Program-made: the position numbers and the translations under genes | Shown: in pieces, positions 1 to 64,000 of the stretch | Numbering within the stretch: position 1 is the first letter of the stretch | How the letters are laid out: the number at the start of each line of letters is the position of its first letter | IMG/VR virus record: IMGVR_UViG_3300023174_000087 | Coordinates: 1 to 64,000 of that record | DNA length: 64,000 bases | Direction: 5' to 3' (one strand) | Source: a virus | Notes under the pieces: model-generated | The model's input: only the letters and a program-made list of their open reading frames with translations | Databases searched by the model: none | Told to the model about the DNA's origin: nothing

Positions 1-74
1 TGCTCTTCAATATCTAATTCAAGGTTAACATACTTAACCCATGGTTTGCGTAATGTATATGGTCCTATTTTCAT
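1..74 (-). CDS. partial hypothetical protein (N-terminus only)
   Basis: This is the first 24 or so codons of a leftward gene that runs off the left edge of the window. The peptide begins MKIGPYTLRKPWVKYVNLEL. Its ATG overlaps the stop codon of the upstream gene (ATGA arrangement), typical of translational coupling in this operon. The function is unknown. Confidence 0.55.
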   Translation of the reverse strand, partial: MKIGPYTLRKPWVKYVNLELDIEE

Positions 75-286
75 ATATCCATCATAGCACTAAGACCCTT
101 AGTTACGCAAGTCTCAATGCTATCTCCGTACCTATGATTAAACATTTGACCAGTCTCCCAAGGAAAGTCATCTTCTACAATTAGATAAGTATTGATTGAT
201 TCCTGGTCTGTACCACCTGAAACTCTCCCAATGTGATAGGTTTTAATTAGTTTATCATTAACATAAATAGGAACATGAATAGGCAC
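71..286 (-). CDS. small hypothetical protein
   Basis: This is a leftward gene of about 71 residues with no recognised domain. I chose the GTG at 286 because it shares a base with the TAG stop of the upstream gene and has GGGGG about 7 nt upstream as a ribosome binding site. A longer version from the GTG at 304 would overlap the upstream gene by 19 nt. The end overlaps the start of the next gene by 4 nt (ATGA). It contains the stretch DDFPWETGQMFNHRYGDSI. The function is unknown. Confidence 0.55.
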   Translation of the reverse strand: MPIHVPIYVNDKLIKTYHIGRVSGGTDQESINTYLIVEDDFPWETGQMFNHRYGDSIETCVTKGLSAMMDI

Positions 287-492
287 TAATAACCCCCAAG
301 ACACTCGTTGCGTGTGTGAAATAATCTAATCTTTGTCATAATTTTGCGGGACGGAGCATAAAGATCTTCCCTACAGGTAGCACACTTATAAGACCATTCA
401 CCAGCAAACCAGTCATGAACATAGCCTTTAGCATTAGAGTATTTTTTGGCTACAAAAGTTTGGAATGGATCAGGGATTTCCATATTAATCAT
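286..492 (-). CDS. small putative zinc-binding protein
   Basis: This is a 68-residue leftward gene. A CATC pair (C-x2-C) around residue 38 and a later His and Cys (HTRNEC) could form one zinc site. The start at 492 overlaps the stop of the upstream 47-residue gene, and an in-frame ATG three codons later is equally possible. It belongs to the leftward cluster of tiny genes. The function is unknown. Confidence 0.6.
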   Translation of the reverse strand: MINMEIPDPFQTFVAKKYSNAKGYVHDWFAGEWSYKCATCREDLYAPSRKIMTKIRLFHTRNECLGGY

Positions 493-632
493 AGTTTGGC
501 TACAAACTTAGAAGCCATCTTCAAACCCTTAACCAATCCATCATGGTAGTCTTGATTCTTGATAACACGAGCAGTATCCCAAATACGATAGGATTCTTTG
601 TTTAATAACTCTGCTATTTCTTCATTAGTCAT
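489..632 (-). CDS. small hypothetical protein, leaderless start
   Basis: This 47-residue protein begins MTNEEIAELLNKESYRIWDT. The ATG follows a TATACT -10 box (639-644, minus strand) after exactly 6 nt and has no ribosome binding site, so the transcript is probably leaderless. Its TGA overlaps the start of the following gene. The sequence looks helical and charged, with no recognised family. Confidence 0.6.
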   Translation of the reverse strand: MTNEEIAELLNKESYRIWDTARVIKNQDYHDGLVKGLKMASKFVAKL

Positions 633-638
633 ATATTA

Positions 639-644
639 AGTATA
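639..644 (-). promoter_or_regulatory. leaderless -10 box for the 489-632 gene
   Basis: TATACT is followed by 6 nt and then the ATG at 632. The same spacing recurs upstream of genes starting at 840, 1610, 3908, 4440 and 8691. Confidence 0.55.
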
Positions 645-693
645 GCAAAATCTGCGGGGGAAGTCAAGAATGACCCAATTACCCCTATAGTAA

Positions 694-840
694 CTACGCT
701 GTAAGACAAACTACTTTAGTAATAGTCATATGTGGTTCTTCTCTTAGTGCCATAGCCTTGGCTTCTTCTTCAGTTGAGGCAAACATTTCTAAATCCAGTG
801 ATCGGTCATAATCTAATAGTGATATTTTATATATGTTCAT
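694..840 (-). CDS. small hypothetical protein, leaderless start
   Basis: This is a 48-residue protein beginning MNIYKISLLDYDRSLDLEMF, with an acidic EEEAKAM segment in the middle. It has the look of short phage proteins of the form beta-strand, helix, beta-strand (compare the gene at 2846-3031, which has ESEEEAIAEV). The ATG at 840 lies 6 nt after TATAAT (847-852) with no ribosome binding site. The function is unknown. Confidence 0.6.
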   Translation of the reverse strand: MNIYKISLLDYDRSLDLEMFASTEEEAKAMALREEPHMTITKVVCLTA

Positions 841-846
841 AATCTA

Positions 847-852
847 ATTATA
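847..852 (-). promoter_or_regulatory. leaderless -10 box for the 694-840 gene
   Basis: TATAAT lies 6 nt before the ATG at 840 on the minus strand. Confidence 0.5.
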
Positions 853-880
853 GAATGGTTTGCATGGTTTGTCAATATTG

Positions 881-951
881 CTTCAGGTGAAGGAATCGGA
901 CCTTCATTATCAGTTTCGGAAACTGCTCTACGGCCACTATAGTAACCTGAA
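881..951 (-). tRNA. tRNA-Arg (anticodon CCG), slightly atypical
   Basis: On the minus strand this folds as a cloverleaf. The 7-bp acceptor stem is perfect (TTCAGGT with ACCTGAA), the D loop contains GG, and the T stem is perfect (GAAGG with CCTTC). The anticodon loop is TTCCGAA, giving anticodon CCG at 917-919 (reads CGG, Arg). Odd points: the T loop is TCCGATT rather than TTCRANN, the outer anticodon-stem pair is G-A, and CCA is not encoded. A tRNA-scan score would decide whether it is functional. Confidence 0.7.
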
Positions 952-995
952 TTAACTTTCAGTATAGCACTGATATAGGTTCCGTGCAAAAAAAG

Positions 996-1049
996 TTATC
1001 CACAGGTTTTATATCCTTAAAATGTTAGTTATACACAGGTTTATCCACA
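996..1049. promoter_or_regulatory. cluster of three DnaA-box-like sites
   Basis: TTATCCACA occurs at 996-1004 and 1041-1049 and TTATACACA at 1029-1037, all in the same orientation. TTATCCACA is the consensus bacterial DnaA box. The cluster sits at the edge of the AT-rich repeat region and just upstream of the tRNA-Arg. Confidence 0.65.
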
Positions 1050-1195
1050 GATAAATGTTACTGATTATGTTGTTTGACATTCTAGAAGTGGAGTATTGTG
1101 GAGGATAGTGGAGTACTGAGCATTTTCATGAAGGGCGTCGTAATCCCAACGGGCCAAACCCCATATCCAAACATCTTATACCATATATCCAAACC

Positions 1196-1668
1196 TTTGT
1201 CAAACCTTATATCTCATATGCCCGATAGCGGATTATATACCAAACATTAGTGTTTGTCAAGTTCAAATTGATACAATTTGATGTGACAATTTTCTACGAA
1301 TTTGTCGATAAATAAAAGAAAACCCTTATAAAAATATATAAAGGTTTGATAATGTTTTATAAATCAGGAAAAAGTTATTGTCTTCGTAATACTATGTTTA
1401 TCTATAGAGGTTTGAGTGATTTACTTTTTGATCCCCGCCTGCAGCGGGATCTTCGATAGGATTATTAGACATGGCCACGGCAGGGGATTCAGTAAAATAC
1501 TTACCCAAACCTATAGCAACAGTAAAGGAAGTAAAAGCATTAGCCAAATCCTGATCTTGTTGTCTTGCCATTTTAGGATTAAGCATTCTTGAAAAATGTC
1601 TTGGGCTCATACATTTATTATACACCTATTTGACAAACAAAGGTTTGTATGATATAAGGTTTGACAAA
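1196..1668. repeat. 18-bp perfect inverted repeat pair (arms 1196-1213 and 1651-1668)
   Basis: TTTGTCAAACCTTATATC at 1196-1213 recurs in reverse complement at 1651-1668. The two arms bracket the small ORF 1398-1610. Neighbouring sequence is also partly conserved (CAAACCTTTG on both sides). It may be a binding-site pair for a replication or partition protein. Confidence 0.6.
1398..1610 (-). CDS. small hypothetical protein inside the origin-like region
   Basis: This 70-residue ORF starts MSPRHFSRMLNPKMARQQDQ. I chose the ATG at 1610, not the earlier in-frame ATG at 1625, because TATAAT (1617-1622) overlaps the latter and sits exactly 6 nt before 1610. The C-terminal half is Pro/Asn-rich and probably disordered. 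Lying between the arms of an inverted repeat, it could encode an origin-linked protein, but nothing in it identifies a function. Confidence 0.5.
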   Translation of the reverse strand: MSPRHFSRMLNPKMARQQDQDLANAFTSFTVAIGLGKYFTESPAVAMSNNPIEDPAAGGDQKVNHSNLYR

Positions 1669-1685
1669 ACAATGTTTGTCTGGTA

Positions 1686-1770
1686 TGGGGAAAAGAATTT
1701 GTCTTTCGTAATCTTTATTTGAGAAAATTGTTTGTCCATGATTGGGGAAAAGGATTTGATCTTCGTAATC
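1686..1770. repeat. tandem iteron-like repeat, 57-bp period
   Basis: TGGGGAAAAG...TTTGTCTTTCGTAATC begins at 1686 and a near copy begins at 1743. A third, more diverged copy lies at about 1365-1390 (GGAAAAAG...GTCTTCGTAAT). All three are in the same orientation. Confidence 0.55.
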
Positions 1771-1859
1771 TTGTTTGGATATAATGTTTGACATGTCCGA
1801 TATGTCCGAATTCACGTCCCACACCCCCAGGCTTTTGTCAAGCCCAGGGGAATGTAAAA

Positions 1860-2162
1860 CTATTCTGTTTCTTCTGTGTTCTGTTTCTTATTATAAGCAA
1901 AAATCAAAATTGCACTAAGGTTTACTTCAGGCAAAACATCAATCTCTTGCTCTGATATATTTAACAACTGTAAAAACATCTTGAAGGTTTCTTCTAGCAT
2001 TTCCTCACCAACAGGAGATAACTCACTAATTAGTCCTTCTGCTACCATATATGCTAATGGACAACCTAGGTCGTTATATTCCATAAATGCCGTGAAATCT
2101 TCGTCATTACGAAACTCAATCCATAACTGACCAATAATGCCAGCCTTGTTTGCTAATTCCAT
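1860..2162 (-). CDS. hypothetical protein
   Basis: This 100-residue acidic protein (MELANKAGIIGQLWIEFRND...) has no recognised domain. It is read with the upstream 73-residue gene: the upstream stop and this ATG share a base (TAATG). Predicted helices in the middle (EEMLEETFKMFLQLL) suggest a small soluble fold. The charged tail is low complexity. It is the last gene of its operon before the repeat-rich region. Confidence 0.65.
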   Translation of the reverse strand: MELANKAGIIGQLWIEFRNDEDFTAFMEYNDLGCPLAYMVAEGLISELSPVGEEMLEETFKMFLQLLNISEQEIDVLPEVNLSAILIFAYNKKQNTEETE

Positions 2163-2383
2163 TACTTCCCCTTTATCTCTTCCATAAGTTTATCATACTC
2201 TTCTTGTGCGGTCAAGGCTAAAACATCAAACCTGTGAAATACAATCAGAGGTAGATTTCTAACTAAATAATAACCAACTCGTTCCAAGTCAATAGAAAAA
2301 TCTTCCGTGAGGAGTTTTGCTAATTGCTCTGCTTTCTTAGACTCTTTTGTTTGGGTTGCCGTTCGTCTTACTGAATAAGCCAT
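2162..2383 (-). CDS. hypothetical protein
   Basis: This 73-residue protein has a basic N-terminus (MAYSVRRTATQTKESKKAEQ). The start has a good ribosome binding site (GAGGAGT about 6 nt upstream) and a TGGTACAAT -10-like box about 25 nt upstream, just beyond the terminator hairpin of the preceding operon, so this two-gene unit may have its own promoter. The function is unknown. Confidence 0.65.
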   Translation of the reverse strand: MAYSVRRTATQTKESKKAEQLAKLLTEDFSIDLERVGYYLVRNLPLIVFHRFDVLALTAQEEYDKLMEEIKGK

Positions 2384-2411
2384 TGGATACTCCTCTCATC
2401 TCCATTGTACC

Positions 2412-2453
2412 AAAAAAGTAGGGGGAACGCAAGCCTACGAAAACTTGCGTCCC
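2412..2453 (-). terminator. rho-independent terminator, leftward
   Basis: Read leftward, GGGACGCAAG and CTTGCGTTCCC form a strong stem with a loop of about 10 nt, followed by CCTACTTTTTT. It lies downstream of the 2481-4440 gene block and upstream of the 2383 start. Confidence 0.7.
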
Positions 2454-2480
2454 ACCCTGTTAATCTAAGGGACCCACTCC

Positions 2481-2846
2481 CTAGATCTGCTCAACTAAAA
2501 CTTTTGGTGCATATGCATTAATAAAATCTGGCCATGTAACAACATTTCCATTGTCATCAATGATAGTTTCTTTAGCAATATCGATAACTACCGTCGTATC
2601 TCCTAGGTCGTATACAGTGCCAGTTATGGCATAAATTCCAAATCCTGTTTCATCCAAAATAGAATCTTGCATAAGATAACTAATCATCATACGGTTAAAG
2701 TATGCGTAGTCACTCCATCTAGGCTTTGAATGCTCCAGGGCCATTGCTAGGTCCCGCTGCCATTCAGTCTCACCCCAATGGCTATAAAGCACTACAGAGG
2801 CCTCGTCTTCAACATCCTTGAATACGTAGTGGATCCGTGCTCCCAT
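2481..2846 (-). CDS. conserved actinophage-type hypothetical protein
   Basis: This 121-residue protein begins MGARIHYVFKDVEDEASVVL and continues with a YSHWGETEWQRDLAMAL segment. I recall very similar short proteins (MGARINYVFKD...YSHWG) in many actinobacteriophage genomes, where they are annotated only as hypothetical. The start overlaps the stop of the preceding gene by one base (TAATG). It is the last gene before the terminator at 2412-2453. Confidence 0.75.
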   Translation of the reverse strand: MGARIHYVFKDVEDEASVVLYSHWGETEWQRDLAMALEHSKPRWSDYAYFNRMMISYLMQDSILDETGFGIYAITGTVYDLGDTTVVIDIAKETIIDDNGNVVTWPDFINAYAPKVLVEQI

Positions 2847-3031
2847 TACGATAACTCCTCTTCCTCTTCAATATCTGTGATTTCTAGCGGGTACCAATCA
2901 TAGGCGTATTCCTCAACATCTTCAGTTAATTCAATACGGTTAACTTCAGCAATTGCCTCTTCTTCAGATTCAGCCTCAAAGTTAAACTCATAGATAGTTT
3001 CTCTTTTAGCAATTATTGTATAGAGTGGCAT
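2846..3031 (-). CDS. small acidic hypothetical protein
   Basis: This 61-residue protein has the pattern strand (PLYTIIAKRETIYEFNF), acidic helix (EAESEEEAIAEVNRI) and strand, like small DpnD/PcfM-type proteins found in phages and conjugative elements. That resemblance is only structural. The C-terminal EEEEE tail is very acidic. It overlaps both neighbours by one base. Confidence 0.65.
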   Translation of the reverse strand: MPLYTIIAKRETIYEFNFEAESEEEAIAEVNRIELTEDVEEYAYDWYPLEITDIEEEEELS

Positions 3032-3489
3032 TATAACTGCACCACCTTTTCTCCAAAAGAATGAAATACATACTCATCCTCATCTTGCTCTACTTCATTT
3101 GTTGGGTTATCATTCATTAGGGTCTCCTCGCATTTGTGGGTTAGTTCTTCATCAAGTATATCACCGCAGTCATCACAAGTCAAATCAGGCTCTCCAACCA
3201 TAACCTGAATGTCTGTGTCAGATGGGCAGGGCACTTCAGTAATAAAGTATCCTAATCTATTTACAAATCCCCAGCCATTCCAAACATATGTGCCACCATC
3301 ATCACCTTGTCCATACATCCAGATTTTATCGGGGGATTGTGATTTAACAAACTCTACCTCATCACCATATGTCTCAAACATAATGCCGCCCTCCCCATTA
3401 TCAAATGAGGCATGTTCGTCTATATGATTAATGATTGGCTTGTATACTTCACACCATGTATCAAAATCCATTTCAATAAAGTTATTCAC
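3031..3489 (-). CDS. conserved hypothetical protein with Cys-pair motif
   Basis: This 152-residue protein has an N-terminal part (MDFDTWCEVYKPIINHIDEH...FETYGDEVEFV...IWMYGQGDDGGTY) of a type I recall from actinophage hypotheticals. The C-terminal part has CDDCGD followed by HKCEE, a plausible C2HC zinc site. It overlaps the upstream gene by 8 nt. The function is unknown. Confidence 0.7.
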   Translation of the reverse strand: MNNFIEMDFDTWCEVYKPIINHIDEHASFDNGEGGIMFETYGDEVEFVKSQSPDKIWMYGQGDDGGTYVWNGWGFVNRLGYFITEVPCPSDTDIQVMVGEPDLTCDDCGDILDEELTHKCEETLMNDNPTNEVEQDEDEYVFHSFGEKVVQL

Positions 3490-3766
3490 CTAGAATCTCC
3501 TTGCGGTTCTTGATATCTTCCTTGGCAAAAGCGATAGCATAAGTTAAGGCATATACCTCAGACAATGCGTCAAGATAACCTGAAGCCTCAGTACGAGCCA
3601 TAGAGTCCATTGCTTCTTCTGAGTACTCCTCTGCCTCAATGCACAGGTCTAACTGTTGTTCAGCCTCATACATAAGAGTTTTAAGATGTCCGTGCAGGAT
3701 ATCTGCTCCGTCCATACCCATTTCTACCTGTTTCATTAGATATGGGTCTAGTGTCATGTTATCCAT
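3482..3766 (-). CDS. hypothetical helical protein
   Basis: This 94-residue acidic protein is predicted to be largely helical (QLDLCIEAEEYSEEAMDSMARTEASG). Start codons at 3766 and three codons later are both possible. It overlaps the upstream 49-residue gene by 8 nt and the downstream gene by 8 nt, as expected within a coupled operon. Confidence 0.65.
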   Translation of the reverse strand: MDNMTLDPYLMKQVEMGMDGADILHGHLKTLMYEAEQQLDLCIEAEEYSEEAMDSMARTEASGYLDALSEVYALTYAIAFAKEDIKNRKEILGE

Positions 3767-3908
3767 TAAGAACCTCGATTAGATGTTTAGTAGCATAGAT
3801 TTGTCCCTCTATATCTACCACATGGATAGAAGCAGGGTTTTCTTCAAGGTCTTGTTCAAGACTTATTAGGTGTAGGTTTATATATTCTTTGAATGTGTTT
3901 AGGTCCAT
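3759..3908 (-). CDS. small hypothetical protein, leaderless start
   Basis: This 49-residue protein starts MDLNTFKEYINLHLISLEQD. Its ATG is 6 nt after TATAAT (3915-3920, minus strand). That -10 box is made of the last codons of the upstream gene (Tyr-Asn-stop), so the promoter is embedded in coding sequence. The function is unknown. Confidence 0.6.
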   Translation of the reverse strand: MDLNTFKEYINLHLISLEQDLEENPASIHVVDIEGQIYATKHLIEVLNG

Positions 3909-3911
3909 ATA

Positions 3912-4127
3912 TTAATTATAGGGGTTGGTATTGATTTTGACAACTTGTGTAGGTGTGACCTTGCTCACATCAGTAATGATAGGGGCATTGCCATCTGACA
4001 CTCCTATATTAATAAGATTAGCAGATCCACAAGAGCACCATCCTCGCCACTCTCTGATATCTACAGGGGTAGTGATTTCCATAAGGGCATCACAATCAGT
4101 ACAAAGATAATCATACTTAGTCCACAT
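3912..4127 (-). CDS. conserved small zinc-ribbon-like protein
   Basis: This 71-residue protein begins MWTKYDYLCTDCDALMEITT, with a later CSCG, giving C-x2-C and C-x-C pairs typical of a zinc ribbon. Similar WTKYDYLC..C proteins are, as I recall, common in actinobacteriophages. Its ATG shares a base with the upstream stop. It may bind nucleic acid or protein. The role is unknown. Confidence 0.7.
   Translation of the reverse strand: MWTKYDYLCTDCDALMEITTPVDIREWRGWCSCGSANLINIGVSDGNAPIITDVSKVTPTQVVKINTNPYN
3915..3920 (-). promoter_or_regulatory. leaderless -10 box within the upstream gene's end
   Basis: TATAAT lies 6 nt before the ATG at 3908 and overlaps the final TAT AAT codons of the 3912-4127 gene. 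Confidence 0.5.
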
Positions 4128-4276
4128 TAGTCAAAATACCCTTCTGCCCATAGTCCTTGTAAGAAACTAGATACTTCATCTAGCCCCTTAGCAATACCTG
4201 AATTACCCAATTGCTCAGAAGCAATGTTTACATTAGCAATCATCATGTTTAAATCAGATAGTTCATAGCCTAGCAT
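4127..4276 (-). CDS. small hypothetical protein
   Basis: This 49-residue protein begins MLGYELSDLNMMIANVNIAS. A GAGGTAGGAT ribosome binding site lies just upstream, and its ATG overlaps the stop of the gene at 4276-4440. It has no recognised domain. Confidence 0.6.
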   Translation of the reverse strand: MLGYELSDLNMMIANVNIASEQLGNSGIAKGLDEVSSFLQGLWAEGYFD

Positions 4277-4440
4277 TATCCTACCTCAATTCCTGCATAT
4301 TTAGCAATAGTGTTTAGTGTAATATGGATATGGCAGTCACAATCTGTTCCCCCCATATTTTCTTCAAACTCAAGGTGAGAGAAGTTGCTTTCATATATTT
4401 CATTGATTAGATCATTTATAGTATTTATTGTTTGGGTCAT
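4276..4440 (-). CDS. small conserved protein with CDCHIHITLN motif
   Basis: This 54-residue protein contains DCDCHIHITLNTIAKYAG, a Cys/His cluster that could bind metal and that I recall from actinophage hypotheticals. The start is leaderless-like: GATAAT (4447-4452) ends 6 nt before the ATG at 4440. It is the first gene of the 2481-4440 operon. Confidence 0.65.
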   Translation of the reverse strand: MTQTINTINDLINEIYESNFSHLEFEENMGGTDCDCHIHITLNTIAKYAGIEVG

Positions 4441-4446
4441 GTATTA

Positions 4447-4452
4447 ATTATC
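4447..4452 (-). promoter_or_regulatory. leaderless -10 box heading the 2481-4440 operon
   Basis: GATAAT lies 6 nt before the ATG at 4440. Confidence 0.5.
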
Positions 4453-4487
4453 GCATGAACTGGGGAAAAAAGCAAGCCTTCATAAAG

Positions 4488-4533
4488 TTATCCACAAGAA
4501 ATGTCATGTGATTTACATCACAGGTGACGTCCC
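4488..4533. promoter_or_regulatory. DnaA box, CRP/GlxR-like site and GACGTC motif
   Basis: TTATCCACA is at 4488-4496. A perfect TGTGA-N6-TCACA palindrome is at 4507-4522, the consensus of CRP-family regulators (GlxR in actinobacteria). TGACGTCCC is at 4525-4533, half of the GGGACGTCCC palindrome seen in other gaps. They lie between the tRNA-Asp and the first gene of the operon. Confidence 0.6.
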
Positions 4534-4570
4534 GCATTTTTATGCACTGCATTGCATATTTATTTACTTG

Positions 4571-4644
4571 CGATCCGTACGGGACTTGAACCCGTGACCT
4601 CTACCGTGACAGGGTAGCGAACTAACCAACTATTCTAACGGACC
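4571..4644 (-). tRNA. tRNA-Asp (anticodon GTC)
   Basis: It forms a clear cloverleaf on the minus strand: acceptor GGTCCGT with ACGGATC (one G-T pair), anticodon stem CTACC/GGTAG with loop CTGTCAC (anticodon GTC), and T arm ACGGG-TTCAAGT-CCCGT. CCA is not encoded. A stop-associated hairpin (4648-4672) lies immediately upstream of its 5' end, and a DUF932 gene lies before that. Confidence 0.93.
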
Positions 4645-4647
4645 ATG

Positions 4648-4672
4648 TGAGCAGTTTTTATTCATGCTCAGG
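4648..4672. repeat. stop-associated inverted repeat, copy 1
   Basis: TGAGCAGTTT-N7-TGCTCAGG forms a hairpin with a GAGCA/TGCTC stem. It lies 19 nt after the stop of the DUF932 gene and 3 nt before the 5' end of the tRNA-Asp. Confidence 0.6.
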
Positions 4673-4691
4673 AATCTTTATTCAGTTGTTA

Positions 4692-5714
4692 TTATGCGAG
4701 AGACATTACGCCTTGCACAACTTTTAGTAAGCGATTTTTTTCTGCGTTGATAGCAGGGTCAAATCCACTCGCACTTGCAAGAATAGACTCGTTAGAACCA
4801 CCACGAGCAGAACGATACCAGTCAAGGCGCTCAGTTAGTGCATTGAACGCACCCCAAGCATTGCCAGCAATCATTCCATTGAATTCACCAGTGTAAATAT
4901 CATTGATTACATCAACTTTATTTTCCCACTTTTTGAAAGCACCCTTAGCATCTTTTTCTGGCTTAGGATAAGCAGCAAGAATGATTTTGTTGAAATCAAT
5001 CGCATTGACTTCTTTTTCAATCATTGCCTTAGCCATAGTATCAAATTCGTCCATGTAAGCATTAGCAAGACCAAGAGTCTCACGAGCAATTTGCACCTTG
5101 CCATTAGCAGTTTGTGTATGACGAATTTTGAATGATTGCTTGATGCCCTTGTTCTTCTTGCGACCAACGCCACCAAGAGCAAGGTTTAGAGTATTAGCGC
5201 ACACAACACGAACGGGTGTTATGCTTGCTTGAATAGCGATTGAGCCATCGTGTGATGTATTGATGAGCAAATAAGTTTTTACCTTATCAGATACACCATT
5301 AGGGTCAAGAATTGTTTCACGCTCAAGAGCAAGAGCGCCAAATACTACACGCCCACCCTTGATTGAGCCAGCAGTCTCCCAACGACCTCCGCCGTCTAGG
5401 ATATTATCACCAAATGAAAATAAATCTTCATTCTGCAATACATGGTAGCGCTCACCAACTACGCCAAGAATATCGGTTTGTGTATTGTCGGTAGGGTTTG
5501 TTCGCAATACATATTGATAGTTTTTGTCGCTTGTTAGATGTGATGGGGTTTCCAAATCTTCAAGACGAACATTCCAACCATTGAGACTTGCAGCCTCTAA
5601 CATTTCTGCGGTTGTTTTTTCTTCTGTGAATACGGTTCCCAATCCATGCCAAGCAGGTTCACGGAAAGATGCAAAAGATGTTTTTCCGTTTTGTATTTCT
5701 AGGTCATGTGCCAT
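4692..5714 (-). CDS. DUF932 family protein
   Basis: This 340-residue protein matches the DUF932 (phage/plasmid-like) family in length and in motifs I recall: an N-terminal PAWHGLGT segment, GVVGERYHVLQNEDLFSF near residue 90, and RVVCANTLNLAL near residue 178. The family is widespread in phages and plasmids of many bacteria. A role in DNA metabolism or anti-restriction has been suggested but not established. It has its own TGTCRG-type promoter (5752-5775) and is followed by a stop-associated hairpin and the tRNA-Asp. Confidence 0.88.
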   Translation of the reverse strand: MAHDLEIQNGKTSFASFREPAWHGLGTVFTEEKTTAEMLEAASLNGWNVRLEDLETPSHLTSDKNYQYVLRTNPTDNTQTDILGVVGERYHVLQNEDLFSFGDNILDGGGRWETAGSIKGGRVVFGALALERETILDPNGVSDKVKTYLLINTSHDGSIAIQASITPVRVVCANTLNLALGGVGRKKNKGIKQSFKIRHTQTANGKVQIARETLGLANAYMDEFDTMAKAMIEKEVNAIDFNKIILAAYPKPEKDAKGAFKKWENKVDVINDIYTGEFNGMIAGNAWGAFNALTERLDWYRSARGGSNESILASASGFDPAINAEKNRLLKVVQGVMSLA

Positions 5715-5751
5715 GAGTTATTTTTTCCTTTTCTGTTTGTTGATATAGATA

Positions 5752-5775
5752 ACTATACACTACCCAGCCGACAAA
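5752..5775 (-). promoter_or_regulatory. TGTCRG-N10 promoter for the DUF932 gene
   Basis: Read leftward, TTTGTCGG-N10-TATAGT. It shares the motif and the exact 10-nt spacing with six other leftward promoters. The transcript would have a leader of about 30 nt before the ATG at 5714. Confidence 0.65.
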
Positions 5776-5803
5776 TGCAAATCGGTATAGTTAAACATGG
5801 TAT

Positions 5804-5889
5804 AAATTGGACATTTTGATCATGTGACTAAAATAACATTCGTAAACACGGCGTGTCAATTTGACAAAGTTATCCACAGGCGGGACGTC
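5804..5889. promoter_or_regulatory. regulatory cluster upstream of the DUF932 gene
   Basis: In order: AATGTCCAATTT (minus strand, 5804-5815), an imperfect CRP-like site TGTGA-N6-TAACA (5823-5838), GCGTGTC (5851-5857), a DnaA box TTATCCACA (5870-5878) and GGGACGTC (5882-5889). The same elements recur in other leftward gaps. Confidence 0.5.
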
Positions 5890-5897
5890 AAAATTTT

Positions 5898-5922
5898 TGA
5901 GCCTTTTTAATTCATGCTCAGG
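5898..5922. repeat. stop-associated inverted repeat, copy 2
   Basis: TGAGCCTTTTTAATTCATGCTCAGG. One stem base differs from the others (GAGC/GCTC retained). Unlike the other copies it does not directly follow a stop codon. Confidence 0.5.
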
Positions 5923-5982
5923 AATTTTCACTACCATGTATATGGAACCAATATCCATATGTATGGTTCTTGTGAAATATAT

Positions 5983-6009
5983 TAAGCAGTTTACGTAGAC
6001 ATGCTCAGG
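5983..6009. repeat. stop-associated inverted repeat, copy 3
   Basis: TAAGCAGTTT...ATGCTCAGG lies 21 nt after the stop of the 6031-6450 gene. Confidence 0.5.
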
Positions 6010-6030
6010 TCCTTTATTAGTAGCCCCCTA

Positions 6031-6450
6031 CTAAATATCTACTCTGTCAACACTGGATGACAAGTAAGTTACACCTTGCGGTTCTGATACTGAATCAAAA
6101 TCAATATCATGAATTAAATTAATTGCTGATTCTTCATCTCTTGCATTAACTGTAATTGAATACATGACTGTAACTTCAACTTCGAATTCTTTTGTTAATT
6201 CAAAGCCCATAATTTCAGCAATTTCTTCTGCTTCTGTTTCATTAATTGAACCATGCTCAAGTGCATTGAGGGTCCATTCTTGCATTGATTCAACCATACG
6301 GTTTTTGTCTGCAGAATCTGCATATGAGCGCTGGGTTACCTTTTGAATGTGCTCTTCTAGTTCTGCAACACGCAATGTTGTTTTGGCTAAAGAATCACGA
6401 AGAAAGTCTTCTGTTGCATTTATAATTGTTGGGTATGTCTCTTGGTCCAT
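6031..6450 (-). CDS. conserved hypothetical protein
   Basis: This 139-residue acidic protein has an N-terminal coiled-coil-like region (residues about 10-60) and a C-terminal beta-rich half (EVEVTVMYSITVNARDEESA) resembling small phage proteins of unknown role. The promoter at 6484-6507 belongs to the TGTCRG family. The ribosome binding site is AGAAAGAGGC upstream of the ATG. Confidence 0.7.
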   Translation of the reverse strand: MDQETYPTIINATEDFLRDSLAKTTLRVAELEEHIQKVTQRSYADSADKNRMVESMQEWTLNALEHGSINETEAEEIAEIMGFELTKEFEVEVTVMYSITVNARDEESAINLIHDIDFDSVSEPQGVTYLSSSVDRVDI

Positions 6451-6483
6451 GGGGGCCTCTTTCTGTTAGTTGTAATATATTCA

Positions 6484-6507
6484 ATTGTACTGTTGGGCAC
6501 TGACAAA
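6484..6507 (-). promoter_or_regulatory. TGTCRG-N10 promoter for the 6031-6450 gene
   Basis: Leftward TTTGTCAG-N10-TACAAT, about 35 nt before the ATG at 6450. Confidence 0.6.
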
Positions 6508-6566
6508 TAGGGCCATACCCCTAGGGGATCCTTGCTAACCATAGCGTCAAACGCAAGGGGTAAGGC

Positions 6567-6591
6567 TGAGCAGTTTAGCGACATACTCAGG
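6567..6591. repeat. stop-associated inverted repeat, copy 4
   Basis: TGAGCAGTTTAGCGACATACTCAGG lies 36 nt after the stop of the 6628-7050 gene. Here flanking GGGTAAGG and CCTTACCC add an outer stem, making a longer hairpin. Confidence 0.55.
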
Positions 6592-6627
6592 TCGTTTTAG
6601 GAGAGGCTCTGAACCCCTTACCCTAAA

Positions 6628-7050
6628 TTATAGGTAGCGAGCCACCGCATTGTATGTAGAAGTATTTACAACTTCCTCATCTGTCATTTTGAGAATACGA
6701 ATTGCGTTAGTCATTTCGTCTTTCATCTCACGATAAGTGTGAGAGTGAATTACCTCAAAATCTTTTTCAGGTTCTGTTGGGAAGTTTCCTTCTTTTACTG
6801 TAATGTCAAAATCAACATTGAGGTTATTGTTCCAAGAGCGATAGTTTGTTCGTAGGTTTTCAGCCTTTGAGAAGTTAGCAATAGCCCACTCACCAATTTG
6901 CTTTTTCCAAGCCTCATAAGTAAGTTTGTATTGTGCTTCTTTTGCTTCTTGTGTTGCGTAGTCCATCTCTAACTTTGCTAGTGATGTTTCTAGTCCTGCG
7001 ATTACTCGTTGAGTAGGGATTTTTACTGAGATTGCTTTGCCTCTTGCCAT
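6628..7050 (-). CDS. conserved hypothetical protein
   Basis: This 140-residue protein (MARGKAISVKIPTQRVIAGL...) is mostly helical: an N-terminal coiled coil around residues 18-50, then LTYEAWKKQIGEWAIANFSK. Similar short proteins are familiar from actinophages without a known function. The start has AGAAAAGAGAAA upstream. It may be co-transcribed from the promoter at 7340-7363 through the hairpin at 7098-7122. Confidence 0.7.
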   Translation of the reverse strand: MARGKAISVKIPTQRVIAGLETSLAKLEMDYATQEAKEAQYKLTYEAWKKQIGEWAIANFSKAENLRTNYRSWNNNLNVDFDITVKEGNFPTEPEKDFEVIHSHTYREMKDEMTNAIRILKMTDEEVVNTSTYNAVARYL

Positions 7051-7097
7051 TTGTATTTCTCTTTTCTGTTTGTGGGTTATTTTTTAGGGGGTTTGTT

Positions 7098-7122
7098 TGA
7101 GCAGTTTTACATCTTGCTCAGG
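7098..7122. repeat. stop-associated inverted repeat, copy 5
   Basis: TGAGCAGTTTTACATCTTGCTCAGG lies 19 nt after the stop of the 7142-7306 gene and about 48 nt before the next ATG. Confidence 0.6.
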
Positions 7123-7141
7123 ATAGTTTCTCAGGTGAGAA

Positions 7142-7306
7142 TTACTTAGATGTCCAAGTTGTGTAACGAATTGTTCCATCAACATTGAGTTTTACACGAA
7201 CATTTCCATTTGCTTGTGGAGTGATTTCCTGAATTGTTCCTGTAACCTTTGACTTCTGTGTTGTGTAGAGGTCGCCTACCTTGTATGTGTTTGTTGCTAC
7301 TGACAT
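7142..7306 (-). CDS. small SH3-like/beta-barrel-type hypothetical protein
   Basis: This 54-residue protein (MSVATNTYKVGDLYTTQKSK...) alternates short strands (VGDLY, VTGTIQEI, VRVKLN, IRYTTW), suggesting a small beta barrel. I chose the ATG at 7306 because it follows an AAAGGAG ribosome binding site and the TGTCRG promoter at 7340-7363. An in-frame ATG at 7420 would add 38 residues and has its own leaderless-type TATTAT box (7427-7432), so two products are possible. Confidence 0.6.
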   Translation of the reverse strand: MSVATNTYKVGDLYTTQKSKVTGTIQEITPQANGNVRVKLNVDGTIRYTTWTSK

Positions 7307-7339
7307 TTTTGTTTCTCCTTTTGTTTGGTTGATAATCCA

Positions 7340-7363
7340 AGTATAACATTTCCTACTGACATT
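7340..7363 (-). promoter_or_regulatory. TGTCRG-N10 promoter for the 7142-7306 gene
   Basis: Leftward AATGTCAG-N10-TATACT, about 33 nt before the ATG at 7306. Confidence 0.65.
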
Positions 7364-7470
7364 TCGCAAGTCAGCCAAGAAAAATCTCACATCTTGGACT
7401 ACGGGGGTTGTTTTGTTCATAACTTAATAATAGCAAATAAATGTCATAAATACAAATCATAAATAGGATA

Positions 7471-7550
7471 AATCGGACATTGCTATGTGAGAAACATCAC
7501 AAAAAATATGCGTGTCGTAACTTGACAAATGGGGGTCGGCGGGACGTCCC
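7471..7550. promoter_or_regulatory. AATGTCC, CRP-like, GCGTGTCG and GGGACGTCCC cluster
   Basis: AATGTCCGATT on the minus strand (7471-7481), a perfect TGTGA-N6-TCACA palindrome (7486-7501), GCGTGTCG (7510-7517) and a perfect GGGACGTCCC palindrome (7541-7550). The order matches the gap at 5804-5889. Confidence 0.6.
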
Positions 7551-7568
7551 AAAATTCCAGGGGATCTG

Positions 7569-7640
7569 CTAGGACCCACTAGAACCAAGGAGTGCACTCA
7601 GAGTTATAGTTACAATAAATAACCAAAATAAAATATTCAT
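7569..7640 (-). CDS. tiny membrane protein
   Basis: This 23-residue peptide, MNILFWLFIVTITLSALLGS plus three residues, is one hydrophobic helix. The ATG directly follows the stop of the GP88 gene, so translation is probably coupled. A similar tiny membrane ORF lies at 11302-11403. A membrane role is inferred from hydrophobicity only. Confidence 0.5.
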   Translation of the reverse strand: MNILFWLFIVTITLSALLGSSGS

Positions 7641-8375
7641 TTATTTTTTACTTGCGCTAAATATAACATCACTCTTAGAGTATACACACAATGAACAAGA
7701 AACGCAAGCGCTACCGTTATTTGAAATAAGTGGAATTTGTTTATTATTCTCAGGACACTTAGCAGCAGGGCGCCCGATCATTTCTTTCATATCTGCTTGA
7801 CCAATAGCAAAGTTTTTAGCAAGGTATGCAAGGCGCACACCAGAATTAATCTTTAGGTCAACGCCTACCTTTACATTCTCGCTATCAGTACTAAAGTAAA
7901 GAGACAGGTTATCAATATCTTTTAGCATAAGGGCTGCAGATTGTACACGAGTGTATACCCAAAATTGAATATCAGTATTGTTTAGGATGACATTCTTCCA
8001 GGCCTGCGTATACGTATCGTTGAAGAAATCTCCGTCCCAGTGGATACGAAATAGCATAGGGGCGTCTTTCTTGATACAGTCTGCCTTGAAATCATTTATC
8101 ATATCAGTAAGCAGGTCCTGCATAGTATCTTGATCAGCGTCTTTTAGTAATTCCCAATTATGTAATAGGTTAGCCTTTACACCCTTGAAGAGTTTTTCGA
8201 GTTTACCTGCATAGCAGACACTCTCGCAAACAGTCGTTGCGCCAGGGCAAGAATAAGCCTTTCCTGCAGGGAGACCGAATGTGTTAGCAATTGCGGCTTG
8301 CTTTCCATTTTTTGTGACAAGGTTAGCCACCTTTCTATCATTAGAGCGTTTTAGTGTAAGTGTATTAGTAGTCAA
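7641..8375 (-). CDS. GP88-family (gene product 88-like) cysteine-rich protein
   Basis: This 244-residue protein has a Cys cluster near residues 43-55 (SCPGATTVCESVCYAGK) after an LPAGKAY segment and a C-terminal CVSCSLC cluster. The pattern matches the phage/plasmid family I recall as gene product 88 (Pfam GP88), whose fold and cysteines suggest metal or Fe-S binding. The biochemical role is not established. The likely start is TTG at 8375, overlapping the upstream stop by 11 nt. No in-frame ATG lies near the N-terminus. Confidence 0.7.
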   Translation of the reverse strand: MTTNTLTLKRSNDRKVANLVTKNGKQAAIANTFGLPAGKAYSCPGATTVCESVCYAGKLEKLFKGVKANLLHNWELLKDADQDTMQDLLTDMINDFKADCIKKDAPMLFRIHWDGDFFNDTYTQAWKNVILNNTDIQFWVYTRVQSAALMLKDIDNLSLYFSTDSENVKVGVDLKINSGVRLAYLAKNFAIGQADMKEMIGRPAAKCPENNKQIPLISNNGSACVSCSLCVYSKSDVIFSASKK

Positions 8376-8541
8376 GACCTAGACTCATTTCTAGAGCAAT
8401 GTCTTCATTATATGTAACGGACATTTCTTCTAGTAAGCAATGAGTGCATTTTTCTTCATATTCATCTACCGCATTTTCTTTGCATGACGGACAGACAGTT
8501 GCGTAGTATTCATCTAACATTTCATCGTTTTCGTAGGTCAT
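8365..8541 (-). CDS. small zinc-ribbon protein
   Basis: This 58-residue acidic protein, MTYENDEMLDEYYATVCPSC..., has CPSC and CTHC pairs about 15 residues apart, a compact zinc ribbon. An AAAGGAGAATAGCCC leader gives a strong ribosome binding site for the ATG at 8541. It overlaps the GP88 gene. Confidence 0.65.
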   Translation of the reverse strand: MTYENDEMLDEYYATVCPSCKENAVDEYEEKCTHCLLEEMSVTYNEDIALEMSLGLDY

Positions 8542-8544
8542 GGG

Positions 8545-8691
8545 CTATTCTCCTTTTTGTTGATATTTATATTGTAACAGTTCAGACTGACATTTCTTTC
8601 GATTGTAAGCCTTTTTAGATTGGACAGCAGAGGCTGCATTAGAACGGCGAAGTTCCATAAGCCTGCGTAATTCCTCAGATGTCTTTTTCAT
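8545..8691 (-). CDS. small basic hypothetical protein, leaderless start
   Basis: This 48-residue Lys/Arg-rich protein begins MKKTSEELRRLMELRRSNAA. Its promoter is near consensus (TTGACA-N18-TAGTAT, 8698-8727) and the ATG is 6 nt after the -10 box. A TGTCRG promoter (8571-8594) and the ribosome binding site of the next gene are embedded in its 3' end. It may bind nucleic acid through its charge (inference). Confidence 0.6.
   Translation of the reverse strand: MKKTSEELRRLMELRRSNAASAVQSKKAYNRKKCQSELLQYKYQQKGE
8571..8594 (-). promoter_or_regulatory. TGTCRG-N10 promoter for the 8541 gene, inside coding sequence
   Basis: Leftward AATGTCAG-N10-TACAAT, 30 nt before the ATG at 8541. It is internal to the 8545-8691 gene. 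Confidence 0.55.
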
Positions 8692-8697
8692 ATAACA

Positions 8698-8727
8698 ATA
8701 CTAACACACATAAAGTAAAAATGTCAA
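8698..8727 (-). promoter_or_regulatory. consensus-like -35/-10 promoter, leaderless
   Basis: TTGACA-N18-TAGTAT on the minus strand. The -10 box ends 6 nt before the ATG at 8691. Confidence 0.65.
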
Positions 8728-8737
8728 ATCTTATTTA

Positions 8738-8766
8738 TGTGATAAATCTCACATGCGGGACGTCCC
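8738..8766. promoter_or_regulatory. CRP/GlxR-like palindrome plus GGGACGTCCC
   Basis: A perfect TGTGA-N6-TCACA at 8738-8753 is followed 3 nt later by the perfect palindrome GGGACGTCCC at 8757-8766, just upstream (leftward sense) of the promoter at 8698-8727. Confidence 0.6.
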
Positions 8767-8785
8767 ATTTTTTGAAAGTATTTAG

Positions 8786-9031
8786 TTATTCAATTTCATC
8801 TTCACGATAAACATAAAGTTCAATTATATCTGTGTGAATAAATTCTGCAACATCTTTATCACCAAACTCATCTTGATAACCAATGTAATAAATATCTCCT
8901 GTTGCATCTGATTCAATAGCAAGCACTTCAACGATGCTATCACCAAACTTAATTATGTCATCAATCATTATTTGATCTGGTGTTAGATTATCTGCGTGGA
9001 TCAATTCCATAGTTTTTATTGTAGCAGACAT
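8786..9031 (-). CDS. small hypothetical protein
   Basis: This 81-residue acidic protein starts MSATIKTMELIHADNLTPDQ. I chose the ATG at 9031 because GAGGATTAAA precedes it and it starts just after the upstream stop. The in-frame ATG at 9049 lies inside the upstream gene. Alternating strands (SIVEVLAIE, DIYYIGYQD) suggest a small beta fold of a type often seen in actinophages. Confidence 0.65.
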   Translation of the reverse strand: MSATIKTMELIHADNLTPDQIMIDDIIKFGDSIVEVLAIESDATGDIYYIGYQDEFGDKDVAEFIHTDIIELYVYREDEIE

Positions 9032-9032
9032 T

Positions 9033-9320
9033 TTAATCCTCATCTTCATAGTTATCTACTGGGTCAATAAACCAAGATAGATGGTGCTGGTCTACAATAG
9101 CGTGTGCAGGTGCGTGACTCATTCCTTTATAAAATACGCCTTCAGGCATAGCAATAAATCGGTCATAGTCCTCATCATAGTATGCGTCAATAGCCTCGAT
9201 GCAAGGTTGCACCATAGAAAGTGGAACGGGCGGGTAATGATTACCCTGTAAGTGATAGGCTAATTGTGTTTCTAAATCTAATACGCTATCGGCTAATCCA
9301 ATTGCTGTTACTGATCCCAT
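9033..9320 (-). CDS. conserved actinophage-type hypothetical protein
   Basis: This 95-residue protein carries the segment YHLQGNHYPPVPLSMVQPCI and later MPEGVFYKG and HAIVDQHHLSWF. I recall this protein as one of the most widely shared small genes in actinobacteriophages. It is of unknown function. The start shares a base with the upstream stop (TAATG). Confidence 0.8.
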   Translation of the reverse strand: MGSVTAIGLADSVLDLETQLAYHLQGNHYPPVPLSMVQPCIEAIDAYYDEDYDRFIAMPEGVFYKGMSHAPAHAIVDQHHLSWFIDPVDNYEDED

Positions 9321-9463
9321 TATATTTTCTCCTCTATATCTGCGACATATATGTCATTCTTATTTAGTAGTCCGTATCTGATATTGCTATCAAACATTTC
9401 AATTGCTGAGTCATAGTCGTCTGCTTCAACATTTATGAAAGTGGTAAATTCAAATAGTGCCAT
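9320..9463 (-). CDS. small hypothetical protein
   Basis: This 47-residue protein, MALFEFTTFINVEADDYDSA..., has the strand, acidic helix, strand pattern seen in several of its neighbours. It overlaps the genes on both sides by one base. It has no recognised family. Confidence 0.6.
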   Translation of the reverse strand: MALFEFTTFINVEADDYDSAIEMFDSNIRYGLLNKNDIYVADIEEKI

Positions 9464-9672
9464 TACTTCACACTCACATTTCCATTACGATAGAAAGTCT
9501 TAGTATACATTTTACCCATTGGGTCTGATAAGTTATAGGTTGCGTATTCTTTAGCATCTCCAAAGTCTACACACTTATTCCACGCAGATACCATTTCAAG
9601 CATATCTCCGCTTCGTGTTGTTGATACAAGTTCTCCGTCATAGGAGATAGTTAGTGAGTAGTTATATTCCAT
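9463..9672 (-). CDS. small hypothetical protein
   Basis: This 69-residue protein begins MEYNYSLTISYDGELVSTTR. It is probably all-beta. It is translationally coupled to the genes on both sides. The function is unknown. Confidence 0.65.
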   Translation of the reverse strand: MEYNYSLTISYDGELVSTTRSGDMLEMVSAWNKCVDFGDAKEYATYNLSDPMGKMYTKTFYRNGNVSVK

Positions 9673-9815
9673 TAGTTAGCCTCTTTCGTTGTAAATAGTG
9701 CGCCTTCATTTAGTAAGCCCACTTCTAAAGTAAATAGTTCATTGGGTGTTGCTTCGGATAAGTCTACCCAACCCGCACCCTCATTGTCAATTCTAAAAAT
9801 CTCAATATATCCCAT
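9672..9815 (-). CDS. small hypothetical protein
   Basis: This 47-residue acidic protein begins MGYIEIFRIDNEGAGWVDLS. It is coupled to its neighbours through TAATG overlaps. The function is unknown. Confidence 0.6.
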   Translation of the reverse strand: MGYIEIFRIDNEGAGWVDLSEATPNELFTLEVGLLNEGALFTTKEAN

Positions 9816-10042
9816 TAGTTATCTCCAACCTTTACGACTACTGTCGCATAGAAATCAGGCTTAGGAAAACCTTCACCTTTATAGGTAGGGCGAACCTTTA
9901 CGACATATGCGTCATAGCCTTCACCATAGTAGACATTATCACGCTTTTCTGCGTATTGGATAAGTCCGTCAATATGTCGTGATAGTGAGCGATAGTATTT
10001 TCCCTCTAGTAGGGTTGGGATATCATATTTATAACTAGCCAT
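9815..10042 (-). CDS. small hypothetical protein
   Basis: This 75-residue protein, MASYKYDIPTLLEGKYYRSL..., is rich in Tyr and Lys and ends in a strand-rich segment (DFYATVVVKVGDN). It is the first gene of the leftward operon 8786-10042. AGAAAGAGGTC lies before its ATG and the TGTCRG promoter at 10076-10099 is about 35 nt upstream. Confidence 0.65.
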   Translation of the reverse strand: MASYKYDIPTLLEGKYYRSLSRHIDGLIQYAEKRDNVYYGEGYDAYVVKVRPTYKGEGFPKPDFYATVVVKVGDN

Positions 10043-10075
10043 TAGTAAGACCTCTTTCTTTTTGTTGATATAAAT

Positions 10076-10099
10076 ATCTTAGCATATATGACCGACATT
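10076..10099 (-). promoter_or_regulatory. TGTCRG-N10 promoter for the 8786-10042 operon
   Basis: Leftward AATGTCGG-N10-TAAGAT. GCGTGTCG follows a few bases further upstream. Confidence 0.65.
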
Positions 10100-10221
10100 T
10101 CCTAAACGACACGCCGTAATTGCTAAACTATTTATTTTTTCTTACTATGTAAGTCTATCTGATTAGTCTAAAAATATCAAGTTACTAGCCCGTAATTCCA
10201 TATAATGAGACGCTCAAATGG

Positions 10222-10263
10222 TGTGATAAATCTCACATGCGACACGCCCGAACGCGACGTCGC
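10222..10263. promoter_or_regulatory. CRP/GlxR-like palindrome plus GCGACGTCGC
   Basis: A perfect TGTGA-N6-TCACA lies at 10222-10237, with CGACACGCC next, then the 10-bp palindrome GCGACGTCGC at 10254-10263. The rest of the gap 10043-10317 contains nothing else I can support. Confidence 0.6.
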
Positions 10264-10317
10264 AAAAATTTTCCCACCGATCAAAATGGGAAAACTTTTT
10301 TTGCTACATAATCCGTT

Positions 10318-10488
10318 TTATTTTTCGCAGGCTAATCTAAAAGTTTCAAATTTGAAATTTGGATTATCTGCTTCAAACATAGAACCAAACTCATCAACCA
10401 AATCGTGATAAGTAAATTCATCACCGATCAAATCTTTGAAAGATGAAAGAATTTCGGCTACGGCTACATAGTCTTTGCGTGTCATCAT
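10318..10488 (-). CDS. conserved actinophage-type protein (MTRKDYVAV family)
   Basis: This 56-residue protein, MMTRKDYVAVAEILSSFKDL..., ends with EADNPNFKFETFRLACEK. I recall this short protein from very many actinobacteriophages. Its function is unknown. The start could be either of two adjacent ATGs. It directly follows the stop of the gene at 10489-10695. Confidence 0.75.
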   Translation of the reverse strand: MMTRKDYVAVAEILSSFKDLIGDEFTYHDLVDEFGSMFEADNPNFKFETFRLACEK

Positions 10489-10695
10489 TTATTCTGCCAC
10501 CTTTAGAATTGCGTAAGACCCATTAGCATTTATTTCATCAAGCGCAGGCTGAATGCGCTTAGCGAGTAAATCTTTTAGCATTGACTCTAACATATGGATT
10601 TGAGAAACTTCATCAAGTCTCAAGAATTGTTGTGCTACTGGGTGAGTTTCATCAAACTCGGTTACAAATCTTAGTGCGTGATTTACCTTTATCAT
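10489..10695 (-). CDS. small hypothetical helical protein
   Basis: This 68-residue protein, MIKVNHALRFVTEFDETHPV..., appears largely helical (FLRLDEVSQIHMLESMLKDL). A strong AAAGGAG ribosome binding site precedes its ATG. The function is unknown. Confidence 0.65.
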   Translation of the reverse strand: MIKVNHALRFVTEFDETHPVAQQFLRLDEVSQIHMLESMLKDLLAKRIQPALDEINANGSYAILKVAE

Positions 10696-10842
10696 TTATT
10701 TATTCTCCTTTGATAGTTGAACGCAAGCGCATTGTGTTATTTCTATGCCCGAAGGCTCTACCGAAACATAAGCAATAGTTTCGCAATTATCGCAAATCCA
10801 CATACCAGCGATTTCACCAATTACATCAAATAGGTTTCCCAT
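10696..10842 (-). CDS. small cysteine-motif protein
   Basis: This 48-residue protein has WICDNCET and CACV, a C-x2-C and C-x-C arrangement likely to bind zinc. It is coupled to the upstream gene by a TAATG overlap. The function is unknown. Confidence 0.6.
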   Translation of the reverse strand: MGNLFDVIGEIAGMWICDNCETIAYVSVEPSGIEITQCACVQLSKENK

Positions 10843-11027
10843 TATAGAACCGCCTTACCGCGTAGTGTTCCGCTAACGCCTAACTGGTCGCAAGATACTT
10901 TTACCGCAACGCCAACTGGTAGTTGAGTTGGATAGTTTGAGATGAATTGAGCAACTGCACCTTTAGAGGATAGGTTGATTTTTTTGGTAGAACCTGAAAA
11001 GGTTTCTAGTGTTATAGTGTAAGTCAT
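10842..11027 (-). CDS. small beta-rich protein, paralogue of the 12956-13141 product
   Basis: This 61-residue protein aligns along its whole length with the rightward gene at 12956-13141: both share the pattern T-x-x-x-x-SG-x-T and then F-I-x-x-Y-x-x-x-LP-x-G-x-AV. It heads a leftward operon behind the TGTCRG promoter at 11060-11083. The function is unknown. The pair probably arose by duplication and inversion around the control region. Confidence 0.65.
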   Translation of the reverse strand: MTYTITLETFSGSTKKINLSSKGAVAQFISNYPTQLPVGVAVKVSCDQLGVSGTLRGKAVL

Positions 11028-11059
11028 TCTTTGACTTCCTTTCTTTATTTGATAAGACT

Positions 11060-11083
11060 ATCTTATCATTGGGGGCTGACATT
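11060..11083 (-). promoter_or_regulatory. TGTCRG-N10 promoter for the 10318-11027 operon
   Basis: Leftward AATGTCAG-N10-TAAGAT, about 33 nt before the ATG at 11027. Confidence 0.65.
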
Positions 11084-11109
11084 TTGGCTACTTATTTGCT
11101 AAGGCTCAC

Positions 11110-11125
11110 TGTGATACTAGTCACA
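11110..11125. promoter_or_regulatory. CRP/GlxR-like palindrome
   Basis: A perfect TGTGA-N6-TCACA (TGTGATACTAGTCACA), 27 bp upstream of the TGTCRG element at 11060-11083. Confidence 0.6.
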
Positions 11126-11216
11126 TTTATTTGCTTAGGCTCATTAGCCAAACTGTCCTTTATTTATTTATAAGAAAATACTATCAGAGAAATGTCAAAA
11201 AGTCAAATTATTTCTC

Positions 11217-11279
11217 GGCGTGTCGGGTATGAGTTACATCACATTAGTTATACACAGCCTGTGGATAACTCCACGTCCC
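11217..11279. promoter_or_regulatory. GCGTGTCG, CRP-like site and inverted DnaA-box pair
   Basis: GGCGTGTCG at 11217-11225, a one-mismatch CRP-like site at 11228-11243, TTATACACA (11248-11256) facing TGTGGATAA (11260-11268) as an inverted DnaA-box pair, then CACGTCCC (11272-11279). Confidence 0.55.
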
Positions 11280-11301
11280 ATTTTTTGCAGGGAAATTAAA
11301 T

Positions 11302-11403
11302 TTATTCTTTTACGAATAAATAAAATCCACTAAGTAAACAGATCATACAGAACCAGAATAGTGCATTACCACTTGCAAAGAATGTTTGATAAAAGTTATT
11401 CAT
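11302..11403 (-). CDS. tiny membrane protein
   Basis: This 33-residue peptide beginning MNNFYQTFFASGNALFWFCM carries one hydrophobic helix. Its ATG overlaps the stop of the upstream gene by one base. It resembles the 23-residue ORF at 7569-7640 in size, placement and hydrophobicity. Confidence 0.5.
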   Translation of the reverse strand: MNNFYQTFFASGNALFWFCMICLLSGFYLFVKE

Positions 11404-11567
11404 TATTTTTTATCCTTGTATAAAAAATCCCAAGCCTTACGGCATAACACAATAGACTTACAGTTATCGCAACAGATAACACCGTGAGGGTTTAGGTCTA
11501 AGTCATAGATGTCTATGCTAGTGCTCACCGCACCGCATACTGATTTGATAGGTACATAGGTACTCAT
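11403..11567 (-). CDS. small Cys-rich protein
   Basis: This 54-residue protein contains VICCDNCKSIVLCRKAWDF, a probable zinc site, and one further Cys near residue 11. It overlaps the upstream gene by 4 nt. The function is unknown. Confidence 0.6.
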   Translation of the reverse strand: MSTYVPIKSVCGAVSTSIDIYDLDLNPHGVICCDNCKSIVLCRKAWDFLYKDKK

Positions 11568-11740
11568 TTAGATACATTCCAATCAGTCCACATAGGTAGA
11601 CGCTCAGGGTCGGTATCGTTATACCAACGCTCAATGTTATTTTCACACTCAGTACAGAATGTGTATTGTGTATCTGATACCTCAGAGATAGCAGATACCA
11701 TAGGTGTATGCTCTTTACATACTGTTATTAGTATAGTCAT
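11564..11740 (-). CDS. small zinc-ribbon-like protein
   Basis: This 58-residue protein has VCKEH near the N-terminus and FCTECENNIERW in the middle, a C-x2-H plus C-x2-C arrangement. Similar short proteins are, as I recall, common in actinophages. It is coupled to its neighbours. Confidence 0.65.
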   Translation of the reverse strand: MTILITVCKEHTPMVSAISEVSDTQYTFCTECENNIERWYNDTDPERLPMWTDWNVSK

Positions 11741-11913
11741 TATTTGACCACCTTTCCTAGTAAATTGTGTTCGGTATAGTTACCGCCACACATTGTGCAG
11801 AGTGACCAAGCGGTTACTCTACCGCAACCTGCTGAGCAGGATACATAGCCAAGACGCTTAGCGTCACTTTCATTAGTGTAATCATTTACACTTTCCCAAA
11901 TACGATTTGTCAT
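11740..11913 (-). CDS. small zinc-ribbon-like protein
   Basis: This 57-residue protein begins MTNRIWESVNDYTNESDAKR and has CSAGCG and CTMCGG pairs, a classic zinc ribbon. I chose the ATG at 11913, which follows AGAAAGGTC, over the longer in-frame ORF from 11949. It is the first gene of the leftward block nearest the control region. Confidence 0.65.
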   Translation of the reverse strand: MTNRIWESVNDYTNESDAKRLGYVSCSAGCGRVTAWSLCTMCGGNYTEHNLLGKVVK

Positions 11914-11965
11914 TTTATTGACCTTTCTAAGTTTGATAACCTTTATCAACTTTCTTTATACTAGA

Positions 11966-11989
11966 AGTATAACAGGGGGGTCTGACATT
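11966..11989 (-). promoter_or_regulatory. TGTCRG-N10 promoter for the 11302-11913 operon
   Basis: Leftward AATGTCAG-N10-TATACT, about 50 nt before the ATG at 11913. Confidence 0.65.
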
Positions 11990-12011
11990 TATGGGTGTAC
12001 AAAACGCATAA

Positions 12012-12143
12012 AACGGACATTTGGGATTGTGATGTAGGTCATGTGGATAACTTACGCTCAATTATGAATGTGATGTGTACCATGTGGATAACTTCACGTT
12101 CAAATGTCCGATTTGTCTTATATGTACTGTGGTGTATATCACA
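12012..12143. promoter_or_regulatory. divergent control region with two DnaA boxes and CRP-like sites
   Basis: It holds AATGTCCGTTT (minus, about 12012-12021), CRP-like half sites at 12028 and 12069, DnaA boxes TGTGGATAA at 12042-12050 and 12083-12091, AATGTCCGATTT (plus, 12103-12114) and a one-mismatch CRP-like site at 12128-12143. It separates the leftward and rightward early operons and is partly symmetric. Confidence 0.55.
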
Positions 12144-12164
12144 TGCGACACGCCGTGTTAGAAC

Positions 12165-12193
12165 TTGACTTTTGGGGTTAGGTATGCTAGAAT
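12165..12193 (+). promoter_or_regulatory. rightward promoter for the 12243 gene
   Basis: TTGACT-N17-TAGAAT, preceded by GCGACACGCC. The leader to the ATG at 12243 is about 43 nt. Confidence 0.7.
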
Positions 12194-12242
12194 ACTAGTA
12201 TTAGAAAGTTAGAGAAGGTCTCTAAACTAGAAAGGGTCAAAA

Positions 12243-12413
12243 ATGACTAAAGTATTATCACATCAAGTAAGTAAGTGCCTATCCTGTAATTGGACAGGTG
12301 ATAGTTGGGACAGGTTCTGTTCAGTAGATAAATCCCATAAAACCGAACAGATGTTCGCATACTATGAGGCAGGCGTAGGCTACACCTACGATAAGTCTCC
12401 TAGTGTGGTCTAA
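12243..12413 (+). CDS. small protein with Cys pair
   Basis: This 56-residue protein beginning MTKVLSHQVSKCLSCNWTGD has a C-x2-C pair (CLSC) and a later Cys and His (FCSVDKSHK), a plausible zinc site. The ribosome binding site is GAAAGGGTC. It is the first rightward gene after the divergent control region. The function is unknown. Confidence 0.6.
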   Translation: MTKVLSHQVSKCLSCNWTGDSWDRFCSVDKSHKTEQMFAYYEAGVGYTYDKSPSVV

Positions 12414-12440
12414 ATCACACAGCGCCTACGGCGTGTCGCC

Positions 12441-12469
12441 TTGACTTTTCAGGGTATGTGTGTTAGTAT
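12441..12469 (+). promoter_or_regulatory. rightward promoter with structured leader
   Basis: TTGACT-N17-TAGTAT, preceded by a one-mismatch CRP-like site (12404-12419) and GGCGTGTCG. The leader to the ATG at 12629 is about 150 nt and contains small hairpins (CCGCCTAGCGGG; GTTAGC...GCTAAC), so post-transcriptional control is possible. Confidence 0.65.
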
Positions 12470-12628
12470 TACTACATACAAAAACTAAATAATAGAAAAT
12501 CCTAGTGAGCCTCTTGAGCCTACCAAATAAACCGCCTAGCGGGTGAGCGTAGCAAATAAAGAGCAAATAACCTAGGTCAGCAAAATAGTTAGCACAAGGC
12601 TAACGAATAAAAAGAAAGGTAGTCTATT

Positions 12629-12817
12629 ATGAACTACACTAACGAAATCCGCAAGGAAATAGCCCTAGAGTTTGGGTTAGAAGCAGCAGGTTACGCACCT
12701 GCACCTAAATACGCATTGACTATTCGCCAATGCCAAATCCTAAATAACAAATACGGGTTTGAGAAGGCTCAAGAAATAGTCAAGCGCTATGTAGCCCTAA
12801 AGAAAGTATCTAAATAA
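12629..12817 (+). CDS. small hypothetical protein
   Basis: This 62-residue helical protein, MNYTNEIRKEIALEFGLEAA..., ends in a basic helix (QEIVKRYVALKKVSK). The start has AAAGAAAGG upstream. Size and charge are consistent with a small regulator, but there is no clear helix-turn-helix. Confidence 0.65.
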   Translation: MNYTNEIRKEIALEFGLEAAGYAPAPKYALTIRQCQILNNKYGFEKAQEIVKRYVALKKVSK

Positions 12818-12955
12818 ATGGAAGATACATATTGCGAAGAGTGTCTTAGAATAACTAAGGATGAAGACTTTCACTATCGCTTTGAGCGACCAGTTTGCCA
12901 AGAGTGTGTATATAAATTAAAACTAACACCAGATATTTTAGAAGGAGAATACTAA
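12818..12955 (+). CDS. small zinc-ribbon-like protein
   Basis: This 45-residue protein has CEEC and CQEC pairs about 20 residues apart with His between, a minimal zinc ribbon. Its ATG directly follows the upstream stop, and its own last codons contain GAAGGAG, the ribosome binding site of the next gene. Confidence 0.6.
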   Translation: MEDTYCEECLRITKDEDFHYRFERPVCQECVYKLKLTPDILEGEY

Positions 12956-13141
12956 ATGATAAATGTAAAACTAACAACAGTTAGCGGTAACACTAGAGGA
13001 ATGCAATTCGATACTAAAGAACATGTATTAGAATTCATTGAACTATATGGCGCAACACTACCTGCAGGCACTGCAGTAAATATAGATGCACCCCTAATTG
13101 GAATCCACTCAGGTTGGATTCAGGGTAAAAGCAGGGTATAG
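12956..13141 (+). CDS. small beta-rich protein, paralogue of the 10842-11027 product
   Basis: This 61-residue protein beginning MINVKLTTVSGNTRGMQFDT aligns end to end with the leftward 10842-11027 product. It is the last gene of the rightward operon and is followed by a terminator-like hairpin. The function is unknown. Confidence 0.65.
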   Translation: MINVKLTTVSGNTRGMQFDTKEHVLEFIELYGATLPAGTAVNIDAPLIGIHSGWIQGKSRV

Positions 13142-13162
13142 TGCTAAACACTTAGCGGGGTG

Positions 13163-13203
13163 TAGTGGGCATTGATCTCTAAAAAAGTGCTCACTATTCT
13201 TTT
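13163..13203 (+). terminator. terminator-like hairpin
   Basis: TAGTGGGCA pairs with TGCTCACTA (one mismatch) around a loop, followed by TTCTTTT. It closes the 12243-13141 operon. Confidence 0.5.
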
Positions 13204-13296
13204 GCTATATTGTTTTCTATTTACTGTATCATACATCTCAGAAAAATATTCAGATTTTAAGCAAATTGGATTTTAAAATTATTTTCAGATTTGAGG

Positions 13297-13302
13297 TATA
13301 AT
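13297..13302 (+). promoter_or_regulatory. leaderless -10 box
   Basis: TATAAT lies 6 nt before the ATG at 13309. Confidence 0.55.
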
Positions 13303-13308
13303 AAAACC

Positions 13309-13434
13309 ATGGGTATGTTAGACAATTTAGAAAATTACTTGGACATAGAAAATGAATCAAAACCTATGGCTGTTACTGATGCTATGGGTAGAGAAATTTT
13401 TTGGGAAGACTTAGGAAGACCTACCAACGCATAG
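13309..13434 (+). CDS. small hypothetical protein, leaderless start
   Basis: This 41-residue acidic protein beginning MGMLDNLENYLDIENESKPM has its ATG 6 nt after TATAAT with no ribosome binding site. It ends with a 14-nt tail-to-tail overlap with the convergent gene at 13421-13603. The function is unknown. Confidence 0.5.
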   Translation: MGMLDNLENYLDIENESKPMAVTDAMGREIFWEDLGRPTNA

Positions 13435-13603
13435 GGTGTTTGTCGTGATTATACTTACGATAAATCCTAAAATCATTTAAGGCTTGGATAATAACTTTTT
13501 TGTCAACATTTGCCATTTGTGCAAGGGCATCTAAAGACTTCTCGTTATCAACATATTGCTCAGTTAACCAAGACTCATCTTGATGTTTAGGCAATGACGC
13601 CAT
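13421..13603 (-). CDS. small putative DNA-binding protein
   Basis: This protein of about 60 residues contains YVDNEKSLDALAQMANVDKK followed by VIIQALNDFRIYRK, which reads as a helix-turn-helix of the type in small phage regulators or homing-endonuclease associated DNA-binding domains. I preferred the ATG at 13603 over 13633, which would lie deeper inside the upstream gene. It is the last gene of the leftward unit 13421-14809. Confidence 0.55.
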   Translation of the reverse strand: MASLPKHQDESWLTEQYVDNEKSLDALAQMANVDKKVIIQALNDFRIYRKYNHDKHPMRW

Positions 13604-13799
13604 TGGCCTCAAGTACATCGTAAATAATTCCACTAATGATATTCATCTGAGGAGCAGACTCTTCTGCCATTCTCATAATGCTTTCTTCTGGTACATTGTT
13701 TTTACGTGCTAGTTCAATATTCATATCACGAACTGTATTAGTAATAAGGTTTACTACTTCTTGCTTTTCCATTTTATTCACCATTTCTCTATAGGGCAT
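13587..13799 (-). CDS. small helical hypothetical protein
   Basis: This protein has up to 70 residues and an alternative start at 13772 (MEKQEVVNLITNTVRDMNIE). It is helical and acidic with no known family. It overlaps the upstream gene by 22 nt if the first ATG is used, or starts just after it if the ATG at 13772 is used. Confidence 0.6.
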   Translation of the reverse strand: MPYREMVNKMEKQEVVNLITNTVRDMNIELARKNNVPEESIMRMAEESAPQMNIISGIIYDVLEANGVIA

Positions 13800-13978
13800 T
13801 TAGCCTGTTTTAAGGTTGATTTTAATTTCATAAAACAACCACATTTCTTACATGTTACAAACTTTTTGTTAAACCATTCACAAGAGTTACATATTTTCAA
13901 ACGGGACTCAATTAACTCTTGATCACTTCTTGGCTGACTAGGATCAAATAAATCAGTAAACTTTACATCATCTGACAT
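13778..13978 (-). CDS. small zinc-ribbon protein (CKKCGC...CPIEKW type)
   Basis: This 66-residue protein has a C-terminus of form C-x2-C, C-x2-CGC-x-MK, then CPIEKW. It is clearly related to the rightward gene at 20006-20245, whose tail reads CPIGKW. Similar short Cys-rich proteins are familiar near tail genes in T4-like and other phages, with unknown function. The four Cys pairs suggest two zinc sites or one binuclear site. Confidence 0.75.
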   Translation of the reverse strand: MSDDVKFTDLFDPSQPRSDQELIESRLKICNSCEWFNKKFVTCKKCGCFMKLKSTLKQAKCPIEKW

Positions 13979-14048
13979 TATGCCAAATCCAAGCAGCCAA
14001 AGAAATTACAAGGATATAGGGAAGAACAACAAACAGTGTTATCTCCAT
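13968..14048 (-). CDS. tiny membrane protein
   Basis: This 26-residue ORF beginning MEITLFVVLPYILVISLAAW is one hydrophobic helix. The ribosome binding site AAGGAGGAGAT is very strong. Start and stop overlap the neighbouring genes. A membrane role is inferred from hydrophobicity. Confidence 0.55.
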   Translation of the reverse strand: MEITLFVVLPYILVISLAAWIWHNVR

Positions 14049-14809
14049 TCTATCTCCTCCTTATATGTTACAGAGTACTCTCCTGTAAATATCTCTGCAT
14101 ATGAAATTATATCAGACATATAGCGCTTTACTGTATTTACCCCGACTTTATCAGACATATATTTTTTACCATCAGACAAAGGCCTGTGGATAAGTCCTTC
14201 AGAGACAAATGCATCATTTAAGGTTTGGATATATCTTTCTTTGCCAAACCTCTTAGATGCAAACTCTTGTCTCATATACTTTTCACGAAAATTATTATCT
14301 GCTTGTTGGGTTTCATCTGTATTACAGATAACATATGAAACAGCATCATGACTCATCCTATTAGACCAATTTCGCATATTGTCTCCGTACTTCTCCATGT
14401 TTCTTAGAGTTGAATCGGAGAAAGACATGCGTATTTTGTCATCAGGGGATGTTGTCACCTCTGTTGCAAACGAAATTAAAAACGCGGTTGCGTATGGAAA
14501 TTTTTCATAATATTTGTCAACCTTGTAGTGTTGATTTGGATTAAATGACTCTACTGAGTTTGCGTCGTCTAAAAGCCTCATATGATTTCCAATTGAAACA
14601 TAATCTGAATGATTCATATCTACGTCGACGAAAAGACATTCTTTTGGATCTATCCCATCGGCGAGACATAAAAGATTTTTATCGTATGTGCCGACGACTT
14701 CAGAACCGTTAAACCTATTTATCAATTGCGCCGACATAAAACCATCCATGTCTGGAGAAATTATTAATTTATTTGAAAAACTTAAAGTATCCAATATGTC
14801 CGTTTTCAT
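14039..14809 (-). CDS. putative DHH-like phosphoesterase
   Basis: This 256-residue protein has an N-terminal IISPDMDGFMSAQL motif (D20, D22), then LFVDVDMNHSDY (D62, D64, H67), and HDAVSYV further on. These resemble the D-x-D and D-H-x motifs of DHH-family phosphoesterases (RecJ/NrnA-like), in a divergent form. If correct it would cleave phosphodiesters, for example nano-RNAs. AAGGGGAATTT gives the start. The TATTAT box for this gene overlaps the divergent TATAAT box of the holin-like gene. Confidence 0.45.
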   Translation of the reverse strand: MKTDILDTLSFSNKLIISPDMDGFMSAQLINRFNGSEVVGTYDKNLLCLADGIDPKECLFVDVDMNHSDYVSIGNHMRLLDDANSVESFNPNQHYKVDKYYEKFPYATAFLISFATEVTTSPDDKIRMSFSDSTLRNMEKYGDNMRNWSNRMSHDAVSYVICNTDETQQADNNFREKYMRQEFASKRFGKERYIQTLNDAFVSEGLIHRPLSDGKKYMSDKVGVNTVKRYMSDIISYAEIFTGEYSVTYKEEIEWR

Positions 14810-14826
14810 TTTTAATAAATTCCCCT

Positions 14827-14832
14827 TATAAT
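14827..14832 (+). promoter_or_regulatory. -10 box shared by divergent genes
   Basis: TATAAT lies 9 nt before the ATG at 14842. The overlapping TTATAATAATACA also reads as TATTAT on the minus strand, upstream of the 14809 start, so one short AT segment serves both directions. Confidence 0.5.
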
Positions 14833-14841
14833 AATACAGTT

Positions 14842-15117
14842 ATGAATATCCAAGATTGGGCTTCCCTTATTGTAGCGATACTTACAATTGTATCATCTAT
14901 AGCCTTTTCAATCAAGTGGCTTGTAAAACATTATTTGAGCGAACTTAAAACAAATGGTGGCTCAAGTGTTAAAGATCAAATTAATAGATTAGAGGCTCGC
15001 CTTAATGAGGCTGATATAAAAAGAAGCCAAATGAAAGAAGATCACAAAGTTATGAAAGCCAAACTTGATCATATGTATGATATTCTTTTAGATTATATAT
15101 CTAAAAGTGGAAAATGA
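14842..15117 (+). CDS. holin-like membrane protein
   Basis: This 91-residue protein has one N-terminal transmembrane helix (about residues 7-30, WASLIVAILTIVSSIAF), a basic stretch, and a C-terminal coiled coil (about 45-85). One-helix holins and phage membrane proteins of this size have this form. I chose the ATG at 14842 because it sits 9 nt after TATAAT; an in-frame ATG at 14773 would read through the promoter. It may permit the transglycosylase at 20941-21504 to reach the wall (inference). Confidence 0.55.
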   Translation: MNIQDWASLIVAILTIVSSIAFSIKWLVKHYLSELKTNGGSSVKDQINRLEARLNEADIKRSQMKEDHKVMKAKLDHMYDILLDYISKSGK

Positions 15118-15332
15118 TAGACTTCTGGTCTTTGATATATATAATATATTTAATATAAAAACCTTTTAAAGATAGTTCTTTTTTCTTATATATATTTAAG
15201 TATACACTATCCCGTTCCTGACATTCTATTACTTAATAGACAAAATGGACATTTACAATTATAACAATTTGATAACTTTTATAAAATCCTTTATACTCTT
15301 GATTAATTATTTAGTGGTATAATCTTTATACT
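15118..15332. other. AT-rich gap with promoter elements
   Basis: No gene is seen. On the minus strand AATGTCAG (15218-15225) is followed by TGTATAC with 10-13 nt spacing, a possible variant of the TGTCRG promoter. AATGGACATTT (about 15243) matches the AATGTCC motif. TATAAT (15318-15323) serves the 15333 gene. Confidence 0.4.
15318..15323 (+). promoter_or_regulatory. extended -10 box, near-leaderless
   Basis: TGGTATAAT, with the -10 hexamer ending 9 nt before the ATG at 15333. Confidence 0.55.
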
Positions 15333-15719
15333 ATGAGCAATTGTTGTAATCCTGAGATTTTTGGTGCTGATCCTGTAAATATTAAATGGAATGTTGTTAG
15401 AGGAGATAAAGCATCTTTGCGTGTTGAGTTTTTAAATGATGATGAAGTTACATACTTTGATATTTCTGACTGGGATTTTAAATCTTTTGCCTATGATCCT
15501 AAAGGTGATATTATTGATGAACTATTAGTTACCCAAGGGGTTGGCTATGTTGATATTATTGCAAATTCTGATGTTACTCAATTTTGGGGAACAGGATATT
15601 CTTCAGTAGTTGCAGAACTTTCTTTTGACCTTCAAGTAACACTTGATGACTCAACTACATGGACCCCCGTAATTGGCTTTATAAGGGTATTAGGAGATGT
15701 TTCAGGAGGAAGTCTATAG
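15333..15719 (+). CDS. BppU-like baseplate/fibre anchor protein
   Basis: This 128-residue beta-rich protein has the pattern KWNVVRGDKASLRVEFLNDD at residues about 18-37, very like the TVVRGDTSGFKVYVTDD stretch in the 22151-22561 protein and the YYKGDTQEFALYPK stretch in the 16565-16927 protein. That signature is typical of the N-terminal domain of phage baseplate upper proteins (BppU-like), which anchor receptor-binding proteins. It opens the fibre island. Confidence 0.6.
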   Translation: MSNCCNPEIFGADPVNIKWNVVRGDKASLRVEFLNDDEVTYFDISDWDFKSFAYDPKGDIIDELLVTQGVGYVDIIANSDVTQFWGTGYSSVVAELSFDLQVTLDDSTTWTPVIGFIRVLGDVSGGSL

Positions 15720-15721
15720 TC

Positions 15722-15808
15722 ATGGCTGTAATCAAAGTTTCTAATACCCCAAAACCAATACCAGCAATTATTCGAATTGGTAAAAAGGTTTTTAAAGTAA
15801 AAAATTAA
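15722..15808 (+). CDS. tiny basic hypothetical protein
   Basis: This 28-residue ORF, MAVIKVSNTPKPIPAIIRIG and eight more, starts two bases after the previous stop and ends just before the collagen-like gene. It could be a small structural peptide or an accidental ORF. Confidence 0.4.
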   Translation: MAVIKVSNTPKPIPAIIRIGKKVFKVKN

Positions 15809-15829
15809 ATACAATGAGATAATGTCCCT

Positions 15830-16558
15830 ATGGCTGTTTCTAAATCCGTAGATTTTCCAGGTGAAAAAAAATCTTCTTATGCTGCTCAAGTCGAGCAAAG
15901 TCAAGCAAGTCCTTATCAAGAAAATACACTCTCATTTCTTCCCGTTCCTGGACCAGTTGGTCCTCAAGGACCATCAGGCAAAGATGGAAAAGATGGCGCA
16001 CCTGGTCCTCAAGGTCCAGAAGGAAAACAAGGTGCTAAAGGTGAAAAAGGTCCTAAAGGAAATGATGGATTAAGTTCATTGTCATCTTCTGGTCAACAAG
16101 CAGGTTGGGCATCATATTTTAATAAACTAAAAAATAGCCATAAACTTGGTGTAACTCAGGGTGAAGATGGATGGGTTACAGTTTATATCAATTCTGAAGG
16201 ATATAAAAATGAAACGTATTTACCAAAAAATACAGTAAGTTTATGGAATGATCATGCAAGAATGTTAAACTTTAAAGGACTAAAAGAGGGTGCACAGGTA
16301 TTTATTACATACAATTTTGAGTTAACAACATATACTAGCAATACTGAAGTATGGATTAGAACATTTTTTTCAAACTCAGATACAGAGATATCACAGTTTG
16401 TGGCATCATTAAAGTATCAACACACATACCCCATATCTGTTACTCAGCAAATATTTATTGAGGACCAAAAAATGTGGGGAAATGGAGCATATCCACAAAT
16501 CAGAACAGACTATGATGCTTCAGTAATTATGAAATCTATATATGTCAGCGTGGTATAA
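15830..16558 (+). CDS. collagen-like tail fibre protein
   Basis: This 242-residue protein has Gly-X-Y repeats at residues about 40-76 (GPVGPQGPSGKDGKDGAPGP and on), with the Pro/Lys/Asp/Gln-rich triplets usual in phage and bacterial collagen-like fibres that form trimeric stalks. The C-terminal 150 residues look like a beta-rich tip domain. It likely extends from the virion toward the host. A cupin oxygenase-like gene sits downstream at 20255. Confidence 0.8.
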   Translation: MAVSKSVDFPGEKKSSYAAQVEQSQASPYQENTLSFLPVPGPVGPQGPSGKDGKDGAPGPQGPEGKQGAKGEKGPKGNDGLSSLSSSGQQAGWASYFNKLKNSHKLGVTQGEDGWVTVYINSEGYKNETYLPKNTVSLWNDHARMLNFKGLKEGAQVFITYNFELTTYTSNTEVWIRTFFSNSDTEISQFVASLKYQHTYPISVTQQIFIEDQKMWGNGAYPQIRTDYDASVIMKSIYVSVV

Positions 16559-16559
16559 T
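16554..16559 (+). promoter_or_regulatory. leaderless extended -10 box
   Basis: TGGTATAAT ends 5 nt before the ATG at 16565, inside the end of the collagen-like gene. Confidence 0.6.
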
Positions 16560-16564
16560 AAAGT

Positions 16565-16927
16565 ATGGCATTTCCAGGTGAACTAAACATAAGTTATTAT
16601 AAAGGCGACACACAAGAGTTTGCTCTTTACCCAAAACAAAATAATGGAAGACCATTTGTCATGACTGGCTATACAATTAAATTTTCTATTGCAACAACAA
16701 GAGGTTCATCTACAACAATTAACTGTTATGCAGCAATTGACTCAAGTGATCCAACAAAAGCGTTATGTGTTATTAGACCAGCAGATGGAGCACAACTTAC
16801 AGCAGGAACAGAATACGTTTATGATGTTCAAATATCAAGGTCTTCAACACCATATCCAATTGTCTACACTATTCTTACAGGAACGGTTTCAGTAACTGAA
16901 CAAGTAGTTCAGTATACCCCTTCATAA
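16565..16927 (+). CDS. BppU-like/immunoglobulin-like fibre protein
   Basis: This 120-residue all-beta protein, MAFPGELNISYYKGDTQEFA..., resembles BppU-type N-terminal domains (strand, KGDT, strand). It is followed by a TAATG overlap to the next gene. The likely role is a virion surface or fibre anchor component. Confidence 0.6.
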   Translation: MAFPGELNISYYKGDTQEFALYPKQNNGRPFVMTGYTIKFSIATTRGSSTTINCYAAIDSSDPTKALCVIRPADGAQLTAGTEYVYDVQISRSSTPYPIVYTILTGTVSVTEQVVQYTPS

Positions 16928-17511
16928 TGGCAAATTTATATTCTTCAGATGACATTACTGTTTTGGGTGGACCATCAACAATAAATATTGATTTAGACTT
17001 TGGACCAACTGGTCAAAGAGGAAGCAAGTTCTTTGTTGGTAATGGAAACCCAAACTCTACTCCAAGCCCAATTTCAACATCTATTCCTCTTTTTGTTTTT
17101 GACATGTATTTAAATCTTAACCCTGCAACTAGTGAGTATAGGTCCTTATACCAATACCAAAATGTTTCAGGAACAAATACTTGGGTCAAATTAATTAATT
17201 TAATTCCAAATATTTATAGTTTAAACATTTCTTTAAATTTTGTTAATGGCATTGCTTCTACTACGCTTCCAGTTATTAGTCTTGTAGACTCTGATCAAGT
17301 ATCATCTATCACTGCCTCAAGATTTAATGTTCAGCACTCTTTGGTTAACAATGGAAAGCCAAACATGACAGATGTTACAGTATCAGAAATAGTTGTTGCT
17401 GATGGAACAAGGGTTTTGCCTTTATCTTTTTCTGCTTATCAGTTAAATAATGGAATTATAGAAAGTGTTACAGGTCAGAAGATGGTCCATATCTTTATTT
17501 CTGTGGTATAA
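16927..17511 (+). CDS. putative minor tail/fibre protein
   Basis: This 194-residue beta-rich protein has LDFGPTGQRGSKFFVGNGNP near the N-terminus, a short Gly-rich segment like those in tail-tip proteins. Like the collagen-like protein, its C-terminus ends in ISVV. No catalytic motif is visible. It is coupled to the 16565 gene. Confidence 0.6.
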   Translation: MANLYSSDDITVLGGPSTINIDLDFGPTGQRGSKFFVGNGNPNSTPSPISTSIPLFVFDMYLNLNPATSEYRSLYQYQNVSGTNTWVKLINLIPNIYSLNISLNFVNGIASTTLPVISLVDSDQVSSITASRFNVQHSLVNNGKPNMTDVTVSEIVVADGTRVLPLSFSAYQLNNGIIESVTGQKMVHIFISVV

Positions 17512-17529
17512 TTTTGGGGGAGATGACAA

Positions 17530-17958
17530 ATGGCTGAAGATATTAATCCTACTGGACCCTATAACACAAAAGTGCCTGGCTATAACGAGGCTGCTGATAT
17601 TCAACAGGCTTTAAAATTGTTCCTATATGGAACTACAACCCTACCCTCAACAACTTCCGAAATTCAATCAGCATCATTAGCGGGTAACTTAAAAAGAATA
17701 GATGCAAGCATTGAAACATTAAACAATAAGGGCATTGGTTCAGCAATTGCAGCAAGCCAACCAACAGGAATAACAAATGGTCATATTTGGGTAGATTCAA
17801 CAAGTTCTGTTACATCAGGTGTTCAATATGCAACATCTTCATATCAAATATCTGCACCAGCATCTCCTAGCACAGGTGCTTTGTGGGTTGATTCAGATAC
17901 CACACCATTAAAAATGTATGTTTGGTCTGGTTCTGCATGGAGAGAGATTGGTGCATAA
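17530..17958 (+). CDS. putative tail fibre protein
   Basis: This 142-residue protein contains two similar segments of the kind GHIWVDSTSSVTSGVQYATS and GALWVDSDTTPLKMYVWSGS, a tandem of the small repeat often seen in phage fibres (x-LWVDSDT-x-x-x-Y-x-W). TATAAT at 17507-17512 and GGGGGAG give a promoter and ribosome binding site. Confidence 0.6.
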   Translation: MAEDINPTGPYNTKVPGYNEAADIQQALKLFLYGTTTLPSTTSEIQSASLAGNLKRIDASIETLNNKGIGSAIAASQPTGITNGHIWVDSTSSVTSGVQYATSSYQISAPASPSTGALWVDSDTTPLKMYVWSGSAWREIGA

Positions 17959-18080
17959 TGGCTAAAGAAAAAACATCAGAGCAGGAATTAAAAGAACTTG
18001 GTATTGCAAAGTTAGTTGGACTTGGTTTGACTGAAGCAGAGTTAAGAGCATTGGGGTTGACATCAAATGACAACAATTAA
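17958..18080 (+). CDS. small hypothetical protein
   Basis: This 40-residue protein beginning MAKEKTSEQELKELGIAKLV is helical, with LGLTEAELRALGL resembling a helix-hairpin or C-terminal chaperone segment. It overlaps its neighbours (TAATG and 14 nt). It could assist folding of the flanking fibres, but this is a guess. Confidence 0.5.
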   Translation: MAKEKTSEQELKELGIAKLVGLGLTEAELRALGLTSNDNN

Positions 18081-18699
18081 TTCAGATGGTAAGATAGCAT
18101 ATATTTATAATCAAAGCAATGATACTTGGTATGCACTAGGTGGCGCAGTAAACACAAATGCTCAATACACTTGGACTGCAGATCAAAAATTTTCTTCAGT
18201 AGTTACTTTTGATACTGTTGCAAAGGCAAAAGCAGGAATAAATAACTTTCAAAATCCAACTGCAAGGGCTGCAGCAATTCCATCTCCAACAAATGGAGTT
18301 GTTTGTTTTATACAGCAAAAAGATGACGGAACAGTAATTAATCAAATTCAATATTACTATAACGGTGAGTGGCGGTTTATAAATGACTCAATTGATTTTG
18401 TTGCAAAAACAGCCAATTATACAATTACAAAAGAAGATGCTGGTAAAACAATATCAGTTACATCCTCATCTGATGTAGTTATTACAATTCCAGCAAATAG
18501 CACAACGCCTTTTATTGTAGGTCAAAAAATTGAAATAATTAGAAACGGTTCTGGAAATGTTAGTATTGCTGGAGCAACTGGAGCAGTAATCATTAATAGC
18601 AAAAATTCAAATAAAAAAATTGCATCTCAATACTCTGGTGCAATAATTTCCAAAATGGATACCAATACCTGGATTCTTATTGGCGATTTGACGGCGTAG
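18067..18699 (+). CDS. tail fibre protein with shared C-terminal domain
   Basis: This 210-residue protein has a C-terminal 100 residues (TANYTITKEDAGKTISVTSS... to WILIGDLTA) that match the end of the 26972-28963 fibre (TAAYTLSALTERDSLIEVSS... to WVVYGDLSA). Shared C-termini on different stalks are typical of swapped adhesin tips. The same end domain is common in phage fibres, as I recall. Confidence 0.7.
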   Translation: MTTINSDGKIAYIYNQSNDTWYALGGAVNTNAQYTWTADQKFSSVVTFDTVAKAKAGINNFQNPTARAAAIPSPTNGVVCFIQQKDDGTVINQIQYYYNGEWRFINDSIDFVAKTANYTITKEDAGKTISVTSSSDVVITIPANSTTPFIVGQKIEIIRNGSGNVSIAGATGAVIINSKNSNKKIASQYSGAIISKMDTNTWILIGDLTA

Positions 18700-18706
18700 G
18701 TTTAAT

Positions 18707-19738
18707 ATGCCAAATTTTGGATTGTGGTCTTCTTCAAAAGGTATGGTCTTAGTACCAAGTCTTTCTGGATTAACCGTGCAGGGTGCAACATCTTCAATTC
18801 AAGCAGCAGGATTAGTTGCGGTAAACAATGGAACAACAAACACATCTGATAGCAATTTAAATGGAAAAATTGCATCACAATCACCTGTAGCAGCAGAATT
18901 AGTTAATTATGAAACATCAGTTTCTTTTACATCTTATAATTATATTGGCGTTACTCCCGTTACCCCAGTAACTCCAGTTACACCCGTAACCCCTGTAACC
19001 CCTGTAACACCTGTAACACCAGTTACACCACCTACAGCGTTACCAGTTCCAACACTTTCTGTAGCAAATGCTGGTTGGAATGTTTATCCAAATACAGTTT
19101 ATGCAAACATTCATGTAGGTAACTTTGATTACGGATCTGGAATATCTTATTCATCAACTCTAGGAAGTCAGAATCCAGAATTTCCTTATGAATGGAATCT
19201 TGAAAATTTATCGCCTAATACATCTTACACAGTTTCAATAACAGCATCTAAGGCTGGATTTACAAGTTCTACTGGAACATTAACATTTACATCACACTCA
19301 ACATCTGCAGTTACTCCAGTTACTCCTGTAACACCAGTTACTCCTGTAACTCCAGTAACACCAGTTACACCAGCCGTTACTCCAGCACCAGTATGTGATT
19401 ATACAGATGGAACAGTATATTGTTTAAATGTTAATGCTCAAGGTTACGGAACAGCATATCAAAGATCATGGACGGCTGGATGTCCAGATATGAACTTAGG
19501 GTATACTTTTTGCGGAGTACCAGCCGTTACACCAGCCGTTACACCAGCCGTTACACCAGCCGTTACACCAGCCGTTACACCAGCCGTTACACCAGCCGTT
19601 ACACCAGCAGGTGGAGGGACAGTAACATGTACATGCTATTATGGCTGTTTAGATGCAAATGGAAACCTAACTGATTGTACATATACCTACACCGAGTCTG
19701 CTGAGGCAAATGCAGCCAACGGTGGCTGCTGTGGCTAA
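18707..19738 (+). CDS. PASTA/VTP-repeat/FN3-like cysteine-rich adhesin
   Basis: This 343-residue modular protein has a PASTA-like N-terminal domain (residues about 17-80, VPSLSGLTVQGATSSIQAAG), then VTP repeats (about 83-108), an FN3-like domain (about 110-205), more VTP repeats, a Cys-bearing segment, seven AVTP repeats (about 273-300) and a C-terminal segment with many Cys (CTCYYGC ... GGCCG). PASTA domains bind peptidoglycan or beta-lactams in cellular proteins, so a cell-wall binding role is plausible. It is probably a surface fibre. Confidence 0.7.
   Translation: MPNFGLWSSSKGMVLVPSLSGLTVQGATSSIQAAGLVAVNNGTTNTSDSNLNGKIASQSPVAAELVNYETSVSFTSYNYIGVTPVTPVTPVTPVTPVTPVTPVTPVTPPTALPVPTLSVANAGWNVYPNTVYANIHVGNFDYGSGISYSSTLGSQNPEFPYEWNLENLSPNTSYTVSITASKAGFTSSTGTLTFTSHSTSAVTPVTPVTPVTPVTPVTPVTPAVTPAPVCDYTDGTVYCLNVNAQGYGTAYQRSWTAGCPDMNLGYTFCGVPAVTPAVTPAVTPAVTPAVTPAVTPAVTPAGGGTVTCTCYYGCLDANGNLTDCTYTYTESAEANAANGGCCG
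19523..19606 (+). repeat. 12-bp tandem repeat, seven identical copies
   Basis: GCCGTTACACCA is repeated seven times without a single difference, encoding (AVTP)7. Identity of all copies implies recent slippage or expansion. A shorter, degenerate VTP array lies at about 18950-19030. Confidence 0.9.
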
Positions 19739-19754
19739 AAAATATTTGCTATGA

Positions 19755-19760
19755 TACAAT
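19755..19760 (+). promoter_or_regulatory. leaderless -10 box
   Basis: TACAAT ends 7 nt before the ATG at 19768. Confidence 0.45.
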
Positions 19761-19767
19761 AGATTGT

Positions 19768-20013
19768 ATGAAAATTAACATATACAAAGACGAATCATTA
19801 TTCATTTTTTTTACTGGAACAAATAATCCACTGGCTATTTTTTTTATTAATAGGGATTCTATTAATAAATATGACATGAGTCCAGACTTTTCTGAACAAG
19901 ATAGACATTTTTTAAAATATTCTTTTAATGAAAAAGACTATTCTTTAAATATAAATTCTAGTATGGCTGAGGCTATATTAAATGAATATAGAGTGGAATT
20001 GTTAGATGAGTGA
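19768..20013 (+). CDS. hypothetical protein
   Basis: This 81-residue protein beginning MKINIYKDESLFIFFTGTNN has no known domain. The N-terminal half is hydrophobic. It overlaps the downstream zinc-ribbon gene by 8 nt. The function is unknown. Confidence 0.6.
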   Translation: MKINIYKDESLFIFFTGTNNPLAIFFINRDSINKYDMSPDFSEQDRHFLKYSFNEKDYSLNINSSMAEAILNEYRVELLDE

Positions 20014-20245
20014 AGAACTTACCCCTTGGGAAAGATATAAACAGCGTTTAGGTGAAACAAGGCCTTGGGATGTTGTTAATCCAAATACAGAATGGGCTAC
20101 TGAAGAAAAAACAAAAGAAAGGTTTGATATTTGCCAAGAATGCCCAGAACTTATAAAATTGACAACACAATGCAAGCAATGTGGCTGTATTATGAAAATA
20201 AAAACTAAATTAGAAAAAGCAACATGCCCCATAGGAAAATGGTAA
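20006..20245 (+). CDS. small zinc-ribbon protein (CKQCGC...CPIGKW type)
   Basis: This 79-residue protein has CQEC, CKQCGC and CPIGKW motifs. It is a clear paralogue of the 13778-13978 product. Proteins of this kind accompany tail-fibre or hydroxylase genes in many phages, as I recall. Its direct neighbour is the cupin-like gene at 20255, to which it may be functionally linked. Confidence 0.75.
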   Translation: MSEELTPWERYKQRLGETRPWDVVNPNTEWATEEKTKERFDICQECPELIKLTTQCKQCGCIMKIKTKLEKATCPIGKW

Positions 20246-20254
20246 TTTTAAAAA

Positions 20255-20893
20255 ATGAGTTTGGAAGAAAAAAAAATATCTCCATGGGAAGAATACAAAA
20301 ATAAATCATTAAATAGCCTAGGCATAGATATGTTATTGGTAGAGCAAGCCCGTAAAGAAAATAAAGTTCATATATTTAAAAACCCTTTTCCAAAACTTCC
20401 ATCCTGGGACACATTAATTTCTGTTGTTTCCCAGTATGTGGAAGAAGATTTAAAAAAATTTCCAAATAGATCATATCTTTTAAGTGATTTTATTGAGGGA
20501 GAATCTTCTGATATGAAACTAAAATGTCGTTTTTGGTCAAGAATGGCTTTTCAACTTTATGATCCAAATGACAAATACATGTCTATAATTCCAGAACTTG
20601 ATCAAGTAACTAGATGGGGTCTTTCTCAATATTCGTCAGATGTTTATGATGGCAACTTTGCTTTAGTTACTCTTATGAAAAATCGTGGGGTTGTAGGAAA
20701 CAAACATAGTGATTACGTAGATCAGTTTCAATGGGTAGTTAAAGGTGAGATGATCTGGCGTACAGGTGATAACCTAGAAAATGAATATCATCTTGTAGAA
20801 GGAGATTTTGTATTTATTCCCAAAAATTTGCAGCATGAGGTTGAAACTTTAGTAGCACCAAGAGCAGCCATTAATTTAATTTTAAGAAACTAA
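20255..20893 (+). CDS. cupin / Fe(II)-dependent oxygenase-like protein
   Basis: This 212-residue protein has a C-terminal cupin with H151-S-D153 (NKHSDYVDQFQWVVKGEMIW) and H194 (FIPKNLQHEVETL), the H-x-D...H facial triad of Fe(II)/2-oxoglutarate dioxygenases of the JmjC/cupin type. An Arg for 2-oxoglutarate is not certain. It may hydroxylate a protein; the collagen-like fibre at 15830 is a candidate substrate (inference). Both this protein and the preceding one contain a PWE-x-Y-K motif near the N-terminus. Confidence 0.6.
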   Translation: MSLEEKKISPWEEYKNKSLNSLGIDMLLVEQARKENKVHIFKNPFPKLPSWDTLISVVSQYVEEDLKKFPNRSYLLSDFIEGESSDMKLKCRFWSRMAFQLYDPNDKYMSIIPELDQVTRWGLSQYSSDVYDGNFALVTLMKNRGVVGNKHSDYVDQFQWVVKGEMIWRTGDNLENEYHLVEGDFVFIPKNLQHEVETLVAPRAAINLILRN

Positions 20894-20896
20894 AAA

Positions 20897-20930
20897 GCAC
20901 CTATAGGTTTTACCCCATAGGTGCCTTTAG
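20897..20930. terminator. bidirectional terminator
   Basis: GCACCTATAGG pairs with CCATAGGTGC (one bulge). It is flanked by A-runs on the left and CTTTAGTT on the right, between the convergent cupin and transglycosylase genes. Confidence 0.75.
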
Positions 20931-20940
20931 TTATTATAAT

Positions 20941-21504
20941 TTACTTAGGAAATTTGTTCATCCACATTCTAGTCTTTGGCGTAATGCCTTTCCAAGAAGA
21001 CCAATTTTCTCCCCCATTTGTCATGTAGTATGCAATCTCTGCATTTTTGACGGGATTGAATAACTCAACATTAGAATTAAGATCAAACTTGTTTCTACGA
21101 TCAGGACCAAGGTCATCAATCATATTAATTTGAAACATTCCATAAGACGAGTCGCCAGTCTTACGGTTGTCGGTAAAAGCAAATGGTCTCCCATTAGATT
21201 CTTTTTTAGCAACTGCCCAAGCAACTACAAGGTCTTTACCCTTGAAGCCTACTAAAGAGAGCAGTTCTTTTAGTTCTAGATCAGTCAGAGAAGTCTTATT
21301 CTCAAAACTCTCTAGTTTTTTTGCTTTAGAAACCAAAAAAACCTCTTGCGAGGTATTGTTCGATTGCTGAGCCTGTTCCAGGCTAAGATTATTTTTGGTA
21401 TCTAGTTCTGTTGTAGCATTAGCAGCATTAGAAGATACGGCTACTAATAATACAATGCTGAGTGTGCTAATGATCTCTTTGTTTCTTTCGATAAATTTAA
21501 TCAT
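20941..21504 (-). CDS. secreted lytic transglycosylase (SLT-like)
   Basis: This 187-residue protein has an N-terminal signal sequence (residues about 10-30, ISTLSIVLLVAVSSNAANA), a linker, then a lysozyme-like SLT domain: AVAKKESNGRPF with catalytic Glu (about E102) and SSYGMFQINM. It probably cleaves the peptidoglycan glycan strand, as endolysin or as a host-wall modifying enzyme. I chose the ATG at 21504 because AAGGAGGAAACT precedes it. It is the only leftward gene in the late region and has its own promoter. Confidence 0.8.
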   Translation of the reverse strand: MIKFIERNKEIISTLSIVLLVAVSSNAANATTELDTKNNLSLEQAQQSNNTSQEVFLVSKAKKLESFENKTSLTDLELKELLSLVGFKGKDLVVAWAVAKKESNGRPFAFTDNRKTGDSSYGMFQINMIDDLGPDRRNKFDLNSNVELFNPVKNAEIAYYMTNGGENWSSWKGITPKTRMWMNKFPK

Positions 21505-21553
21505 AGTTTCCTCCTTAGAAAACAATAACACCCTGGCAGGTGTCTACTGATAA

Positions 21554-21582
21554 GTATAACACAAATTTTACCTAAAAGTCAA
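21554..21582 (-). promoter_or_regulatory. promoter for the transglycosylase
   Basis: TTGACT-N17-TTATAC on the minus strand with TG before the -10 (extended). The leader is about 50 nt. The back-to-back rightward TATAAT (21596-21601) is only a few bases away. Confidence 0.7.
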
Positions 21583-21595
21583 CTTTATGACATGG

Positions 21596-21601
21596 TATAA
21601 T
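21596..21601 (+). promoter_or_regulatory. near-leaderless extended -10 box
   Basis: TGGTATAAT ends 9 nt before the ATG at 21611. Confidence 0.6.
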
Positions 21602-21610
21602 AAAATTACT

Positions 21611-22132
21611 ATGGCTACAGGAAATACAGACGATGGATTATTTAATTTACCATACCCAATTGCAGATGATCCAGTTAATGTTCATGGAGATATTCAATCA
21701 TTAGTCAATAGATTATTGACAATACTTCCCCCACTTGGATTATCGCAATTTCAATTAGGTGTATTCAATGGTACTGGTCAAAACTTACCAGCAGGAACTC
21801 CTGTATATGCAACAGGATATAATAATGAAAGAGCAAGAACAATTATTGATAAATCTTTGGCAAGTACATCTTCACCAGTCTTAGGATTAACAAAAACAAA
21901 TATTCCAATTGGATCATCAGGAATAGTTGTAGTTGCTGGAGTTATGGAAAACATAAATACATCTGGATTCAATAATGGAGATGTTTTATATGTTGGAACT
22001 TCTGGTGGACTGACAAACACTCCTGGTTCTGGTGCTGTTGGAATAGTTGCACATGCAGCAAATAATGGAGTAATTATTGTTGAGGCAAAAGGCAACGGCA
22101 CATGGGGGGCATTAAAGGCTGGATTAGCCTAA
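21611..22132 (+). CDS. putative tail fibre/decoration protein
   Basis: This 173-residue Gly/Thr-rich beta protein beginning MATGNTDDGLFNLPYPIADD looks like phage fibre-associated proteins of the kind that have GDVLYVGTSGGLTN. I chose the ATG at 21611 because the longer reading frame starts within the promoter. Confidence 0.6.
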   Translation: MATGNTDDGLFNLPYPIADDPVNVHGDIQSLVNRLLTILPPLGLSQFQLGVFNGTGQNLPAGTPVYATGYNNERARTIIDKSLASTSSPVLGLTKTNIPIGSSGIVVVAGVMENINTSGFNNGDVLYVGTSGGLTNTPGSGAVGIVAHAANNGVIIVEAKGNGTWGALKAGLA

Positions 22133-22138
22133 TGGTGA

Positions 22139-22144
22139 TATAAT
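22139..22144 (+). promoter_or_regulatory. leaderless -10 box
   Basis: TATAAT ends 6 nt before the ATG at 22151, overlapping the intergenic gap of 18 nt. Confidence 0.6.
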
Positions 22145-22150
22145 TAAACA

Positions 22151-22561
22151 ATGGCAACCTTAAGAGGATCTCAAACATCATACGACATAGGAAATAAACC
22201 TCCTACAGTTGTTTGGACTGTTGTCCGTGGAGATACTTCTGGCTTTAAAGTTTATGTAACAGATGATGCAAAGGTTCCGTTAATTTTAAAAGGAGCAGGA
22301 TCTGAATGGGATATTGCTATGAAAATTAAAAGACCAAATTCTACTCCTGGAGTAATCACTGATGACGCTGTTACAGTAATGGCACTACATCCAAGAGCAG
22401 ACGAAGATGATCTAGTTGGAGAGTTTACAGTTTGGCTTACAGCAGAAGAATCCAATGTTTTACAAACAGGAGACATCTTTGATATTCAAGTTTCAGATCC
22501 TACAAGAGTTTGGACAGTTGCTCAGGGTAGCATGAAGATTCTTGAAGATGTAACAGATTAA
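22151..22561 (+). CDS. BppU-like fibre anchor protein
   Basis: This 136-residue beta-rich protein has TVVWTVVRGDTSGFKVYVTD near residues 18-37, homologous to the 15333 product. It is coupled by TAATG to the next gene. It likely anchors a receptor-binding protein to the tail. Confidence 0.65.
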   Translation: MATLRGSQTSYDIGNKPPTVVWTVVRGDTSGFKVYVTDDAKVPLILKGAGSEWDIAMKIKRPNSTPGVITDDAVTVMALHPRADEDDLVGEFTVWLTAEESNVLQTGDIFDIQVSDPTRVWTVAQGSMKILEDVTD

Positions 22562-22785
22562 TGGCTACAGCATTAATACTTGATGAATTAAATAATAAAA
22601 CAAATTCAGTATTTTCAATTGATTATCCATTAGTTGAGATAAAAGATTTTACAAGAAATGCAGTTCTTAGTGATGTGCTTCCATTTAGAGTTAAGTTTAC
22701 AGCAATACAAATTCAAGCAATTGGCTTAGGCAATACTCCAGCAATTCCACTACAAGTTATTGGCTACAGCAACTATATTCTTTAA
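22561..22785 (+). CDS. small structural hypothetical protein
   Basis: This 74-residue beta-rich protein, MATALILDELNNKTNSVFSI..., has no known family. It is coupled to the BppU-like gene upstream and is probably a virion component by context. Confidence 0.6.
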   Translation: MATALILDELNNKTNSVFSIDYPLVEIKDFTRNAVLSDVLPFRVKFTAIQIQAIGLGNTPAIPLQVIGYSNYIL

Positions 22786-22806
22786 TTAATTAATTAAAAA
22801 GCGTGT

Positions 22807-22812
22807 TATAAT
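22807..22812 (+). promoter_or_regulatory. leaderless -10 box
   Basis: TATAAT ends 6 nt before the ATG at 22819. Confidence 0.6.
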
Positions 22813-22818
22813 TACCAC

Positions 22819-23265
22819 ATGGCTAAAATATCAGTTCCAGGAGTAAAAAGTCTATTTCAAACAGGTGATAGACCAACTCAAGAAAATTATGTAGATTTAA
22901 TTGATACCCTTGTTGCTCAATCAACAGATTTGGGGTCAGCAGGTAATAATGAAAATACAATCAATGGTATTGAGAATGTAACTGTGGTTGATAATTTTGA
23001 CGCCACAGTTTGGCGTATGGTCAAGTACATTGTTTCAATCTCAAAGACCTCTGCAGGGGACAATAAGTTCTATGCAACCGAACTAACAATTCTCGTTGAC
23101 GGTACAGATGTATCAGTCAGCGAATATGGCACTATCGACAATGATGGGAATATTGGCACCATTAATGTCTCTCGCACTGGAAATACCGTGGCTTTAACAG
23201 TCACTCCAGATCCTGCGATCAAGCCAGTCACTGTACGTTTTGCACGTATGGGACTTAAGGCATAA
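22819..23265 (+). CDS. virion structural protein sharing a domain with the 23283 fibre
   Basis: This 148-residue protein has a C-terminal half (AELTILVDGTDVSVSEYGTI-like pattern) similar to the last 80 residues of the 23283-25271 protein (KVLLTLDSSDNIAITEYGIV). Such end domains in T4-like and other phages occur in structural proteins that sit on fibres. Codons are more C-ending than in neighbours, which may mean high expression. Confidence 0.65.
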   Translation: MAKISVPGVKSLFQTGDRPTQENYVDLIDTLVAQSTDLGSAGNNENTINGIENVTVVDNFDATVWRMVKYIVSISKTSAGDNKFYATELTILVDGTDVSVSEYGTIDNDGNIGTINVSRTGNTVALTVTPDPAIKPVTVRFARMGLKA

Positions 23266-23282
23266 CTAAGGAGATATAAAAA

Positions 23283-25271
23283 ATGGCAACAGTAAATAAA
23301 GATTTTAAAATCAAGAGTGGACTTATCGTTGAAGGTACAACAGCGACAGTTAATGGATATGACATTCTTACAAAGAAGCAAGGCGATCAAGATTACATAG
23401 TTAATCTTATTGGTGGTACAGCAACATCTGCTAACACGGCAAATACAGTTGTAAAGCGTGATGGCAGTGGTAATTTTGCTGCAGGAACCATTACAGCAGA
23501 TCTAGTTGGTGATGTAACTGGTCAAGTATCAGATATTTCAAATCACTCAACAACAGATCTTGGTGAAGGCTCAAACCTTTACTTTACAAACCAAAGAGCA
23601 CTTGATGCAACATCTGCAGCATACGATGCAGCAGGTTTAGCAGGAGATGTTCAGGATAACCTTGATGATCACACAGGTGCTTCTTCAGGAGTACACGGAG
23701 TAACTGGAAGTGTTGTAGGAACTACAGACTCACAGGTTCTTACTAACAAAACAATCAACGATGAACTTTACTTCACTAACCCATCAACACAAGCAAGTGA
23801 TGGTGGAATTAAGATCGATGATAGCAACGAAGATTTAGTAATTCGTGCTTATACAGCAGACCTTGAAGTAATTGCTTTGGGAGATGTAAATATTGCATCA
23901 CAGAATGGTGACATTAACCTTAACCCAGATGGAAACGTATTTATTAATGGCTCAACTGCAGCAGCACAAGTTGCTACACAGGGTTATGTAGATACTCAAA
24001 CAGGAAATGTTCAGACAAATCTTGACAACCACGCAACAGATACATCAACACACGGTGTTACAGAAATTCTTGGTGCTACAGAATCACAGACAATTTCTAA
24101 TAAGACACTTGGTAGCGATCTTGCTGCTGGTGGATACAAGGTTTCAGGTCTTGCACAACCTTCAGCAAATCAAGATGCAGCAACAAAGGCATACGTTGAT
24201 ACAGCCGTTGCAGATCTAGTTAATGGTGCACCAGCACTGCTAGACACTCTTAATGAGTTGGCACAAGCAATTGGTGACGATGAAGATTTCATTACAACAG
24301 TTACAACATCAATTGGTGAAAAGGTAGCAAAGGCTGGCGACAGCATGTCTGGCAACCTTGACTTTGGCGGAACAAACAAGGTAACAAGCCTTGCAACACC
24401 AACAAACTCAGGCGATGCTGCAACTAAGGGTTATGTTGATACAGAGATCTCAGATCTTGATACAGCAGCCCAGGGTTATGCTAATACAGCACAAGATAAT
24501 GCTGCAGATTATACAAATCAAGCAATTACTGACCTTAATCTTGGCTCAACATACGATGCATTTGGAGCAGCAGGACAGGCTTACACAGATGCAGTAAATG
24601 ATGCACAAGATTATACAAACTCTGCAATTACAACAGAAGTTTCAGATCGTAACTCTGCAATCACATCAGCAGTTAATGCACTTACAACATCTGATATTGA
24701 AGAAGGTTCAAACCTTTACTTCACAGATTCTCGTGCTAAGTCTTCAGCAGCAGATCTTTTGGCTGGTGCTTCACTTACAAATATTACAATCACAGGTACA
24801 GGTGCAGGACTTACTATTACCGCAGAAAACGGTGTAGCAGACTCTGATACTGACGATCTTGATGAAGGTACAACAAATAAGTACTTTACAGCAGAAAGAG
24901 CAGTAAATGCTCTTGAAGCAGTTGTTCCAAACTTTACAGCAGTTGAGGTTAACTCAGTTGCTAAGCAGGTTGCAGCAACAGTTTCTGCTCCAGTAGCAGG
25001 AATTAATCAGGCTTATGGATTTGATCCAGAAGTTTACCGTTCAGCAGAATTCCTTGTGAAGGTTGCTTACGGATCACACACTGAAATCTCAAAGGTTCTT
25101 TTGACACTTGATTCTTCAGATAATATTGCAATCACAGAATATGGAATTGTTGGAACTAATGGTTCGGCATCATCAATTTCAGCAGATATTTCTGGTGGCG
25201 AAGTAAGACTACTAGCAACAACCGTTAACAATAACTCAACCGTTACTGTTATGGGAACACTAATAGTTTAA
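23283..25271 (+). CDS. large tail fibre protein
   Basis: This 662-residue protein has an N-terminal anchor-like motif MATVNKDFKIKSGLIVEG, repeats such as GDAATKGYVDTEISDLDTA and repeated NLYFT-type blocks (EGSNLYFTNQRA, EGSNLYFTDSRA, TTNKYFTAERA), a helical segment rich in Asn/Ala (about 390-460), and a C-terminal domain shared with the 22819 product. This is the usual composition of a long trimeric fibre. Confidence 0.85.
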   Translation: MATVNKDFKIKSGLIVEGTTATVNGYDILTKKQGDQDYIVNLIGGTATSANTANTVVKRDGSGNFAAGTITADLVGDVTGQVSDISNHSTTDLGEGSNLYFTNQRALDATSAAYDAAGLAGDVQDNLDDHTGASSGVHGVTGSVVGTTDSQVLTNKTINDELYFTNPSTQASDGGIKIDDSNEDLVIRAYTADLEVIALGDVNIASQNGDINLNPDGNVFINGSTAAAQVATQGYVDTQTGNVQTNLDNHATDTSTHGVTEILGATESQTISNKTLGSDLAAGGYKVSGLAQPSANQDAATKAYVDTAVADLVNGAPALLDTLNELAQAIGDDEDFITTVTTSIGEKVAKAGDSMSGNLDFGGTNKVTSLATPTNSGDAATKGYVDTEISDLDTAAQGYANTAQDNAADYTNQAITDLNLGSTYDAFGAAGQAYTDAVNDAQDYTNSAITTEVSDRNSAITSAVNALTTSDIEEGSNLYFTDSRAKSSAADLLAGASLTNITITGTGAGLTITAENGVADSDTDDLDEGTTNKYFTAERAVNALEAVVPNFTAVEVNSVAKQVAATVSAPVAGINQAYGFDPEVYRSAEFLVKVAYGSHTEISKVLLTLDSSDNIAITEYGIVGTNGSASSISADISGGEVRLLATTVNNNSTVTVMGTLIV

Positions 25272-25335
25272 TGTATTAAAGGTTAGGGGATCCTTTTAAA
25301 ATCCCCCACAAAAAAGCATTACAGAGGAGAAGTAA

Positions 25336-25785
25336 ATGGCAACAGTCGAAAAAGACTTCAAAGTTAAGAATGGACTCATCGTTGCAAACGGTGGTTCTTT
25401 TGGCGGGGCAGTTGAAGTAGGAACACCTACTCTTAATGCTCACGCAGCAACTAAGGAGTATGTCGATTCAAGATCAATGGCTGTTGGAGATACTGCTCCT
25501 TCTTCACCAATAAATGGAACAATGTGGTTAGATACTCTAACAAATAGAGTAAACTTCTACTACGAAGGATCATGGTATACACAAGCAACAATTCAAGATA
25601 CAATTAATATTCCAGATCACATTCACGATACTGCAATTGATGGCACAGGCCTTATTGTAAGTATGTTTATGGACTCTGGTTTTTTTGATAGCCCAATGAC
25701 ATCTAGTACAGATTCTGGAAATGCATCAGATACAGTTTTTACCTCTACCATAGATGGTGGATTAGCAATAGATAATTTCAATTAA
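25336..25785 (+). CDS. short tail fibre sharing the N-terminal module of the 23283 protein
   Basis: This 149-residue protein has MATVEKDFKVKNGLIVANGG, which matches the N-terminus of the 23283 product, and then a single WLDTLTNRVNFYYEGSW repeat. It has the same anchor with a different, short tip. The ribosome binding site is AGAGGAG. It probably competes with, or substitutes for, the long fibre. Confidence 0.75.
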   Translation: MATVEKDFKVKNGLIVANGGSFGGAVEVGTPTLNAHAATKEYVDSRSMAVGDTAPSSPINGTMWLDTLTNRVNFYYEGSWYTQATIQDTINIPDHIHDTAIDGTGLIVSMFMDSGFFDSPMTSSTDSGNASDTVFTSTIDGGLAIDNFN

Positions 25786-25839
25786 TAAATTGATGTTATA
25801 ATAAGATACATATGGGCAGCCCCCATAAGGAGGAAGTAA

Positions 25840-26910
25840 ATGGCAGTTAGACAACAGCAACGCAGAGGTACCGCAGCACAGTGGACATCAGCAAACCCAA
25901 TTCTTTCAGCAGCCGAAATTGGTTATGAAACAGATACAAATAAATTTAAGATTGGTGATGGAACCAATCGTTGGTCAACTCTAAGTTATTTTGTTGATCT
26001 TGATACAATGATTGCTGGTGCACCAGGACTTCTAAACTCTCTTGACGAAATTGCAGCCGCAATTAATGATGATCCAGCATTCTTTACAACAATTGCATCA
26101 TCACTTTCTTCAAAAGCACCACTTGCTTCCCCAACTTTTACAGGTACCGTTTCAGGTATTACAAAGTCAATGGTTGGACTAGGATCAGTAGATAATACTG
26201 CAGATTCAGCAAAGCCAGTATCTACAGCACAGGCAACAGCAATTGCAACAGCAAAGTCAGAAGCAGTATCAACTGCCTCATCTGATGCAACTACAAAGGC
26301 TAATAATGCTAAATCAGGTGCAGAGACAACAGCAGCAACTGCTCTTGCTTCACACGAATCAGACACAACAAATATTCACGGCATTGCAGACACATCTGCT
26401 TTGGCTACAAAAACATATGCAGACAATGCAGCATCTACTGCAGTTGCAGCCGTTGTAAATTCAGCGCCAGAAGCGCTTAATACACTAAAAGAACTTGCAG
26501 ATGCACTGACTGCAGACGAATCAACAGCAGCATCACTTGCTACTCTTGTTGGTACAAAAGCACCTTCTGCAAATCCAACCTTTACTGGAACAGTACAAGG
26601 TATCACAAAATCTATGGTAGGTCTAGGAAATGTTGATAACACATCTGATACCAATAAGCCAATATCATCAGCAACTCAGACAGCGCTTGATGCCAAACTT
26701 GCTTCTGCAACTGCAGCATCAACATACGAAACAATTTCAAATGTAGCACTTAAGGCGCCATTGGCATCTCCAGCACTTACTGGTACACCAACATCTCCAA
26801 CTGCATCAGTTGGAACTAATACAACACAAGTTGCCACAACAGCATTTGTTAAAGCAGCAATTGAGAATATTGCTTCACTAGACTTAGTACTTGATGGCGG
26901 TGGAGTATAA
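25840..26910 (+). CDS. tail fibre with Mtd-N-like module
   Basis: This 356-residue protein has an N-terminal module QQQRRGTAAQWTSANPILSA... ending GDGTNRWSTLSYF (about residues 4-50), the widespread fibre motif resembling the Bordetella phage Mtd N-terminal domain. After it come two blocks of the form TFTGTVxGITKSMVGLGxVDNT. The C-terminus ends LDLVLDGGGV. The ribosome binding site is AAGGAGG. Confidence 0.8.
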   Translation: MAVRQQQRRGTAAQWTSANPILSAAEIGYETDTNKFKIGDGTNRWSTLSYFVDLDTMIAGAPGLLNSLDEIAAAINDDPAFFTTIASSLSSKAPLASPTFTGTVSGITKSMVGLGSVDNTADSAKPVSTAQATAIATAKSEAVSTASSDATTKANNAKSGAETTAATALASHESDTTNIHGIADTSALATKTYADNAASTAVAAVVNSAPEALNTLKELADALTADESTAASLATLVGTKAPSANPTFTGTVQGITKSMVGLGNVDNTSDTNKPISSATQTALDAKLASATAASTYETISNVALKAPLASPALTGTPTSPTASVGTNTTQVATTAFVKAAIENIASLDLVLDGGGV

Positions 26911-26911
26911 A

Positions 26912-26971
26912 ATGAAAAATTTTAATACAAAAAAGAAAGTGTACGCAACCCGTACAGAAGGAGATAAATAA
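26912..26971 (+). CDS. possible 19-residue leader peptide
   Basis: MKNFNTKKKVYATRTEGDK ends immediately before the ATG at 26972 and contains the AGAAGGAG ribosome binding site of that gene. It could couple translation or be meaningless. Kept at low confidence. Confidence 0.2.
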   Translation: MKNFNTKKKVYATRTEGDK

Positions 26972-28963
26972 ATGACAACAAGAATGCAACAGCGTAGAGG
27001 AACCTCTGCACAATGGACTTCAGCAGATCCAATTTTAGCAAATGGTGAAATTGGAGTAGAAACAGACACTAACCAGTTTAAACTTGGAGATGGTGTTAAC
27101 GTATGGTCAGATCTCTCCTACTTTAAAAATCTTGATGACCTTGCTGGTTCTCTTGATGACTACGTATTATTAAGCACAAAGGGGCAAGCAAATGGAGTTG
27201 CAACTCTAGACTCTAATGCTCAAATTCCGCTTTCACAATTAGCAAATCTTATATCTTCAGCACCATTAGCACTAGACACATTAAACGAACTTGCAGCAGC
27301 ACTGGGAAATGATGCAAATTTTGCTACAACAATTTTAGCATCAGTTGCAACAAAACTTCCTACTAGTACATTTACAACACATGCAGCGACCACAACAAAT
27401 GTTCATGGAATTGCAGATACTTCAGTTCTAGCAACTGCTACAACGGTAGCAACCGCTAAAGCAGAAGCAATTTCAGCAGCAGCAACTTATACATCAACTG
27501 CAAAATCAGAAGCAATTTCTGCAGCAGCAACCGATGCAACAAGCAAAGCATCAAGTGCAGCAGCAGAAGCAGCAACTGATGCAACAACTAAAGCAGCAAC
27601 TGCAAAGTCAGAAGCAATAGCAGCAGCCGCTTCTGCAGCAGATACAAAAGTTTCAACACATAACACAGCAACAACAAACGTACATGGCATTACAGACACA
27701 GCAGCACTAGCGACTAAAACATATGCTGACTCAGCAGTATCAACTGCAGTTTCAGGACTTACAAAGTCTTCTGTAGGACTTTCAAACGTAGATAATACCT
27801 CTGACGCCAACAAGCCAGTTTCTACTGCAACTACAACAGCACTTGCACTTAAGGCTAATCTTGCCAGTCCAACTTTCACAGGAACAGTTTCTGGAATTAC
27901 AGCATCAATGGTAGGCCTTGGAAATGTCAATAACACAGCAGACACTGCAAAGCCTGTTTCAACAGCACAGCAAACAGCACTTGATGCTAAGTTGGCACTT
28001 TCTGGCGGAACAATGACAGGAGCACTTACACTATCAGCAGATCCTACATCAGCACTTCATGCGGTTACTAAACAGTATGCAGACGGACTTGCTGCTGGAA
28101 TTAACTTTCACCAAGCAGTAGTTGCAGCATCAGCAGGCAACCTTGCTGGTGTTTACAATAATGGAACAAATGGTCTTGGTGCAACAATTACAGCATCAGC
28201 AAATGGTGCTATTGGAACAATTGATGGTGCAACAGTTTCTGTTGGTTCTAGAATTCTTCTTCGTGCACAAACAGATGCAACTCAAAACGGTATTTACACA
28301 GTAACTGACCTTGGAAGCGGATCTACAAAGTGGGTTGTAACTCGTGCAACAGATGCAGATAATAATCCAGCAGGTGAACTTGCAACTGGTGACTTCTGTT
28401 TCGTAACAGCAGGCTCAACAAATGCTGCTAAGGGTTATATCCTAAGCACAACAGGAACAATTACAATTGGAACTACAAATGTTAACTACACACAGTTTAA
28501 TGCTTCTGAAGCCGTAACTGCTGGTACAAATATTACAAAGTCTGGTTCAACAATTTCTGTTGCAGATGCACCAACATTTGCTGGGCTTGTAACAGCCTCA
28601 GCAGCAGGTGTTGCATTCTCAGACGGTACACAAACAAAGGAAGGCGTAGTCTCACGTACACCAATTATTCAAAAGACAGCAGCCTACACACTATCAGCAC
28701 TTACAGAAAGAGACTCATTGATTGAAGTATCTTCTGCATCAGCAGTTACCTTAACAATCCCAACAAATGCAACACTAGCCTTGCCAGTAGGAACATCTAT
28801 AGATATTCTTCAGACTTCTACTGGACAAGTAACAATTGCAGGAGCAGCAGGAGTTACAGTTAACGCTACACCAGGTCTAAAACTACGCACACAGTGGTCT
28901 GGAGCAACTCTTTTTAAGAGAGCAACAGATACTTGGGTAGTTTACGGCGACCTATCAGCATAA
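26972..28963 (+). CDS. long tail fibre with Mtd-N-like module
   Basis: This 663-residue protein has an N-terminal module MQQRRGTSAQWTSADPILAN... (paralogous to 25840), an Ala-rich helical rod (about 155-240), blocks with SVGLSNVDNTSDANKPVS and MVGLGNVNNTADTAKPVS, a middle segment with LTLSADPTSALHAVTKQYAD, and a C-terminal domain shared with the 18067 product. It is probably trimeric and host binding. Confidence 0.85.
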   Translation: MTTRMQQRRGTSAQWTSADPILANGEIGVETDTNQFKLGDGVNVWSDLSYFKNLDDLAGSLDDYVLLSTKGQANGVATLDSNAQIPLSQLANLISSAPLALDTLNELAAALGNDANFATTILASVATKLPTSTFTTHAATTTNVHGIADTSVLATATTVATAKAEAISAAATYTSTAKSEAISAAATDATSKASSAAAEAATDATTKAATAKSEAIAAAASAADTKVSTHNTATTNVHGITDTAALATKTYADSAVSTAVSGLTKSSVGLSNVDNTSDANKPVSTATTTALALKANLASPTFTGTVSGITASMVGLGNVNNTADTAKPVSTAQQTALDAKLALSGGTMTGALTLSADPTSALHAVTKQYADGLAAGINFHQAVVAASAGNLAGVYNNGTNGLGATITASANGAIGTIDGATVSVGSRILLRAQTDATQNGIYTVTDLGSGSTKWVVTRATDADNNPAGELATGDFCFVTAGSTNAAKGYILSTTGTITIGTTNVNYTQFNASEAVTAGTNITKSGSTISVADAPTFAGLVTASAAGVAFSDGTQTKEGVVSRTPIIQKTAAYTLSALTERDSLIEVSSASAVTLTIPTNATLALPVGTSIDILQTSTGQVTIAGAAGVTVNATPGLKLRTQWSGATLFKRATDTWVVYGDLSA

Positions 28964-28993
28964 AAATTTAAATAGAAAAAAGGAGATATACCA

Positions 28994-30523
28994 ATGGCAG
29001 TTAATAAGAATATAGGTGGTCGTTCACAGGGAGCAAATGACTTTCTTACACCATATGCACCAACAATTGGAACAGCAACAGATGTAGGAACAGGTCGGGC
29101 ATACAATAATGGTGCTGCTACAGTAACTTTTACTGCTTCTGGTCCTAATGCAGCAACATCTTATACTGTTACATCTTCTCCAGGAGGATTTACTGCGACA
29201 GGTGCTTCATCTCCTTTGACAGTAACTGGTCTTCAATCTAATACAGCATATACATTTACTGTAACAGGAACAAATTCAGCAGGAACTGGAAGTGCATCAA
29301 GTGCATCTAACTCAATAACTGCAACAACTGTTCCTCAAGCACCAACAATTGGAACAGCAACAGATGTAGGAACAGGTCGTGCTTACAACAATGGCGCAGC
29401 AACAGTAGCATTTACTGCAAACGCAACTGGTGGAAAAACAATTTCTAATTTTACAATTACATCTACACCAGGTAATATAAATGCAACAGGATCAAGCAGC
29501 CCAATAACTGTTGAAAGCCAGTTATCAGCAGCAGCATATACTTATGCAGTTAAGGCAACAAATGCTAATGGAGACTCTTTATATTCTTCTGCATCAAACT
29601 CAATAACAACTACAACTGTTCCTAATACTCCTGACGCACCAGTTGCTTCATCACCTTCTGCAGGAACAGACTCTGTTTCATGGTCAGCCCCAGCAAATGG
29701 TGGAAAAGCAATTGATCTTTATTATTGGGCATCAAATGATGGAAAATCAGGAAATACATCATCTACATCAGTTTCAGTTTCACAAGAGCAAGGAACAGCA
29801 CAGACGTATACAGTTTATGCACATAATGCTAATGGAAACTCTGGAACATCAGCAGCATCAAACAACATTACAACAACATTTTCATTTACACCATTTGGTG
29901 CTTTTGGAGCATTCGGAGCATTCGGAGCATTCGGAGCATTTGGTGCTTTTGGAGCATTCGGAGCATTCGGAGCATTCGGAGCATTTGGAGCATTCGGAGC
30001 ATTCGGAGCAGTTTATGGTGGACCAGGATTCTTCTTCCACTGGTCACTTAACATTAATACAGAAGTGTTAATGTCTACTGTTGCAGGAGAACCACAGTCA
30101 TCAAAGCCTGCTGGAGAACTTGCAGTTGGAGACAAACTGGTTGCACTTGATTTGGGTTCAGGAGTTTCAGACTGGACAACTTGGCAGTCATCAACTATTG
30201 ACCTATCACAGGCACCAATTGTTGAAACAACAATTACAAGTATTGACATTGTTCCAGAAGATGAATTTGTTTACATCGATGGAGACTTGTTCTCTAAGTC
30301 ACACTGGATTCTTACTAAAAAAGACGGGATCGTTAAGTTTATAAAGTCTATGGATATAGATACTACATACCAGAGATACTCTCATGCAGACTCTGCTTTT
30401 GTAGACATTGTTTTAGTTGAAGTTGTAGATCTTCAAATGAATAAGGTTTCCATAAACTGTGAACCTTATGACAACTTCTTTACAAAGCAAATGTTAGTAT
30501 TTGACAGACCAGATACAAACTAA
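28994..30523 (+). CDS. adhesin with three Ig/FN3-like domains, (FGA)13 linker and C-terminal Hint-like domain
   Basis: This 509-residue protein has three Ig/FN3-like repeats of about 95 residues (APTIGTATDVGTGRAYNNGA occurs twice), a 39-residue FGA repeat (301-339), a short Gly/Phe/His segment, then a domain of about 155 residues with Hint (intein/hedgehog) features: S351-L-N-I-N-T356-E-V-L, ELAVGDKLVALD, S434-K-S-H437-W, and a final NCEPYDNFFTKQMLVFD. The last block lacks the usual His-Asn. If active it would cleave before S351 and release or crosslink the tip. It may instead be a degenerate anchor. Confidence 0.65.
   Translation: MAVNKNIGGRSQGANDFLTPYAPTIGTATDVGTGRAYNNGAATVTFTASGPNAATSYTVTSSPGGFTATGASSPLTVTGLQSNTAYTFTVTGTNSAGTGSASSASNSITATTVPQAPTIGTATDVGTGRAYNNGAATVAFTANATGGKTISNFTITSTPGNINATGSSSPITVESQLSAAAYTYAVKATNANGDSLYSSASNSITTTTVPNTPDAPVASSPSAGTDSVSWSAPANGGKAIDLYYWASNDGKSGNTSSTSVSVSQEQGTAQTYTVYAHNANGNSGTSAASNNITTTFSFTPFGAFGAFGAFGAFGAFGAFGAFGAFGAFGAFGAFGAFGAVYGGPGFFFHWSLNINTEVLMSTVAGEPQSSKPAGELAVGDKLVALDLGSGVSDWTTWQSSTIDLSQAPIVETTITSIDIVPEDEFVYIDGDLFSKSHWILTKKDGIVKFIKSMDIDTTYQRYSHADSAFVDIVLVEVVDLQMNKVSINCEPYDNFFTKQMLVFDRPDTN
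29894..30010 (+). repeat. 9-bp tandem repeat, 13 units, encoding (FGA)13
   Basis: TTYGGAGCA units (and TTTGGTGCT at units 1 and 6) give 13 Phe-Gly-Ala triplets. The recurrence of the TTTGGTGCT variant after five units suggests a higher-order duplication of about 45 bp. Confidence 0.9.
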
Positions 30524-30533
30524 CCGTTTGTGA

Positions 30534-30539
30534 TATACT
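30534..30539 (+). promoter_or_regulatory. leaderless -10 box
   Basis: TATACT ends 6 nt before the ATG at 30546. Confidence 0.55.
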
Positions 30540-30545
30540 GGTCTT

Positions 30546-31295
30546 ATGAGCAAAAAAAACAAAGCATCTAAAGTAAAATTTGTTAATACTTTGCCAAAAA
30601 TGGTAGATGTATTTCCTAAACCAGAGCCAGCATCTAAAAATATACCATCTTGGTTTAAAAAGGTTGATAGTTTTCACAATAATGATTCAACCCCAGTAAA
30701 CGGTAATCAAAACATTACTGTTAAAAGATGTGTAGCATTTTTAGATATGTTGTCAAGTGGATACATATTTAAAGCACCTTTTGATATATATGTTGATACA
30801 ACAGAGGGCAAAAAAGTTTTTGAAGTTCCAGCAGCCATGCAAGCCTTAGTTGCTCTCGGCACCAGACAACTTGTAGGAAGTCATGATTTAAATCAAGTTC
30901 CAGGTTATCCGTTCGACACAGATCAATACATAGAATATCTTTTTAGAGTTAATATGATTTGGATAATTCAAACAGAACCTGGATATAGCACTTTATATAT
31001 TCAGCCACAACACCACGAAGTTACTCCATTTTATGCAATTTCTGCAGTAATTGATTCAGATTCTTATCCATCAAATGGTTTGATGTCTTTTTTAGTTAAA
31101 AAAGATTTTAAGGGAATAATTCCAAAAGGTACACCTTTGTTACAAGTAATACCATTTAAAAGAGAAGATTATGAATCAGAGTATGTTGAAACTCAGCAAG
31201 CAGCAGATGTTATTCAAAAGGTAGGATATTTGATTAGAAGTGTTTTTAATTCTGGTTATAAAAAATTTATGTGGTCTAAAAAGTCATACAGGTAA
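30546..31295 (+). CDS. conserved phage protein of unknown function (DUF6065-like)
   Basis: This 249-residue protein has PKMVDVFPKPEPASKNIPSW near residue 20, KRCVAFLDMLSSGYIF, then WIIQTEPGYSTLYIQPQHHE and FKGIIPKGTPLLQVIPFKRE. I recall this layout from a family of unknown function common in cyanophages and marine phages (possibly DUF6065). Its position beside fibre genes fits either a virion or an assembly role. It is followed by a terminator. Confidence 0.6.
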   Translation: MSKKNKASKVKFVNTLPKMVDVFPKPEPASKNIPSWFKKVDSFHNNDSTPVNGNQNITVKRCVAFLDMLSSGYIFKAPFDIYVDTTEGKKVFEVPAAMQALVALGTRQLVGSHDLNQVPGYPFDTDQYIEYLFRVNMIWIIQTEPGYSTLYIQPQHHEVTPFYAISAVIDSDSYPSNGLMSFLVKKDFKGIIPKGTPLLQVIPFKREDYESEYVETQQAADVIQKVGYLIRSVFNSGYKKFMWSKKSYR

Positions 31296-31306
31296 TTTTT
31301 TTTATA

Positions 31307-31344
31307 AACTCTCTACTATAACTTTAAGTAGAGTTTTGTTTTTT
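31307..31344 (+). terminator. rho-independent terminator
   Basis: AACTCTCTACT pairs with AGTAGAGTT (bulged) followed by TTGTTTTTT, between the 30546 gene and the reductase gene. Confidence 0.75.
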
Positions 31345-31399
31345 ATAAAACTCTGCTATACTTAGGTCTTAATCCGTTTTTGAAAGGACGATACACATT

Positions 31400-33433
31400 A
31401 TGTCAGATTTTTTTAGTTTTAAACTTCCAGAGGACTTTGTAGAAAAGTACAAGAACCAAGAAAGCCCATTTGGGTTTAAGGATGCAGCAGAAAATTCACT
31501 TGGAGAGATTACTTTTATTCGTACGTATTCTCGCATGAAAGAAGATGGAACTAAGGAAAGATGGCATGAAGTTTGTCGTCGTGTAATCGAGGGTATGTAT
31601 TCAGTTCAAAAGAATCATGCTAAAGAAAACCGTTTGCCATGGAATGACTACAAGGCTCAGAAGTCTGCACAAGAAGCATTCCAAAGAATGTTTGAATTGA
31701 AGTGGACACCACCAGGACGAGGCATGTGGGCATTTGGAACTCCTATGACTATGGAGAAGAAGAACTCAGCAGCACTACAAAACTGTGCAATGGTATCTAC
31801 AAAGGACCTTGACAAGAATGATCCAGGAGCGTTGTTTGCTTGGGTTATGGATGCCCTTATGCTTGGCATTGGTGTAGGGTTTGATACAGTGGGACAGGAT
31901 AAGCATTTCTCAATCTATGCCCCAACAGAACCTGAACAGGTGTTCGAAATCCCAGACACTCGTGAAGGATGGGTAGAGTCAGTCAGACTTCTAATAAACT
32001 CATACCTAAGAGCAAACCAAAGTATTCAAAAGTTTAACTATAACTTGATCAGACCACTTGGATCCCCAATTAAGGGCTTTGGAGGCGTTGCATCAGGACC
32101 TGCACCCCTTATCAAGTTGCACAACCAGATAGACCGTGTAATAGGCTCCAGAGGGGGAGAAACACTAGATTCTCGTGCCATCGTAGACCTTGTAAACCTC
32201 ATTGGTACTTGCGTTGTATCAGGTAATGTTCGTAGATCAGCAACACTTGCTTTGGGAAATGCAGGTGATGAAACATTTATGAATCTAAAGAATGCAGAAC
32301 TATTCCCAGAGCGTAACTCGTTTGATCCAGAGAATCCAGGTTGGGCCTGGATGTCTAACAATTCTATTTCAGCAGAAGTAGGAACAAAGTACGAAGACTA
32401 TGTAGATTTAATTACAGAAAACGGAGAACCAGGTTTTATCTGGCTTGATGTTGCTCGTAATTATGGACGACTAAAGGATGCGCCAGACGGTAAAGATTAT
32501 CGTGTGATGGGATTTAACCCATGTGCGGAGCAGCCATTGGAGTCATACGAATTATGTACACTTGTAGAAGTGCACTTGAATCGTCATGAATCTAAGGAGG
32601 ACTTCCTGCGTACTCTGAAGTTTGCATACCTTTATGGAAAGACTGTAACACTTGTTCCAACACACTGGCCACAAACAAACGGCATCATGCAACGTAATCG
32701 TCGTATTGGTACATCTCTTACTGGTATTGCATCATTTGCAGATCAAAAGGGTTTACCAGTTGTTCGTGAGTGGATGGACGAAGGCTATAATAAAATTCGT
32801 CATTATGACCATCAGTATTCAGAATGGCTGTGTGTTCGTGAATCAATCCGTGTAACTACAGTAAAACCATCTGGCTCGGTTTCAATTCTTTCTGGTGCAA
32901 CTCCTGGAGTTCACTGGGGTCCTGGAGGAAACTTCTTCCTTCGTGCAGTTCGATTTGGAACTACAGATCCAATGATTCATTTGTTCAAAGCAGCAGGGTA
33001 TACAATCGAAGATGACGTAGTATCAGCAAATACATCGGTAGTTTATTTCCCAATTAAATCAGGTCATCCAAGATCTGAGAAAGATGTAACATTATTTGAA
33101 AAGATTGCTCTTGCTGCAACTGCTCAAAAATATTGGTCTGATAATGGAGTTTCTGTTACACTTTCATTTGACAAAGAAACAGAATCTAAGCACATCGTTC
33201 CAGCATTAAATATGTATGAGGGACAGTTGAAAGCAGTATCATTTCTTCCAATGGGAAACACTGTTTATCCACAGCAGCCATACACACAAATTACTGAAGA
33301 ACAGTATGAGTCGTATATTGGTAAATTAAAGCATATTGATTTTTCTGCAATTTACGACGGTGTAGATAATCTTGAGGCTCAAGGTGAAGCATACTGTACA
33401 ACAGATTATTGTGAAATTAAAATAAACAAGTAG
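31400..33433 (+). CDS. nrdJ: adenosylcobalamin-dependent (class II) ribonucleoside-triphosphate reductase
   Basis: This 677-residue protein reduces ribonucleotides to deoxyribonucleotides with vitamin B12. Matching the monomeric RTPR type: NC129A at the first redox Cys, the NPC375AE377QPL active-site loop (radical Cys with Asn and Glu), C386, and a C-terminal C666-x4-C671 redox pair. It is slightly shorter than the Lactobacillus enzyme (739). The ribosome binding site is GAAAGGAC. The codons are more GC-ending than those of neighbouring fibre genes, as expected for acquired or highly expressed genes. It supplies dNTPs during replication. Confidence 0.93.
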   Translation: MSDFFSFKLPEDFVEKYKNQESPFGFKDAAENSLGEITFIRTYSRMKEDGTKERWHEVCRRVIEGMYSVQKNHAKENRLPWNDYKAQKSAQEAFQRMFELKWTPPGRGMWAFGTPMTMEKKNSAALQNCAMVSTKDLDKNDPGALFAWVMDALMLGIGVGFDTVGQDKHFSIYAPTEPEQVFEIPDTREGWVESVRLLINSYLRANQSIQKFNYNLIRPLGSPIKGFGGVASGPAPLIKLHNQIDRVIGSRGGETLDSRAIVDLVNLIGTCVVSGNVRRSATLALGNAGDETFMNLKNAELFPERNSFDPENPGWAWMSNNSISAEVGTKYEDYVDLITENGEPGFIWLDVARNYGRLKDAPDGKDYRVMGFNPCAEQPLESYELCTLVEVHLNRHESKEDFLRTLKFAYLYGKTVTLVPTHWPQTNGIMQRNRRIGTSLTGIASFADQKGLPVVREWMDEGYNKIRHYDHQYSEWLCVRESIRVTTVKPSGSVSILSGATPGVHWGPGGNFFLRAVRFGTTDPMIHLFKAAGYTIEDDVVSANTSVVYFPIKSGHPRSEKDVTLFEKIALAATAQKYWSDNGVSVTLSFDKETESKHIVPALNMYEGQLKAVSFLPMGNTVYPQQPYTQITEEQYESYIGKLKHIDFSAIYDGVDNLEAQGEAYCTTDYCEIKINK

Positions 33434-33458
33434 TCTTCTGTGGTAAAATAGACCTATA

Positions 33459-36400
33459 ATGTCTAATTCATCAAACCTTTATGCTGACAAAGTTTTTTCA
33501 GAACACCCAATGGTTCTTTGGGCTTTAGACGACAATATTGATTATATTTCTTTAATATCAGAAAATAAACGAAGCATTTCTTCTTGGTCTAAAACTGCAG
33601 GAACAGTATCAGAGGTTGATTCTGGATTAAGCCCGTTTCCAAATAGCACAACTTCAAAGGTTACCCTAGCAAATCCAGAAGATGAGTTTAGCATAGCAAC
33701 ATTTAAAAGTGATGACATTATTAATTTTACATTAATGAATCAAGAATTAAAAACATTTTCTATTGGTGCCTATATAAATATTAATACTTCCGCTTTTGCT
33801 GGTTTTGAGTTAGGTTATGAATATATTGATTCAACAACAGCACAAACAATACAAAACTTAAAATATTTTGCAACATCTGTTACAGATTCTTGGATGTTTA
33901 TATCTGAAACATTTGATTTACCAGATGATAATACAACAATGAAGTTAGTAATTAAAGCAGTGTACTATTCTATTCCAGAGTTGACTGATCCATACATATT
34001 CTTAGTAAATGGAATAAGTCTTGGGCAATGGTCAGAAGAGTTTAACTCAACATCACTTGGTGTTACCGTTGGTGCCCCAATTTCTGGTGTTTTGAGAAAT
34101 GCAACATTTAAAGGCGTTCAGTCTTTATCTTATGGTTTAAACCAGGATCCTGCGTATTATGTTGTATCTAATAATTCACTATATGCAAAAAATACTGGAA
34201 TTCCGATGGTGTATGGAGCAACAGGACTTACCAGACTTTCTCCAAATACAAACATGCCATCATTGTTAATACCAGGTAATGGGTTTTTACATGAATATGG
34301 AAAGTTTAAAGAGTATACATTTGAAATGTGGCTTAGACTAACAAATGATTCATCAGAGCCTAAAAAAATATTTGGTCCAGTTGAAACAAGTGATGGACTT
34401 TGGGTAGATGGCCCATTTTTAATTTTAAAAATTAATGATTACATTGCAAGTCACTATGTTGGCGAATGGGGAAAGCCAATGCTAGTTGATATAAGGTACA
34501 GTTATAATGGAGCAAATCTTGTTATAAATGGTGAGCAAGTTGCAGAAATTTTGTTTAATGCAAAAGACTTGTCATTTTTATTAGGTCAAGAATATACAAT
34601 TGATTGGCTTGCTTTTTGGTCTTATGATGATGTATATCCAGTAGAAGTAGATGCTGTTGCAATATACTCTTATCAGGTTCCCAACATTGTTGCAAAAAGA
34701 AGATATGTTTACGGACAGGGTGTTGATTTTCCAGAAAACATTAATACAGCCTATAGTGGGTCTTCCGTTTTTATTGACTATCAATATGCAAATTATGCAA
34801 GTAATTACATATATCCAGATCTGGGCAGATGGAATCAAGGAGTTCTTGATAATATATCTATTGATAATAATGAACTATCAGCACCAAGTTATTCTTTGCC
34901 AGAGTTGGTAATTGAATCAGGTCGTACTTCTGATTTGACTGATTTAGTTTTTTCATCAAACTTACAATTAGAAAGCAACAATTTCTTTACATTTAAACCA
35001 AATAATGCTTGGAATAAAAATGGGCACCTAGTTTTTAATAATTTTAATTTTTTACAAGAAGAAATTAAAGCATTTTATTCAGTTATTAAATTTACTAATT
35101 TACCACAACAGGATGAAGTCATTATACAAATTAATTCTGCAACAAACTCTAATTATTTTTCAGTTATTGCAAATGGATCAAAAATAAAATATAATCTATT
35201 TTATAATGGAAGCCTAACAACAATACATGAAAACTCTGGAGTGCAGGTTGGAGAGGTTTTTCCTGTGGGCATTAATATCGATGATTTTACAAAACATTTT
35301 GGAGAAAACCTATATTCATTTTTTGGAAATAGGTCAGATCTAAAATTTTATGTTGGTGGAAATAAAGATTTTTCTAAAAGTTTTCACGGAAAGATTTATT
35401 CTGTAGGTTTTTGCAATTCATCAAATCTTTCTGAGGTATCTGAACTTTTTAATGCAAAAGGTTGTGTAATTGAACATGAAGATATTTTTGATCTATACAC
35501 TTCACAAATTGATGCAGACAGTGGAGAGTACACTGGAAGTAGTGAAGGCTTTTGGCAGTTTTTTATGGATGGAGGAGACCCATATTCTTATTCTAGTTAT
35601 AGATTAAAAAATCACACAGCAAGTTATACTTTAATTGTTAAAGAATATTTTGATAAATTTTATTTTGATATTGCAATAAGTGGATCATGGAAAGACTATT
35701 TACCACTTACTTATTTGGCAAAATATGTAACAGATACAACTGGAAGCAAATACTATGACTTAGATTTTATTCAGTTTAATGTTGATTACCCAGCACCATC
35801 TACTTTTTTAGAAAAAGAATCTACACCAATCGTATGGAATTATGGAAACCCAAGATCAATTACAACAGATGGTGTAACAACAGTTATCCCTTCATTAATG
35901 GAAGAATACTCTACTCCAATTCAAAAGAAATACTCCGCTTTAGACAATCATCTTTATACTGGATATAATGACTATACAGATCTACAAAATAAATCATTTA
36001 AAGACTATATTTATGATACTTCTAGTTCTTATGTAAGGTCGTATGTAAATTTTGAATATGTTTCTTCTGGGATCAACACTAATGATAATTATTTTATTAC
36101 AACAGAACTTCCGCCAAAAGATGGAGTAGTTTCACCAGGCTCCAATTGGTTGTCTACAAAATATGAAGTTGTTGATAATATGATTATCTATCCACCATCA
36201 GAAGATATCAACTCTTTGGCCATGGTAACAAAACTAGTTTTTAAAATTGATGGAATTTTTACCCATGGAGTAAGATTAAAAACTTTGGAGTATGCTTCTC
36301 AATCATTTAATGATTCTTCTCCAAACCCAGTTGGTACAAAGTTTGGAATTCCAATTTATCCATATAGGAAGAGCGGATACTATTATGATTATAAAGAAAA

Positions 36401-37187
36401 GAATCCTTTTTCTATTTATAAAAAAAGTTCTCCATATTTGTTTTTAACAAAGAATAGTGGCATTGAGTTACGTGGTAATTATGATCCAAACATTGACCGT
36501 GGCCTGTCAATACCAATTAATCAGTCTGTAGCAGAGTCTTTTAAGATAATGGCAATGCAAACTGCAATAAAATATGACAAGGACTATTTCCCATTTAGCC
36601 CAATGCAAATATTTGAGATAGAGTCTAAAGATCAAAATATTCAATTTTTTATGGTTGCAAATAGTCCTGACGGTAAAAGAGGAAAATTATATGCGGTAGA
36701 TTCTACAACTGGAAAACTTGAAGATGGAATTTCCTTTTATATAAATGGTAAAATTGTAAAAGATCCAGTAATAACAATTAAAGAATGGACTTTCCTTGGA
36801 ATTGGCTTCTCAAGCATTCTTGATTTTAAAAATACTGTAGGATCTATTAGGCTCACTGGCCCCATGATGTTTAATGTTTTATCTTATTATCAAACAACAA
36901 GTCTTCAGGAAGTTCAGCAAACATCTCTTAGACCTTGGTTTAAAGTTAAATATGCTGGAGTTTTGCCCCTTGATTGGAATTTTTGGAATCCCGCATATAT
37001 GTGGCAAGGAGTTTTGGTTATCTCAACAAAGAGTTATTATGGGGTTGAGCCAGACGTAATCTATAAAACTTATACGGGAACAAATAAAACAATTATTGAT
37101 ACTGATGATATTTTGACCCTTGGAAAATATGAGTACAACATATATCAGGATATATCTTGGCAACAAACAACCGTAATACCTGTTTAA
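33459..37187 (+). CDS. giant LamG-like virion protein
   Basis: This 1,242-residue protein opens with LYADKVFSEHPMVLWALDDN, typical of phage proteins with concanavalin A-like (LamG) lectin domains (YADxVxxxxPxxYWxLDE). Further LamG-like blocks occur (about residues 285-420, FEMWLRLTNDSSEPKKIFGP, and near 1050-1150). It is beta-rich throughout with no catalytic motif seen. The likely role is baseplate or fibre-tip carbohydrate binding. Its -10 box TAAAAT ends 9 nt before the ATG. Confidence 0.65.
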   Translation: MSNSSNLYADKVFSEHPMVLWALDDNIDYISLISENKRSISSWSKTAGTVSEVDSGLSPFPNSTTSKVTLANPEDEFSIATFKSDDIINFTLMNQELKTFSIGAYININTSAFAGFELGYEYIDSTTAQTIQNLKYFATSVTDSWMFISETFDLPDDNTTMKLVIKAVYYSIPELTDPYIFLVNGISLGQWSEEFNSTSLGVTVGAPISGVLRNATFKGVQSLSYGLNQDPAYYVVSNNSLYAKNTGIPMVYGATGLTRLSPNTNMPSLLIPGNGFLHEYGKFKEYTFEMWLRLTNDSSEPKKIFGPVETSDGLWVDGPFLILKINDYIASHYVGEWGKPMLVDIRYSYNGANLVINGEQVAEILFNAKDLSFLLGQEYTIDWLAFWSYDDVYPVEVDAVAIYSYQVPNIVAKRRYVYGQGVDFPENINTAYSGSSVFIDYQYANYASNYIYPDLGRWNQGVLDNISIDNNELSAPSYSLPELVIESGRTSDLTDLVFSSNLQLESNNFFTFKPNNAWNKNGHLVFNNFNFLQEEIKAFYSVIKFTNLPQQDEVIIQINSATNSNYFSVIANGSKIKYNLFYNGSLTTIHENSGVQVGEVFPVGINIDDFTKHFGENLYSFFGNRSDLKFYVGGNKDFSKSFHGKIYSVGFCNSSNLSEVSELFNAKGCVIEHEDIFDLYTSQIDADSGEYTGSSEGFWQFFMDGGDPYSYSSYRLKNHTASYTLIVKEYFDKFYFDIAISGSWKDYLPLTYLAKYVTDTTGSKYYDLDFIQFNVDYPAPSTFLEKESTPIVWNYGNPRSITTDGVTTVIPSLMEEYSTPIQKKYSALDNHLYTGYNDYTDLQNKSFKDYIYDTSSSYVRSYVNFEYVSSGINTNDNYFITTELPPKDGVVSPGSNWLSTKYEVVDNMIIYPPSEDINSLAMVTKLVFKIDGIFTHGVRLKTLEYASQSFNDSSPNPVGTKFGIPIYPYRKSGYYYDYKEKNPFSIYKKSSPYLFLTKNSGIELRGNYDPNIDRGLSIPINQSVAESFKIMAMQTAIKYDKDYFPFSPMQIFEIESKDQNIQFFMVANSPDGKRGKLYAVDSTTGKLEDGISFYINGKIVKDPVITIKEWTFLGIGFSSILDFKNTVGSIRLTGPMMFNVLSYYQTTSLQEVQQTSLRPWFKVKYAGVLPLDWNFWNPAYMWQGVLVISTKSYYGVEPDVIYKTYTGTNKTIIDTDDILTLGKYEYNIYQDISWQQTTVIPV

Positions 37188-37192
37188 TATGG

Positions 37193-37198
37193 TATACT
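37193..37198 (+). promoter_or_regulatory. leaderless extended -10 box
   Basis: TGGTATACT ends 7 nt before the ATG at 37206. The in-frame ATG at 37200 is too close to the box to be transcribed from it. Confidence 0.6.
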
Positions 37199-37205
37199 TA
37201 TGGTT

Positions 37206-37610
37206 ATGAATCAAGAAAATCCAAACAAAAAGCGTAAAGCATTGCCCAAGATGAAGGGGCAAGTAGGCGAATCTCGTGCAAGAATTATTGAAAAACATTA
37301 TGATTGGGGTTTATACGTTTATAAAAAAGCCAATGGAAGATGGTTTACAGACGGAACAGGATCTGTTTTAAACATTCCATCAATGAAAGGCGATATCTCC
37401 AAGATTTCTGAATTAAAGATTGCAGCAAAACATTATGGAGATGAAGGAGACGGAACATGCGTATTTGTTCCAGGCCTAACAAGAATTTCAGAAGAAGAGT
37501 ACTCTGAGCAAAAGCAAAGAATGGCAGAAGGACTCATTCCTTCTATGAATGACTTAGGTGCTGTACAAGCAGCCAAAGACACTATTGCAAAGTATGGAAG
37601 TGATGATTAA
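37206..37610 (+). CDS. conserved protein upstream of portal
   Basis: This 134-residue basic protein, MNQENPNKKRKALPKMKGQV..., has a beta-rich middle (YDWGLYVYKKANGRWFTDGT). It abuts the portal gene (TAATG). Short proteins here in other siphophages are often head or terminase-associated, but no family is recognised. I chose the ATG at 37206, matching the leaderless -10 box. Confidence 0.6.
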   Translation: MNQENPNKKRKALPKMKGQVGESRARIIEKHYDWGLYVYKKANGRWFTDGTGSVLNIPSMKGDISKISELKIAAKHYGDEGDGTCVFVPGLTRISEEEYSEQKQRMAEGLIPSMNDLGAVQAAKDTIAKYGSDD

Positions 37611-39226
37611 TGTCAGAAGAATACGAATACAAGATTCCAGCAAGAATTGATAACCTTCCAGAAATAGATGATACTTTTACAAAACAAGATTCATTTAATA
37701 AAAACTGGGACGAACTAAAAAATTTTCAAGGACTAGATAATAACTTTAAACGCCGTGCAAGCAGGGTTTCAAAAGTAGATGCTTCTCAAGGTTATATTGA
37801 TAGTTCTAGAGCAGAAAGCACTGGTATTGGTGGAGCAAAGTCAAAGGAGATTAATCCTGGACTTATTTATAGAAATGGATACGGTTTATTTGATGTAATC
37901 ACTCCGCCTTGGAACCTATATGAATTAGCAAACTATTACGATACATCTTTTGCTAATCATGCCGCTATTGATGCAAAAGTTGAAAACATTGTTGGACTAG
38001 GCTATGATTTTGAAGTATCAGCAAGAACAATGCTTAAGTTAGAATCTTCTACAGATTCAGATGCCGTTGGTCGTGCTAGAAAAAGAATTGAGCGAGCAAA
38101 GATTGAGGTTCGTGATTGGCTTGAATCTCTTAATGATGAAGACTCTTTTACTGCCTCAATGGAAAAAGTATTTACAGATCTTCAAGCAACAGGAAATGGT
38201 TATCTTGAAATTGGTAGAACTGTAAAAGGAGAGATTGGATATGTCGGTCATATTCCATCAACAACCATAAGAGTTCGTAGATTAAGAGATGGATTCGTTC
38301 AGTTAATTGGAAATAAGGTTGTTTACTTCCGTAATTTTGGAGCAACAAATCCAAATCCACTTGGAACAGATCCAAGACCAAATGAAATAATTCATTTTAA
38401 ATCTTATTCACCATTAAATACTTTTTACGGTGTTCCAGATATTCTTTCAGCAATAAATTCTCTTTATGGAGATTCACTTGCTTCACAATACAACATTGAT
38501 TTCTTTAGTAACAAGGCTGTTCCAAGATATGTTGTAACTCTTAAGGGTGCTAAGTTATCCACAGAAGCAGAAGATAAAATGTTTAGATTTTTACAAACTG
38601 GACTAAAAGGACAAAATCACAGGACACTTTATATTCCACTTCCAGGAGATTCAGATACCAACAAGGTTGAGTTTAAAATGGAGCCAATTGAAAATGGTGT
38701 TCAAGAAGGATCATTTAAAGAGTATCGCAAACAAAACCGTGATGACATTTTAGTTGCACATCAGGTACCACTATCAAAACTTGGAGGCGGAGACTCTTCT
38801 GCAGTGGCAGCAGCATTAGCACAAGACAGAACATTTAAAGAGCAGGTTTCAAGACCAGCACAGGATAAACTTAATAAGATGATTAACAAGATTATTCGTG
38901 AAAAAACAGATATTCTTGATTTTAAGTTTAATGAGTTAACTCTTACAGATGAGATTGCTCAATCACAAATTCTTGAGAGATATATTAAATCACAGATCAT
39001 GCTTCCAAATGAAGCAAGAACTATACTTGGTATGCCTCAAAGAGATGGTGGAGATGAGCCATTTTCTCCTAAGCCAGAACAAATAAATAACCCCGCAGAT
39101 CGTGCACGAGATGCACAAAGAACTAATAATCAGTCTGATGGCTCAGCAACAATTTCTGGCAGAAATCCAAAAGGCGAAGGAAGAAAATTTGATGAAATTG
39201 ATATTCTTTCCGAAATGTCCGAATAG
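37610..39226 (+). CDS. portal protein
   Basis: This 538-residue protein is typical of HK97/PBSX-type portals in length and motifs: HAAIDAKVENIVGLGYDF, GNGYLEIGRT, EIIHFKSYSPLNTFYGVPDI and DFFSNKAVPRYVVTLKG. Twelve copies should form the DNA channel at the capsid vertex and dock the neck. The C-terminal 60 residues are charged and disordered. It is followed by the protease gene. Confidence 0.92.
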   Translation: MSEEYEYKIPARIDNLPEIDDTFTKQDSFNKNWDELKNFQGLDNNFKRRASRVSKVDASQGYIDSSRAESTGIGGAKSKEINPGLIYRNGYGLFDVITPPWNLYELANYYDTSFANHAAIDAKVENIVGLGYDFEVSARTMLKLESSTDSDAVGRARKRIERAKIEVRDWLESLNDEDSFTASMEKVFTDLQATGNGYLEIGRTVKGEIGYVGHIPSTTIRVRRLRDGFVQLIGNKVVYFRNFGATNPNPLGTDPRPNEIIHFKSYSPLNTFYGVPDILSAINSLYGDSLASQYNIDFFSNKAVPRYVVTLKGAKLSTEAEDKMFRFLQTGLKGQNHRTLYIPLPGDSDTNKVEFKMEPIENGVQEGSFKEYRKQNRDDILVAHQVPLSKLGGGDSSAVAAALAQDRTFKEQVSRPAQDKLNKMINKIIREKTDILDFKFNELTLTDEIAQSQILERYIKSQIMLPNEARTILGMPQRDGGDEPFSPKPEQINNPADRARDAQRTNNQSDGSATISGRNPKGEGRKFDEIDILSEMSE

Positions 39227-39249
39227 TGATACTTTGATAAAAAAGGGCT

Positions 39250-39255
39250 TATAAT
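39250..39255 (+). promoter_or_regulatory. -10 box upstream of the protease
   Basis: TATAAT ends 10 nt before the ATG at 39266. A second TATAAT overlaps at 39257-39262. Confidence 0.5.
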
Positions 39256-39265
39256 ATATAATACG

Positions 39266-40615
39266 ATGACTATATCAAAAGCCCATTGGAATTCAGAGGG
39301 TGACAACCTTCGTTTTTCCATGCCATTCAGTAAAGTTGATAAAGAGAGGCGTACAGTCTCTGGTTTTGCATCCCTAGATAATCTTGACAAGCAAGATGAC
39401 ATTGTAACAGCAGAAGCATCAATGGATGCATTTGCAAAATTTCGTGGGAATATTAGAGAAATGCACCAACCATTAGCAGTAGGCAAAATGGTTTCATTTA
39501 AAGAAGACAAGTATTTTGATCCAGAAACAAAGAAATTTTATAATGGTGTTTTTGTTTCTGCATATGTTTCAAAGGGTGCACAAGATACTTGGGAAAAGGT
39601 TCTTGATGGAACATTAACTGGTTTTTCTATAGGCGGTAGAATGAACAAGTGGGACGACGCTTATGATGAGAAAGCAGATAAGACAATTAGAGTTATTAAG
39701 CAATATGATCTTGTTGAGTTGAGTCTTGTTGATTCCCCAGCAAATCAATTTGCAAATATTGTTTCAGTAGAGAAGGTAGACGGTGTTGATATGATTAAGG
39801 GCGATGAAACAGTTGTTGAAAATGTTTTTTGGGACAAGCAATCTGGTATTGTAACCGTATCAGAAAATGAATCAGAACTTAGCCCTGTTTCTGGTGAACC
39901 AATGCAAAACATAGGTTTCGTTGAAAAAACGGATAATGAAAAAACAGATATGATAAAATTCTTAGTCGATAGTGCTAAAGGCATTAATACTTCTAAGATT
40001 AACAAGGAGGAAAACCTTATGGCAAAAGCAACAAAAAATACAGTAGAAGAAATCGTTGAGAAATCTGATATTGTAGTTGAAATATCAGAGGTCGCTCCAG
40101 AGGCAGATGCAAAAGCAGATGTTGTAGTACCAGCAGATGAAGCAGAGACTGATGCAGAAAAGGCTATGAAAAAGCCTGCTACTGATGAATCTGAAACACC
40201 AGCAATGGATGCAGCAGAAACTCCAGCAGATGAAGAGGCAGAGGCTAAGAAGCCAATGGCCCCTAAGTCAGATGAGGTAGTTGCAGAAGCAGTTACAGAA
40301 ACAAATGACGGTCTTGAAAAAGCCTTTAGCGATCTAGTAGAAGTTGTTAAATCACTTCAATCAGAAGTAGAACTTTTAAAGTCTACTAAGGTTGATGTTG
40401 AAACAGCAAAACAATCATTTGAAGCAGTTGCAAAAGATATTGCATCAGCAACAAGTGTATTTAATGAATTTGGTAAGCGTGTGGAACTTGTAGAGCAAGA
40501 CACCGCTTTCCGAAAGTCTGGCGATCTCGGCGAGATAGTACAGAATCAGCCTGAAATGGTTGAAAAATCCCTATGGGGCGGTAGTTTCCTCAAAACAGCC
40601 GATCTATTAAATTAG
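39266..40615 (+). CDS. prohead protease fused to scaffold
   Basis: This 449-residue protein has an N-terminal HK97-type prohead protease (about residues 1-175) with H67 (IREMHQPLAVGK), S121 (GTLTGFSIGG) and then VELSLVDSPANQFANI, the usual His/Ser catalytic pair. From about residue 250 follows an Ala/Glu-rich coiled region like a scaffold. A strong internal ribosome binding site at 40004-40010 and ATG at 40019 give a separate scaffold product. It shapes and matures the procapsid. Confidence 0.9.
   Translation: MTISKAHWNSEGDNLRFSMPFSKVDKERRTVSGFASLDNLDKQDDIVTAEASMDAFAKFRGNIREMHQPLAVGKMVSFKEDKYFDPETKKFYNGVFVSAYVSKGAQDTWEKVLDGTLTGFSIGGRMNKWDDAYDEKADKTIRVIKQYDLVELSLVDSPANQFANIVSVEKVDGVDMIKGDETVVENVFWDKQSGIVTVSENESELSPVSGEPMQNIGFVEKTDNEKTDMIKFLVDSAKGINTSKINKEENLMAKATKNTVEEIVEKSDIVVEISEVAPEADAKADVVVPADEAETDAEKAMKKPATDESETPAMDAAETPADEEAEAKKPMAPKSDEVVAEAVTETNDGLEKAFSDLVEVVKSLQSEVELLKSTKVDVETAKQSFEAVAKDIASATSVFNEFGKRVELVEQDTAFRKSGDLGEIVQNQPEMVEKSLWGGSFLKTADLLN
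40019..40615 (+). CDS. nested capsid scaffold protein (internal start)
   Basis: This 198-residue product is in frame with the protease gene (codon 252) and preceded by AAGGAGG with 8 nt spacing, stronger than most starts here. The Ala/Glu/Lys-rich sequence with a coiled coil (SDLVEVVKSLQSEVELLKST) fits a scaffold, in the style of lambda Nu3 within C. Confidence 0.7.
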   Translation: MAKATKNTVEEIVEKSDIVVEISEVAPEADAKADVVVPADEAETDAEKAMKKPATDESETPAMDAAETPADEEAEAKKPMAPKSDEVVAEAVTETNDGLEKAFSDLVEVVKSLQSEVELLKSTKVDVETAKQSFEAVAKDIASATSVFNEFGKRVELVEQDTAFRKSGDLGEIVQNQPEMVEKSLWGGSFLKTADLLN

Positions 40616-40638
40616 AAAAAATCACAGGAGGTGACAAT

Positions 40639-41796
40639 ATGTCGGAACAAAATATAGAAAAAAACCAGCCAGGTGCTGCAGGTGGAGAACACATTGGTGG
40701 AAATATTCCAGGACTCTATCAGGGTCAGGGAGCATTTGCATCAGGTAATGAATCTCATCCATACACACCAGGTAACTACACAACTGGTGGAGTTCTAGGG
40801 AATATCCCAGAATCTACACTTGGTTCAGTAAGTGGTCCAAACGCAGTAAATCCTTCAGGTGAGGCTGGATCAGGTATCCTACGCCCAGAGCAAGCACGTC
40901 GTTTTATTGACTACGTGTGGGATGCTACCATTCTCGCCCAAGATGGCCGTCGCGTTACAATGAGAGCCAACACAATGGAACTCGAAAAGGTAAACGTCGG
41001 AGAGCGTGTAATCCGTTCTGCTACACAAGCACTCGGAGAGTACACAAACGCAGGAGCAACTTTCTCAAAGGTTGAATTGACTACAAAGAAGATTCGTCTT
41101 GACTGGGAAGTAACTTCAGAAGCACTAGAAGATAACATCGAAGGTGCAGCACTTGAAGATCACATCGTTCGTCTTATGACAAACGCATTTGGTAATGACA
41201 TCGAAGACCTTGCTATTAATGGTACAGGTTCAGGTGATGCATTTACATCAATCATGAACGGTTTCGTAAATCGTGTCAAGACTGGTGGAGACGCTCACGA
41301 AGCAGTCGTTACAGTTGCTAACGGAGGATGGACTCCAGAAGTTATGCAGAACATCATCCTTGCAATGCCACGTAAGTACCGTGCACTTAAGAACAATCTT
41401 AAGTTCTACGCAGGTACAGATGTATTCCAAGGTATCGTAAAGAATAACGGTACACTTGCTGATGCAATTGCAGAAGCATTTGGTTCACATGCAGGTGGTG
41501 CTGGTACTCCAGCAATGCGCCAATCATACTTAGATGGTAATGCACAGACATTCGGACAAGCACGTACAACTCGTGTTCTCGGAATTGACGTACAAGAAGT
41601 TCCTTACTACCCTGCAGGATATGTCGATTTGACATTCCCACAGAACCGTGTATGGGGCTTCCAGCGTGACATCACTGTTAACCGTGAATACAAGCCAAAG
41701 AAGGACACTGTAGAATATACAGTCTTCGTTCGCTTCGGTATTCAATGGGAAGAACAAGATGCAATCGCTTGGGCAGACGCTGCAGCAGATGCATAA
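40639..41796 (+). CDS. major capsid protein (HK97 fold)
   Basis: This 385-residue protein has a Gly-rich N-terminal arm (about 80 residues), then ARRFIDYVWDATILAQDGRR, VTSEALEDNIEGAALEDHIV and a C-terminal FVRFGIQWEEQDAIAWADAA, characteristic of HK97-fold capsids. AGGAGGTGAC gives a very strong start. Codon choice (CGT, GGT, GAC, ATC) differs from the surrounding AT-ending codons, as expected for the most abundant virion protein. A terminator follows. Confidence 0.92.
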   Translation: MSEQNIEKNQPGAAGGEHIGGNIPGLYQGQGAFASGNESHPYTPGNYTTGGVLGNIPESTLGSVSGPNAVNPSGEAGSGILRPEQARRFIDYVWDATILAQDGRRVTMRANTMELEKVNVGERVIRSATQALGEYTNAGATFSKVELTTKKIRLDWEVTSEALEDNIEGAALEDHIVRLMTNAFGNDIEDLAINGTGSGDAFTSIMNGFVNRVKTGGDAHEAVVTVANGGWTPEVMQNIILAMPRKYRALKNNLKFYAGTDVFQGIVKNNGTLADAIAEAFGSHAGGAGTPAMRQSYLDGNAQTFGQARTTRVLGIDVQEVPYYPAGYVDLTFPQNRVWGFQRDITVNREYKPKKDTVEYTVFVRFGIQWEEQDAIAWADAAADA

Positions 41797-41816
41797 TCTG
41801 TAAACAGTATAATTTA

Positions 41817-41850
41817 GGGGGAGTAGGAGTTAATTCTCCTGCTCCCCTTA
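41817..41850 (+). terminator. terminator after the capsid gene
   Basis: GGGGAGTAGGAG pairs with CTCCTGCTCCCC around TTAATT, then TTATCACTT. The T-run is weak, so part of transcription may read through. Confidence 0.65.
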
Positions 41851-41886
41851 TCACTTATAATGATATAATACTAACAAGGAGGAATC

Positions 41887-42342
41887 ATGGAAAATTTAGA
41901 TAATTCATTTGAAGAAAATAGTTTGACAGTTGAAGAAACTGTAACTTTTGAAGCACCAGTTGTAGAAGAAGTTCTAGCAGTAGAAGACGTATCTGTAGAA
42001 GCACCAGAAGTTGAAAATATTGTTGAAGCAGTAGAACCAGCAGAAACAATTGCAACAGATTCTTTTGCAAACACAGAAGAAGTTCAAGCAATTGGAACCG
42101 TTAATGGGGCCATCGGTGCAACAACTGCACCAAGAGAATCAAGAAAGCCTGCAAAGAGGGTTCCTGAAGAAAAGAAGGAAACAGTTGCCATCCATTCATC
42201 AAAAAATGTTTCTTGGGAAGGTGTTGGAAACGTAAATCGTGGTATCAACATTGTTTCAAAGGCTGCTGCTGATAAGTGGCTTACTCGCTCACATATTACA
42301 CTTGCTACACCAGAAGAAGTTGCCAGGGAATTTGGTAAGTAA
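41887..42342 (+). CDS. head-associated protein with acidic N-terminal tail
   Basis: This 151-residue protein has a very acidic, probably disordered first 75 residues (Glu/Val/Ala rich), then a basic stretch and a folded end (VAIHSSKNVSWEGVGNVNRG...REFGK). TATAAT and AAGGAGG precede it. Its place after the capsid gene suggests a head decoration or a head-to-tail factor. Confidence 0.6.
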   Translation: MENLDNSFEENSLTVEETVTFEAPVVEEVLAVEDVSVEAPEVENIVEAVEPAETIATDSFANTEEVQAIGTVNGAIGATTAPRESRKPAKRVPEEKKETVAIHSSKNVSWEGVGNVNRGINIVSKAAADKWLTRSHITLATPEEVAREFGK

Positions 42343-42345
42343 TTC

Positions 42346-43254
42346 ATGGAGGTCATGAGAGTTCCACCTTATCCTATTACAACAACTTGGACATTACCTA
42401 TACCTAATTATACGTATATCCAGTATGTTGAGGATTTGGTGGATCACTCAGTAGTAGAAACAGAAGTAACATCAGATGCTAATGGAATAGTCATATACGA
42501 ACTTCCACTAGATAAGGTTCAATACGATAGAAAATTTTATATTAAGTTTTATGATTCAGAACATATACATACTTTGCATGAAGAAAACTTAGACATTATT
42601 AGACCATATGTAAATGCCAACAAACTTGCAACAACTGCATCAGAAGTTACAGAGTATAGAATGCTTGAGTTAGTTGCAAGATCAATTATTGATACAATTA
42701 TTCCAAATGGTTTTTATAATCACAAACAAGTTATTCAAACAGTTGGACAAGGAACAGACTATTTTCCAGTATGGTTTGACACCAACAAAGTCTTAAAAGT
42801 TTATGAAAACAATGTTTTAGTTTACGATGTTGAAACACCAGAAACAAATATTTATGATTATATTATTACATTAGATAATTCAGCAATTCAAAGAGTTATT
42901 ACAGATCCTTACAATCGATCAGAACAATCACCGCCAAATGTTCCAGTTGCAAGAGGAGACCTTGGATACTATGGGTATCAATCAGTTGGTTTCCCCGCAG
43001 GATATGACTATACATTTATTGTAGATAGCGGATATAAAACCATTCCATCAGATGTAGAATATGCAACCCAAGTGCTACTTGAAGACATTAAATGTGGAAG
43101 ATTAGATTATTACAAGAGATATGTAACAAACTATAATACAGACCAATTTAGAATTCAGTTTGATAAGAGTTTATTTGATGGAACAGGAAATCTTTTAGTA
43201 GATAAGATATTAGATAAGTATGCAAATACTATTCTTAAACCAGGGATAATTTAA
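42346..43254 (+). CDS. neck / head-tail connector-like protein
   Basis: This 302-residue protein has a helical core (about 90-120) and beta segments. By position (after capsid, before neck proteins) it is likely a head-tail adaptor. An alternative start at 42355 lies right after GGAGG, but with very short spacing. Confidence 0.6.
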   Translation: MEVMRVPPYPITTTWTLPIPNYTYIQYVEDLVDHSVVETEVTSDANGIVIYELPLDKVQYDRKFYIKFYDSEHIHTLHEENLDIIRPYVNANKLATTASEVTEYRMLELVARSIIDTIIPNGFYNHKQVIQTVGQGTDYFPVWFDTNKVLKVYENNVLVYDVETPETNIYDYIITLDNSAIQRVITDPYNRSEQSPPNVPVARGDLGYYGYQSVGFPAGYDYTFIVDSGYKTIPSDVEYATQVLLEDIKCGRLDYYKRYVTNYNTDQFRIQFDKSLFDGTGNLLVDKILDKYANTILKPGII

Positions 43255-43700
43255 TGATTTGCGAAGAGCCAGACTTTGCTTTTCCTATGCAAGCAGACAT
43301 ATTTTATCCAATTGTTGATCAAGGCATTTATGGTGATTTAACAAAGCAGTGGGTATTAGATAGAACAATTGTAGGAAATTTTATTCCGCTCAGTCGCAAG
43401 GGTAAAGAAGAAATAACCCCCAATGTTAATATAACAAAAGAATCAATTCTTGTCGGCAGAGTAAAAACAGACATTAGAGTATCCACAAGAGAAGAAAGCA
43501 ACTCTGTAACAAATATTATCATTACAAATATTAAAGATAGAAGTTCAAATGAGGTATACACAGAAACATCTGGACCACGCAAAGGCAAATCTACAATATA
43601 CGAAATAGCCACCCAGGAGCCGTTCTTAGGGCCTTTTGGATCAATTGAGTACTACAACGTAGTTCTAAGAAGATCAGAGAACCAGGCGAGTGATGCATGA
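43254..43700 (+). CDS. putative head closure/neck protein
   Basis: This 148-residue beta-rich protein, MICEEPDFAFPMQADIFYPI..., fits the size of head-closure proteins. It overlaps its neighbours by 1 and 4 nt. The function is by position only. Confidence 0.6.
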   Translation: MICEEPDFAFPMQADIFYPIVDQGIYGDLTKQWVLDRTIVGNFIPLSRKGKEEITPNVNITKESILVGRVKTDIRVSTREESNSVTNIIITNIKDRSSNEVYTETSGPRKGKSTIYEIATQEPFLGPFGSIEYYNVVLRRSENQASDA

Positions 43701-44374
43701 TAACTTTAAAAATTGACTCAAAATCATTTCAAAAAGAAATGAAAAATATAATTGATTACTCTGTTGGATTTGTTGAGGGTATGGAATTAGGTAAAAAAGA
43801 ATTTTTTAATAGATTAGGTCCAGTAATCGCAGAACAAGCATCTCAATTTATTGATGCTAATGCAAGAATAGATTATCAATCATTACATCATGTTTATGAA
43901 TGGTCTCAGGTTGGAAGTCCATCAGGTAGGCTATTTGATATTACTTTTACTACAAGTAATTTAGGTCTATCTTTTATGTCAGAGTTTAGTCAATCAACAA
44001 CTATTAAGTCTGGATCTAATGTTCCATTTTCTGACAAGGCAAGAATTATGGAATCAGGAATCCCAGTAACAATTGCTCCAAGAAATGCTGATTCTTTAAG
44101 GTTTGAAGTTGGTGGAGAAATCGTATATACAAAGAAGCCAGTAGTTGTTGATAATCCTGGAGGCAGCACTCAGGGTCAATTTGCAAATGTATTTGATATG
44201 TTTTTTGGAAAATATTTTACACAAGCATTTTTAAGATCCAGCGGTTTATCAAATTACTTTAGTAATCCAGAAGTTTATAGAAAGAATTTAAAATCTGGAA
44301 AACGTGGAGGCAGACCTATTGGACTTAACACAGGATCTAGATGGGTAGCAAATGCAGGAAAGGTATCATTATGA
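43697..44374 (+). CDS. neck protein (HK97 gp10-like position)
   Basis: This 225-residue protein, MITLKIDSKSFQKEMKNIID..., has a middle beta segment (ARIMESGIPVTIAPRNADSL) and a basic C-terminus. Its position and size match gp10-like head-tail joining proteins. It is coupled by ATGA on both sides. Confidence 0.6.
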   Translation: MITLKIDSKSFQKEMKNIIDYSVGFVEGMELGKKEFFNRLGPVIAEQASQFIDANARIDYQSLHHVYEWSQVGSPSGRLFDITFTTSNLGLSFMSEFSQSTTIKSGSNVPFSDKARIMESGIPVTIAPRNADSLRFEVGGEIVYTKKPVVVDNPGGSTQGQFANVFDMFFGKYFTQAFLRSSGLSNYFSNPEVYRKNLKSGKRGGRPIGLNTGSRWVANAGKVSL

Positions 44375-44916
44375 CAGAATCAACATCTACACTAAATACA
44401 CCAGGTTTATGGGTAAATAAGTATCTACAAGAAAAGATTTTTGGATATACCGATATCGGAATTCCATTTTTTCCAACAAAGCCAACAACCATAGATGACC
44501 TAACACAACAATGGGTAACAATATTGGATGAGCGTGTAGCATATCAAGGGGTAGCCTGTACATATGACAGACTTATTAGAATGAGAAGATCTCCATTTCC
44601 ACACATTAAGTGTGAACAATTACTATACTATTTTTATGCAACACAAGAAAATGTTACACAAAATATGGTAAAAATTCAAGAGGCAGTGTTAAGGCTTATG
44701 GATAGAGCAGATGAGTCAGCAGAAGAATTAAACAATTGGGCAAGAAATCACGAGCCTATTGATGGAATGTCCTGTAAGTTTTATTTTCATAACTTTAAAG
44801 TTTACCAGTTAGAAGAAGTAAGAGATCTTATAGATTTTGGAACAGCCAGAACCTTTGGCGGTAACAAGATAATCATTGATTTTGACTACCATCAAGATAC
44901 CTCTATTTCTCAATAG
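44371..44916 (+). CDS. tail terminator-like protein
   Basis: This 181-residue protein, MTESTSTLNTPGLWVNKYLQ..., precedes the tail-tube gene, where tail terminators usually lie. The start at 44371 forms ATGA with the upstream stop. The longer frame from 44341 would overlap the previous gene. Confidence 0.55.
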   Translation: MTESTSTLNTPGLWVNKYLQEKIFGYTDIGIPFFPTKPTTIDDLTQQWVTILDERVAYQGVACTYDRLIRMRRSPFPHIKCEQLLYYFYATQENVTQNMVKIQEAVLRLMDRADESAEELNNWARNHEPIDGMSCKFYFHNFKVYQLEEVRDLIDFGTARTFGGNKIIIDFDYHQDTSISQ

Positions 44917-45012
44917 TGGCATTATACCACAAAAAACATTAAAATATGATGTTATAATTATAAATGAGGAAACAAGCCCTTTATTCTATAAGAAAAAAAG
45001 AGGTGAAATACT

Positions 45013-45654
45013 ATGGCAGATTATACAAGAGGTTCGAGCAACAACATTATCGTTGGTGCTGCAGCACTTTTCACATATGATCTAGGTGTCTTATCAGATG
45101 CCGATCTTCCAGCATACGAAGCAGCAACATCATTTAAGGATTCCCTTACAAACGATGCTGACTACACAAATGTTGGATATACAAGCAATGGTCTTGAAAT
45201 TCAGTTCCAACCAGACTTCGGTGAAGTTAAGGTTGATCAGGTTCTTGACGTTGCTAAGTTGTACAAGCAGGGAATGCAGGTCTCATTGAAGACAACATTC
45301 GCTGAGTCAACACTTGAGAACCTATTGTTCTCACTTGCAGGAAAAGACGCAGATCTAAACGCTTACAATACAGCAGGCGCAGGATCTAAGGCACTTAATC
45401 TTTCAGCAGGAGACATTGGAGAATGTCCAGTTGAAAAGGGACTAGTTGCAGTTGGACCAGGTACAGGTGACTGTGCTGCAGGATCAACCAAGGAGCGTAT
45501 TTATGTTGCATACCGTGCACTTTCAATTGAAAATGTTACAGTATCAGCAAAGCGTGACGAAGCAACAATGTTTGAAGTGAACTTCCGCCTTCTTCCAAAT
45601 GATAATGCATCATATGGTAAGATCGTAGATCGTACAATTCCAGCAGGCGCATAA
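45013..45654 (+). CDS. major tail tube protein
   Basis: This 213-residue protein begins MADYTRGSSNNIIVGAAALF, has VGYTSNGLEIQFQPDFGEVK and ends with INFRLLPN-type and IVDRTIP segments. Length, position and C-ending codons match an abundant tail tube (V) protein. It is preceded by TATAAT with a leader and an AAGAGGTG ribosome binding site. A strong terminator follows. Confidence 0.85.
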   Translation: MADYTRGSSNNIIVGAAALFTYDLGVLSDADLPAYEAATSFKDSLTNDADYTNVGYTSNGLEIQFQPDFGEVKVDQVLDVAKLYKQGMQVSLKTTFAESTLENLLFSLAGKDADLNAYNTAGAGSKALNLSAGDIGECPVEKGLVAVGPGTGDCAAGSTKERIYVAYRALSIENVTVSAKRDEATMFEVNFRLLPNDNASYGKIVDRTIPAGA

Positions 45655-45670
45655 TATAACTTAACATGAG

Positions 45671-45703
45671 AAGCCCAACCCTTCGGGGTTGGGTTTTTCT
45701 TTT
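45671..45703 (+). terminator. strong rho-independent terminator
   Basis: CCCAACCC-TTCG-GGGTTGGG followed by TTTTTCTTTT, right after the tail-tube gene. Confidence 0.92.
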
Positions 45704-45705
45704 GG

Positions 45706-45711
45706 TATACT
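45706..45711 (+). promoter_or_regulatory. leaderless extended -10 box
   Basis: TGGTATACT ends 6 nt before the ATG at 45718, directly after the terminator. Confidence 0.65.
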
Positions 45712-45717
45712 ATATAG

Positions 45718-46401
45718 ATGGCTACAGAAATCTATAAAACAAAAATAATTCAATTAATTGATGGCACAGAGTTAGAAATTTCTCCATTAAAAATTAAATA
45801 TTTAAGAAGATTTATGGATGAATTTGAAAATGTAAGATCATCAAAAGATGATATCGAAGCCATATCAGCATTAGCAGAATGTGCAAGAATTTGTATGCAA
45901 CAGTTTAAACCTGAAATATCAAAAACAATTGAATTACTTGAAGACTCTGTTGACTTAGCAACTATTTATGAAATTTTAGAGGCGTCAGCAGGAATTAAGA
46001 TTAATCAACAATCAGAAGAGCCTGTTAAAAAACAGGCAGTAGAGAGTGGTTCATCTTGGGAAGATTTAGATTTGGTCAAACTTGAGTCAGAAGTATTTTT
46101 GCTGGGTATATGGAAAGACTATAATGAACTTGAAGAATCTTTATCTATGCAAGAAATAACAGCAATACTAAATGTAAAAAGAGAAGAAGATTATACTCAT
46201 AAGAAATTTCTTGCAGCAATGCAAGGAGTAGATCTTGATAAAGGAAATAACAAATCTAATGCTTGGGAAGAAATGAAAGCCAGAGTGTTTAGCGGAGGGC
46301 AAGCAGCAAATGCAAATGACATAGTAGCACTACAAGGTGTAAATGCTCAAAGGGCTGGATTTGGTATTGGTATGGGATTAGATTACGAACAAATAGATTA
46401 A
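45718..46401 (+). CDS. long tail assembly chaperone (G-T-like)
   Basis: This 227-residue protein has an N-terminal domain (IQLIDGTELEISPLKIKYLR... to ASAGIKI) that aligns with the 46452 product. An extra C-terminal domain (about 105-227, WEDLDLVKLESEVFLLGIWK, ILNVKREEDYTHKKFLAAMQ) has no counterpart there. This resembles the G and G-T proteins that normally come from one frameshifting gene, but here the two are separate genes. It acts on the tape measure before tail assembly. Confidence 0.75.
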   Translation: MATEIYKTKIIQLIDGTELEISPLKIKYLRRFMDEFENVRSSKDDIEAISALAECARICMQQFKPEISKTIELLEDSVDLATIYEILEASAGIKINQQSEEPVKKQAVESGSSWEDLDLVKLESEVFLLGIWKDYNELEESLSMQEITAILNVKREEDYTHKKFLAAMQGVDLDKGNNKSNAWEEMKARVFSGGQAANANDIVALQGVNAQRAGFGIGMGLDYEQID

Positions 46402-46451
46402 AATACGCTTGTGCTATGGTATAATTAACTAACAAACCTAATGGAGGAATA

Positions 46452-46769
46452 ATGTCAGAAAAAGCATCAACAACAAAAAAGGTAACCCTTATTGATGGAA
46501 CAACCGTAGAAGTTCGTCCACTTAAGATTTCTTTGCTTAAGCCATTTATGAAGCGATTTGCAGATCTTGCAGGGGTATCAGAAGACAATGATCAGTCAAT
46601 GGATGTATTACTAGATTGCGTAGAGATTGCATTTAAGCAGTACATGAAGGAAGAGATTACTCGTGAAACACTTGAGGAAAATATTGATCTACCAACAGTG
46701 TACGAAGTAATTGATGCAGCATCAGGTATTCAACTTACTGATCCAACATCAATTTTGTCAGCACGATAA
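46452..46769 (+). CDS. short tail assembly chaperone (G-like)
   Basis: This 105-residue protein, VTLIDGTTVEVRPLKISLLK..., is paralogous to the first 95 or so residues of the 45718 product and lacks its C-terminal domain. It is preceded by TATAAT and AGGAGG and is followed immediately by the tape measure gene. I see no obvious slippery heptamer linking the two. Confidence 0.75.
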   Translation: MSEKASTTKKVTLIDGTTVEVRPLKISLLKPFMKRFADLAGVSEDNDQSMDVLLDCVEIAFKQYMKEEITRETLEENIDLPTVYEVIDAASGIQLTDPTSILSAR

Positions 46770-46793
46770 AAAAAGAATGGGGTGTTATGAAGA

Positions 46794-49700
46794 GTGTCAG
46801 ATGTAAACGCTAATATTGGTATACATTTTGATACTGCCAACGCCCTTGCACAACTAAGACAATTACAGGCTGGTCTTAGTAAGTTTAATCAATCCCTTAC
46901 TGAGGGAAATGTTGCATCAGCAAATGCTCAAAAAGGTTTAAATGCTCAACTGATGCAGTCTATAAATGCTACGGGCAAGTTTGTAGCATCTCAAAGAAGT
47001 ATTGCATCAAGTACAGCATCTTTTACTGATGCACTTGAAAAAAATAAACTTAGTATGGGGCAGTATTTTAAATACACCTCTGCTGCAGCATCCCTTAACA
47101 GTAAAATGCTTCAAGGGTTTTTTACAAAAGAAAAAGAAATTCTTAATCGTGCAAGTAAGGATAGAGTTAAGGCCCTACAAACACAATATGTTCAATTAAC
47201 TAATGCCAATGGTGAGTTAGTAAAGGTTCTTCAGGTTGTTCCAAAACATCTTCAAATGGTTAATGGACAATATGCAGATTATGCAACAAGAACACAGATG
47301 GCTGCACAAAGACAGCAATTTCTTAATCAATTATTAAAGCAAGGATCTACACAACTTTTAAATTTTGGTAAGAACACTCAGTGGGCTGGTCGCCAACTTA
47401 TGGTTGGTTTAACAATTCCTTTGGTTATGTTAGGATCTACAGCAGCAAAAACATTTAGAGATATGGAACAGGCTACTGTAAAGTTCCAGCGTGTTTATGG
47501 TGATATGCTTACAAGTGTTGCAGATACCGATAAAGCAGTAGAAGGCATAAAGGTGCTTGCAAAAGAATTTACAAAGTATGGAGTAGCAGCAACAGACACC
47601 ATGAATCTTGCTGCTCAGGCAGCAGCGATGGGTCTGACAGGTGCAGCACTTCAAGAACAGGTTACATCAGCAACAAAACTTGCAGTACTTGGACAGGTTG
47701 ATCAACAACAAGCGCTTGAAACTACAATTTCTTTACAAAATGCTTTTGGTATTTCTTCAGAACAACTAGCACAAAAAATTAATTTTCTTAACGCTGTTGA
47801 AAACCAAACTGTTCTTTCTATTGAAGATTTAACGGTAGCAATTCCAAAGGCTGGTCCTGTTGTAAAACAACTAGGTGGATCAGTAGAAGATTTAGCCTTC
47901 TTTATGACTGCAATGAAAGAAGGAGGCATTAACGCATCTGAAGGTGCAAATGCACTTAAATCTGGTCTTGCTTCTATGATTAATCCTTCAAAGAAAGCAA
48001 GCGATATGCTTGCAAGTCTTGGGGTTAACATAAAGGGAATTGTAAATGCAAATGCTGGAGATCTAAAAGGAACAGTTGTAGGGTTTGCAAGAGCACTAGA
48101 TACACTAGCGCCTCTTGAAAGATCTAGAGCAATTGAACAACTATTTGGTAAGTTTCAATTTGCACGTCTTTCAACTTTATTTCAAAATATCACAAAAGAT
48201 GGAAGTCAGGCTGCAAAGGCTTTTGGTTTAGCAGGAGCATCGGTAGAAGAACTTGCAATCCTATCTGAACGAGAATTAGGAAAAGTAGAAAACGCAGTTG
48301 GTGTTAAATTTCAAAAACAAATTGAAAATTTAAAAATTCAACTTATGCCAATAGGAAAAGCATTCCTTGAAGCAGTAACTCCAATTGTACAGTTTGCTGG
48401 AAAAATGCTTGAAAAATTTAATAATCTTAGTGATGGAACAAAAAAGTTTGTAGTTGGTTTTATTGCAGTTTTGGGTGGAATTGCTCCAGCCGTACTTATG
48501 ACTGTTGGTCTTGTTGCAAATGGCGCAGCAAACCTTATCAAGTTTTTTGCAATGCTCCGTGGCGGAATGGCAAAACTTAATGGGCAAAACAATGTTCTTG
48601 GCGGGGGATTTGATTATTTAACACAACAAGAAATTGAAAATTTAACTCAATCGCAAGCACTACATACATCACATAAACAACTTATTGAAACATTTAATGT
48701 TGAATCAACATCTGTAAACCTATTAGCAACAGCGTATGCCAATGCAGCATCACAGGCAAGATCTCTTGCTTCAGGGTCACCAGGACTATTTAATGGAAGT
48801 CCAGGTGCAGTTGGTGCAGTTTCAGGACTACCCAAGAAGTTTGCATCAGGTGGAGTGGTTCCAGGAACAGGAAATGGAGATACCGTTCCAGCACTCCTTA
48901 CACCAGGAGAATTTGTAGTAACAAAAGATGTTGTTAAGCAAAACCCAGAACTAATTGCTGCACTATCAAATAAAAATGTTCAAAAATTTGTAGATGGGGG
49001 AATTGTTGGTGGAAATTCAATGTTCCTTCAAAAAGAAAGAGATAGAATTGCAAATCTTGATGATTCACAACTTATTGCTTATGCAAGCAAGGTTGGCGTT
49101 GATATAGCAGATACATCCAAAACTGCACTAGAGGATATTAGAAAGATGATATCTTCAGAGTTTGAAAAAATATTACAGGATGTACAGTCAAAATTTGGCA
49201 AAATAACACAGTCTGGAATAACAGAGGTTGGAAAAAAGTTTGATCCAGAAAAGGGTTCAAGCAGAATGGGTGCCTATTATCCAAAGTTTGATCAATTGCA
49301 AGGACAAGAATTCTCACATGTTGGACAAACTAAAGCAGTAGATGCTACATATGGAGATAACCTAAACTTAATTCCGCAGGCTCGTAATCAAGTAGAACTT
49401 ATTAAAAAGTTTTATGGAGATGGTGGCGGTAGTGGTGAGATGCCACAACTCAAGGTTGCTGATGCTCATGGATTTATGTTAAAGGGCAAACTAAATAATG
49501 CAATGTCAACTTTAGGCAAATCTGCAAGTTATGAAAAAGCAAATGGAGCAGGAAGCCTAGGAAAAGATTTTCAGGCAGACTTTGAAAAAACTGGTGCTGA
49601 AAAATGGAGAGCAATGACCACCATGATGGGGGGAGATTTTGATCAGTTAAAGTCGCAAGCAGAGGTTTATGACAAACTATTAATAGATAAACTAAGTAAG

Positions 49701-52700
49701 TGGAATTCGGAAAATCTTGCAAAACCTATACCACAAATTTTTGATGATGCTACTTTTAAACAAATTGAATCTCAAGTAACTGCAGATATGCAAACGCTTG
49801 CTCCAGAATTTTCAAAGATTGTCGATCAAGCAAAAGAAAGTATTACAGCAATAAGAATAAGCCTTGGCAATGATTTTGAAGAAGTTAATGCAATGCTTAA
49901 AGCCAATGGCGCAGGAACACTTGGAACAAACCCAAACAATGCAAAAATACTAAATTATGAAGCAAGACCAGATAATGCAAAATTACTTGGAACAATGCAG
50001 GAGGGTGCATCTTTAGGCGATGCTGCAGTTAAGGGGGTAAGATCTAAATCTGGAACAGATGCTGGATCACCATCAAAGAAAGCAAAGTCTGCTGGAGAAG
50101 AAGTTGGCGATGGACTAATCGAAGGCATGAAGTCTAAAGAAGCAGAGGTTCAGTCTCAATCATCTAAACTCGGAAATGCTGCAGTACCAACAGAAAAAGA
50201 AATTAGAGATGGTGCAATAAAGTCTGTCAAAAAATCTGCTAAAAAAGCAAGCAAATCTAGAAACTCAGTTAAAGATTCAAACACTTCAACAATGGTTGTT
50301 GATGCAGAAAATGTAAGCGTATCACAAGATATTGTAAAATCAAAGAAAAAACAACTTGCACTTTCTGATGAAACAGTATTAGCACAGCAGGCTCAAACAC
50401 AAGGAACAATTACTGCAGCAGAACTAACACAAGCAGCATCACTTAACCTTGGAGACTCCGCAAGTAGTGCTGAGCAAATCAATACAGCACAACAAGATAT
50501 GCTTAATTCATCAATAGAATCTTCAAACCTTGAGGATCTTTCTGTTGTTGAAAAACAAAAACAAGTTGAACTATTAAAGAGATATAATGCTGAAATGGCT
50601 GCACAGGTAGCAGGAGTTCAAATACCTATTGGTTCACAGACTAACGGAATAAATCCTTCTACAGCACTCAGTTCAGTTGATGCCTACGAGTTAGCCTCAA
50701 CATATACAAGAGACAAAAATGGTAGCATCTTAATGGATCCAGAAACTGGCAATCCAACATCTATGAGCAAAAAACAGATTACTCAAAAAAAGCGTGGAAT
50801 GCGTAGAGAAAAGGCTGGAAAGTATTCTGGAAAAGCAGCAGGAGCACTCGGAGTTGCTACTATGGCAGCAGGCGCAGTTGGTGCACCTCCAGCAGTAACT
50901 GGGGCATTAGGAGCAGCATCAACAGTTGCATCTATGGCTCCAGCCCTTGCAGGCATGGGTCCAGTTGGCTGGACAGTTGCTGGAATAGCAGCACTTGGTG
51001 CTGGAGCATACATGCTAAATCAGCATTTTAATAAAATAGCAGAGGCATCAGCAAAACTTGCTACTGCAACATCTGCAACAAGAGAGAGCATGAAAAAGAT
51101 GGGTGAACTGACTGGAAAAGTCGGGGCATCTCAAATTATGGACAAGCGCAGATCAACAACACAATATGGAAAATACTCAGAATCTCTTAAACTAGATAGA
51201 ACATTTGGAAATACATTTTTAGGTTCAGATCTTGGTAAACAGGAAAAGAAAACATTTAAAGAAAACTCATCAAAGTTTGGTGTAGAGCAAGCAACCTCAG
51301 ATCTTGCTCTTAAGTTATCTGCACAAGTCGCAGATGGAGTTCTTGGTAAAGACCAAGCAGAAAGCATCGCAGCAGCGCTTGCATTATCATTAAAAAATCA
51401 AAAAATTGAAATGCAAGTAACTGGAAAAATGAGAACTATTTTGGGTCCAGATGGAGAAGATCTAAAAGATAAGCCATTAAAGACAAGAGTTTTACTTATT
51501 GCTACAGCAAGACAAAGAAGCGAAAAAGCATTAAAAACAATTGAAACAAAAAGAGAAAATGGGGATAGCGCTAGAAAAGATATAGCAGCGCTTGCTGCAT
51601 ACAATATTAATAATCTTGAACTTGCAACAATGCAAGCAGACGCTGTTCAGTATGAATATGAAACACAAAAGAAGAAACTTGAAATTGAAATTGCTTCAAC
51701 AGCAAATGCTCAAAGAAAAGTAGAACTTGAAACTCAACTTGGTACACTAAACTCTAATAATCTTAAAAATACTGAAACAATGAACAACCAAGTTCTTATG
51801 AATATTAAACAAGCAGAACTTGATTTCCAAAAAGTTTATAGTGGATCTGTTTTGGGAAGTCAGGCAAATAGAGAGGACGCTTTCTTCGATGCCTCTAGAA
51901 CTACAGTAACCAATGCTTATAAAGGTACAGATCAAGAAAAATCAGCATCCAATTTCTTAAAAAATACAAAGCAACTTGAGACTGGTGCAACATCTGGAAC
52001 CTATAATAGCAAAACAAGTTTATATGAAAAAAATGGTCTTGGAACTGCAAGAGCAGCACAAACATTCCAAGCAAAAATGGAACTATTGGTTGGCGGAAAA
52101 GTAATTAGTCCAGATGAAGCAAATTCATGGATGAAGATGTTTAAGGGAAAACTAAATGAACTTGATTTAGCAATTAATACAAGCATTAAATTAAATGGCG
52201 CAGGTAAGACAAAAGAACTATTTAATATGTTCTCAGGATTTAGAAACAAAAAAGTTGCAACAAATATGATTCAACAGATTCTTTTAACAAAGAAAAATCC
52301 TGCAGAATTTGATGCAATTATGGAAACATTAAAGAATCTACAGGCACTTGATGGAACAGCAATAGATATGGAAGTTTTAATTAAATCTATTGGTTTATCT
52401 GGAGTAGATAAAATTAAAAAAGAATTTGAGCAAATTGAAGCATTAAAAGAAAAAGCAAAAAAAGAAGGCAAAAAGATAGACTTAGAAGAAGTAAAGAAAA
52501 AAGGCGGAACTGTAAATCCCGCAATTGAAGCACTTCAAAAAGATACTAAAGCCTATAAGAAATTTACTGACTTAAATGTAGAGCAACAGGGCGAGTACTT
52601 ACAAAAACTAACTGCTGCATATGCTTATCAATCACAATTAACAGACACACAACTTGAAGAAGAAGCAGCAACATGGGCTGCAGCACAGTTATGGGAAGAG

Positions 52701-55565
52701 GGAATTTCACAAGATGATGCAAAATACAAAGATTCATTAGCAGCAAAAATTGCAACCTATCTTTCAAAAGGACCCCAACAAAGAGCAGTTGATTCTTTAA
52801 TACCATATCTAGATCCAACAATACCTTCAAAAACTGGAAATGGTGCAGGTGGTGGTGGTGGCGGAACAAGAGATGCAACTTATGATGATTTATTAAAGCG
52901 TTTGAGAAATGTTCGACTGGCTGCACTTAATGCAGCAGGAGGTTTTAAAGAACTTGAAAAAGCCATAGCAGCATCTGGAAGTAAAGCAATCAAGAATCAG
53001 TTTAATGGTTTAGAGCAACAACTTATTAAACTTGGAAAGTCTACTCAATTTTCTGATTATTTGGCGGGACTTGATCAAAAAGAATTAAATGTAATGGGCA
53101 AGGCTGCAACTAAAAATGGCATTGATCCAAATACAGGTAAAAAGAAAAAGGGTGTAAAGGCTGGAGACTTTATTCTTAGTGATAAAGGTCAAAAGATGGA
53201 AAAGGGCTTTGATAAAGCCGTTATAGGAGATTACAATAAAGAGCAGTTAAAATCTGTAACATTGGCCAAGCAGGAGATTGCAGCAAGAGGAAAACTTTTA
53301 GCACTGGGCTTTAAAGAAGTAGATATTCAGACAATGCTTGCAGATGAAAACTATAAGACACTTATTGCCACAGGCAAAGTAACTGATGCAGAATTAAAAA
53401 CAAATGCTGCACTAACCCAGCAAGCAAGAATTAGAAATCAAATTAATGGCGCAGTTGCTGGACAAAAAGAGTTGCAAAAAACTACAGAAAATCAAAAAAG
53501 AATTCCAGAAGTTATAAAAATGATGCAACAGGCAGGAATGGATGCAGAAGCAATCCGTGCAGCAATATCAGATCCAGCAATGTTAGATACGTTAATAACT
53601 GGAATGGATAATTTTGCTACTTTGGCCAAAGATGCTCAAGCAGAATTTAATCATCTATTGTCACAGATTAATGAAATTCCAGAAAGAAAAATTGTTGAAA
53701 TTGCTTTTACTCAAACAAGAGAAGAAAAAATAATTAATGCTGCAAATGCCGCAGCAGAAATGTTTGATGCCTATAAGATGATTGATGAAAATACAATAAA
53801 GAATGCACAAGGAAATACTTATGCCAGCATTCAAACTCAGATGGATAACTTAAACAATCAAGCAAAAATTGTTCAAGACAGCATAAATATAACACAATCA
53901 CAGATTGATACTCTTCAGCAAGAAGTAGATAAAGATCAAAGAAATATAGAAACAAACTTTACTCGTCCAATTGAAGCAAAGCAAAGAGCAATTGAAAAAC
54001 TAAATCGTACAGCAGAAATGAATTTTGTTCGTCCAATACAAACACTTCAAGATAGATCTGCTATTTTATCTCATGATTTAGAAGTAATGAGCCATGCAGC
54101 AGATCAGATTAATGAAAAATATGATAAGCAACAAGAAGCCCTTGCCAAGGTTTCTGAAATTAACCAACAAATTATTGAACAACAACAGCAACAACTTGGG
54201 TTAGCAGATGCATTATCCTCTGGAGATATTTCAGCAGCAGCAAAGGCTGTACAAGGAATGCGATCAACAAGTGCATCAAACTATGCACAAAATGCTGATA
54301 AGGCTTTGCAACAAGCAAGACAAAATGAAATTGATGGACTACGTGGTGGAGTAAGTGGAAAATCACAAAAAGATATTCAAGAAGAACAATATCAAATTGG
54401 GCAACAGGTTTATGATCTTGAACAAAAGAAGGCTGCCATTGATGTAGAGATACTTAAGATTCAGGATGAAATTTATAGTCTAGAGCAATCAAGACAAGTA
54501 GCACTTGATGCAATTCAAGTTAAAACAGATGCAATTGCTAAACTTCAATACGGAACACTTCTTGATCAGCAAAACCAACTTAAAACAATAAACGATCAAA
54601 ACCTTAAGTTACAGTTACAGAGTGATGTTCTTGCATTGCAAATAAGTCAAAATGATGCAAACAGAATTATTCAAGGCCAAACTAGAGCAGAGTGGGATCT
54701 TACATTAAAAGCAGCCCAGGCCGCAGAAAAACTTGCAAAGGGGGATCTTGCTCTTGCACTTGCTGGAATCAATACGGTTTCTGGTACAGTAAAGGGCGCA
54801 TGGGACTCTATCAAATCATCTTATGATGCAATCAAAGATAAATCCATTACCATAACTCAACATATTGTTACTACATATGGAACAGCACTTGGTTTACCAC
54901 CAGTCACACCAACAGTTCCACCGCCTTCAGGAGATCCAGCAAAGGCTCCAGGATCTGCTTGGGTTTCTGATGGCAACGGTGGCTGGAAGCAACCAACAAA
55001 ACCTGCTGGGGATTATGGTTGGGATGATAATCAAGGTTGGGTAAAGGGTTATTATAAAGATGATGCTAATATACCACAGCCAGGATCACAAACAGATTCA
55101 GCAGCAGAAGCAAATATGAGAGCAAAAGCACTTGAAGAAACAGCAAGAAGAGAAAAAGAAGCAGCAGACGCTAAAGTACAGGCAGAGGCTCTTGCATTGC
55201 TAAAAGCAAAAGAAGCAGCCTCAGCAAAAGCAGATCGCATTGCAACTGGATTTGGCTGGTATGGATTTGCTAAAGGTGGAATAGTTCCAAAATATTTTGC
55301 ATCAGGTGGTTTTGCTCGTGGAACAGATACAGTTCCAGCAATGCTAACCCCAGGAGAATTTGTAATGAGTAGATATGCTGTAAATAGCCATGGCATAAAT
55401 AATATGAGTGCTTTAAATTCAGGAACATCAATGGGCGATTCAGTGTATAATTATAACTTAAATGTAAGTGTAAGATCAGATGCTAGTCCAGACGAAATTG
55501 CAAGAACGGTAATGGCACAAATAAAGCAAGTAGACTCACAAAGAATTAAGGGGAATAGACTATAA
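46794..55565 (+). CDS. tail tape measure protein, giant
   Basis: This 2,923-residue protein with a GTG start determines tail length. Visible parts: an N-terminal coiled coil; a TP901-1-like core (about 195-330, MEQATVKFQRVYGDMLTSVA); hydrophobic segments near 545-580 and 1345-1405; an SPSK-x5-G-x3-GDGLIEGM motif near 1090; two repeats of the type GDTVPALLTPGEFVV (about 690 and 2845); long coiled coils at 2340-2650. It ends one base into the next gene. By the usual 0.15 nm per residue it predicts a tail of about 430 nm. Confidence 0.93.
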   Translation: MSDVNANIGIHFDTANALAQLRQLQAGLSKFNQSLTEGNVASANAQKGLNAQLMQSINATGKFVASQRSIASSTASFTDALEKNKLSMGQYFKYTSAAASLNSKMLQGFFTKEKEILNRASKDRVKALQTQYVQLTNANGELVKVLQVVPKHLQMVNGQYADYATRTQMAAQRQQFLNQLLKQGSTQLLNFGKNTQWAGRQLMVGLTIPLVMLGSTAAKTFRDMEQATVKFQRVYGDMLTSVADTDKAVEGIKVLAKEFTKYGVAATDTMNLAAQAAAMGLTGAALQEQVTSATKLAVLGQVDQQQALETTISLQNAFGISSEQLAQKINFLNAVENQTVLSIEDLTVAIPKAGPVVKQLGGSVEDLAFFMTAMKEGGINASEGANALKSGLASMINPSKKASDMLASLGVNIKGIVNANAGDLKGTVVGFARALDTLAPLERSRAIEQLFGKFQFARLSTLFQNITKDGSQAAKAFGLAGASVEELAILSERELGKVENAVGVKFQKQIENLKIQLMPIGKAFLEAVTPIVQFAGKMLEKFNNLSDGTKKFVVGFIAVLGGIAPAVLMTVGLVANGAANLIKFFAMLRGGMAKLNGQNNVLGGGFDYLTQQEIENLTQSQALHTSHKQLIETFNVESTSVNLLATAYANAASQARSLASGSPGLFNGSPGAVGAVSGLPKKFASGGVVPGTGNGDTVPALLTPGEFVVTKDVVKQNPELIAALSNKNVQKFVDGGIVGGNSMFLQKERDRIANLDDSQLIAYASKVGVDIADTSKTALEDIRKMISSEFEKILQDVQSKFGKITQSGITEVGKKFDPEKGSSRMGAYYPKFDQLQGQEFSHVGQTKAVDATYGDNLNLIPQARNQVELIKKFYGDGGGSGEMPQLKVADAHGFMLKGKLNNAMSTLGKSASYEKANGAGSLGKDFQADFEKTGAEKWRAMTTMMGGDFDQLKSQAEVYDKLLIDKLSKWNSENLAKPIPQIFDDATFKQIESQVTADMQTLAPEFSKIVDQAKESITAIRISLGNDFEEVNAMLKANGAGTLGTNPNNAKILNYEARPDNAKLLGTMQEGASLGDAAVKGVRSKSGTDAGSPSKKAKSAGEEVGDGLIEGMKSKEAEVQSQSSKLGNAAVPTEKEIRDGAIKSVKKSAKKASKSRNSVKDSNTSTMVVDAENVSVSQDIVKSKKKQLALSDETVLAQQAQTQGTITAAELTQAASLNLGDSASSAEQINTAQQDMLNSSIESSNLEDLSVVEKQKQVELLKRYNAEMAAQVAGVQIPIGSQTNGINPSTALSSVDAYELASTYTRDKNGSILMDPETGNPTSMSKKQITQKKRGMRREKAGKYSGKAAGALGVATMAAGAVGAPPAVTGALGAASTVASMAPALAGMGPVGWTVAGIAALGAGAYMLNQHFNKIAEASAKLATATSATRESMKKMGELTGKVGASQIMDKRRSTTQYGKYSESLKLDRTFGNTFLGSDLGKQEKKTFKENSSKFGVEQATSDLALKLSAQVADGVLGKDQAESIAAALALSLKNQKIEMQVTGKMRTILGPDGEDLKDKPLKTRVLLIATARQRSEKALKTIETKRENGDSARKDIAALAAYNINNLELATMQADAVQYEYETQKKKLEIEIASTANAQRKVELETQLGTLNSNNLKNTETMNNQVLMNIKQAELDFQKVYSGSVLGSQANREDAFFDASRTTVTNAYKGTDQEKSASNFLKNTKQLETGATSGTYNSKTSLYEKNGLGTARAAQTFQAKMELLVGGKVISPDEANSWMKMFKGKLNELDLAINTSIKLNGAGKTKELFNMFSGFRNKKVATNMIQQILLTKKNPAEFDAIMETLKNLQALDGTAIDMEVLIKSIGLSGVDKIKKEFEQIEALKEKAKKEGKKIDLEEVKKKGGTVNPAIEALQKDTKAYKKFTDLNVEQQGEYLQKLTAAYAYQSQLTDTQLEEEAATWAAAQLWEEGISQDDAKYKDSLAAKIATYLSKGPQQRAVDSLIPYLDPTIPSKTGNGAGGGGGGTRDATYDDLLKRLRNVRLAALNAAGGFKELEKAIAASGSKAIKNQFNGLEQQLIKLGKSTQFSDYLAGLDQKELNVMGKAATKNGIDPNTGKKKKGVKAGDFILSDKGQKMEKGFDKAVIGDYNKEQLKSVTLAKQEIAARGKLLALGFKEVDIQTMLADENYKTLIATGKVTDAELKTNAALTQQARIRNQINGAVAGQKELQKTTENQKRIPEVIKMMQQAGMDAEAIRAAISDPAMLDTLITGMDNFATLAKDAQAEFNHLLSQINEIPERKIVEIAFTQTREEKIINAANAAAEMFDAYKMIDENTIKNAQGNTYASIQTQMDNLNNQAKIVQDSINITQSQIDTLQQEVDKDQRNIETNFTRPIEAKQRAIEKLNRTAEMNFVRPIQTLQDRSAILSHDLEVMSHAADQINEKYDKQQEALAKVSEINQQIIEQQQQQLGLADALSSGDISAAAKAVQGMRSTSASNYAQNADKALQQARQNEIDGLRGGVSGKSQKDIQEEQYQIGQQVYDLEQKKAAIDVEILKIQDEIYSLEQSRQVALDAIQVKTDAIAKLQYGTLLDQQNQLKTINDQNLKLQLQSDVLALQISQNDANRIIQGQTRAEWDLTLKAAQAAEKLAKGDLALALAGINTVSGTVKGAWDSIKSSYDAIKDKSITITQHIVTTYGTALGLPPVTPTVPPPSGDPAKAPGSAWVSDGNGGWKQPTKPAGDYGWDDNQGWVKGYYKDDANIPQPGSQTDSAAEANMRAKALEETARREKEAADAKVQAEALALLKAKEAASAKADRIATGFGWYGFAKGGIVPKYFASGGFARGTDTVPAMLTPGEFVMSRYAVNSHGINNMSALNSGTSMGDSVYNYNLNVSVRSDASPDEIARTVMAQIKQVDSQRIKGNRL

Positions 55566-56224
55566 TGGCATCAGCATCATATTTATCGGGAAGAAAAAAA
55601 TATGGCAGACCACAAGCAGCCTTATGGTCAAATAATGCTGGAACCCTAGTAAATGGTGTATATATACCAACAGGATATGAAATAGGTGCAGATCAAACTG
55701 GCGCTTTAAGTCAATCATATTTAGATCAATTTTTAATATTGTCTGATCACAATAGATCTCCAATTAATGTTGGAAATGAAAGAATTGAAAAACGTGAAAG
55801 AATGATTAATGGAAGAATGCGCTCTTATCATGTTGCCGATAAACTTAAATTTGATTTTAGTTGGGATATGTTGCCATCCAGGTCTTATGCAGGAGTTCCT
55901 GAATTTAATAAAGATACTGGCAAAAGTTCTATGTTTGGTGGATCTGGTCTATCAACTGGGCCAGACTCAGAGTACACCATTGATGGTGGTGCAGGTGGAG
56001 CAGAATTATTAGACTGGTACGAAAATCATACTGGGTCATTTTGGATGTTTTTAGCATATGATAAATATACAAACTTTGGATCAGACGATAATGCATACGG
56101 ACATCTTGCACAGTATAATCAAATAGTTGAGGTTTTCTTTTCAAAGTTTGACTATTCTGTACAAAAAAGAGGAAATTCTAATATGGATCTTTGGAATGTA
56201 TCTGTGTCTTTGGAAGAAGTTTAA
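55565..56224 (+). CDS. distal tail-like protein
   Basis: This 219-residue protein follows the tape measure gene, where Dit-type proteins lie. ISPLM-type motifs are absent; it contains RMRSYHVADKLKFDFSWDML and LAQYNQIVEVFFSKFDYSVQ, a beta-rich pattern compatible with the Dit core. It probably caps the tail tube and organises the tip. Confidence 0.6.
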   Translation: MASASYLSGRKKYGRPQAALWSNNAGTLVNGVYIPTGYEIGADQTGALSQSYLDQFLILSDHNRSPINVGNERIEKRERMINGRMRSYHVADKLKFDFSWDMLPSRSYAGVPEFNKDTGKSSMFGGSGLSTGPDSEYTIDGGAGGAELLDWYENHTGSFWMFLAYDKYTNFGSDDNAYGHLAQYNQIVEVFFSKFDYSVQKRGNSNMDLWNVSVSLEEV

Positions 56225-59200
56225 TGTTTGATAACAAAGAACTTCAAGATCACTTGGAACAATCATCAACAGTAAAAACCCAATCTGCTGTAATTGCAGA
56301 GTGGAACATGAATATTCCCACAAACATTTTAAAAATCGGAAACTATAGATATAGACCAACAGTTACAGATTCAAAATACTCACTATTACCTAACACATTT
56401 GATCCAAATGATGCTGGAAATTATTACACAGATGCTACTGATGCAGATATCACCATTGACGGCGGTATTGAAGATTCAGGGCTTCCCATATCTTTAACCA
56501 CCAAAAAAGATAAATTAAAAATGTTATATTCATTAGAGGATTGTTTTAAACAATTTAGACCTAGATCTGGAATTAATAAGGCTAAGTATTTTAGTGGATT
56601 ATTCTTGCACCATGCCAATATGCAAATGGCTGATAGACCAAGATATTATATGTCAGATAGGCAAGACATTTTTAAATATTGGACATCCTTTAGAACTGAG
56701 TCTGGCAGCGAATATGGTATTGCAAATAAAACATCTAACGGACAAAGAATAATTGAAGACTCTGTTCCATTTGTTGTTTACAAAGAAACAATTCCAGCAA
56801 ACAGAATTGTTGTGAAGATGCAAACTCATATTGGAAGCGTTGATCTTGGAAATATTGTTTATAATTCAAAATCAATACCAGACCCACTATACGGAGATGC
56901 AAATAAATCAACCCCACTTAAATGGAAGATACAGGTGCTCAAAGGTTCTAACTGGGTAGATGGTTTATCTTTTGCTGTAGGAGAACTTAGAGCAAACGGA
57001 AAACCTATAATTGGTTCAGATGGATATGTAGAACTATCGTATGGTCTAAAGATTCCACAAAAATATAAAAGCAATTTTATTTTTGCAGAAAGGCTTTCTT
57101 CAGAAACACTTTTGCCAGAAACAAATATAGATGGATATGCCTATTTAATTGTTTCAAATAGCAATACTCGTGGTACATTTCATATTTGGAATAAAACAAT
57201 GTATGAAACTTTTTCTCCAGAATATACTTGGCAATTAGCAGAAGATGTTGTTGATAGTTTTACAAACTTTGTCACAGACCTTACATCCCCAGACTATTAT
57301 AATTCAACCACTGATAATTCATTAAAGTACCGTGAGTTTGAATATATTCGTGGTGTTCGAGTTGTTGTTGATTCAATGACAAAAGCAGATGCAACATTTG
57401 ATTTGATTGAAATATCTCCAAGACTTTCAGTCAATTTAACAGATAAAGTTTTACAGTATTCTGTAAATAAAAGTGCATCAGATCTTGGAGTAAGCGGTTT
57501 ACCAGTTGGACAATTACTTGCTTCAACTGGAAGCATAAAACTTTTTGACTACGATGATTCATTTAATCAAAATAACTCTAATAGTATAATTAAAAACTAT
57601 GTCTCAAGGCACATACAGTTTAAGTTATACGAAGTGATTGTAGATATAAATGGATACGATTATTATGTTCCATTAAAAACTTTGTATTCTGAAGACTTTC
57701 CAAAAATATCAAATGCTGATAGAACTGTAGAACTTAGTTTAAGGGATATGTTTTTTTATCTTGAGTCTATTACTGCTCCACAAATTTTAATGACAAATGT
57801 ATCTATAAGTTCTGCAGTCTCCCTTCTTCTTGACTATGTAGGTTTTTCAAATTATTCTTTTAAAAGGGTAAACGGAGAATCTGAAGTTACAATTCCTTAT
57901 TTTTTTATTCCACCCGATATGACAGTTGCACAAGTATTACAAGACCTTGCTGTATCAACACAAACAGCAATGTTCTTTGATGAATATAATAATTTTATAA
58001 TGATGAGTAAAAATTATACTATGCCTTTAGAGTCAGAGAGATCAACAAGCATAACACTTTATGGAACTAAAGACTTTGAAGATCAAGGGGTTCGTGAAAA
58101 TTACCCATTAAATAATAAACTAACAAATATTATAGAATTAAGCAATCAAGACTCAAAAGTATATAATGATGGATCAATCAATTATACTTCAAGATATATT
58201 CAAAGATCTGTTGGTTCCATAAAACAGGCGGGATTAATTGATAATGAAAAAACATGGATATATAAGCCAGTATTGCTATGGGAAGTTACGGGAACAGATA
58301 ATACAAAATCCGTAAATGGTCAAGTTGGAAATCAGTCAACATATGTTCTTGGTGCTATTGCATTAAATTCTGATCTATCAAATTTGGTGCCATATGTTTC
58401 AAACAATAAAATTTTAAATAATACTATCGACTTTGGTGAGTCAGTGTATTGGATGACAAGATATAATGGGTATTTTTATGCAAATGGAGAAGTTATTAAA
58501 TTTGATGCAGTTGAGTATAATGTTGCTGGTGTTGGAAATGTTTGGATTTCGGATGTACAGGAGTATCAGACTTATTTTTCAAAAATACCATTTAACGGAA
58601 AAATTTATCCAACAGGTCTTGTAAGAATATACTCAGAGCCAAATTATCAAGAAGTAAATGGTGTTTTAAAATTTAAAAATGGTGACGTTGCAAAACATGG
58701 ACGAGGACAGTTTGGAACATCTATTGTAAATCATTATGCTGGACTATCTACACATTGGACAGACAGTGAAAATCTTCGTGGTTGCACCATGACTGGAGAT
58801 GTTCTATTTAGTTCTATTGCAACAGAACTACCACAACCAGAAACAGGGCTATCAGTTGCAGCAGCAGGTCTTTCTACTTTTATAAATAGTGGCACACCAC
58901 CTGAAACTGAACAGCCAACAAGTAATTCTATTTCTCAAAAAGCAACAAGAAATGGAATCATTAAAAACTTTTTGTCTTCAACATATATTGATCAATCAGT
59001 AACGAATAGACTGCAAAGCACACAATCTGGATCAATTCAATCATCAGCATTTGTTATGAACGGTCCAGCACTTACAACCTCTCCAAGACCAAAAGACTTT
59101 ATTTCTTATGTATACAAACCATTAGAAGATAAATTTAAGCATTTTGGAACAAGGGTTAGAATTATTGGAAAGATAGAAAACAATATGGATCGTGGTCAAA

Positions 59201-60555
59201 GTGCTATAGGCAGTTCAAACTACTATATTATTCCAGGCACGACTCCAGAAAAAAGCATTAGCATTTCTGGTGGATCTGGTGGAATGGCAGTTATGATTAA
59301 CCCAGATACAAATATCGGTTATTATTTTGAAATTGCAGCACTTGGTATTTCAGACATAAAAAAAACAGATACAAGCAATGTAAATAATGTTTTCTTTTAT
59401 AAACTTTTAAAAGATGCCAATGGCAATGCTGTACCAGTAAAACTGTGGGAAGGGCTGTCAAAGATTATTGTTGATGATGGAAATTTTGTTGGTCAATATA
59501 GGGTTGCTGCTGAAGAAAATCCAACGGTATACGATCTTTCAGTTGAATACCAAGATATAGGAAAGACAAGAAGGTTTTATTTATATATAAATAATACTTT
59601 AATTAAGACTGTTGATGATACAAACCCACTACCTATATACAAAAATATGGCTCTTTTTGTAAGAGGGGCTTCTAGACTTATGTTTGAAAATGTTTATGCA
59701 CTTACAAATAATTACTCTCAAAACACTACTTTTGCTTTAGACACACCAGTAAATTCAATATTTGATGGAAAAGAAATTAATGCCAACGACTCATTTAGAA
59801 AATATGCTATGAGTGGAATTGTGCAAGGAACTCACCTTTCGGGAATATCTTCTTCGGAGGGGCCAAAGTACAATATATACTTTGAAGAATTTGGAACAAT
59901 TATGAGAGAGGCAGCAGCATTTAACATTCGATACGATAAGGCATATCCTGCACTTTATGCAAAAATATCTCCAACTTTTAATAGGCTCAAAGGCTATACT
60001 GTTTCTGGTTTTAGATCTGGTTCTTATGGCGCAGAATTTTTAATATTTAATGCTACAGACACTGCTCTTAGTTTAGATGAAACATCTGGAAACTATTTAA
60101 GAATTCAGGGTATTACTTTTACTCAACAATCTCAAAATATTTTAAAGGTAGATGATTATTTTTCTAAATATTCAGATTTATCAGATCCAGATGTAAGTGG
60201 AACCACCGTTATTACATCTCCATTTAAAATAGCAAAAGATTATGAAGATATAAAATTAAGTAGAATGACTTATGGAAATAAAGCATTTAGTTTAAATGTT
60301 CCATATGTTCAAACGACAGATGATGCCAACAACCTAATGAAGTGGATGATTTCAAAAATAATGAAACCAAGAAGATCCATTGGTGTAAAGATTTTTGCTA
60401 ACCCAATGATTCAATTAGGAGATATAGTTTCAGTAGACTATACTGAAAATGAAATAAAAAAGGGTGGACCTTCTAGATATGTTGTATACAATATTGAGTA
60501 CTCAAAAGATAAAAATGGACCAAGCATGCAATTATTTTTAAGTGAGGTAGTTTAA
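56224..60555 (+). CDS. tail-tip hub / baseplate protein, giant
   Basis: This 1,443-residue protein has a gp27-like hub region (about 470-660: YVPLKTLYSEDFPKISNADR, LLDYVGFSNYSFKR, TVAQVLQDLAVST) and a C-terminal PhageD-like end (IFANPMIQLGDIVSVDYTEN ... YVVYNIEYSKDKNG). A LamG-like insertion sits at about 970-1170. I chose the ATG at 56224, which overlaps the upstream stop; the longer frame starts inside the upstream gene. It probably forms the tail tip channel and binds the cell. Confidence 0.7.
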   Translation: MFDNKELQDHLEQSSTVKTQSAVIAEWNMNIPTNILKIGNYRYRPTVTDSKYSLLPNTFDPNDAGNYYTDATDADITIDGGIEDSGLPISLTTKKDKLKMLYSLEDCFKQFRPRSGINKAKYFSGLFLHHANMQMADRPRYYMSDRQDIFKYWTSFRTESGSEYGIANKTSNGQRIIEDSVPFVVYKETIPANRIVVKMQTHIGSVDLGNIVYNSKSIPDPLYGDANKSTPLKWKIQVLKGSNWVDGLSFAVGELRANGKPIIGSDGYVELSYGLKIPQKYKSNFIFAERLSSETLLPETNIDGYAYLIVSNSNTRGTFHIWNKTMYETFSPEYTWQLAEDVVDSFTNFVTDLTSPDYYNSTTDNSLKYREFEYIRGVRVVVDSMTKADATFDLIEISPRLSVNLTDKVLQYSVNKSASDLGVSGLPVGQLLASTGSIKLFDYDDSFNQNNSNSIIKNYVSRHIQFKLYEVIVDINGYDYYVPLKTLYSEDFPKISNADRTVELSLRDMFFYLESITAPQILMTNVSISSAVSLLLDYVGFSNYSFKRVNGESEVTIPYFFIPPDMTVAQVLQDLAVSTQTAMFFDEYNNFIMMSKNYTMPLESERSTSITLYGTKDFEDQGVRENYPLNNKLTNIIELSNQDSKVYNDGSINYTSRYIQRSVGSIKQAGLIDNEKTWIYKPVLLWEVTGTDNTKSVNGQVGNQSTYVLGAIALNSDLSNLVPYVSNNKILNNTIDFGESVYWMTRYNGYFYANGEVIKFDAVEYNVAGVGNVWISDVQEYQTYFSKIPFNGKIYPTGLVRIYSEPNYQEVNGVLKFKNGDVAKHGRGQFGTSIVNHYAGLSTHWTDSENLRGCTMTGDVLFSSIATELPQPETGLSVAAAGLSTFINSGTPPETEQPTSNSISQKATRNGIIKNFLSSTYIDQSVTNRLQSTQSGSIQSSAFVMNGPALTTSPRPKDFISYVYKPLEDKFKHFGTRVRIIGKIENNMDRGQSAIGSSNYYIIPGTTPEKSISISGGSGGMAVMINPDTNIGYYFEIAALGISDIKKTDTSNVNNVFFYKLLKDANGNAVPVKLWEGLSKIIVDDGNFVGQYRVAAEENPTVYDLSVEYQDIGKTRRFYLYINNTLIKTVDDTNPLPIYKNMALFVRGASRLMFENVYALTNNYSQNTTFALDTPVNSIFDGKEINANDSFRKYAMSGIVQGTHLSGISSSEGPKYNIYFEEFGTIMREAAAFNIRYDKAYPALYAKISPTFNRLKGYTVSGFRSGSYGAEFLIFNATDTALSLDETSGNYLRIQGITFTQQSQNILKVDDYFSKYSDLSDPDVSGTTVITSPFKIAKDYEDIKLSRMTYGNKAFSLNVPYVQTTDDANNLMKWMISKIMKPRRSIGVKIFANPMIQLGDIVSVDYTENEIKKGGPSRYVVYNIEYSKDKNGPSMQLFLSEVV

Positions 60556-61046
60556 TGGCAACAGATGCAGTAGCAAATCAAGCAGCAAGTACTCCAAGCA
60601 CATCTTCTAATGGAGTAAAAATTGCAACACCAGATTTATTTATCTTTAAAGATGAAGTTGTACCTATTGAAATAATGACAGATCTTATTTTTGAAAATAT
60701 TGGTGGTCAAGAATTAATTACAATTTCAAGAAATGATATAATTTCTGGTCAGTCAATATATTATCAGCCAATTAAAAATATTAGTCATCTTTATATTCAA
60801 TATAATCCACAAAATATATTAAACTTGCAAGACACATCTGCAACCTTCTTTAAAAATTATCCTATTAAATTTGAAAAATCAATCCCAATATCGGGAACTG
60901 GCCCAAACGGTGAGATTGTTTATTTAGATCCAGTAACTGGTGATCTTGTGATAAACGTAATTAATCTTGAAAGTGATGAACAGGTAGATGTTCAAATTTT
61001 GATTGATGGCAAACTACTTAATGGTACAATATATGGGGCGGTATAA
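60555..61046 (+). CDS. tail-tip protein
   Basis: This 163-residue beta-rich protein has an N-terminal disordered Thr/Ser/Ala part and then FKDEVVPIEIMTDLIFENIG. It abuts the hub gene (TAATG). By position it is a tail-tip or baseplate component. No family is recognised. Confidence 0.6.
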   Translation: MATDAVANQAASTPSTSSNGVKIATPDLFIFKDEVVPIEIMTDLIFENIGGQELITISRNDIISGQSIYYQPIKNISHLYIQYNPQNILNLQDTSATFFKNYPIKFEKSIPISGTGPNGEIVYLDPVTGDLVINVINLESDEQVDVQILIDGKLLNGTIYGAV

Positions 61047-61049
61047 AAA

Positions 61050-62207
61050 ATGATAACTAAAACAGGCAAAGGAATAATCACTAAATATCTTATTGGACAG
61101 GCACCAGCCTATGCTTCTTATGTTGCTGTAGGGTGTGGTCCTAATGCTATTAGCGGAAGTTTGGGTGATTACTCAGATCAGACATCCCTTGATTTTGAGA
61201 TGTTTCGTGTTCCAATTACATCAAGGGGTTTTGTAACTGAGGATGGCATAAATAAAGTTGTTTTGACAGCAGAACTACCTACAGAAGAAAGGTATGAAAT
61301 AACAGAAATTGGAATTTATTCTGCAGGATCAAATCCATCTGCTGGATCTTATGATAGCAGAAATCTTTTTTCTTTTACAGAAAATGAAAATTGGGAACAT
61401 CATACAAGCACGGCAGCAGGTGCAATTGATTCTATTACTACACCGTTAAATGAAGACAGTGGAAATAATACAATTACAACAACAAAAAAAGTTTTTCAAA
61501 CAAATGCAGATAATGTTGTCTTTACAAATACACAAAGACTAAACAGAAATGAAAGATGTAGGTTTTTAAATAATATTATTGTCATGTCTGGAGACTCATC
61601 TAAAATTGATTTGCTACCAAGCGGTAAACTTGATTTAGTATCTACATGGGGTACTGGACAAAATATTAAGAACTCTTCACATATACATCTTAATGGAACG
61701 CCTCCAGATTTTAATAAGCAATCTCCAAAAGATGAAATTCGTTTTGCATTTTCTGTAATTAATAAAAATGGAACAGATGGAACCAAGCCCAAAAAGATTA
61801 GATTAATGGTAGAGTTTGCAGAAGATGATGCTTACAGCGTAGGACAATATGCAAGATTTGAAGTAGATATTTCTCATATTGATAATGATCCAGTTTATGA
61901 TTTTTCAGATAATAGATATTTTGTTGTATCTAAAAAATTAGAAGAACTAACAAAGACTTCTGCTTTTTCTTGGGGATCTATGAAACTTGTAAAAATACAT
62001 GCATGCATTTTAGATCAAAACGATGAGCCATCTGAAAACTTTTTAGTTTGTCTTGATGCAATTAGATTAGAAAATACATATAGTCAAAATCCATTATATG
62101 GTCTTACAGGTTATTCTGTTGTAAAGAATACAAATGCAAGACCAATTATTAAGTCTGCAAACACATCAAATTTTATTGAGTTTAGATTTAATGTTGGTGT
62201 TGCGTAG
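61050..62207 (+). CDS. tail-tip/baseplate protein
   Basis: This 385-residue protein has an N-terminal part (MITKTGKGIITKYLIGQAPA, YASYVAVGCG) typical of phage wedge or tip proteins, then TEERYEITEIGIYSAGSNPS. The C-terminal 200 residues look like a carbohydrate-binding beta sandwich. It shares a base with the next gene's GTG start. Confidence 0.65.
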   Translation: MITKTGKGIITKYLIGQAPAYASYVAVGCGPNAISGSLGDYSDQTSLDFEMFRVPITSRGFVTEDGINKVVLTAELPTEERYEITEIGIYSAGSNPSAGSYDSRNLFSFTENENWEHHTSTAAGAIDSITTPLNEDSGNNTITTTKKVFQTNADNVVFTNTQRLNRNERCRFLNNIIVMSGDSSKIDLLPSGKLDLVSTWGTGQNIKNSSHIHLNGTPPDFNKQSPKDEIRFAFSVINKNGTDGTKPKKIRLMVEFAEDDAYSVGQYARFEVDISHIDNDPVYDFSDNRYFVVSKKLEELTKTSAFSWGSMKLVKIHACILDQNDEPSENFLVCLDAIRLENTYSQNPLYGLTGYSVVKNTNARPIIKSANTSNFIEFRFNVGVA

Positions 62208-62647
62208 TGGCAGACTCAAAAATAAAAAAGGTAGTTATACCAAAATCTAAACTACCATCAGTTAGTGGAAATGAAAAGGGCTATACTGTAAGATATAGAA
62301 TTGTTTCAGAAGATAAAAATAGAACATCTCACTGGTCAGCACAATATAAACTTGGTGTACAAAATCAAACTCCAATAGATTATGCAATATCTGTTGATAC
62401 TACTGGAAAAATAATCAATGTTGTTTGGACACCACCAACTGGATCAACAAGTATTTTTGATGTATATGTTAAATGGGATAATCAAGATTGGAAATCTGTT
62501 GGTCAGGTTTTATCTCCAAACTACTCTGCCCTAGTGCCAGTTGGGTCAACATCTGTAAAAGTTGCTGTTCAGATTCCAACATTTCCAAAAAGTAGATTTG
62601 TGTTTGCCACACTGTTTGAAACAACAGCAACCTCTGTAGTGGTATAA
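62207..62647 (+). CDS. FN3-like tail-tip protein
   Basis: This 146-residue protein with a GTG start has KGYTVRYRIVSEDKNRTSHW and IINVVWTPPTGSTSIFDVYV, strands of FN3-like domains. It is basic at the N-terminus. It is probably a virion surface protein. Confidence 0.65.
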   Translation: MADSKIKKVVIPKSKLPSVSGNEKGYTVRYRIVSEDKNRTSHWSAQYKLGVQNQTPIDYAISVDTTGKIINVVWTPPTGSTSIFDVYVKWDNQDWKSVGQVLSPNYSALVPVGSTSVKVAVQIPTFPKSRFVFATLFETTATSVVV

Positions 62648-62648
62648 T
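62643..62648 (+). promoter_or_regulatory. leaderless extended -10 box
   Basis: TGGTATAAT ends 5 nt before the ATG at 62654, overlapping the end of the upstream gene. Confidence 0.6.
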
Positions 62649-62653
62649 AGATT

Positions 62654-63097
62654 ATGGCAAAAATTCCTGTACCTGACCGTGGTCAACCACTAGATGTTTC
62701 TTATATTTCTACATTAGCAGAAGCAGTTAATAGCCTTTCAGAGCAGATCACCCCAGCACTGTACAAGTATGTAACAGTAGACACTCCAAATGTCGGCAAG
62801 CAAAGTGTGAAGGCTTCTGAAGCACGTATTTTGGGTGGGTATGTAGAAGTTGTTAACAGTGCAGCAAAAACAAAAGGAGATACTGTAGCATTCTCATATG
62901 ATTTTGCAACAGATTTTAAGTATGCCCCGATTGCAACAGCAACACCTGTAAATATTGGAAATACATCTGCAGGTAAAAATGTTTCAGTAGTTTTAAAAAC
63001 AGTAACGACATCAAAGGTTGAGGGTGTTGTTATTTTTAATGAAACTGGTGACCTAACAGTTGGAGTCAATCTAATAGTTGTTGGAATTCCTAATTAA
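62654..63097 (+). CDS. virion structural protein
   Basis: This 147-residue protein begins MAKIPVPDRGQPLDVSYIST and is beta-rich. Proteins of this kind close the tip operon of many actinophages. The end overlaps the next gene (TTAATG). Confidence 0.65.
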   Translation: MAKIPVPDRGQPLDVSYISTLAEAVNSLSEQITPALYKYVTVDTPNVGKQSVKASEARILGGYVEVVNSAAKTKGDTVAFSYDFATDFKYAPIATATPVNIGNTSAGKNVSVVLKTVTTSKVEGVVIFNETGDLTVGVNLIVVGIPN

Positions 63098-63288
63098 TGC
63101 TAAGATGCGACAAATGCAAAGGAAGAATGTTTCTTGATAGACAATACAGTAGCCCAGGTCATCTAGAATCTTACTGCATGATGTGTGGCAATAGAAGATT
63201 CTTTAATCCACCACAGAATTCATCGGAGGGAAGATGGCTCTTAAAAAAGGAAGTATCCAGAGCGAAGGCTACAATCTCGCCCCTGTAA
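63097..63288 (+). CDS. small zinc-ribbon protein
   Basis: This 63-residue protein has RCDKCKGRMF and SYCMMCGNRRFF, two C-x2-C pairs of a zinc ribbon. The C-terminal 18 codons overlap the 63234 gene. The function is unknown; small ribbons of this type are frequent between tail genes and DNA-handling genes. Confidence 0.65.
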   Translation: MLRCDKCKGRMFLDRQYSSPGHLESYCMMCGNRRFFNPPQNSSEGRWLLKKEVSRAKATISPL

Positions 63289-63776
63289 TCCCAGGTAATA
63301 AAAAAGTTTGGTTTCTTAATGGAGACCTTGTTAGAGTTCATCACCTAAATAGATCTAATGGGATAATGTCTGTTTATAACATTACAAAAGATCAAATTGA
63401 AAGTTGCTTAATTGGTGATTTTAAGAAAAAAAGAGAAAGAGCATATACTGTTGGTGAAACTGCTACTCTTGTGAATAGACATAAAAAATATATGCCATCA
63501 TTAATGAAACGAGGAATCATTCCTTTTCCCACTGGGTCTCAAAAGGGAGGGGCAAGGGGATTTCAAGTAAGATCATACTATTCAGAATCACAAGTAAGGG
63601 CTATACGTGATATACTTGCTACGTACCATATTGGAAGACCAAGAAAAGATAATTTAATAACAAATGACATGACGCCAAGTGTGCAAGAGTTGACAAGGCG
63701 TATGGGAGACGGTATACTTACATATGTAAGAACTGAAGATGGACGATTCATTCCAGTGTGGTCTGAGTCTATTTAA
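63234..63776 (+). CDS. MerR/excisionase-like DNA-binding protein
   Basis: This 180-residue protein has a middle part (ERAYTVGETATLVNRHKKYM, PSLMKRGIIPFPTGSQKGGA, RSYYSESQVRAIRDI) that is a winged helix-turn-helix like MerR or excisionase domains. It could be a small terminase-like or regulatory protein. GGAGGGAAG precedes the ATG. It is the best transcription-factor candidate in the window. Confidence 0.6.
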   Translation: MALKKGSIQSEGYNLAPVIPGNKKVWFLNGDLVRVHHLNRSNGIMSVYNITKDQIESCLIGDFKKKRERAYTVGETATLVNRHKKYMPSLMKRGIIPFPTGSQKGGARGFQVRSYYSESQVRAIRDILATYHIGRPRKDNLITNDMTPSVQELTRRMGDGILTYVRTEDGRFIPVWSESI

Positions 63777-63789
63777 CGAAGGGTATAAA

Positions 63790-63999
63790 ATGGAAAATGA
63801 TTTAACTAAGGTATCCGTAACACTAGGATATACACTCAATTTAGGAAATTTTCAGTCTTTGAGACTTGATCTTGGAGTTATTGATTCCAAGCGTGATGGT
63901 GAAAATACAGAGCAGGCTTTTGAGCGTGTATATAAGTTTGTTGAAGACAAACTAACTGATAAGATTAAAGAAGCGCAGTTAGAAGCATCTGATTCATAA
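63790..63999 (+). CDS. small conserved hypothetical protein
   Basis: This 69-residue protein, MENDLTKVSVTLGYTLNLGN..., is a strand-helix type resembling phage proteins of unknown function. I chose the ATG at 63790 with GAAGGG upstream, since the longer frame starts inside the upstream gene. It ends one base before the right edge of the window. Confidence 0.65.
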   Translation: MENDLTKVSVTLGYTLNLGNFQSLRLDLGVIDSKRDGENTEQAFERVYKFVEDKLTDKIKEAQLEASDS

Positions 64000-64000
64000 T

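Follow-up and report, generated by a model that had tools for sequence, protein, structure and literature searches.

A conserved non-coding region of a Stanwilliamsviridae-related phage carries a putative MraZ-type operator, DnaA boxes and outward-facing consensus promoters

Introduction

Phages are known to borrow the operators of their hosts. MraZ, the regulator of the division operon (dcw, division and cell wall), occurs widely, and what it does is a matter of continuing debate. In Burkholderia, MraZ sites consist of four 7-nt repeats with 3-nt spacers and a 10-bp period (PMC7761207), and in the Mollicutes the site is (AAAGTGKN3)3 (PMC5282649). Among open-access papers, we came across none that describes an MraZ operator in a phage.

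The locus described here resembles the MraZ operator of the dcw operon in having three GTGGAG-type units, an exact 10-bp period, and A/T-rich spacers. In hosts, such arrays sit shortly upstream of mraZ and overlap the promoter core, whereas the phage array has neither mraZ nor a division gene behind it, and the phage promoters lie beyond the array and are aimed at it from the other side. Like phage early control regions with divergent consensus promoters, the locus has near-perfect promoters facing outward from an AT-rich center, but its neighboring genes are not divergent operons, and putative sites for host division and replication proteins lie within the predicted leader. Tandem TTATCCACA boxes 2–3 bp apart, with repeated motifs nearby, recall the DnaA clusters of chromosomal and plasmid origins. 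Unlike those clusters, the phage has only two or three boxes and no skew switch, and the boxes are absent in most of a more distant clade. The large non-coding gap of the Streptomyces phage Gilson (Stanwilliamsviridae; 120291–122053) is similar in having a related phage gene order, three DnaA boxes, a GTGCGTAATGTG motif, and two ATCGTAAAGGGG repeats. The same scans found neither a GTGGAG array nor a sigma-70 consensus promoter in the Gilson gap, in contrast to the locus studied here.

Results

The window, which is the whole stretch of DNA analyzed, comprises bases 1–64,000 of a virus record of 115,201 bases. Its portal protein has 46% identity over 98% to Gilson-type Streptomyces phages (Stanwilliamsviridae), and its gene order is related to theirs. 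With both similar structural proteins and a similar gene order, the phage is classed as Stanwilliamsviridae-related. The record encodes RNR, a large DNA polymerase, a UvsX-like recombinase, a terminase, and a WhiB protein. Due to the likeness of the portal protein to Streptomyces phages and the presence of WhiB and the other proteins, the host is very probably an actinobacterium, and the low GC content (36%) suggests a low-GC member of this group. The MraZ-type site described below also favors an actinobacterial host. A direct DNA search with the region against 50,697 phage records gave no match. In sequence L088, three proteins (6609–7845 and 17002–17649) match the same phage families (PHROG 61, 2297, and 274, named 2OG-Fe(II) oxygenase and endonuclease V) and form a repeated gene family.

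An earlier note had proposed that positions 952–1860 hold a replication origin or a centromere. The features of this region and its left neighbor are as follows.

880–951, minus strand: tRNA-Arg(CCG), leftward; the neighbor at this place varies among relatives
996–1004, plus strand: outer DnaA box TTATCCACA; many relatives have a box at -89 to -114 from the array
1029–1049, plus strand: tandem DnaA boxes TTATACACA (1029–1037) and TTATCCACA (1041–1049), 3 bp apart
1058–1065, plus strand: TTACTGAT, conserved between the DnaA boxes and the array in an alignment of relatives
1088–1113, plus strand: putative MraZ-type operator, GTGGAG-TATT-GTGGAG-GATA-GTGGAG, three units with a 10-bp period
1138–1144, plus strand: TCGTAAT motif, copy 1
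1175–1203, minus strand: predicted leftward promoter, TTGACA-17-TATAAG, 11/12 matches
1196–1213, plus strand: left arm of the 18-bp inverted repeat, within the leftward promoter module
1232–1260, minus strand: predicted leftward promoter, TTGACA-17-TATAAT, 12/12 matches
1367–1390, plus strand: GGAAAA...TCGTAAT motif, copy 2
1398–1610, minus strand: small ORF of about 70 aa, probably leaderless, outside the conserved core
1630–1658, plus strand: predicted rightward promoter, TTGACA-17-TATAAG, 11/12 matches
1651–1668, plus strand: right arm of the 18-bp inverted repeat
1687–1712 (approximate), plus strand: GGGGAAAA...TCGTAAT motif, copy 3
1744–1769, plus strand: GGGGAAAA...TCGTAAT motif, copy 4

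The sequence elements named in the earlier note are present. The three DnaA-type boxes all lie on the plus strand within 54 bp, the last two of the three GGAAAA...TCGTAAT repeats are 57 bp apart, and the inverted repeat is perfect over 18 bp, with TTTGTCAAACCTTATATC at 1196 and its complement at 1651, 455 bp from start to start. The single ORF inside the region runs from an ATG at 1610 to a stop at 1398–1400. It was called leaderless, which fits since a TATAAT lies only about 10 bp before its ATG; in some relatives this ORF is exchanged for other sequence. The AT content of the region is just slightly above that of the window (GC 35.1% vs 36.5%). The GTGGAG array and all three promoters of the region had been missed.

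Chance occurrence was assessed by simulating the region 2000 times with a first-order Markov model. None of the 2000 simulations contained three DnaA boxes in a 54-bp span, four TCGTAAT motifs in the forward direction, or the triple GTGGAG array, and an 18-bp inverted repeat arose in 23/2000. The DnaA triple and the TCGTAAT copies are far more than chance would give, the inverted repeat less so. The inverted repeat was rejected as a conserved element, as it is not kept in relatives, and it reads as promoter modules (TATAAG/TTGACA) that meet in opposite orientation on the two sides.

A collection of bacterial genomes was searched for exact GTGGAGN4GTGGAGN4GTGGAG without reference to mraZ, which returned at least 80 loci. 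Among the matches listed for this exact triple, an mraZ gene starts 0–106 bp downstream on the same strand in 54 of 80. The gene is present in 34 of 37 small actinobacterial genomes. A matrix built from the phage arrays alone was run on 30 loci of small actinobacterial genomes, and in 30/30 its best match lay on the mraZ strand, 60–131 bp upstream of the gene. Of two control matrices, the one built from the DnaA part did so in 0/30 and the one built from sequence following the array in 1/30; about 1 in 28 is expected by position alone. The phage array thus shares its sequence with the mraZ leaders of plausible hosts, and it has the three GTG-core repeats at a 10-bp period that are typical of such sites. 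No MraZ domain was found in the phage record and no mraZ gene in distant relatives. Since the phage has no MraZ domain and other genes follow the array, it is a site of the MraZ type rather than an mraZ/dcw promoter. The array is apparently an operator that MraZ would bind, and one array per genome is seen in 10 large phage contigs. Many actinobacterial genomes (G171, G261, G388, G200, G119, and others) carry two inverted GTGGAGN4GTGGAG arrays about 90–280 bp apart, which suggests a second MraZ-controlled gene divergent from mraZ.

Relatives of the window were gathered using a neighboring protein (window 4692–5714) as the query. This gave 80 relatives, and the region is present in 63 of them, which form 54 distinct blocks including the window; most of the other 17 end before the region. 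The order is constant across the 54 blocks: DnaA boxes (in most), TTACTGA, GTGGAG-type units with a 10-bp period, and TCGTAAT. The tandem DnaA pair is found in 45/54, at about -59/-47 from the array. A strict GTGGAG triple is kept in 34/54 and a loose triple in 53/54. In the 900 bp that follow the array, TCGTAAT was counted 235 times in the forward direction and never in reverse, and the extended form of this directional motif is GGGGAAAA-N10-TCGTAAT. Across 32 small genomes, TCGTAAT gave 4 matches compared to 1 control match, and the motif is apparently phage-specific and not a host site. The earlier note had asked whether the repeats recur in relatives, and they do.

A separate pattern scan yielded 39 further distinct loci with the same features. 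Its pattern included the DnaA pair, TTACTGAT, and a single GTGGAG, and those parts are therefore not independent in the new loci. The strict array was found in 35/39, a promoter with at most one mismatch in 37/39, and TCGTAAT in 175 forward and 0 reverse copies. Taken as sequence, the region is a real, conserved, autonomous, non-coding cis element. Inspection by eye spoke against a conserved peptide spanning the array, as its ATG is not kept. A fixed packaging end was also considered; contigs end at many distances from the array and nothing was found in its favor.

A predicted leftward sigma-70 promoter with at least 11/12 matches is aimed at the array in 54/54 relatives and is perfect in 42, while shuffled sequences gave perfect promoters in 0/270. 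Sites of at least 11/12 matches are scarce, with only 18 in the whole 115-kb record. The spacing between promoter and array appeared helically phased with the nearest promoters (R 0.83, p 0.006) and less so with other groupings (p ~0.06); because related sequences are not independent, this becomes marginal once related values are merged and is suggestive only. Four of the 18 sites fall within 847–1658, one of them a further perfect-consensus leftward promoter at 875–847, just beyond the tRNA-Arg(CCG) gene.

A more distant clade was found by scanning for arrays with TA in the second spacer, which gave many further phage contigs. The array was the search key and is present in these contigs by construction, which does not apply to the promoter, the motif, or the convergent setting. 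Contigs of this clade that hold the neighboring protein match the window's protein at about 47–64%. TTGACA (at most one mismatch) followed after 16–18 bp by TANNNT is aimed at the array in 39/62 sequences, and in 34 of these 39 promoters the -10 element lies 65–68 bp from the array. CGTAA motifs are found at about +110, +185, and +345, all in one direction. DnaA boxes are present only in a minority of the clade. The two clades have three constant parts in common, namely the MraZ-type array, a strong predicted promoter aimed at it, and a directional motif of the phages. The genes on either side vary: both are leftward in the window, and the array of the distant clade lies mostly between convergent genes. 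In one distant lineage, the chromosomal parS core GTTTCACGTGAAAC is present without mismatch, 68 bp from the array start (L223:9383–9396 and L247:10769–10782). Apart from these two, the core is exact only in L268, far from the array there.

Discussion

The reading that we favor, to which we give a chance slightly short of even, is that the region serves early control and that MraZ of the host, often along with DnaA, would act there at the leader of strong outward promoters. This reading is favored because the array, the promoter, and the motif are constant across the clades while the flanking genes vary. That the array and the leftward promoters unite both clades points to control of transcription. 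From the identity, order, conservation, and orientation of the sites, we infer binding by MraZ and DnaA, activity of the promoters, and the direction of the effect as follows. A host sigma-70-type RNA polymerase would use the two leftward promoters (1260–1175) and the rightward one (1630–1658). In the leftward leader, it would meet the MraZ operator about 60–120 bp downstream of the promoters, followed by two or three DnaA boxes. MraZ, together with DnaA in most clade members, would then most likely act as a roadblock or a repressor of early leftward transcription, and the GGGGAAAA-N10-TCGTAAT motif repeated on both sides is probably bound by a phage protein. Phage expression would in this way respond to the state of host division or replication, and it would shift when phage DNA titrates MraZ and DnaA.

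Some findings argue against control of transcription. The orientation of the flanking genes differs between the window and the distant clade, so the leftward transcript would lack a fixed target gene, an unusual situation for simple gene control. All genes ahead of the rightward promoter run in the opposite direction. The array lies downstream of the promoter here, compared to its overlap with the promoter core in hosts. Perfect promoters without a constant downstream gene would instead suit a non-coding RNA locus, in which short untranslated RNAs would start from the outward promoters, such as CUCC-rich ones that could mask ribosome-binding sites. We consider this very unlikely, since no conserved secondary structure was found on either strand in the distant clade: consensus folding of 28 distant relatives gave energies near zero and essentially no structure. 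Rfam matched only tRNAs, and the fit of the array to mraZ operators is far more specific than would be expected of an anti-SD sequence.

Another explanation is that the region is a sponge or decoy, where multi-copy phage DNA titrates host MraZ and DnaA, and in one lineage ParB, and would disturb division and replication initiation to the benefit of the phage. The phages retain the array with no mraZ gene of their own, the array of the close clade lacks the overlapping TTGAC-16/17-TANNGT promoter of many bacterial mraZ leaders, and sites for several chromosome-cycle proteins are gathered in one place. These points agree with titration, but each genome has only a single array and few DnaA boxes, and titration needs no strong promoters aimed at the array from a conserved position. 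We think a sponge improbable. A further reading, which we rate as somewhat unlikely, is that this phage family carries a composite site that captures MraZ, usually DnaA, and in one lineage ParB via parS, and that times or disturbs host division and replication during infection. If true, the phage would read or jam the host cell cycle through DNA alone.

The proposal of an origin or centromere found both support and contradiction. In such an origin, the TCGTAAT motifs would be iterons for a phage initiator, the DnaA boxes would recruit host DnaA, the outward promoters would prime or activate bidirectional replication, and MraZ would be accessory. The repeats recur in relatives, the motif is directional and multi-copy like iterons, the DnaA boxes are in tandem, and their cluster is beyond chance. 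The region is also independent of its neighboring genes, the exact parS core occurs in one distant lineage, and DnaA boxes lie in the Gilson gap as well. Against this, no skew switch is seen near the region. Cumulative skew follows gene direction and is lowest at 15–30 kb and highest at 103–105 kb. GC3 skew of plus-strand genes in four genomes is positive left of the array and mostly negative right of it, a comparison confounded by gene class; if the leading strand is G-rich, this polarity would suit a terminus and not an origin. In the distant clade, most members lack the DnaA boxes, and the phage encodes a DNA polymerase and a UvsX-like recombinase of its own. The suggestion of a parS-like site failed in the window and the rest of the record, where the palindrome GTTTCACGTGAAAC is absent (up to 2 mismatches, ACGT core). 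Because of the skew and GC3 results and a second DnaA cluster at 11.2–12.2 kb, near a divergent gene switch, an origin at 952–1860 is possible but not favored, and we rate it as unlikely. The second cluster is the better origin candidate.

A phage lineage that retains the putative operator without its gene, opposite a consensus promoter, gives a straightforward means of asking whether infection is gated by the levels of MraZ or DnaA. The region also serves as an example of how a regulator's site can be recognized in uncultured viruses.

The second DnaA cluster (window 11198–12173) has boxes at 11248, 11260, 12042, and 12083, 41-nt direct repeats that end in CATGTGGATAACTT, and 55-nt inverted arms (75%) with divergent promoter-like ends. 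It lies near the switch from minus- to plus-strand genes, and relatives have boxes at comparable places, +9 to +13 kb from their arrays. Beside the DnaA boxes of Gilson, there is also a non-coding element of about 170 nt (121049–121217; L331:31049–31217, minus strand). It was not found in plasmids and belongs to no Rfam family. The element is common to otherwise unrelated phages, namely the Streptomyces tectiviruses Forthebois, WheeHeim, and RickRoss and the group of Arthrobacter phage Amigo.

Follow-up and report, generated by a model that had tools for sequence, protein, structure and literature searches.

A 28–30-nt H-type RNA pseudoknot predicted behind stop codons of phage genes and its candidate role at mRNA 3′ ends

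In a virus record of 115,201 bp (IMG/VR IMGVR_UViG_3300023174_000087), of which a stretch of 64,000 nt (hereafter, the window) was analyzed, the genes between 4 and 9 kb are oriented leftward (minus strand), including a DUF932 gene (4692–5714) and a GP88 gene (7641–8375), and a short inverted repeat recurs behind several stop codons of this block, raising the question of what the repeat is and what it may do at these positions. The original prediction had placed five copies of one hairpin family at 4648, 5898, 5983, 6567, and 7098; all five are real and lie on the gene strand (minus). The consensus first given for them is matched exactly at 4648 and 7098 only, with one mismatch at 6567 and two mismatches at 5898, while the loop of the 5983 copy is two bases longer. 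A search of the window for this pattern with up to three mismatches yielded five matches, as compared to 0.10 expected, a number reached in none of 100 shuffled sequences; one of these five matches (at 2308) is spurious, while the longer loop of the 5983 copy hides it from the search. Read in gene orientation, every copy in the window except the 5898 variant carries CCTGAGYAWG...AAACTGCTYA. The proposed tie to stop codons was also borne out, as the CC of four copies follows the stops at 4692, 6031, 6628, and 7142 by 19, 21, 36, and 19 nt, respectively, and the 5898 copy lies second, behind the 5983 copy, in a tandem pair that shares one stop. In the full 115,201-bp record, the canonical pattern gave no copies beyond those of the window. 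The features of this block are as follows, with copies numbered by position and their predicted parts separated by hyphens.

4570–4644, minus strand: tRNA-Asp(gtc) (ARAGORN; Rfam RF00005, 63.8 bits), 5′ end 3 nt past copy 1
4648–4675, minus strand: predicted pseudoknot copy 1, AUU-CC-UGAGCA-UG-AAU-AA-AAAC-UGCUCA, lying past the DUF932 stop and ahead of tRNA-Asp; full model in the scan
4692–5714, minus strand: DUF932 gene (PHROG 1221; Pfam PF06067, E 5e-46; PHROG 6e-99), upstream of copy 1
5898–5925, minus strand: predicted pseudoknot copy 2, read from the sequence, with a 5-bp stem 2, AUU-CC-UGAGC-AUG-AAU-...AAAAAG-GCUCA, then AAAATTTT
5983–6012, minus strand: predicted pseudoknot copy 3, GGA-CC-UGAGCA-UG-UCU-ACGU-AAAC-UGCUUA, with a longer loop and two G-U pairs; full model in the scan
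6031–6450, minus strand: open reading frame (ORF list) preceding copies 3 and 2; no match in Pfam or PHROG
6567–6594, minus strand: predicted pseudoknot copy 4, CGA-CC-UGAGUA-UG-UCG-CU-AAAC-UGCUCA; full model in the scan
6628–7050, minus strand: open reading frame (ORF list) upstream of copy 4, no Pfam or PHROG match
7098–7125, minus strand: predicted pseudoknot copy 5, UAU-CC-UGAGCA-AG-AUG-UA-AAAC-UGCUCA; full model in the scan
7142–7420, minus strand: open reading frame (ORF list) upstream of copy 5, no Pfam or PHROG match

The three bases upstream of each copy, which the original prediction had overlooked, pair with three bases of the loop, so that each copy represents a pseudoknot of 28–30 nt. 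Across approximately 430 distinct copies from IMG/VR and GTDB, the two to three bases directly before the repeat pair with bases within the supposed loop, after an invariant G. On the strength of these sequence comparisons, it is nearly certain that the element is an H-type RNA pseudoknot of the form NNN-CC-UGAGYA-WG-N′N′N′-nn-AAAC-UGCUCA. The GAGCA/TGCTC stem proposed originally shows compensatory changes; as a description of the fold, however, the hairpin was incomplete. The assignment of the copies to one family is supported.

Copies were collected in three ways. A DUF932 protein scan of IMG/VR, in which loci were selected independently of the motif, found 420 related loci, of which 80 were kept; together with the window, these contain 156 distinct copies of the strict pattern. 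A DNA-pattern scan of IMG/VR provided at least 120 stretches, and a scan of GTDB representatives provided 112 stretches (approximately 15 matches expected by chance, as estimated from letter counts). By the pseudoknot descriptor, at least 436 distinct copies are present in all collected IMG/VR and GTDB loci. Large phage contigs carry one to five copies per approximately 100 kb, as compared to none for the reversed pattern. Related phages carry the motif, an outcome in favor of the original prediction.

Among 286 copies picked on letters only for a test of stem 1, pairs 1, 2, and 3 are formed in 98.6%, 98.3%, and 72% of copies (51%, 42%, and 42% after shuffling), with pairing at chance level at a fourth position; both inner pairs are formed in 198 of 198 copies from the two viral sets, which were picked on other letters, and all four Watson-Crick pair types are seen. 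Stem 2 shows compensatory changes, with variants including UGAACA/UGUUCA, UAAGCA/UGCUUA, UUAGCA/UGCUAA, UGGACA/UGUCCA, UAGACA/UGUCUA, UGAUCA/UGAUCA, and UAGGCA/UGCCUA; all three inner pairs are kept in 30 of the 32 variants without GAG, as compared to a mean of 10.6 and a maximum of 16 after shuffling. In a formal count on 52 sequences hand-picked to display variants, 98.9% of cells pair and double-sided changes occupy 111 cells (30 after shuffling), while every slid register fails with only 26–39% pairing. Changes on both sides were found in all three stem-1 pairs and in four of the six stem-2 pairs, as expected of an H-type pseudoknot. Mismatches in stem 2 among the DUF932 relatives, which were chosen without the motif, comprise 76 G-U but only 2 A-C, indicating that the selected molecule is the coding-strand RNA.

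Stem 1 is thus a helix of 2–3 bp of any sequence, and a two-base CC loop bridges the 6-bp stem 2; when CC is swapped for other dinucleotides in the descriptor, matches fall to nearly nil. Stem 2 has a purine-rich 5′ strand with a preference for UGAGYA/UGCUCA, and stem 1 is crossed by an A-rich loop whose last letters are AAA(C). Such a geometry, in which two nucleotides span a stem of 6 bp whose 5′ strand is rich in purines and an A-rich loop spans a stem of 2–3 bp, is classical for H-type pseudoknots; the loops of the modeled fold would contact the grooves. Within the model, neither the invariant G nor the C of AAAC varies; the two can be drawn as a seventh pair of stem 2 across one bulged base. 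Two deviating forms were seen; the sub-type represented by the 5898 copy (UGAGC/GCUCA, with AAAA(A)G ahead of GCUCA) is also found in locus L020 and in the Streptomyces plasmid pSTRVI02, and stem 2 is one pair shorter at 18 DUF932 3′ ends.

The position of the element is fixed with respect to the upstream gene. In approximately 90–97% of viral copies, the closest gene upstream shares the strand of the element, with a median distance from its stop to the CC of 16–19 nt in the viral sets and a median of 11 nt between the stop and the beginning of stem 1 in a dedicated stop search; this placement behind stop codons and in the mRNA sense is what would be expected of an exonuclease-blocking 3′-UTR element. 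The associated genes are highly diverse, and copies are dispersed behind different genes. Downstream distances vary widely, and 33 copies (all sets) have a convergent downstream gene.

What lies downstream falls into several classes. A tRNA starts 3–14 nt after 55 copies, and the order DUF932 stop, pseudoknot, tRNA-Asp is found in 52 of 52 relatives with enough sequence, despite differing tRNA sequences. Five copies (in L086, L089, and L241, and two in L207) run directly into a hammerhead ribozyme, with cleavage sites, as read from the sequence, predicted 5–12 nt past the pseudoknot; Rfam RF00008 confirms one hammerhead in L207, and a second was matched below the gathering score. Hammerheads were also searched for in relatives of a Polynucleobacter MAG, with matches in that genome alone. 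TTTT within 14 nt is present at 28% and 21% of copies in the two viral sets, as compared to 12% and 6% at control stops, and only at the 5898 copy within the window. The original description of the repeats as lacking a U-tract therefore holds for most copies but not for this minority. The remaining copies are followed by the start region of the next gene or by an intergenic stretch. G is nearly absent at positions +1 and +2 (0–3%) and rare to approximately +6, most clearly in the viral sets, suggesting an unstructured, single-stranded tail.

Two further associations were noted. The DUF2800 RNA (Rfam RF02960), a different RNA of 158 nt that is a neighbor only, starts 1 nt past the pseudoknot in L220, L233, and L267; it was rejected as a regular partner, as this arrangement is confined to one prophage lineage and three more copies of this RNA in related genomes have no upstream pseudoknot. 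The element also lies inside five spacers of one Ignavibacteria CRISPR array and one spacer of one Poribacteria array. These spacers were dismissed as RNA-derived evidence for transcript ends, given that no reverse transcriptase was matched in the Ignavibacteria genome and that the one of the Poribacteria genome is located at a different cas1.

Among annotated isolates and genomes, copies fitting the full model were identified in, for example, Roseophage SIO1 and Lentibacter phage ICBM1 (after ribonucleotide reductase), as well as in Paracoccus phage ParKuw1, cyanophage S-RIM4, mycobacteriophage Labelle, the crAss-like phage cr7_1, and Anoxybacillus phage A403. Copies with a weakened stem 2 were found in Celeribacter phage P12053L, S. 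aureus phage 80 and many relatives, Lactobacillus phage Lj771, Bacillus phage Page, and Latilactobacillus TMW. The element is located between portal or head-morphogenesis genes and scaffold or capsid genes in phage 80, Lj771, and A403, and after the head-to-tail joining gene in Page. Its occurrence across many phyla, in phages as well as bacteria, speaks against a protein partner specific to one lineage.

We consider it probable, at roughly 60%, that the pseudoknot acts as a protein-independent block at mRNA 3′ ends that shields the upstream mRNA from degradation. Among the roles offered by the original prediction, the one of an mRNA-processing or stabilizing site is the best fit for this RNA-level, gene-strand element. 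A few bases beyond the element, a 3′ end would arise through RNase P processing of a tRNA, cleavage by a hammerhead ribozyme, transcription termination at a U-tract, or an endonuclease cut; for copy 1, the predicted RNase P cut at tRNA-Asp would place the pseudoknot at the mRNA 3′ end. 3′-to-5′ exonucleases would halt at the pseudoknot, with no phage protein needed for the block, and the upstream gene would retain a stable mRNA regardless of the fate of the remaining polycistronic transcript. We infer these steps (a cut by RNase P or a ribozyme that leaves a terminal pseudoknot, exonuclease stalling, and mRNA stabilization) from sequence and arrangement; an intrinsic exonuclease block is favored by the combination of a fixed link to the upstream stop, free downstream content, three unrelated makers of 3′ ends recurring a few bases past the element, and occurrence in many phyla. 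Counting against it, some copies have no nearby tRNA, ribozyme, or U-tract. The weakened stem 2 of isolated copies in S. aureus, Lactobacillus, and Bacillus phages was likewise counted against this reading.

A pseudoknot-based transcription terminator, in which the folded RNA would halt RNA polymerase with or without a U-tract, is the least improbable of the alternatives, although still unlikely. In its favor, TTTT within 14 nt is 2.4- to 3.6-fold more frequent than at control stops, CTTTTTATT stands at the end of several copies, and many are located at operon ends, ahead of a new promoter region. However, approximately three quarters of copies have no U-tract, in contrast to intrinsic (Rho-independent) terminators, where one directly follows a G+C-rich hairpin; at many copies, the next gene lies only 10–30 nt on, or transcription has to continue into a following tRNA or hammerhead; and stem 2 is weak as a plain hairpin (−5 to −8 kcal/mol). 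Slightly less likely is a block to 5′-to-3′ decay by RNase J, or a processing mark, that would preserve the downstream RNA in the manner of xrRNAs, some of which in viruses use H-type pseudoknots. The copies directly before the scaffold and capsid segment in phage 80, Lj771, A403, and Page speak for such a block, and those in the capsid operons could indeed protect downstream RNA; on the other hand, the position is fixed to the upstream stop independently of downstream content, and there would be nothing to protect where convergent genes, terminators, or tRNAs lie downstream.

The strong sequence preference in stem 2, the invariance of CC, G, and AAAC, and a topology resembling that of preQ1-I aptamers would also fit a binding site, such as a riboswitch-like aptamer or the site of a repressor, through which a protein or small molecule of wide conservation would act on neighboring genes. 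We regard this as improbable, since the window has no Rfam riboswitch match (nor has 4560–7160 in a permissive search), the associated genes vary widely, and the element is located in 3′ UTRs beside tRNAs and hammerheads, with no fixed relation to a start codon; nevertheless, the UGAGYA preference and the invariant letters exceed what a generic roadblock requires and could reflect a specific ligand or protein. Stimulation of stop-codon readthrough, frameshifting, or reinitiation, as by pseudoknots close after stop codons in some retroviruses, has very little probability left. Stop usage at the 247 copies with an assigned stop (TAA 182, TAG 55, TGA 10; background, 817, 329, and 391) means that 74% of the stops are TAA, all three frames are represented, and the median open extension is 7 codons; on these observations, a readthrough or frameshift signal was rejected, and a convergent gene or tRNA is often downstream. 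Least probable of all is a DNA element. The outer arms form a dyad and several copies occur per genome, consistent with an operator, recombination, or replication site; yet a dyad operator would show neither strand preference nor RNA covariation, and the copies have a fixed orientation to the gene, pseudoknot covariation, and the excess of G-U over A-C in stem 2. The covariation and this bias strongly disfavor the regulator's DNA-binding site and the recombination site that the original prediction had also entertained, and both were rejected.

As to earlier descriptions, Rfam 15 identified only tRNAs in the whole window, with no other family at gathering score, and a permissive Rfam search of 4560–7160 gave only sub-threshold, chance-level matches. 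A search of the open-access literature by sequence string and topic, with subscription papers outside its scope, found no description, and the element has likely not been described before. In kind, it belongs with 3′-UTR structural elements and H-type pseudoknots; the family itself and the breadth of its distribution appear to be new. The hairpins that stabilize 3′ ends of bacterial and phage mRNAs, such as REP elements and terminator stems, also lie just after stops, several per genome, and have been proposed to stop 3′-to-5′ exonucleases; the element described here differs from them in being a pseudoknot with a covarying stem of 2–3 bp and invariant loop letters that is common to unrelated phages. 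The xrRNAs of plant and animal RNA viruses are small pseudoknotted folds thought to be mechanically exonuclease-resistant, but they block the 5′-to-3′ exonuclease Xrn1 in eukaryotes, whereas this element is located at 3′ ends in DNA phages and bacteria and has another sequence and size. The preQ1-I riboswitch aptamer is likewise an H-type pseudoknot of very small size, and its third loop is rich in A; our element has no Rfam match, other loop letters, and no location in 5′ leaders. The start-associated sequences of cluster K mycobacteriophages lie at translation starts rather than at stops, and type III toxin-antitoxin RNAs consist of tandem pseudoknot repeats before a ToxN-like gene, unlike these dispersed copies without an Rfam match. 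The mRNA of gene 32 of phages T2 and T4 contains an H-type pseudoknot with coaxial stems, which serves as a 5′ operator of translation, 67 nt ahead of the start codon of one gene in T4-like phages (PMC3014915). Both are H-type pseudoknots of phage mRNAs; ours is multi-copy and 3′.

Somewhat short of even odds, in our estimate, is the broader proposal that these pseudoknots constitute a universal, protein-free class of 3′-to-5′ exonuclease-resistant RNAs of prokaryotic viruses, 28–30 nt in length and spread over many bacterial phyla, which together with tRNAs, hammerheads, or terminators would divide polycistronic mRNA into separately stabilized units; if true, such a class would mirror, in function, the xrRNAs found in eukaryotic viruses. 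The element is present in hundreds of phage sequences, and evidently in many more, yet is not in Rfam 15, and it would thus rank among the more widespread unrecognized RNA elements of prokaryotic viruses. If it does protect 3′ ends, it would give phages host-independent control over the lifetime of single genes within polycistronic mRNAs, would account for the location of tRNAs and hammerhead ribozymes directly behind phage genes, and would provide a short, portable mRNA stabilizer for bacteria.

Among the compared loci L001-L204, TGA was far rarer as the stop codon of genes preceding the pseudoknot (4%) than of other genes (~25%). Many GTDB contigs carry a short reading frame that the pseudoknot ends and that encodes a Cys-containing peptide of ~20-25 residues (e.g., ..RFMIPRIAHCDEGCRILS-stop and ..MFPHATHCSACGSIRW); such frames recur across phyla.

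Loci with a Cys-containing peptide frame at the pseudoknot: L211, L271, L219, L235, L258, L239, L293 and others

A second, distinct conserved hairpin, TTAGTAGGGGGCTACTAA, lies on the minus strand at ~6018-6036 of the window, overlapping the end of the gene directly before the 5983 pseudoknot copy; it is also present in L001, L018, L043 and other loci.

On the downstream side, the DUF2800 RNA (Rfam) starts 1 nt from the pseudoknot in L220, L233 and L267, a placement similar to that of tRNAs and hammerheads at other loci; the 5′ end of this RNA might be a processing site. A Polynucleobacter MAG contig (L347, genome G005) contains four pseudoknots within ~1.3 kb, two followed by hammerhead ribozymes and the other two by long A/T-rich hairpins, which might be RNase III sites.

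The intergenic regions adjoining pseudoknots hold several copies of a DnaA-box-like site, TTATCCACA, which was found at 10 positions in the window (0.8 expected) and 422 times in the 80 related loci, as compared to 18 in shuffles. A palindrome-like site, GGGACGTC, gave six matches against 0.1 expected, and its intergenic sites are possible regulator operators.

DnaA-box-like sites, TTATCCACA: window 996, 1041, 4488, 5870, 11260, 12042, 12083, 14185, 33265, 38555
Palindrome-like sites, GGGACGTC, intergenic regions: window 4526, 5882, 7541, 8757

The whole pseudoknot was also present in CRISPR spacers, namely in five of the 139 spacers of one array from Ignavibacteria Ch128a (L295, L313) and in one spacer of a Poribacteria array (L310). 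These spacers have a single orientation relative to the CRISPR repeat; if the crRNA handle is the ATTGAGAC end, the resulting guides would be antisense to the RNA.

Follow-up and report, generated by a model that had tools for sequence, protein, structure and literature searches.

A conserved Hint domain with Ser at position 1 ends an adhesin-like phage protein and may process it without splicing

The gene at positions 28994..30523 (+ strand) of the window, the 64,000-nucleotide stretch of DNA analyzed here, taken from a 115,201-base IMG/VR record, raises the question of whether an adhesin-like phage protein ends in a genuine Hint domain and, if so, what this domain does to the protein that carries it. 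Known Hint domains comprise splicing elements, the processing domains of hedgehog proteins and bacterial BIL domains.

The gene starts with ATG and encodes a product of 509 aa, whose architecture recurs in relatives. Behind a short N-terminal tail there are about three FN3/Ig-like domains (residues 24-300, positions 29063..29893). Three such domains had been named in a preliminary description of the locus, and Pfam fn3 indeed matched here with an E value of 3.8e-12 and in up to three stretches. They are followed by a repeat linker (residues 301-339, positions 29894..30010); the 39 residues of Phe-Gly-Ala described before were counted as exactly thirteen FGA triplets, a unit that varies among relatives. 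The stretch VYGGPGFFFHW (residues 340-350, positions 30011..30043), which is unconserved among relatives, leads over to the Hint domain (residues 351-504, positions 30044..30505), assigned by AlphaFold2, Foldseek and hhalign. The blocks on which its intein-like character had been based, S351-L-N-I-N-T356, ELAVGDKLVALD, S-K-S-H437 and NCEPYDNFFTKQMLVFD, were all found where they had been placed.

All features of the domain lie on the + strand. Ser351 (30044..30046), the candidate nucleophile, corresponds to intein position 1 and aligned with Cys1 of Hint domains from jumbo phages, and Thr356 (30059..30061) is position 6 of block A. The block B sequence S434-K-S-H437 (30293..30304), which aligned with FTHEH of the jumbo phages, corresponds to the segment from Thr B:7 to His B:10. 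Block F comprises S486-I-N-C489-E-P-Y-D493-N-F-F-T497 (30449..30484), of which I, C, E, P, D, F495 and T497 are invariant among relatives. Asp504 (30503..30505) occupies the terminal intein position G:7 and is followed by a tail of only five residues, RPDTN (30506..30520), whose first residue, Arg at +1, is not a nucleophile. According to the alignment the window domain carries Ser1, Thr6, Ser B:7, His B:10, Ser F:4 and Asp F:13, and on its C side Phe G:6, Asp G:7 and Arg +1.

The single sequence of the window domain gave no match in an hmmscan against Pfam and NCBIfam and none by tblastn against annotated phages, while phmmer against the PDB disclosed only a chance match, a phage head protein. 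Among the PHROGs, it matched only the C-terminal part of phrog_38766, a 'virion structural protein', with an E value of 2.6e-6. An alignment of 63 domains was built from its IMG/VR relatives. Scanned singly, 22 of these 63 members matched Pfam Intein_splicing (best E value 8.2e-6) and 11 matched Hint_2. The family profile placed the gp41-1 intein and a bacterial intein-like domain on top of the PDB sequences, weakly, with E values of 0.013-0.021. By hhalign, the family matched the Hint domains of jumbo phages that begin with Cys1 and end with HN (probability 99.3, E value 1.5e-20), Ser351 being paired with Cys1, His437 with the block B His and Asp504 with the terminal Asn. The profile of these jumbo-phage domains in turn found as its best sequence match the solved BIL domain 2lwy (HMMER, E value 3.2e-11) over nearly its whole length, reaching the final HN of 2lwy.

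The Hint fold proposed in the preliminary description was borne out by comparison of an AlphaFold2 model with Hint structures. The model, based on the 63-domain alignment, reached a mean pLDDT of 88.5 and a pTM of 0.84, and all 50 matches listed by Foldseek against the PDB were inteins, BIL domains or hedgehog. The best match among those listed was BIL2 of Tetrahymena (6y75, E value 2.6e-6). Target-normalised TM scores were 0.80 for the A-type BIL domain 2lwy of C. thermocellum, 0.77 for gp41-1 and 0.66 for hedgehog (1at0), and Npu DnaE was also listed. The domain unites what characterizes the Hint superfamily: the Hint beta-fold, sequence homology by way of relatives, a nucleophile at position 1 and the block B His. 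Model and sequence comparisons together strongly support that the last approximately 155 residues have the Hint fold and a Hint ancestry.

To see which residues are retained, three IMG/VR scans were evaluated that yielded up to 201 related stretches per scan, of which no more than 80 from each were used. After de-duplication, 86 distinct domains including that of the window were obtained, 85 of them from IMG/VR contigs, so that the family has at least 86 distinct members; some are only about 40% identical to the window domain. Position 1 is Ser, position 6 Thr and the block B residue His in 86/86 domains. Hence the Ser instead of Cys at position 1, already remarked upon for the window, holds for the entire family. 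The codons used for it were TCA (56), TCT (20), TCG (4) and TCC (4), i.e. TCN in 84 domains, and AGT in two; the occurrence of both Ser codon sets points to selection on the residue. Twelve of 146 well-filled columns (86 rows) are invariant, among them S351, T356, H437 and D493, which correspond to positions 1, 6, B:10 and F:13 of inteins. The chance of finding the three preset positions 1, B:10 and F:13 among the invariant ones is about 4e-4, a rough value as related sequences are not independent. Other positions are less strict. Position 434 (B:7) is Ser in 66, Thr in 15 and Val in five domains, F:4 is Ser, Thr or Ala in place of the usual Asp, and both the residue preceding Ser1 (-1) and the +1 position vary.

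The C-terminal end was more complicated than previously assumed. The final His-Asn had been described as missing, which is correct insofar as the window domain ends with Phe-Asp; the Asn column itself is not simply missing but kept as Asp (75 domains), Glu (7) or Asn (4), with no other residue in the 86 domains. The penultimate position G:6 is mostly Phe or Tyr and only in 8/86 domains His. In a tree, the Ser1 domains were separated from the Cys1 group with 99% SH-aLRT. The Asn-ended members formed one group within the Ser1 clade, which indicates that the interchange of Asp, Glu and Asn occurred inside this clade. In this Asn-ended subgroup (L126, L118, L117 and L119), linkers of the PVIIA, PVVVN or YDNPP type replace the aromatic ones.

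The invariance of some residues has to be seen in light of the scan patterns. Those of the two later scans included CEP[YH]D or HWILTKK, and the invariance of C489-D493 and His437 is therefore partly a matter of ascertainment. Ser351 was absent from every pattern that supplied family rows. The patterns of the first scan contained neither S351 nor C489, and still the 10 distinct domains aligned from it had both residues without exception. Cys489 (30458-30460) and Thr497 (30482-30484) are invariant in the Ser1 family, while the Cys1 relatives have Val, Ile or Ala and Val, Ala or Gly, respectively, at these positions. Judged from the alignment, this family-specific invariance is possibly a sign of altered chemistry.

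In class 1 inteins, the first step is performed by Cys1 or Ser1 with the aid of Thr B:7, His B:10 and F:4, and the third step by Asn G:7, in place of which Glu, Gln or Asp may occur (PMC4031507, PMC7664689). BIL domains devoid of a +1 nucleophile mainly perform cleavage, and in B-type BIL domains, in which the C-terminal motif is absent, N-side cleavage still takes place (PMC7765530). Since the phage family kept the residues for N-side cleavage and mostly lost the penultimate His and the +1 nucleophile, its likeness is to a B-type BIL or hedgehog domain and not to an intein. The pattern of retained and lost residues is consistent with cleavage on the N side without splicing. On balance, sequence and model make it probable that the adhesin carries a Hint domain of the autoprocessing type, in which Ser351 would form an ester that is resolved without splicing and the Hint domain would be a removable cap. 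After folding, Ser351 would attack the peptide bond between W350 and Ser351 (N-to-O acyl shift), assisted by His437 and Ser434. The product would be an ester joining the adhesin, with its FN3 domains and sticky repeat linker, to the Hint domain. As there is neither a +1 nucleophile nor a His at G:6, resolution of the ester should proceed without splicing. Water would free the adhesin, with W350 as its supposed new C-terminus and the linker exposed; alternatively, an amine or hydroxyl of a neighbouring virion protein or of the host envelope would become covalently joined to the chain. Fold, homology, architecture and N-side conservation have been observed; we infer that cleavage takes place, which group resolves the ester and that the domain caps the aggregation-prone linker. 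Such a cap would take the same position as the Ser-Lys autocleavage domains of tailspikes. The latter (ICA/Peptidase S74) have a fold unrelated to Hint and use Ser-Lys chemistry. They are likewise C-terminal self-cleaving fibre domains, an analogy confined to position and possible role (PMC3742443, PMC8326128).

With Ser, Thr or Ala at F:4 instead of Asp and with Ser, Thr or Val at B:7, catalysis could be weak or lost, and the variable residue at -1 likewise speaks against the mechanism. Alternatively, the domain may be a processing-dead Hint domain that serves in assembly or as a structural cap, keeping the end of the linker folded and soluble or pairing with a virion protein. We consider this rather unlikely. 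The mostly lost penultimate His, the change of Asn to Asp or Glu, the Ser at F:4 and the non-nucleophilic +1 residue agree with it. So do residues such as C489, E490, P491, F495 and T497, which are invariant without belonging to the classical catalytic set and suggest a structural or a new role. However, Ser1 has not been replaced by Ala, Gly or any other residue in the 86 sequences, including those most distant from the window. Neither does His B:10 vary, and at the terminal position nothing but D, E or N occurs; these are the very sites at which a dead relic should drift. The invariance could instead have structural reasons, and the invariant Cys489 and Thr497 are not accounted for by the mechanism proposed for Ser351.

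Several known systems can be compared with a putative autoprocessing domain of this kind. B-type BIL domains share the Hint fold, the retained N-side motifs and the loss of the C-terminal intein motif, and in the window protein blocks A, B and F are present and His-Asn is absent, too. The usual residue at position 1 of B-type BIL domains is Cys. They reside on bacterial proteins, whereas the phage family, with its Ser1, its Asp/Glu end and its putative activity, is found on phage adhesins. The A-type BIL domain 2lwy and Tetrahymena BIL2 6y75 are among the best structural matches, but 2lwy ends with His-Asn and the entry for 6y75 names an N143A variant, while Phe-Asp was found in the window; in the family as a whole, His at G:6 and Asn at G:7 are rare. 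The hedgehog Hog protein (1at0) also has a C-terminal Hint domain, which was matched structurally and whose reaction goes no further than the first acyl shift (PMC7664689). Hog differs by Cys1 and a sterol-recognition region; the phage domain has Ser1 and is devoid of this region, the protein stopping five residues past the domain.

If the coupling branch of the favored explanation is taken by itself, ligation of the hedgehog or B-type BIL kind would be the main outcome: a virion or host-envelope nucleophile would attack the Ser351 ester and the adhesin would be anchored covalently. The same residues are kept and lost as in hedgehog Hog and B-type BIL domains, hedgehog structures are among the listed Foldseek matches, and PASTA or FN3 domains together with sticky linkers would put the domain at the surface. 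Still, we regard ligation as the main outcome as unlikely: a sterol-recognition-like extra region is missing, the domain stopping a few residues past G:7, no acceptor is known, and a Ser ester is less reactive than a thioester. It is quite doubtful, moreover, whether in these probably actinobacterial phages transfer of the Ser1-Hint ester glues the fibre or the host covalently, with Cys489 and Thr497 joining in an altered chemistry.

The closest described relatives are the Hint domains of jumbo phages. Carriers are Erwinia phages of the Alexandravirus type, Dickeya phage vB_DsoM_AD1, Yersinia phage fHe-Yen9-02 and phage NCTB; the smaller Alcaligenes phage Afa-NA1 also has a C-terminal Hint domain of the Cys1 type. 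Like the window domain, they are located at the C-terminus of a tail or virion protein and possess an EPYD-like block F and a short tail past the terminal residue. They form a separate clade with features of their own, namely Cys1, TxxH in block B and a His-Asn end, and several have collagen repeats upstream, while others reside on large tail or virion proteins. The D493 equivalent is Asp in 5/6 of these Cys1/HN relatives and the terminal Asn is present in all. Deposited labels of Cys1 relatives read 'virion structural protein', 'putative tail protein' and 'contains intein domain'. In phage NCTB, BN7874_135 (L088, positions 14699-15160) is a 153-residue 'intein domain protein' that consists of little besides the Hint-like domain, ends with LVHNKVD and stands free adjoining tail genes.

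The architecture of the relatives was also evaluated. In the members read, the Hint domain is C-terminal with only few residues beyond it. Among 77 complete relatives, the upstream domains were fn3 in 47, PASTA in 17 and collagen in four, and 12/13 invariant columns of the full-length proteins fell in the Hint domain. The N-terminal half offered no conserved stretches on which a scan pattern could be built. Between members, the linker unit is wholly different (FGA, FPP/FFPP, HYAGF/FxHY, FTPF, SPVG, PTPT, PVIIA, YDNPP). The repeat linkers are mostly aromatic-rich and nearly uncharged, the last 70 residues containing a median of 33% F/W/Y/H and 1% D/E/K/R. Two such genes were present on 2/11 contigs checked, and the window's own record has a single copy. 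Judged by these alignments, it is the conserved Hint domain that defines these phage surface proteins as a widespread family.

The C-terminus of a tail fibre is often its receptor-binding part, and the domain might be such a tip whose likeness to Hint is coincidental. This is very improbable, as the Hint domain is the most conserved part while the rest varies, the opposite of what a tip would show, and Hint homology was found by sequence, too, not by fold alone. Being the only well-conserved part, it fits better a generic processing module than a host-specific tip. An ordinary splicing intein, to which the fold and profile matches to inteins would apply, can practically be dismissed by the architecture already, since the domain ends varied proteins instead of being inserted in a conserved one, the C-extein would comprise merely five residues, +1 is Arg and G:6 lacks His. 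Compared with class 1 inteins, the terminal residue belongs to the allowed set, but an insertion between two exteins and a Cys, Ser or Thr at +1 are lacking. The WCT motif of class 3 inteins with Cys at F:4 is not present either, F:4 being Ser, Thr or Ala; Cys489 was rejected as a class 3 nucleophile because it lies at F:7 in an ungapped alignment of block F.

Genes for the portal, the head maturation protease and the major capsid protein are located at 37610-41796. The capsid protein has its closest counterparts, at 40% identity, in Streptomyces phages of about 128 kb, from which an actinobacterial host can reasonably be assumed. Relatives bearing PASTA domains would fit a peptidoglycan surface. 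A scan of genome contigs for cellular or prophage copies gave 66 pattern matches and no relatives, so a bacterial home or host link was not found there. Just upstream of the Hint adhesin gene are two tail-fibre-like genes (25840-26910 and 26972-28963, + strand), whose products share an Mtd_N (major tropism determinant) N-terminus and have repeat-rich bodies. Downstream, 30546-31295 (+) encodes a 249-aa protein of phrog_7084 (unknown) with relatives in the haloarchaeal tailed viruses HF1/HF2. Its relatives lie on the same strand and at most 3 kb downstream of the Hint-adhesin gene in 106/106 loci having both. As a partner of the Hint domain it was rejected: its AlphaFold2 model (pLDDT 90) showed a weak but consistent likeness to dUTPase/dCTP deaminase (best E value 0.007), which makes a gene of nucleotide metabolism more likely. 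Embedded within the structural gene cluster is also 31400-33433 (+), whose product by eye (motifs NCAMVST and NPCAEQPL) resembles a ribonucleotide reductase large chain.

The preliminary description had considered a self-processing adhesin novel in phage tails. This can be maintained in part only, as Hint or intein annotations have been deposited for tail or virion proteins of phage NCTB, jumbo phages of the Alexandravirus type and uncultured Caudovirales phage entries. The jumbo-phage domains checked carry Cys1 and His-Asn, and the family with Ser1, an Asp/Glu end and exchanged repeat linkers appears to be undescribed so far. Hint domains as processing modules of phage adhesins were not found in the literature searched, most subscription papers lying outside the search. 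Dozens of related phages have the same Hint end on differing adhesins, which, as far as sequence and model go, suggests that they trim or couple their own adhesins. The change in chemistry is consistent across the phage family, with Ser1, an Asp/Glu end and a new invariant Cys, while the linkers are freely exchanged. If the domain is active, it would provide maturation or covalent attachment of fibres independent of host proteases and of the Ser-Lys chaperones of tailspikes, and protein engineering would gain a set of Ser1 mini-domains, each about 155 residues long.
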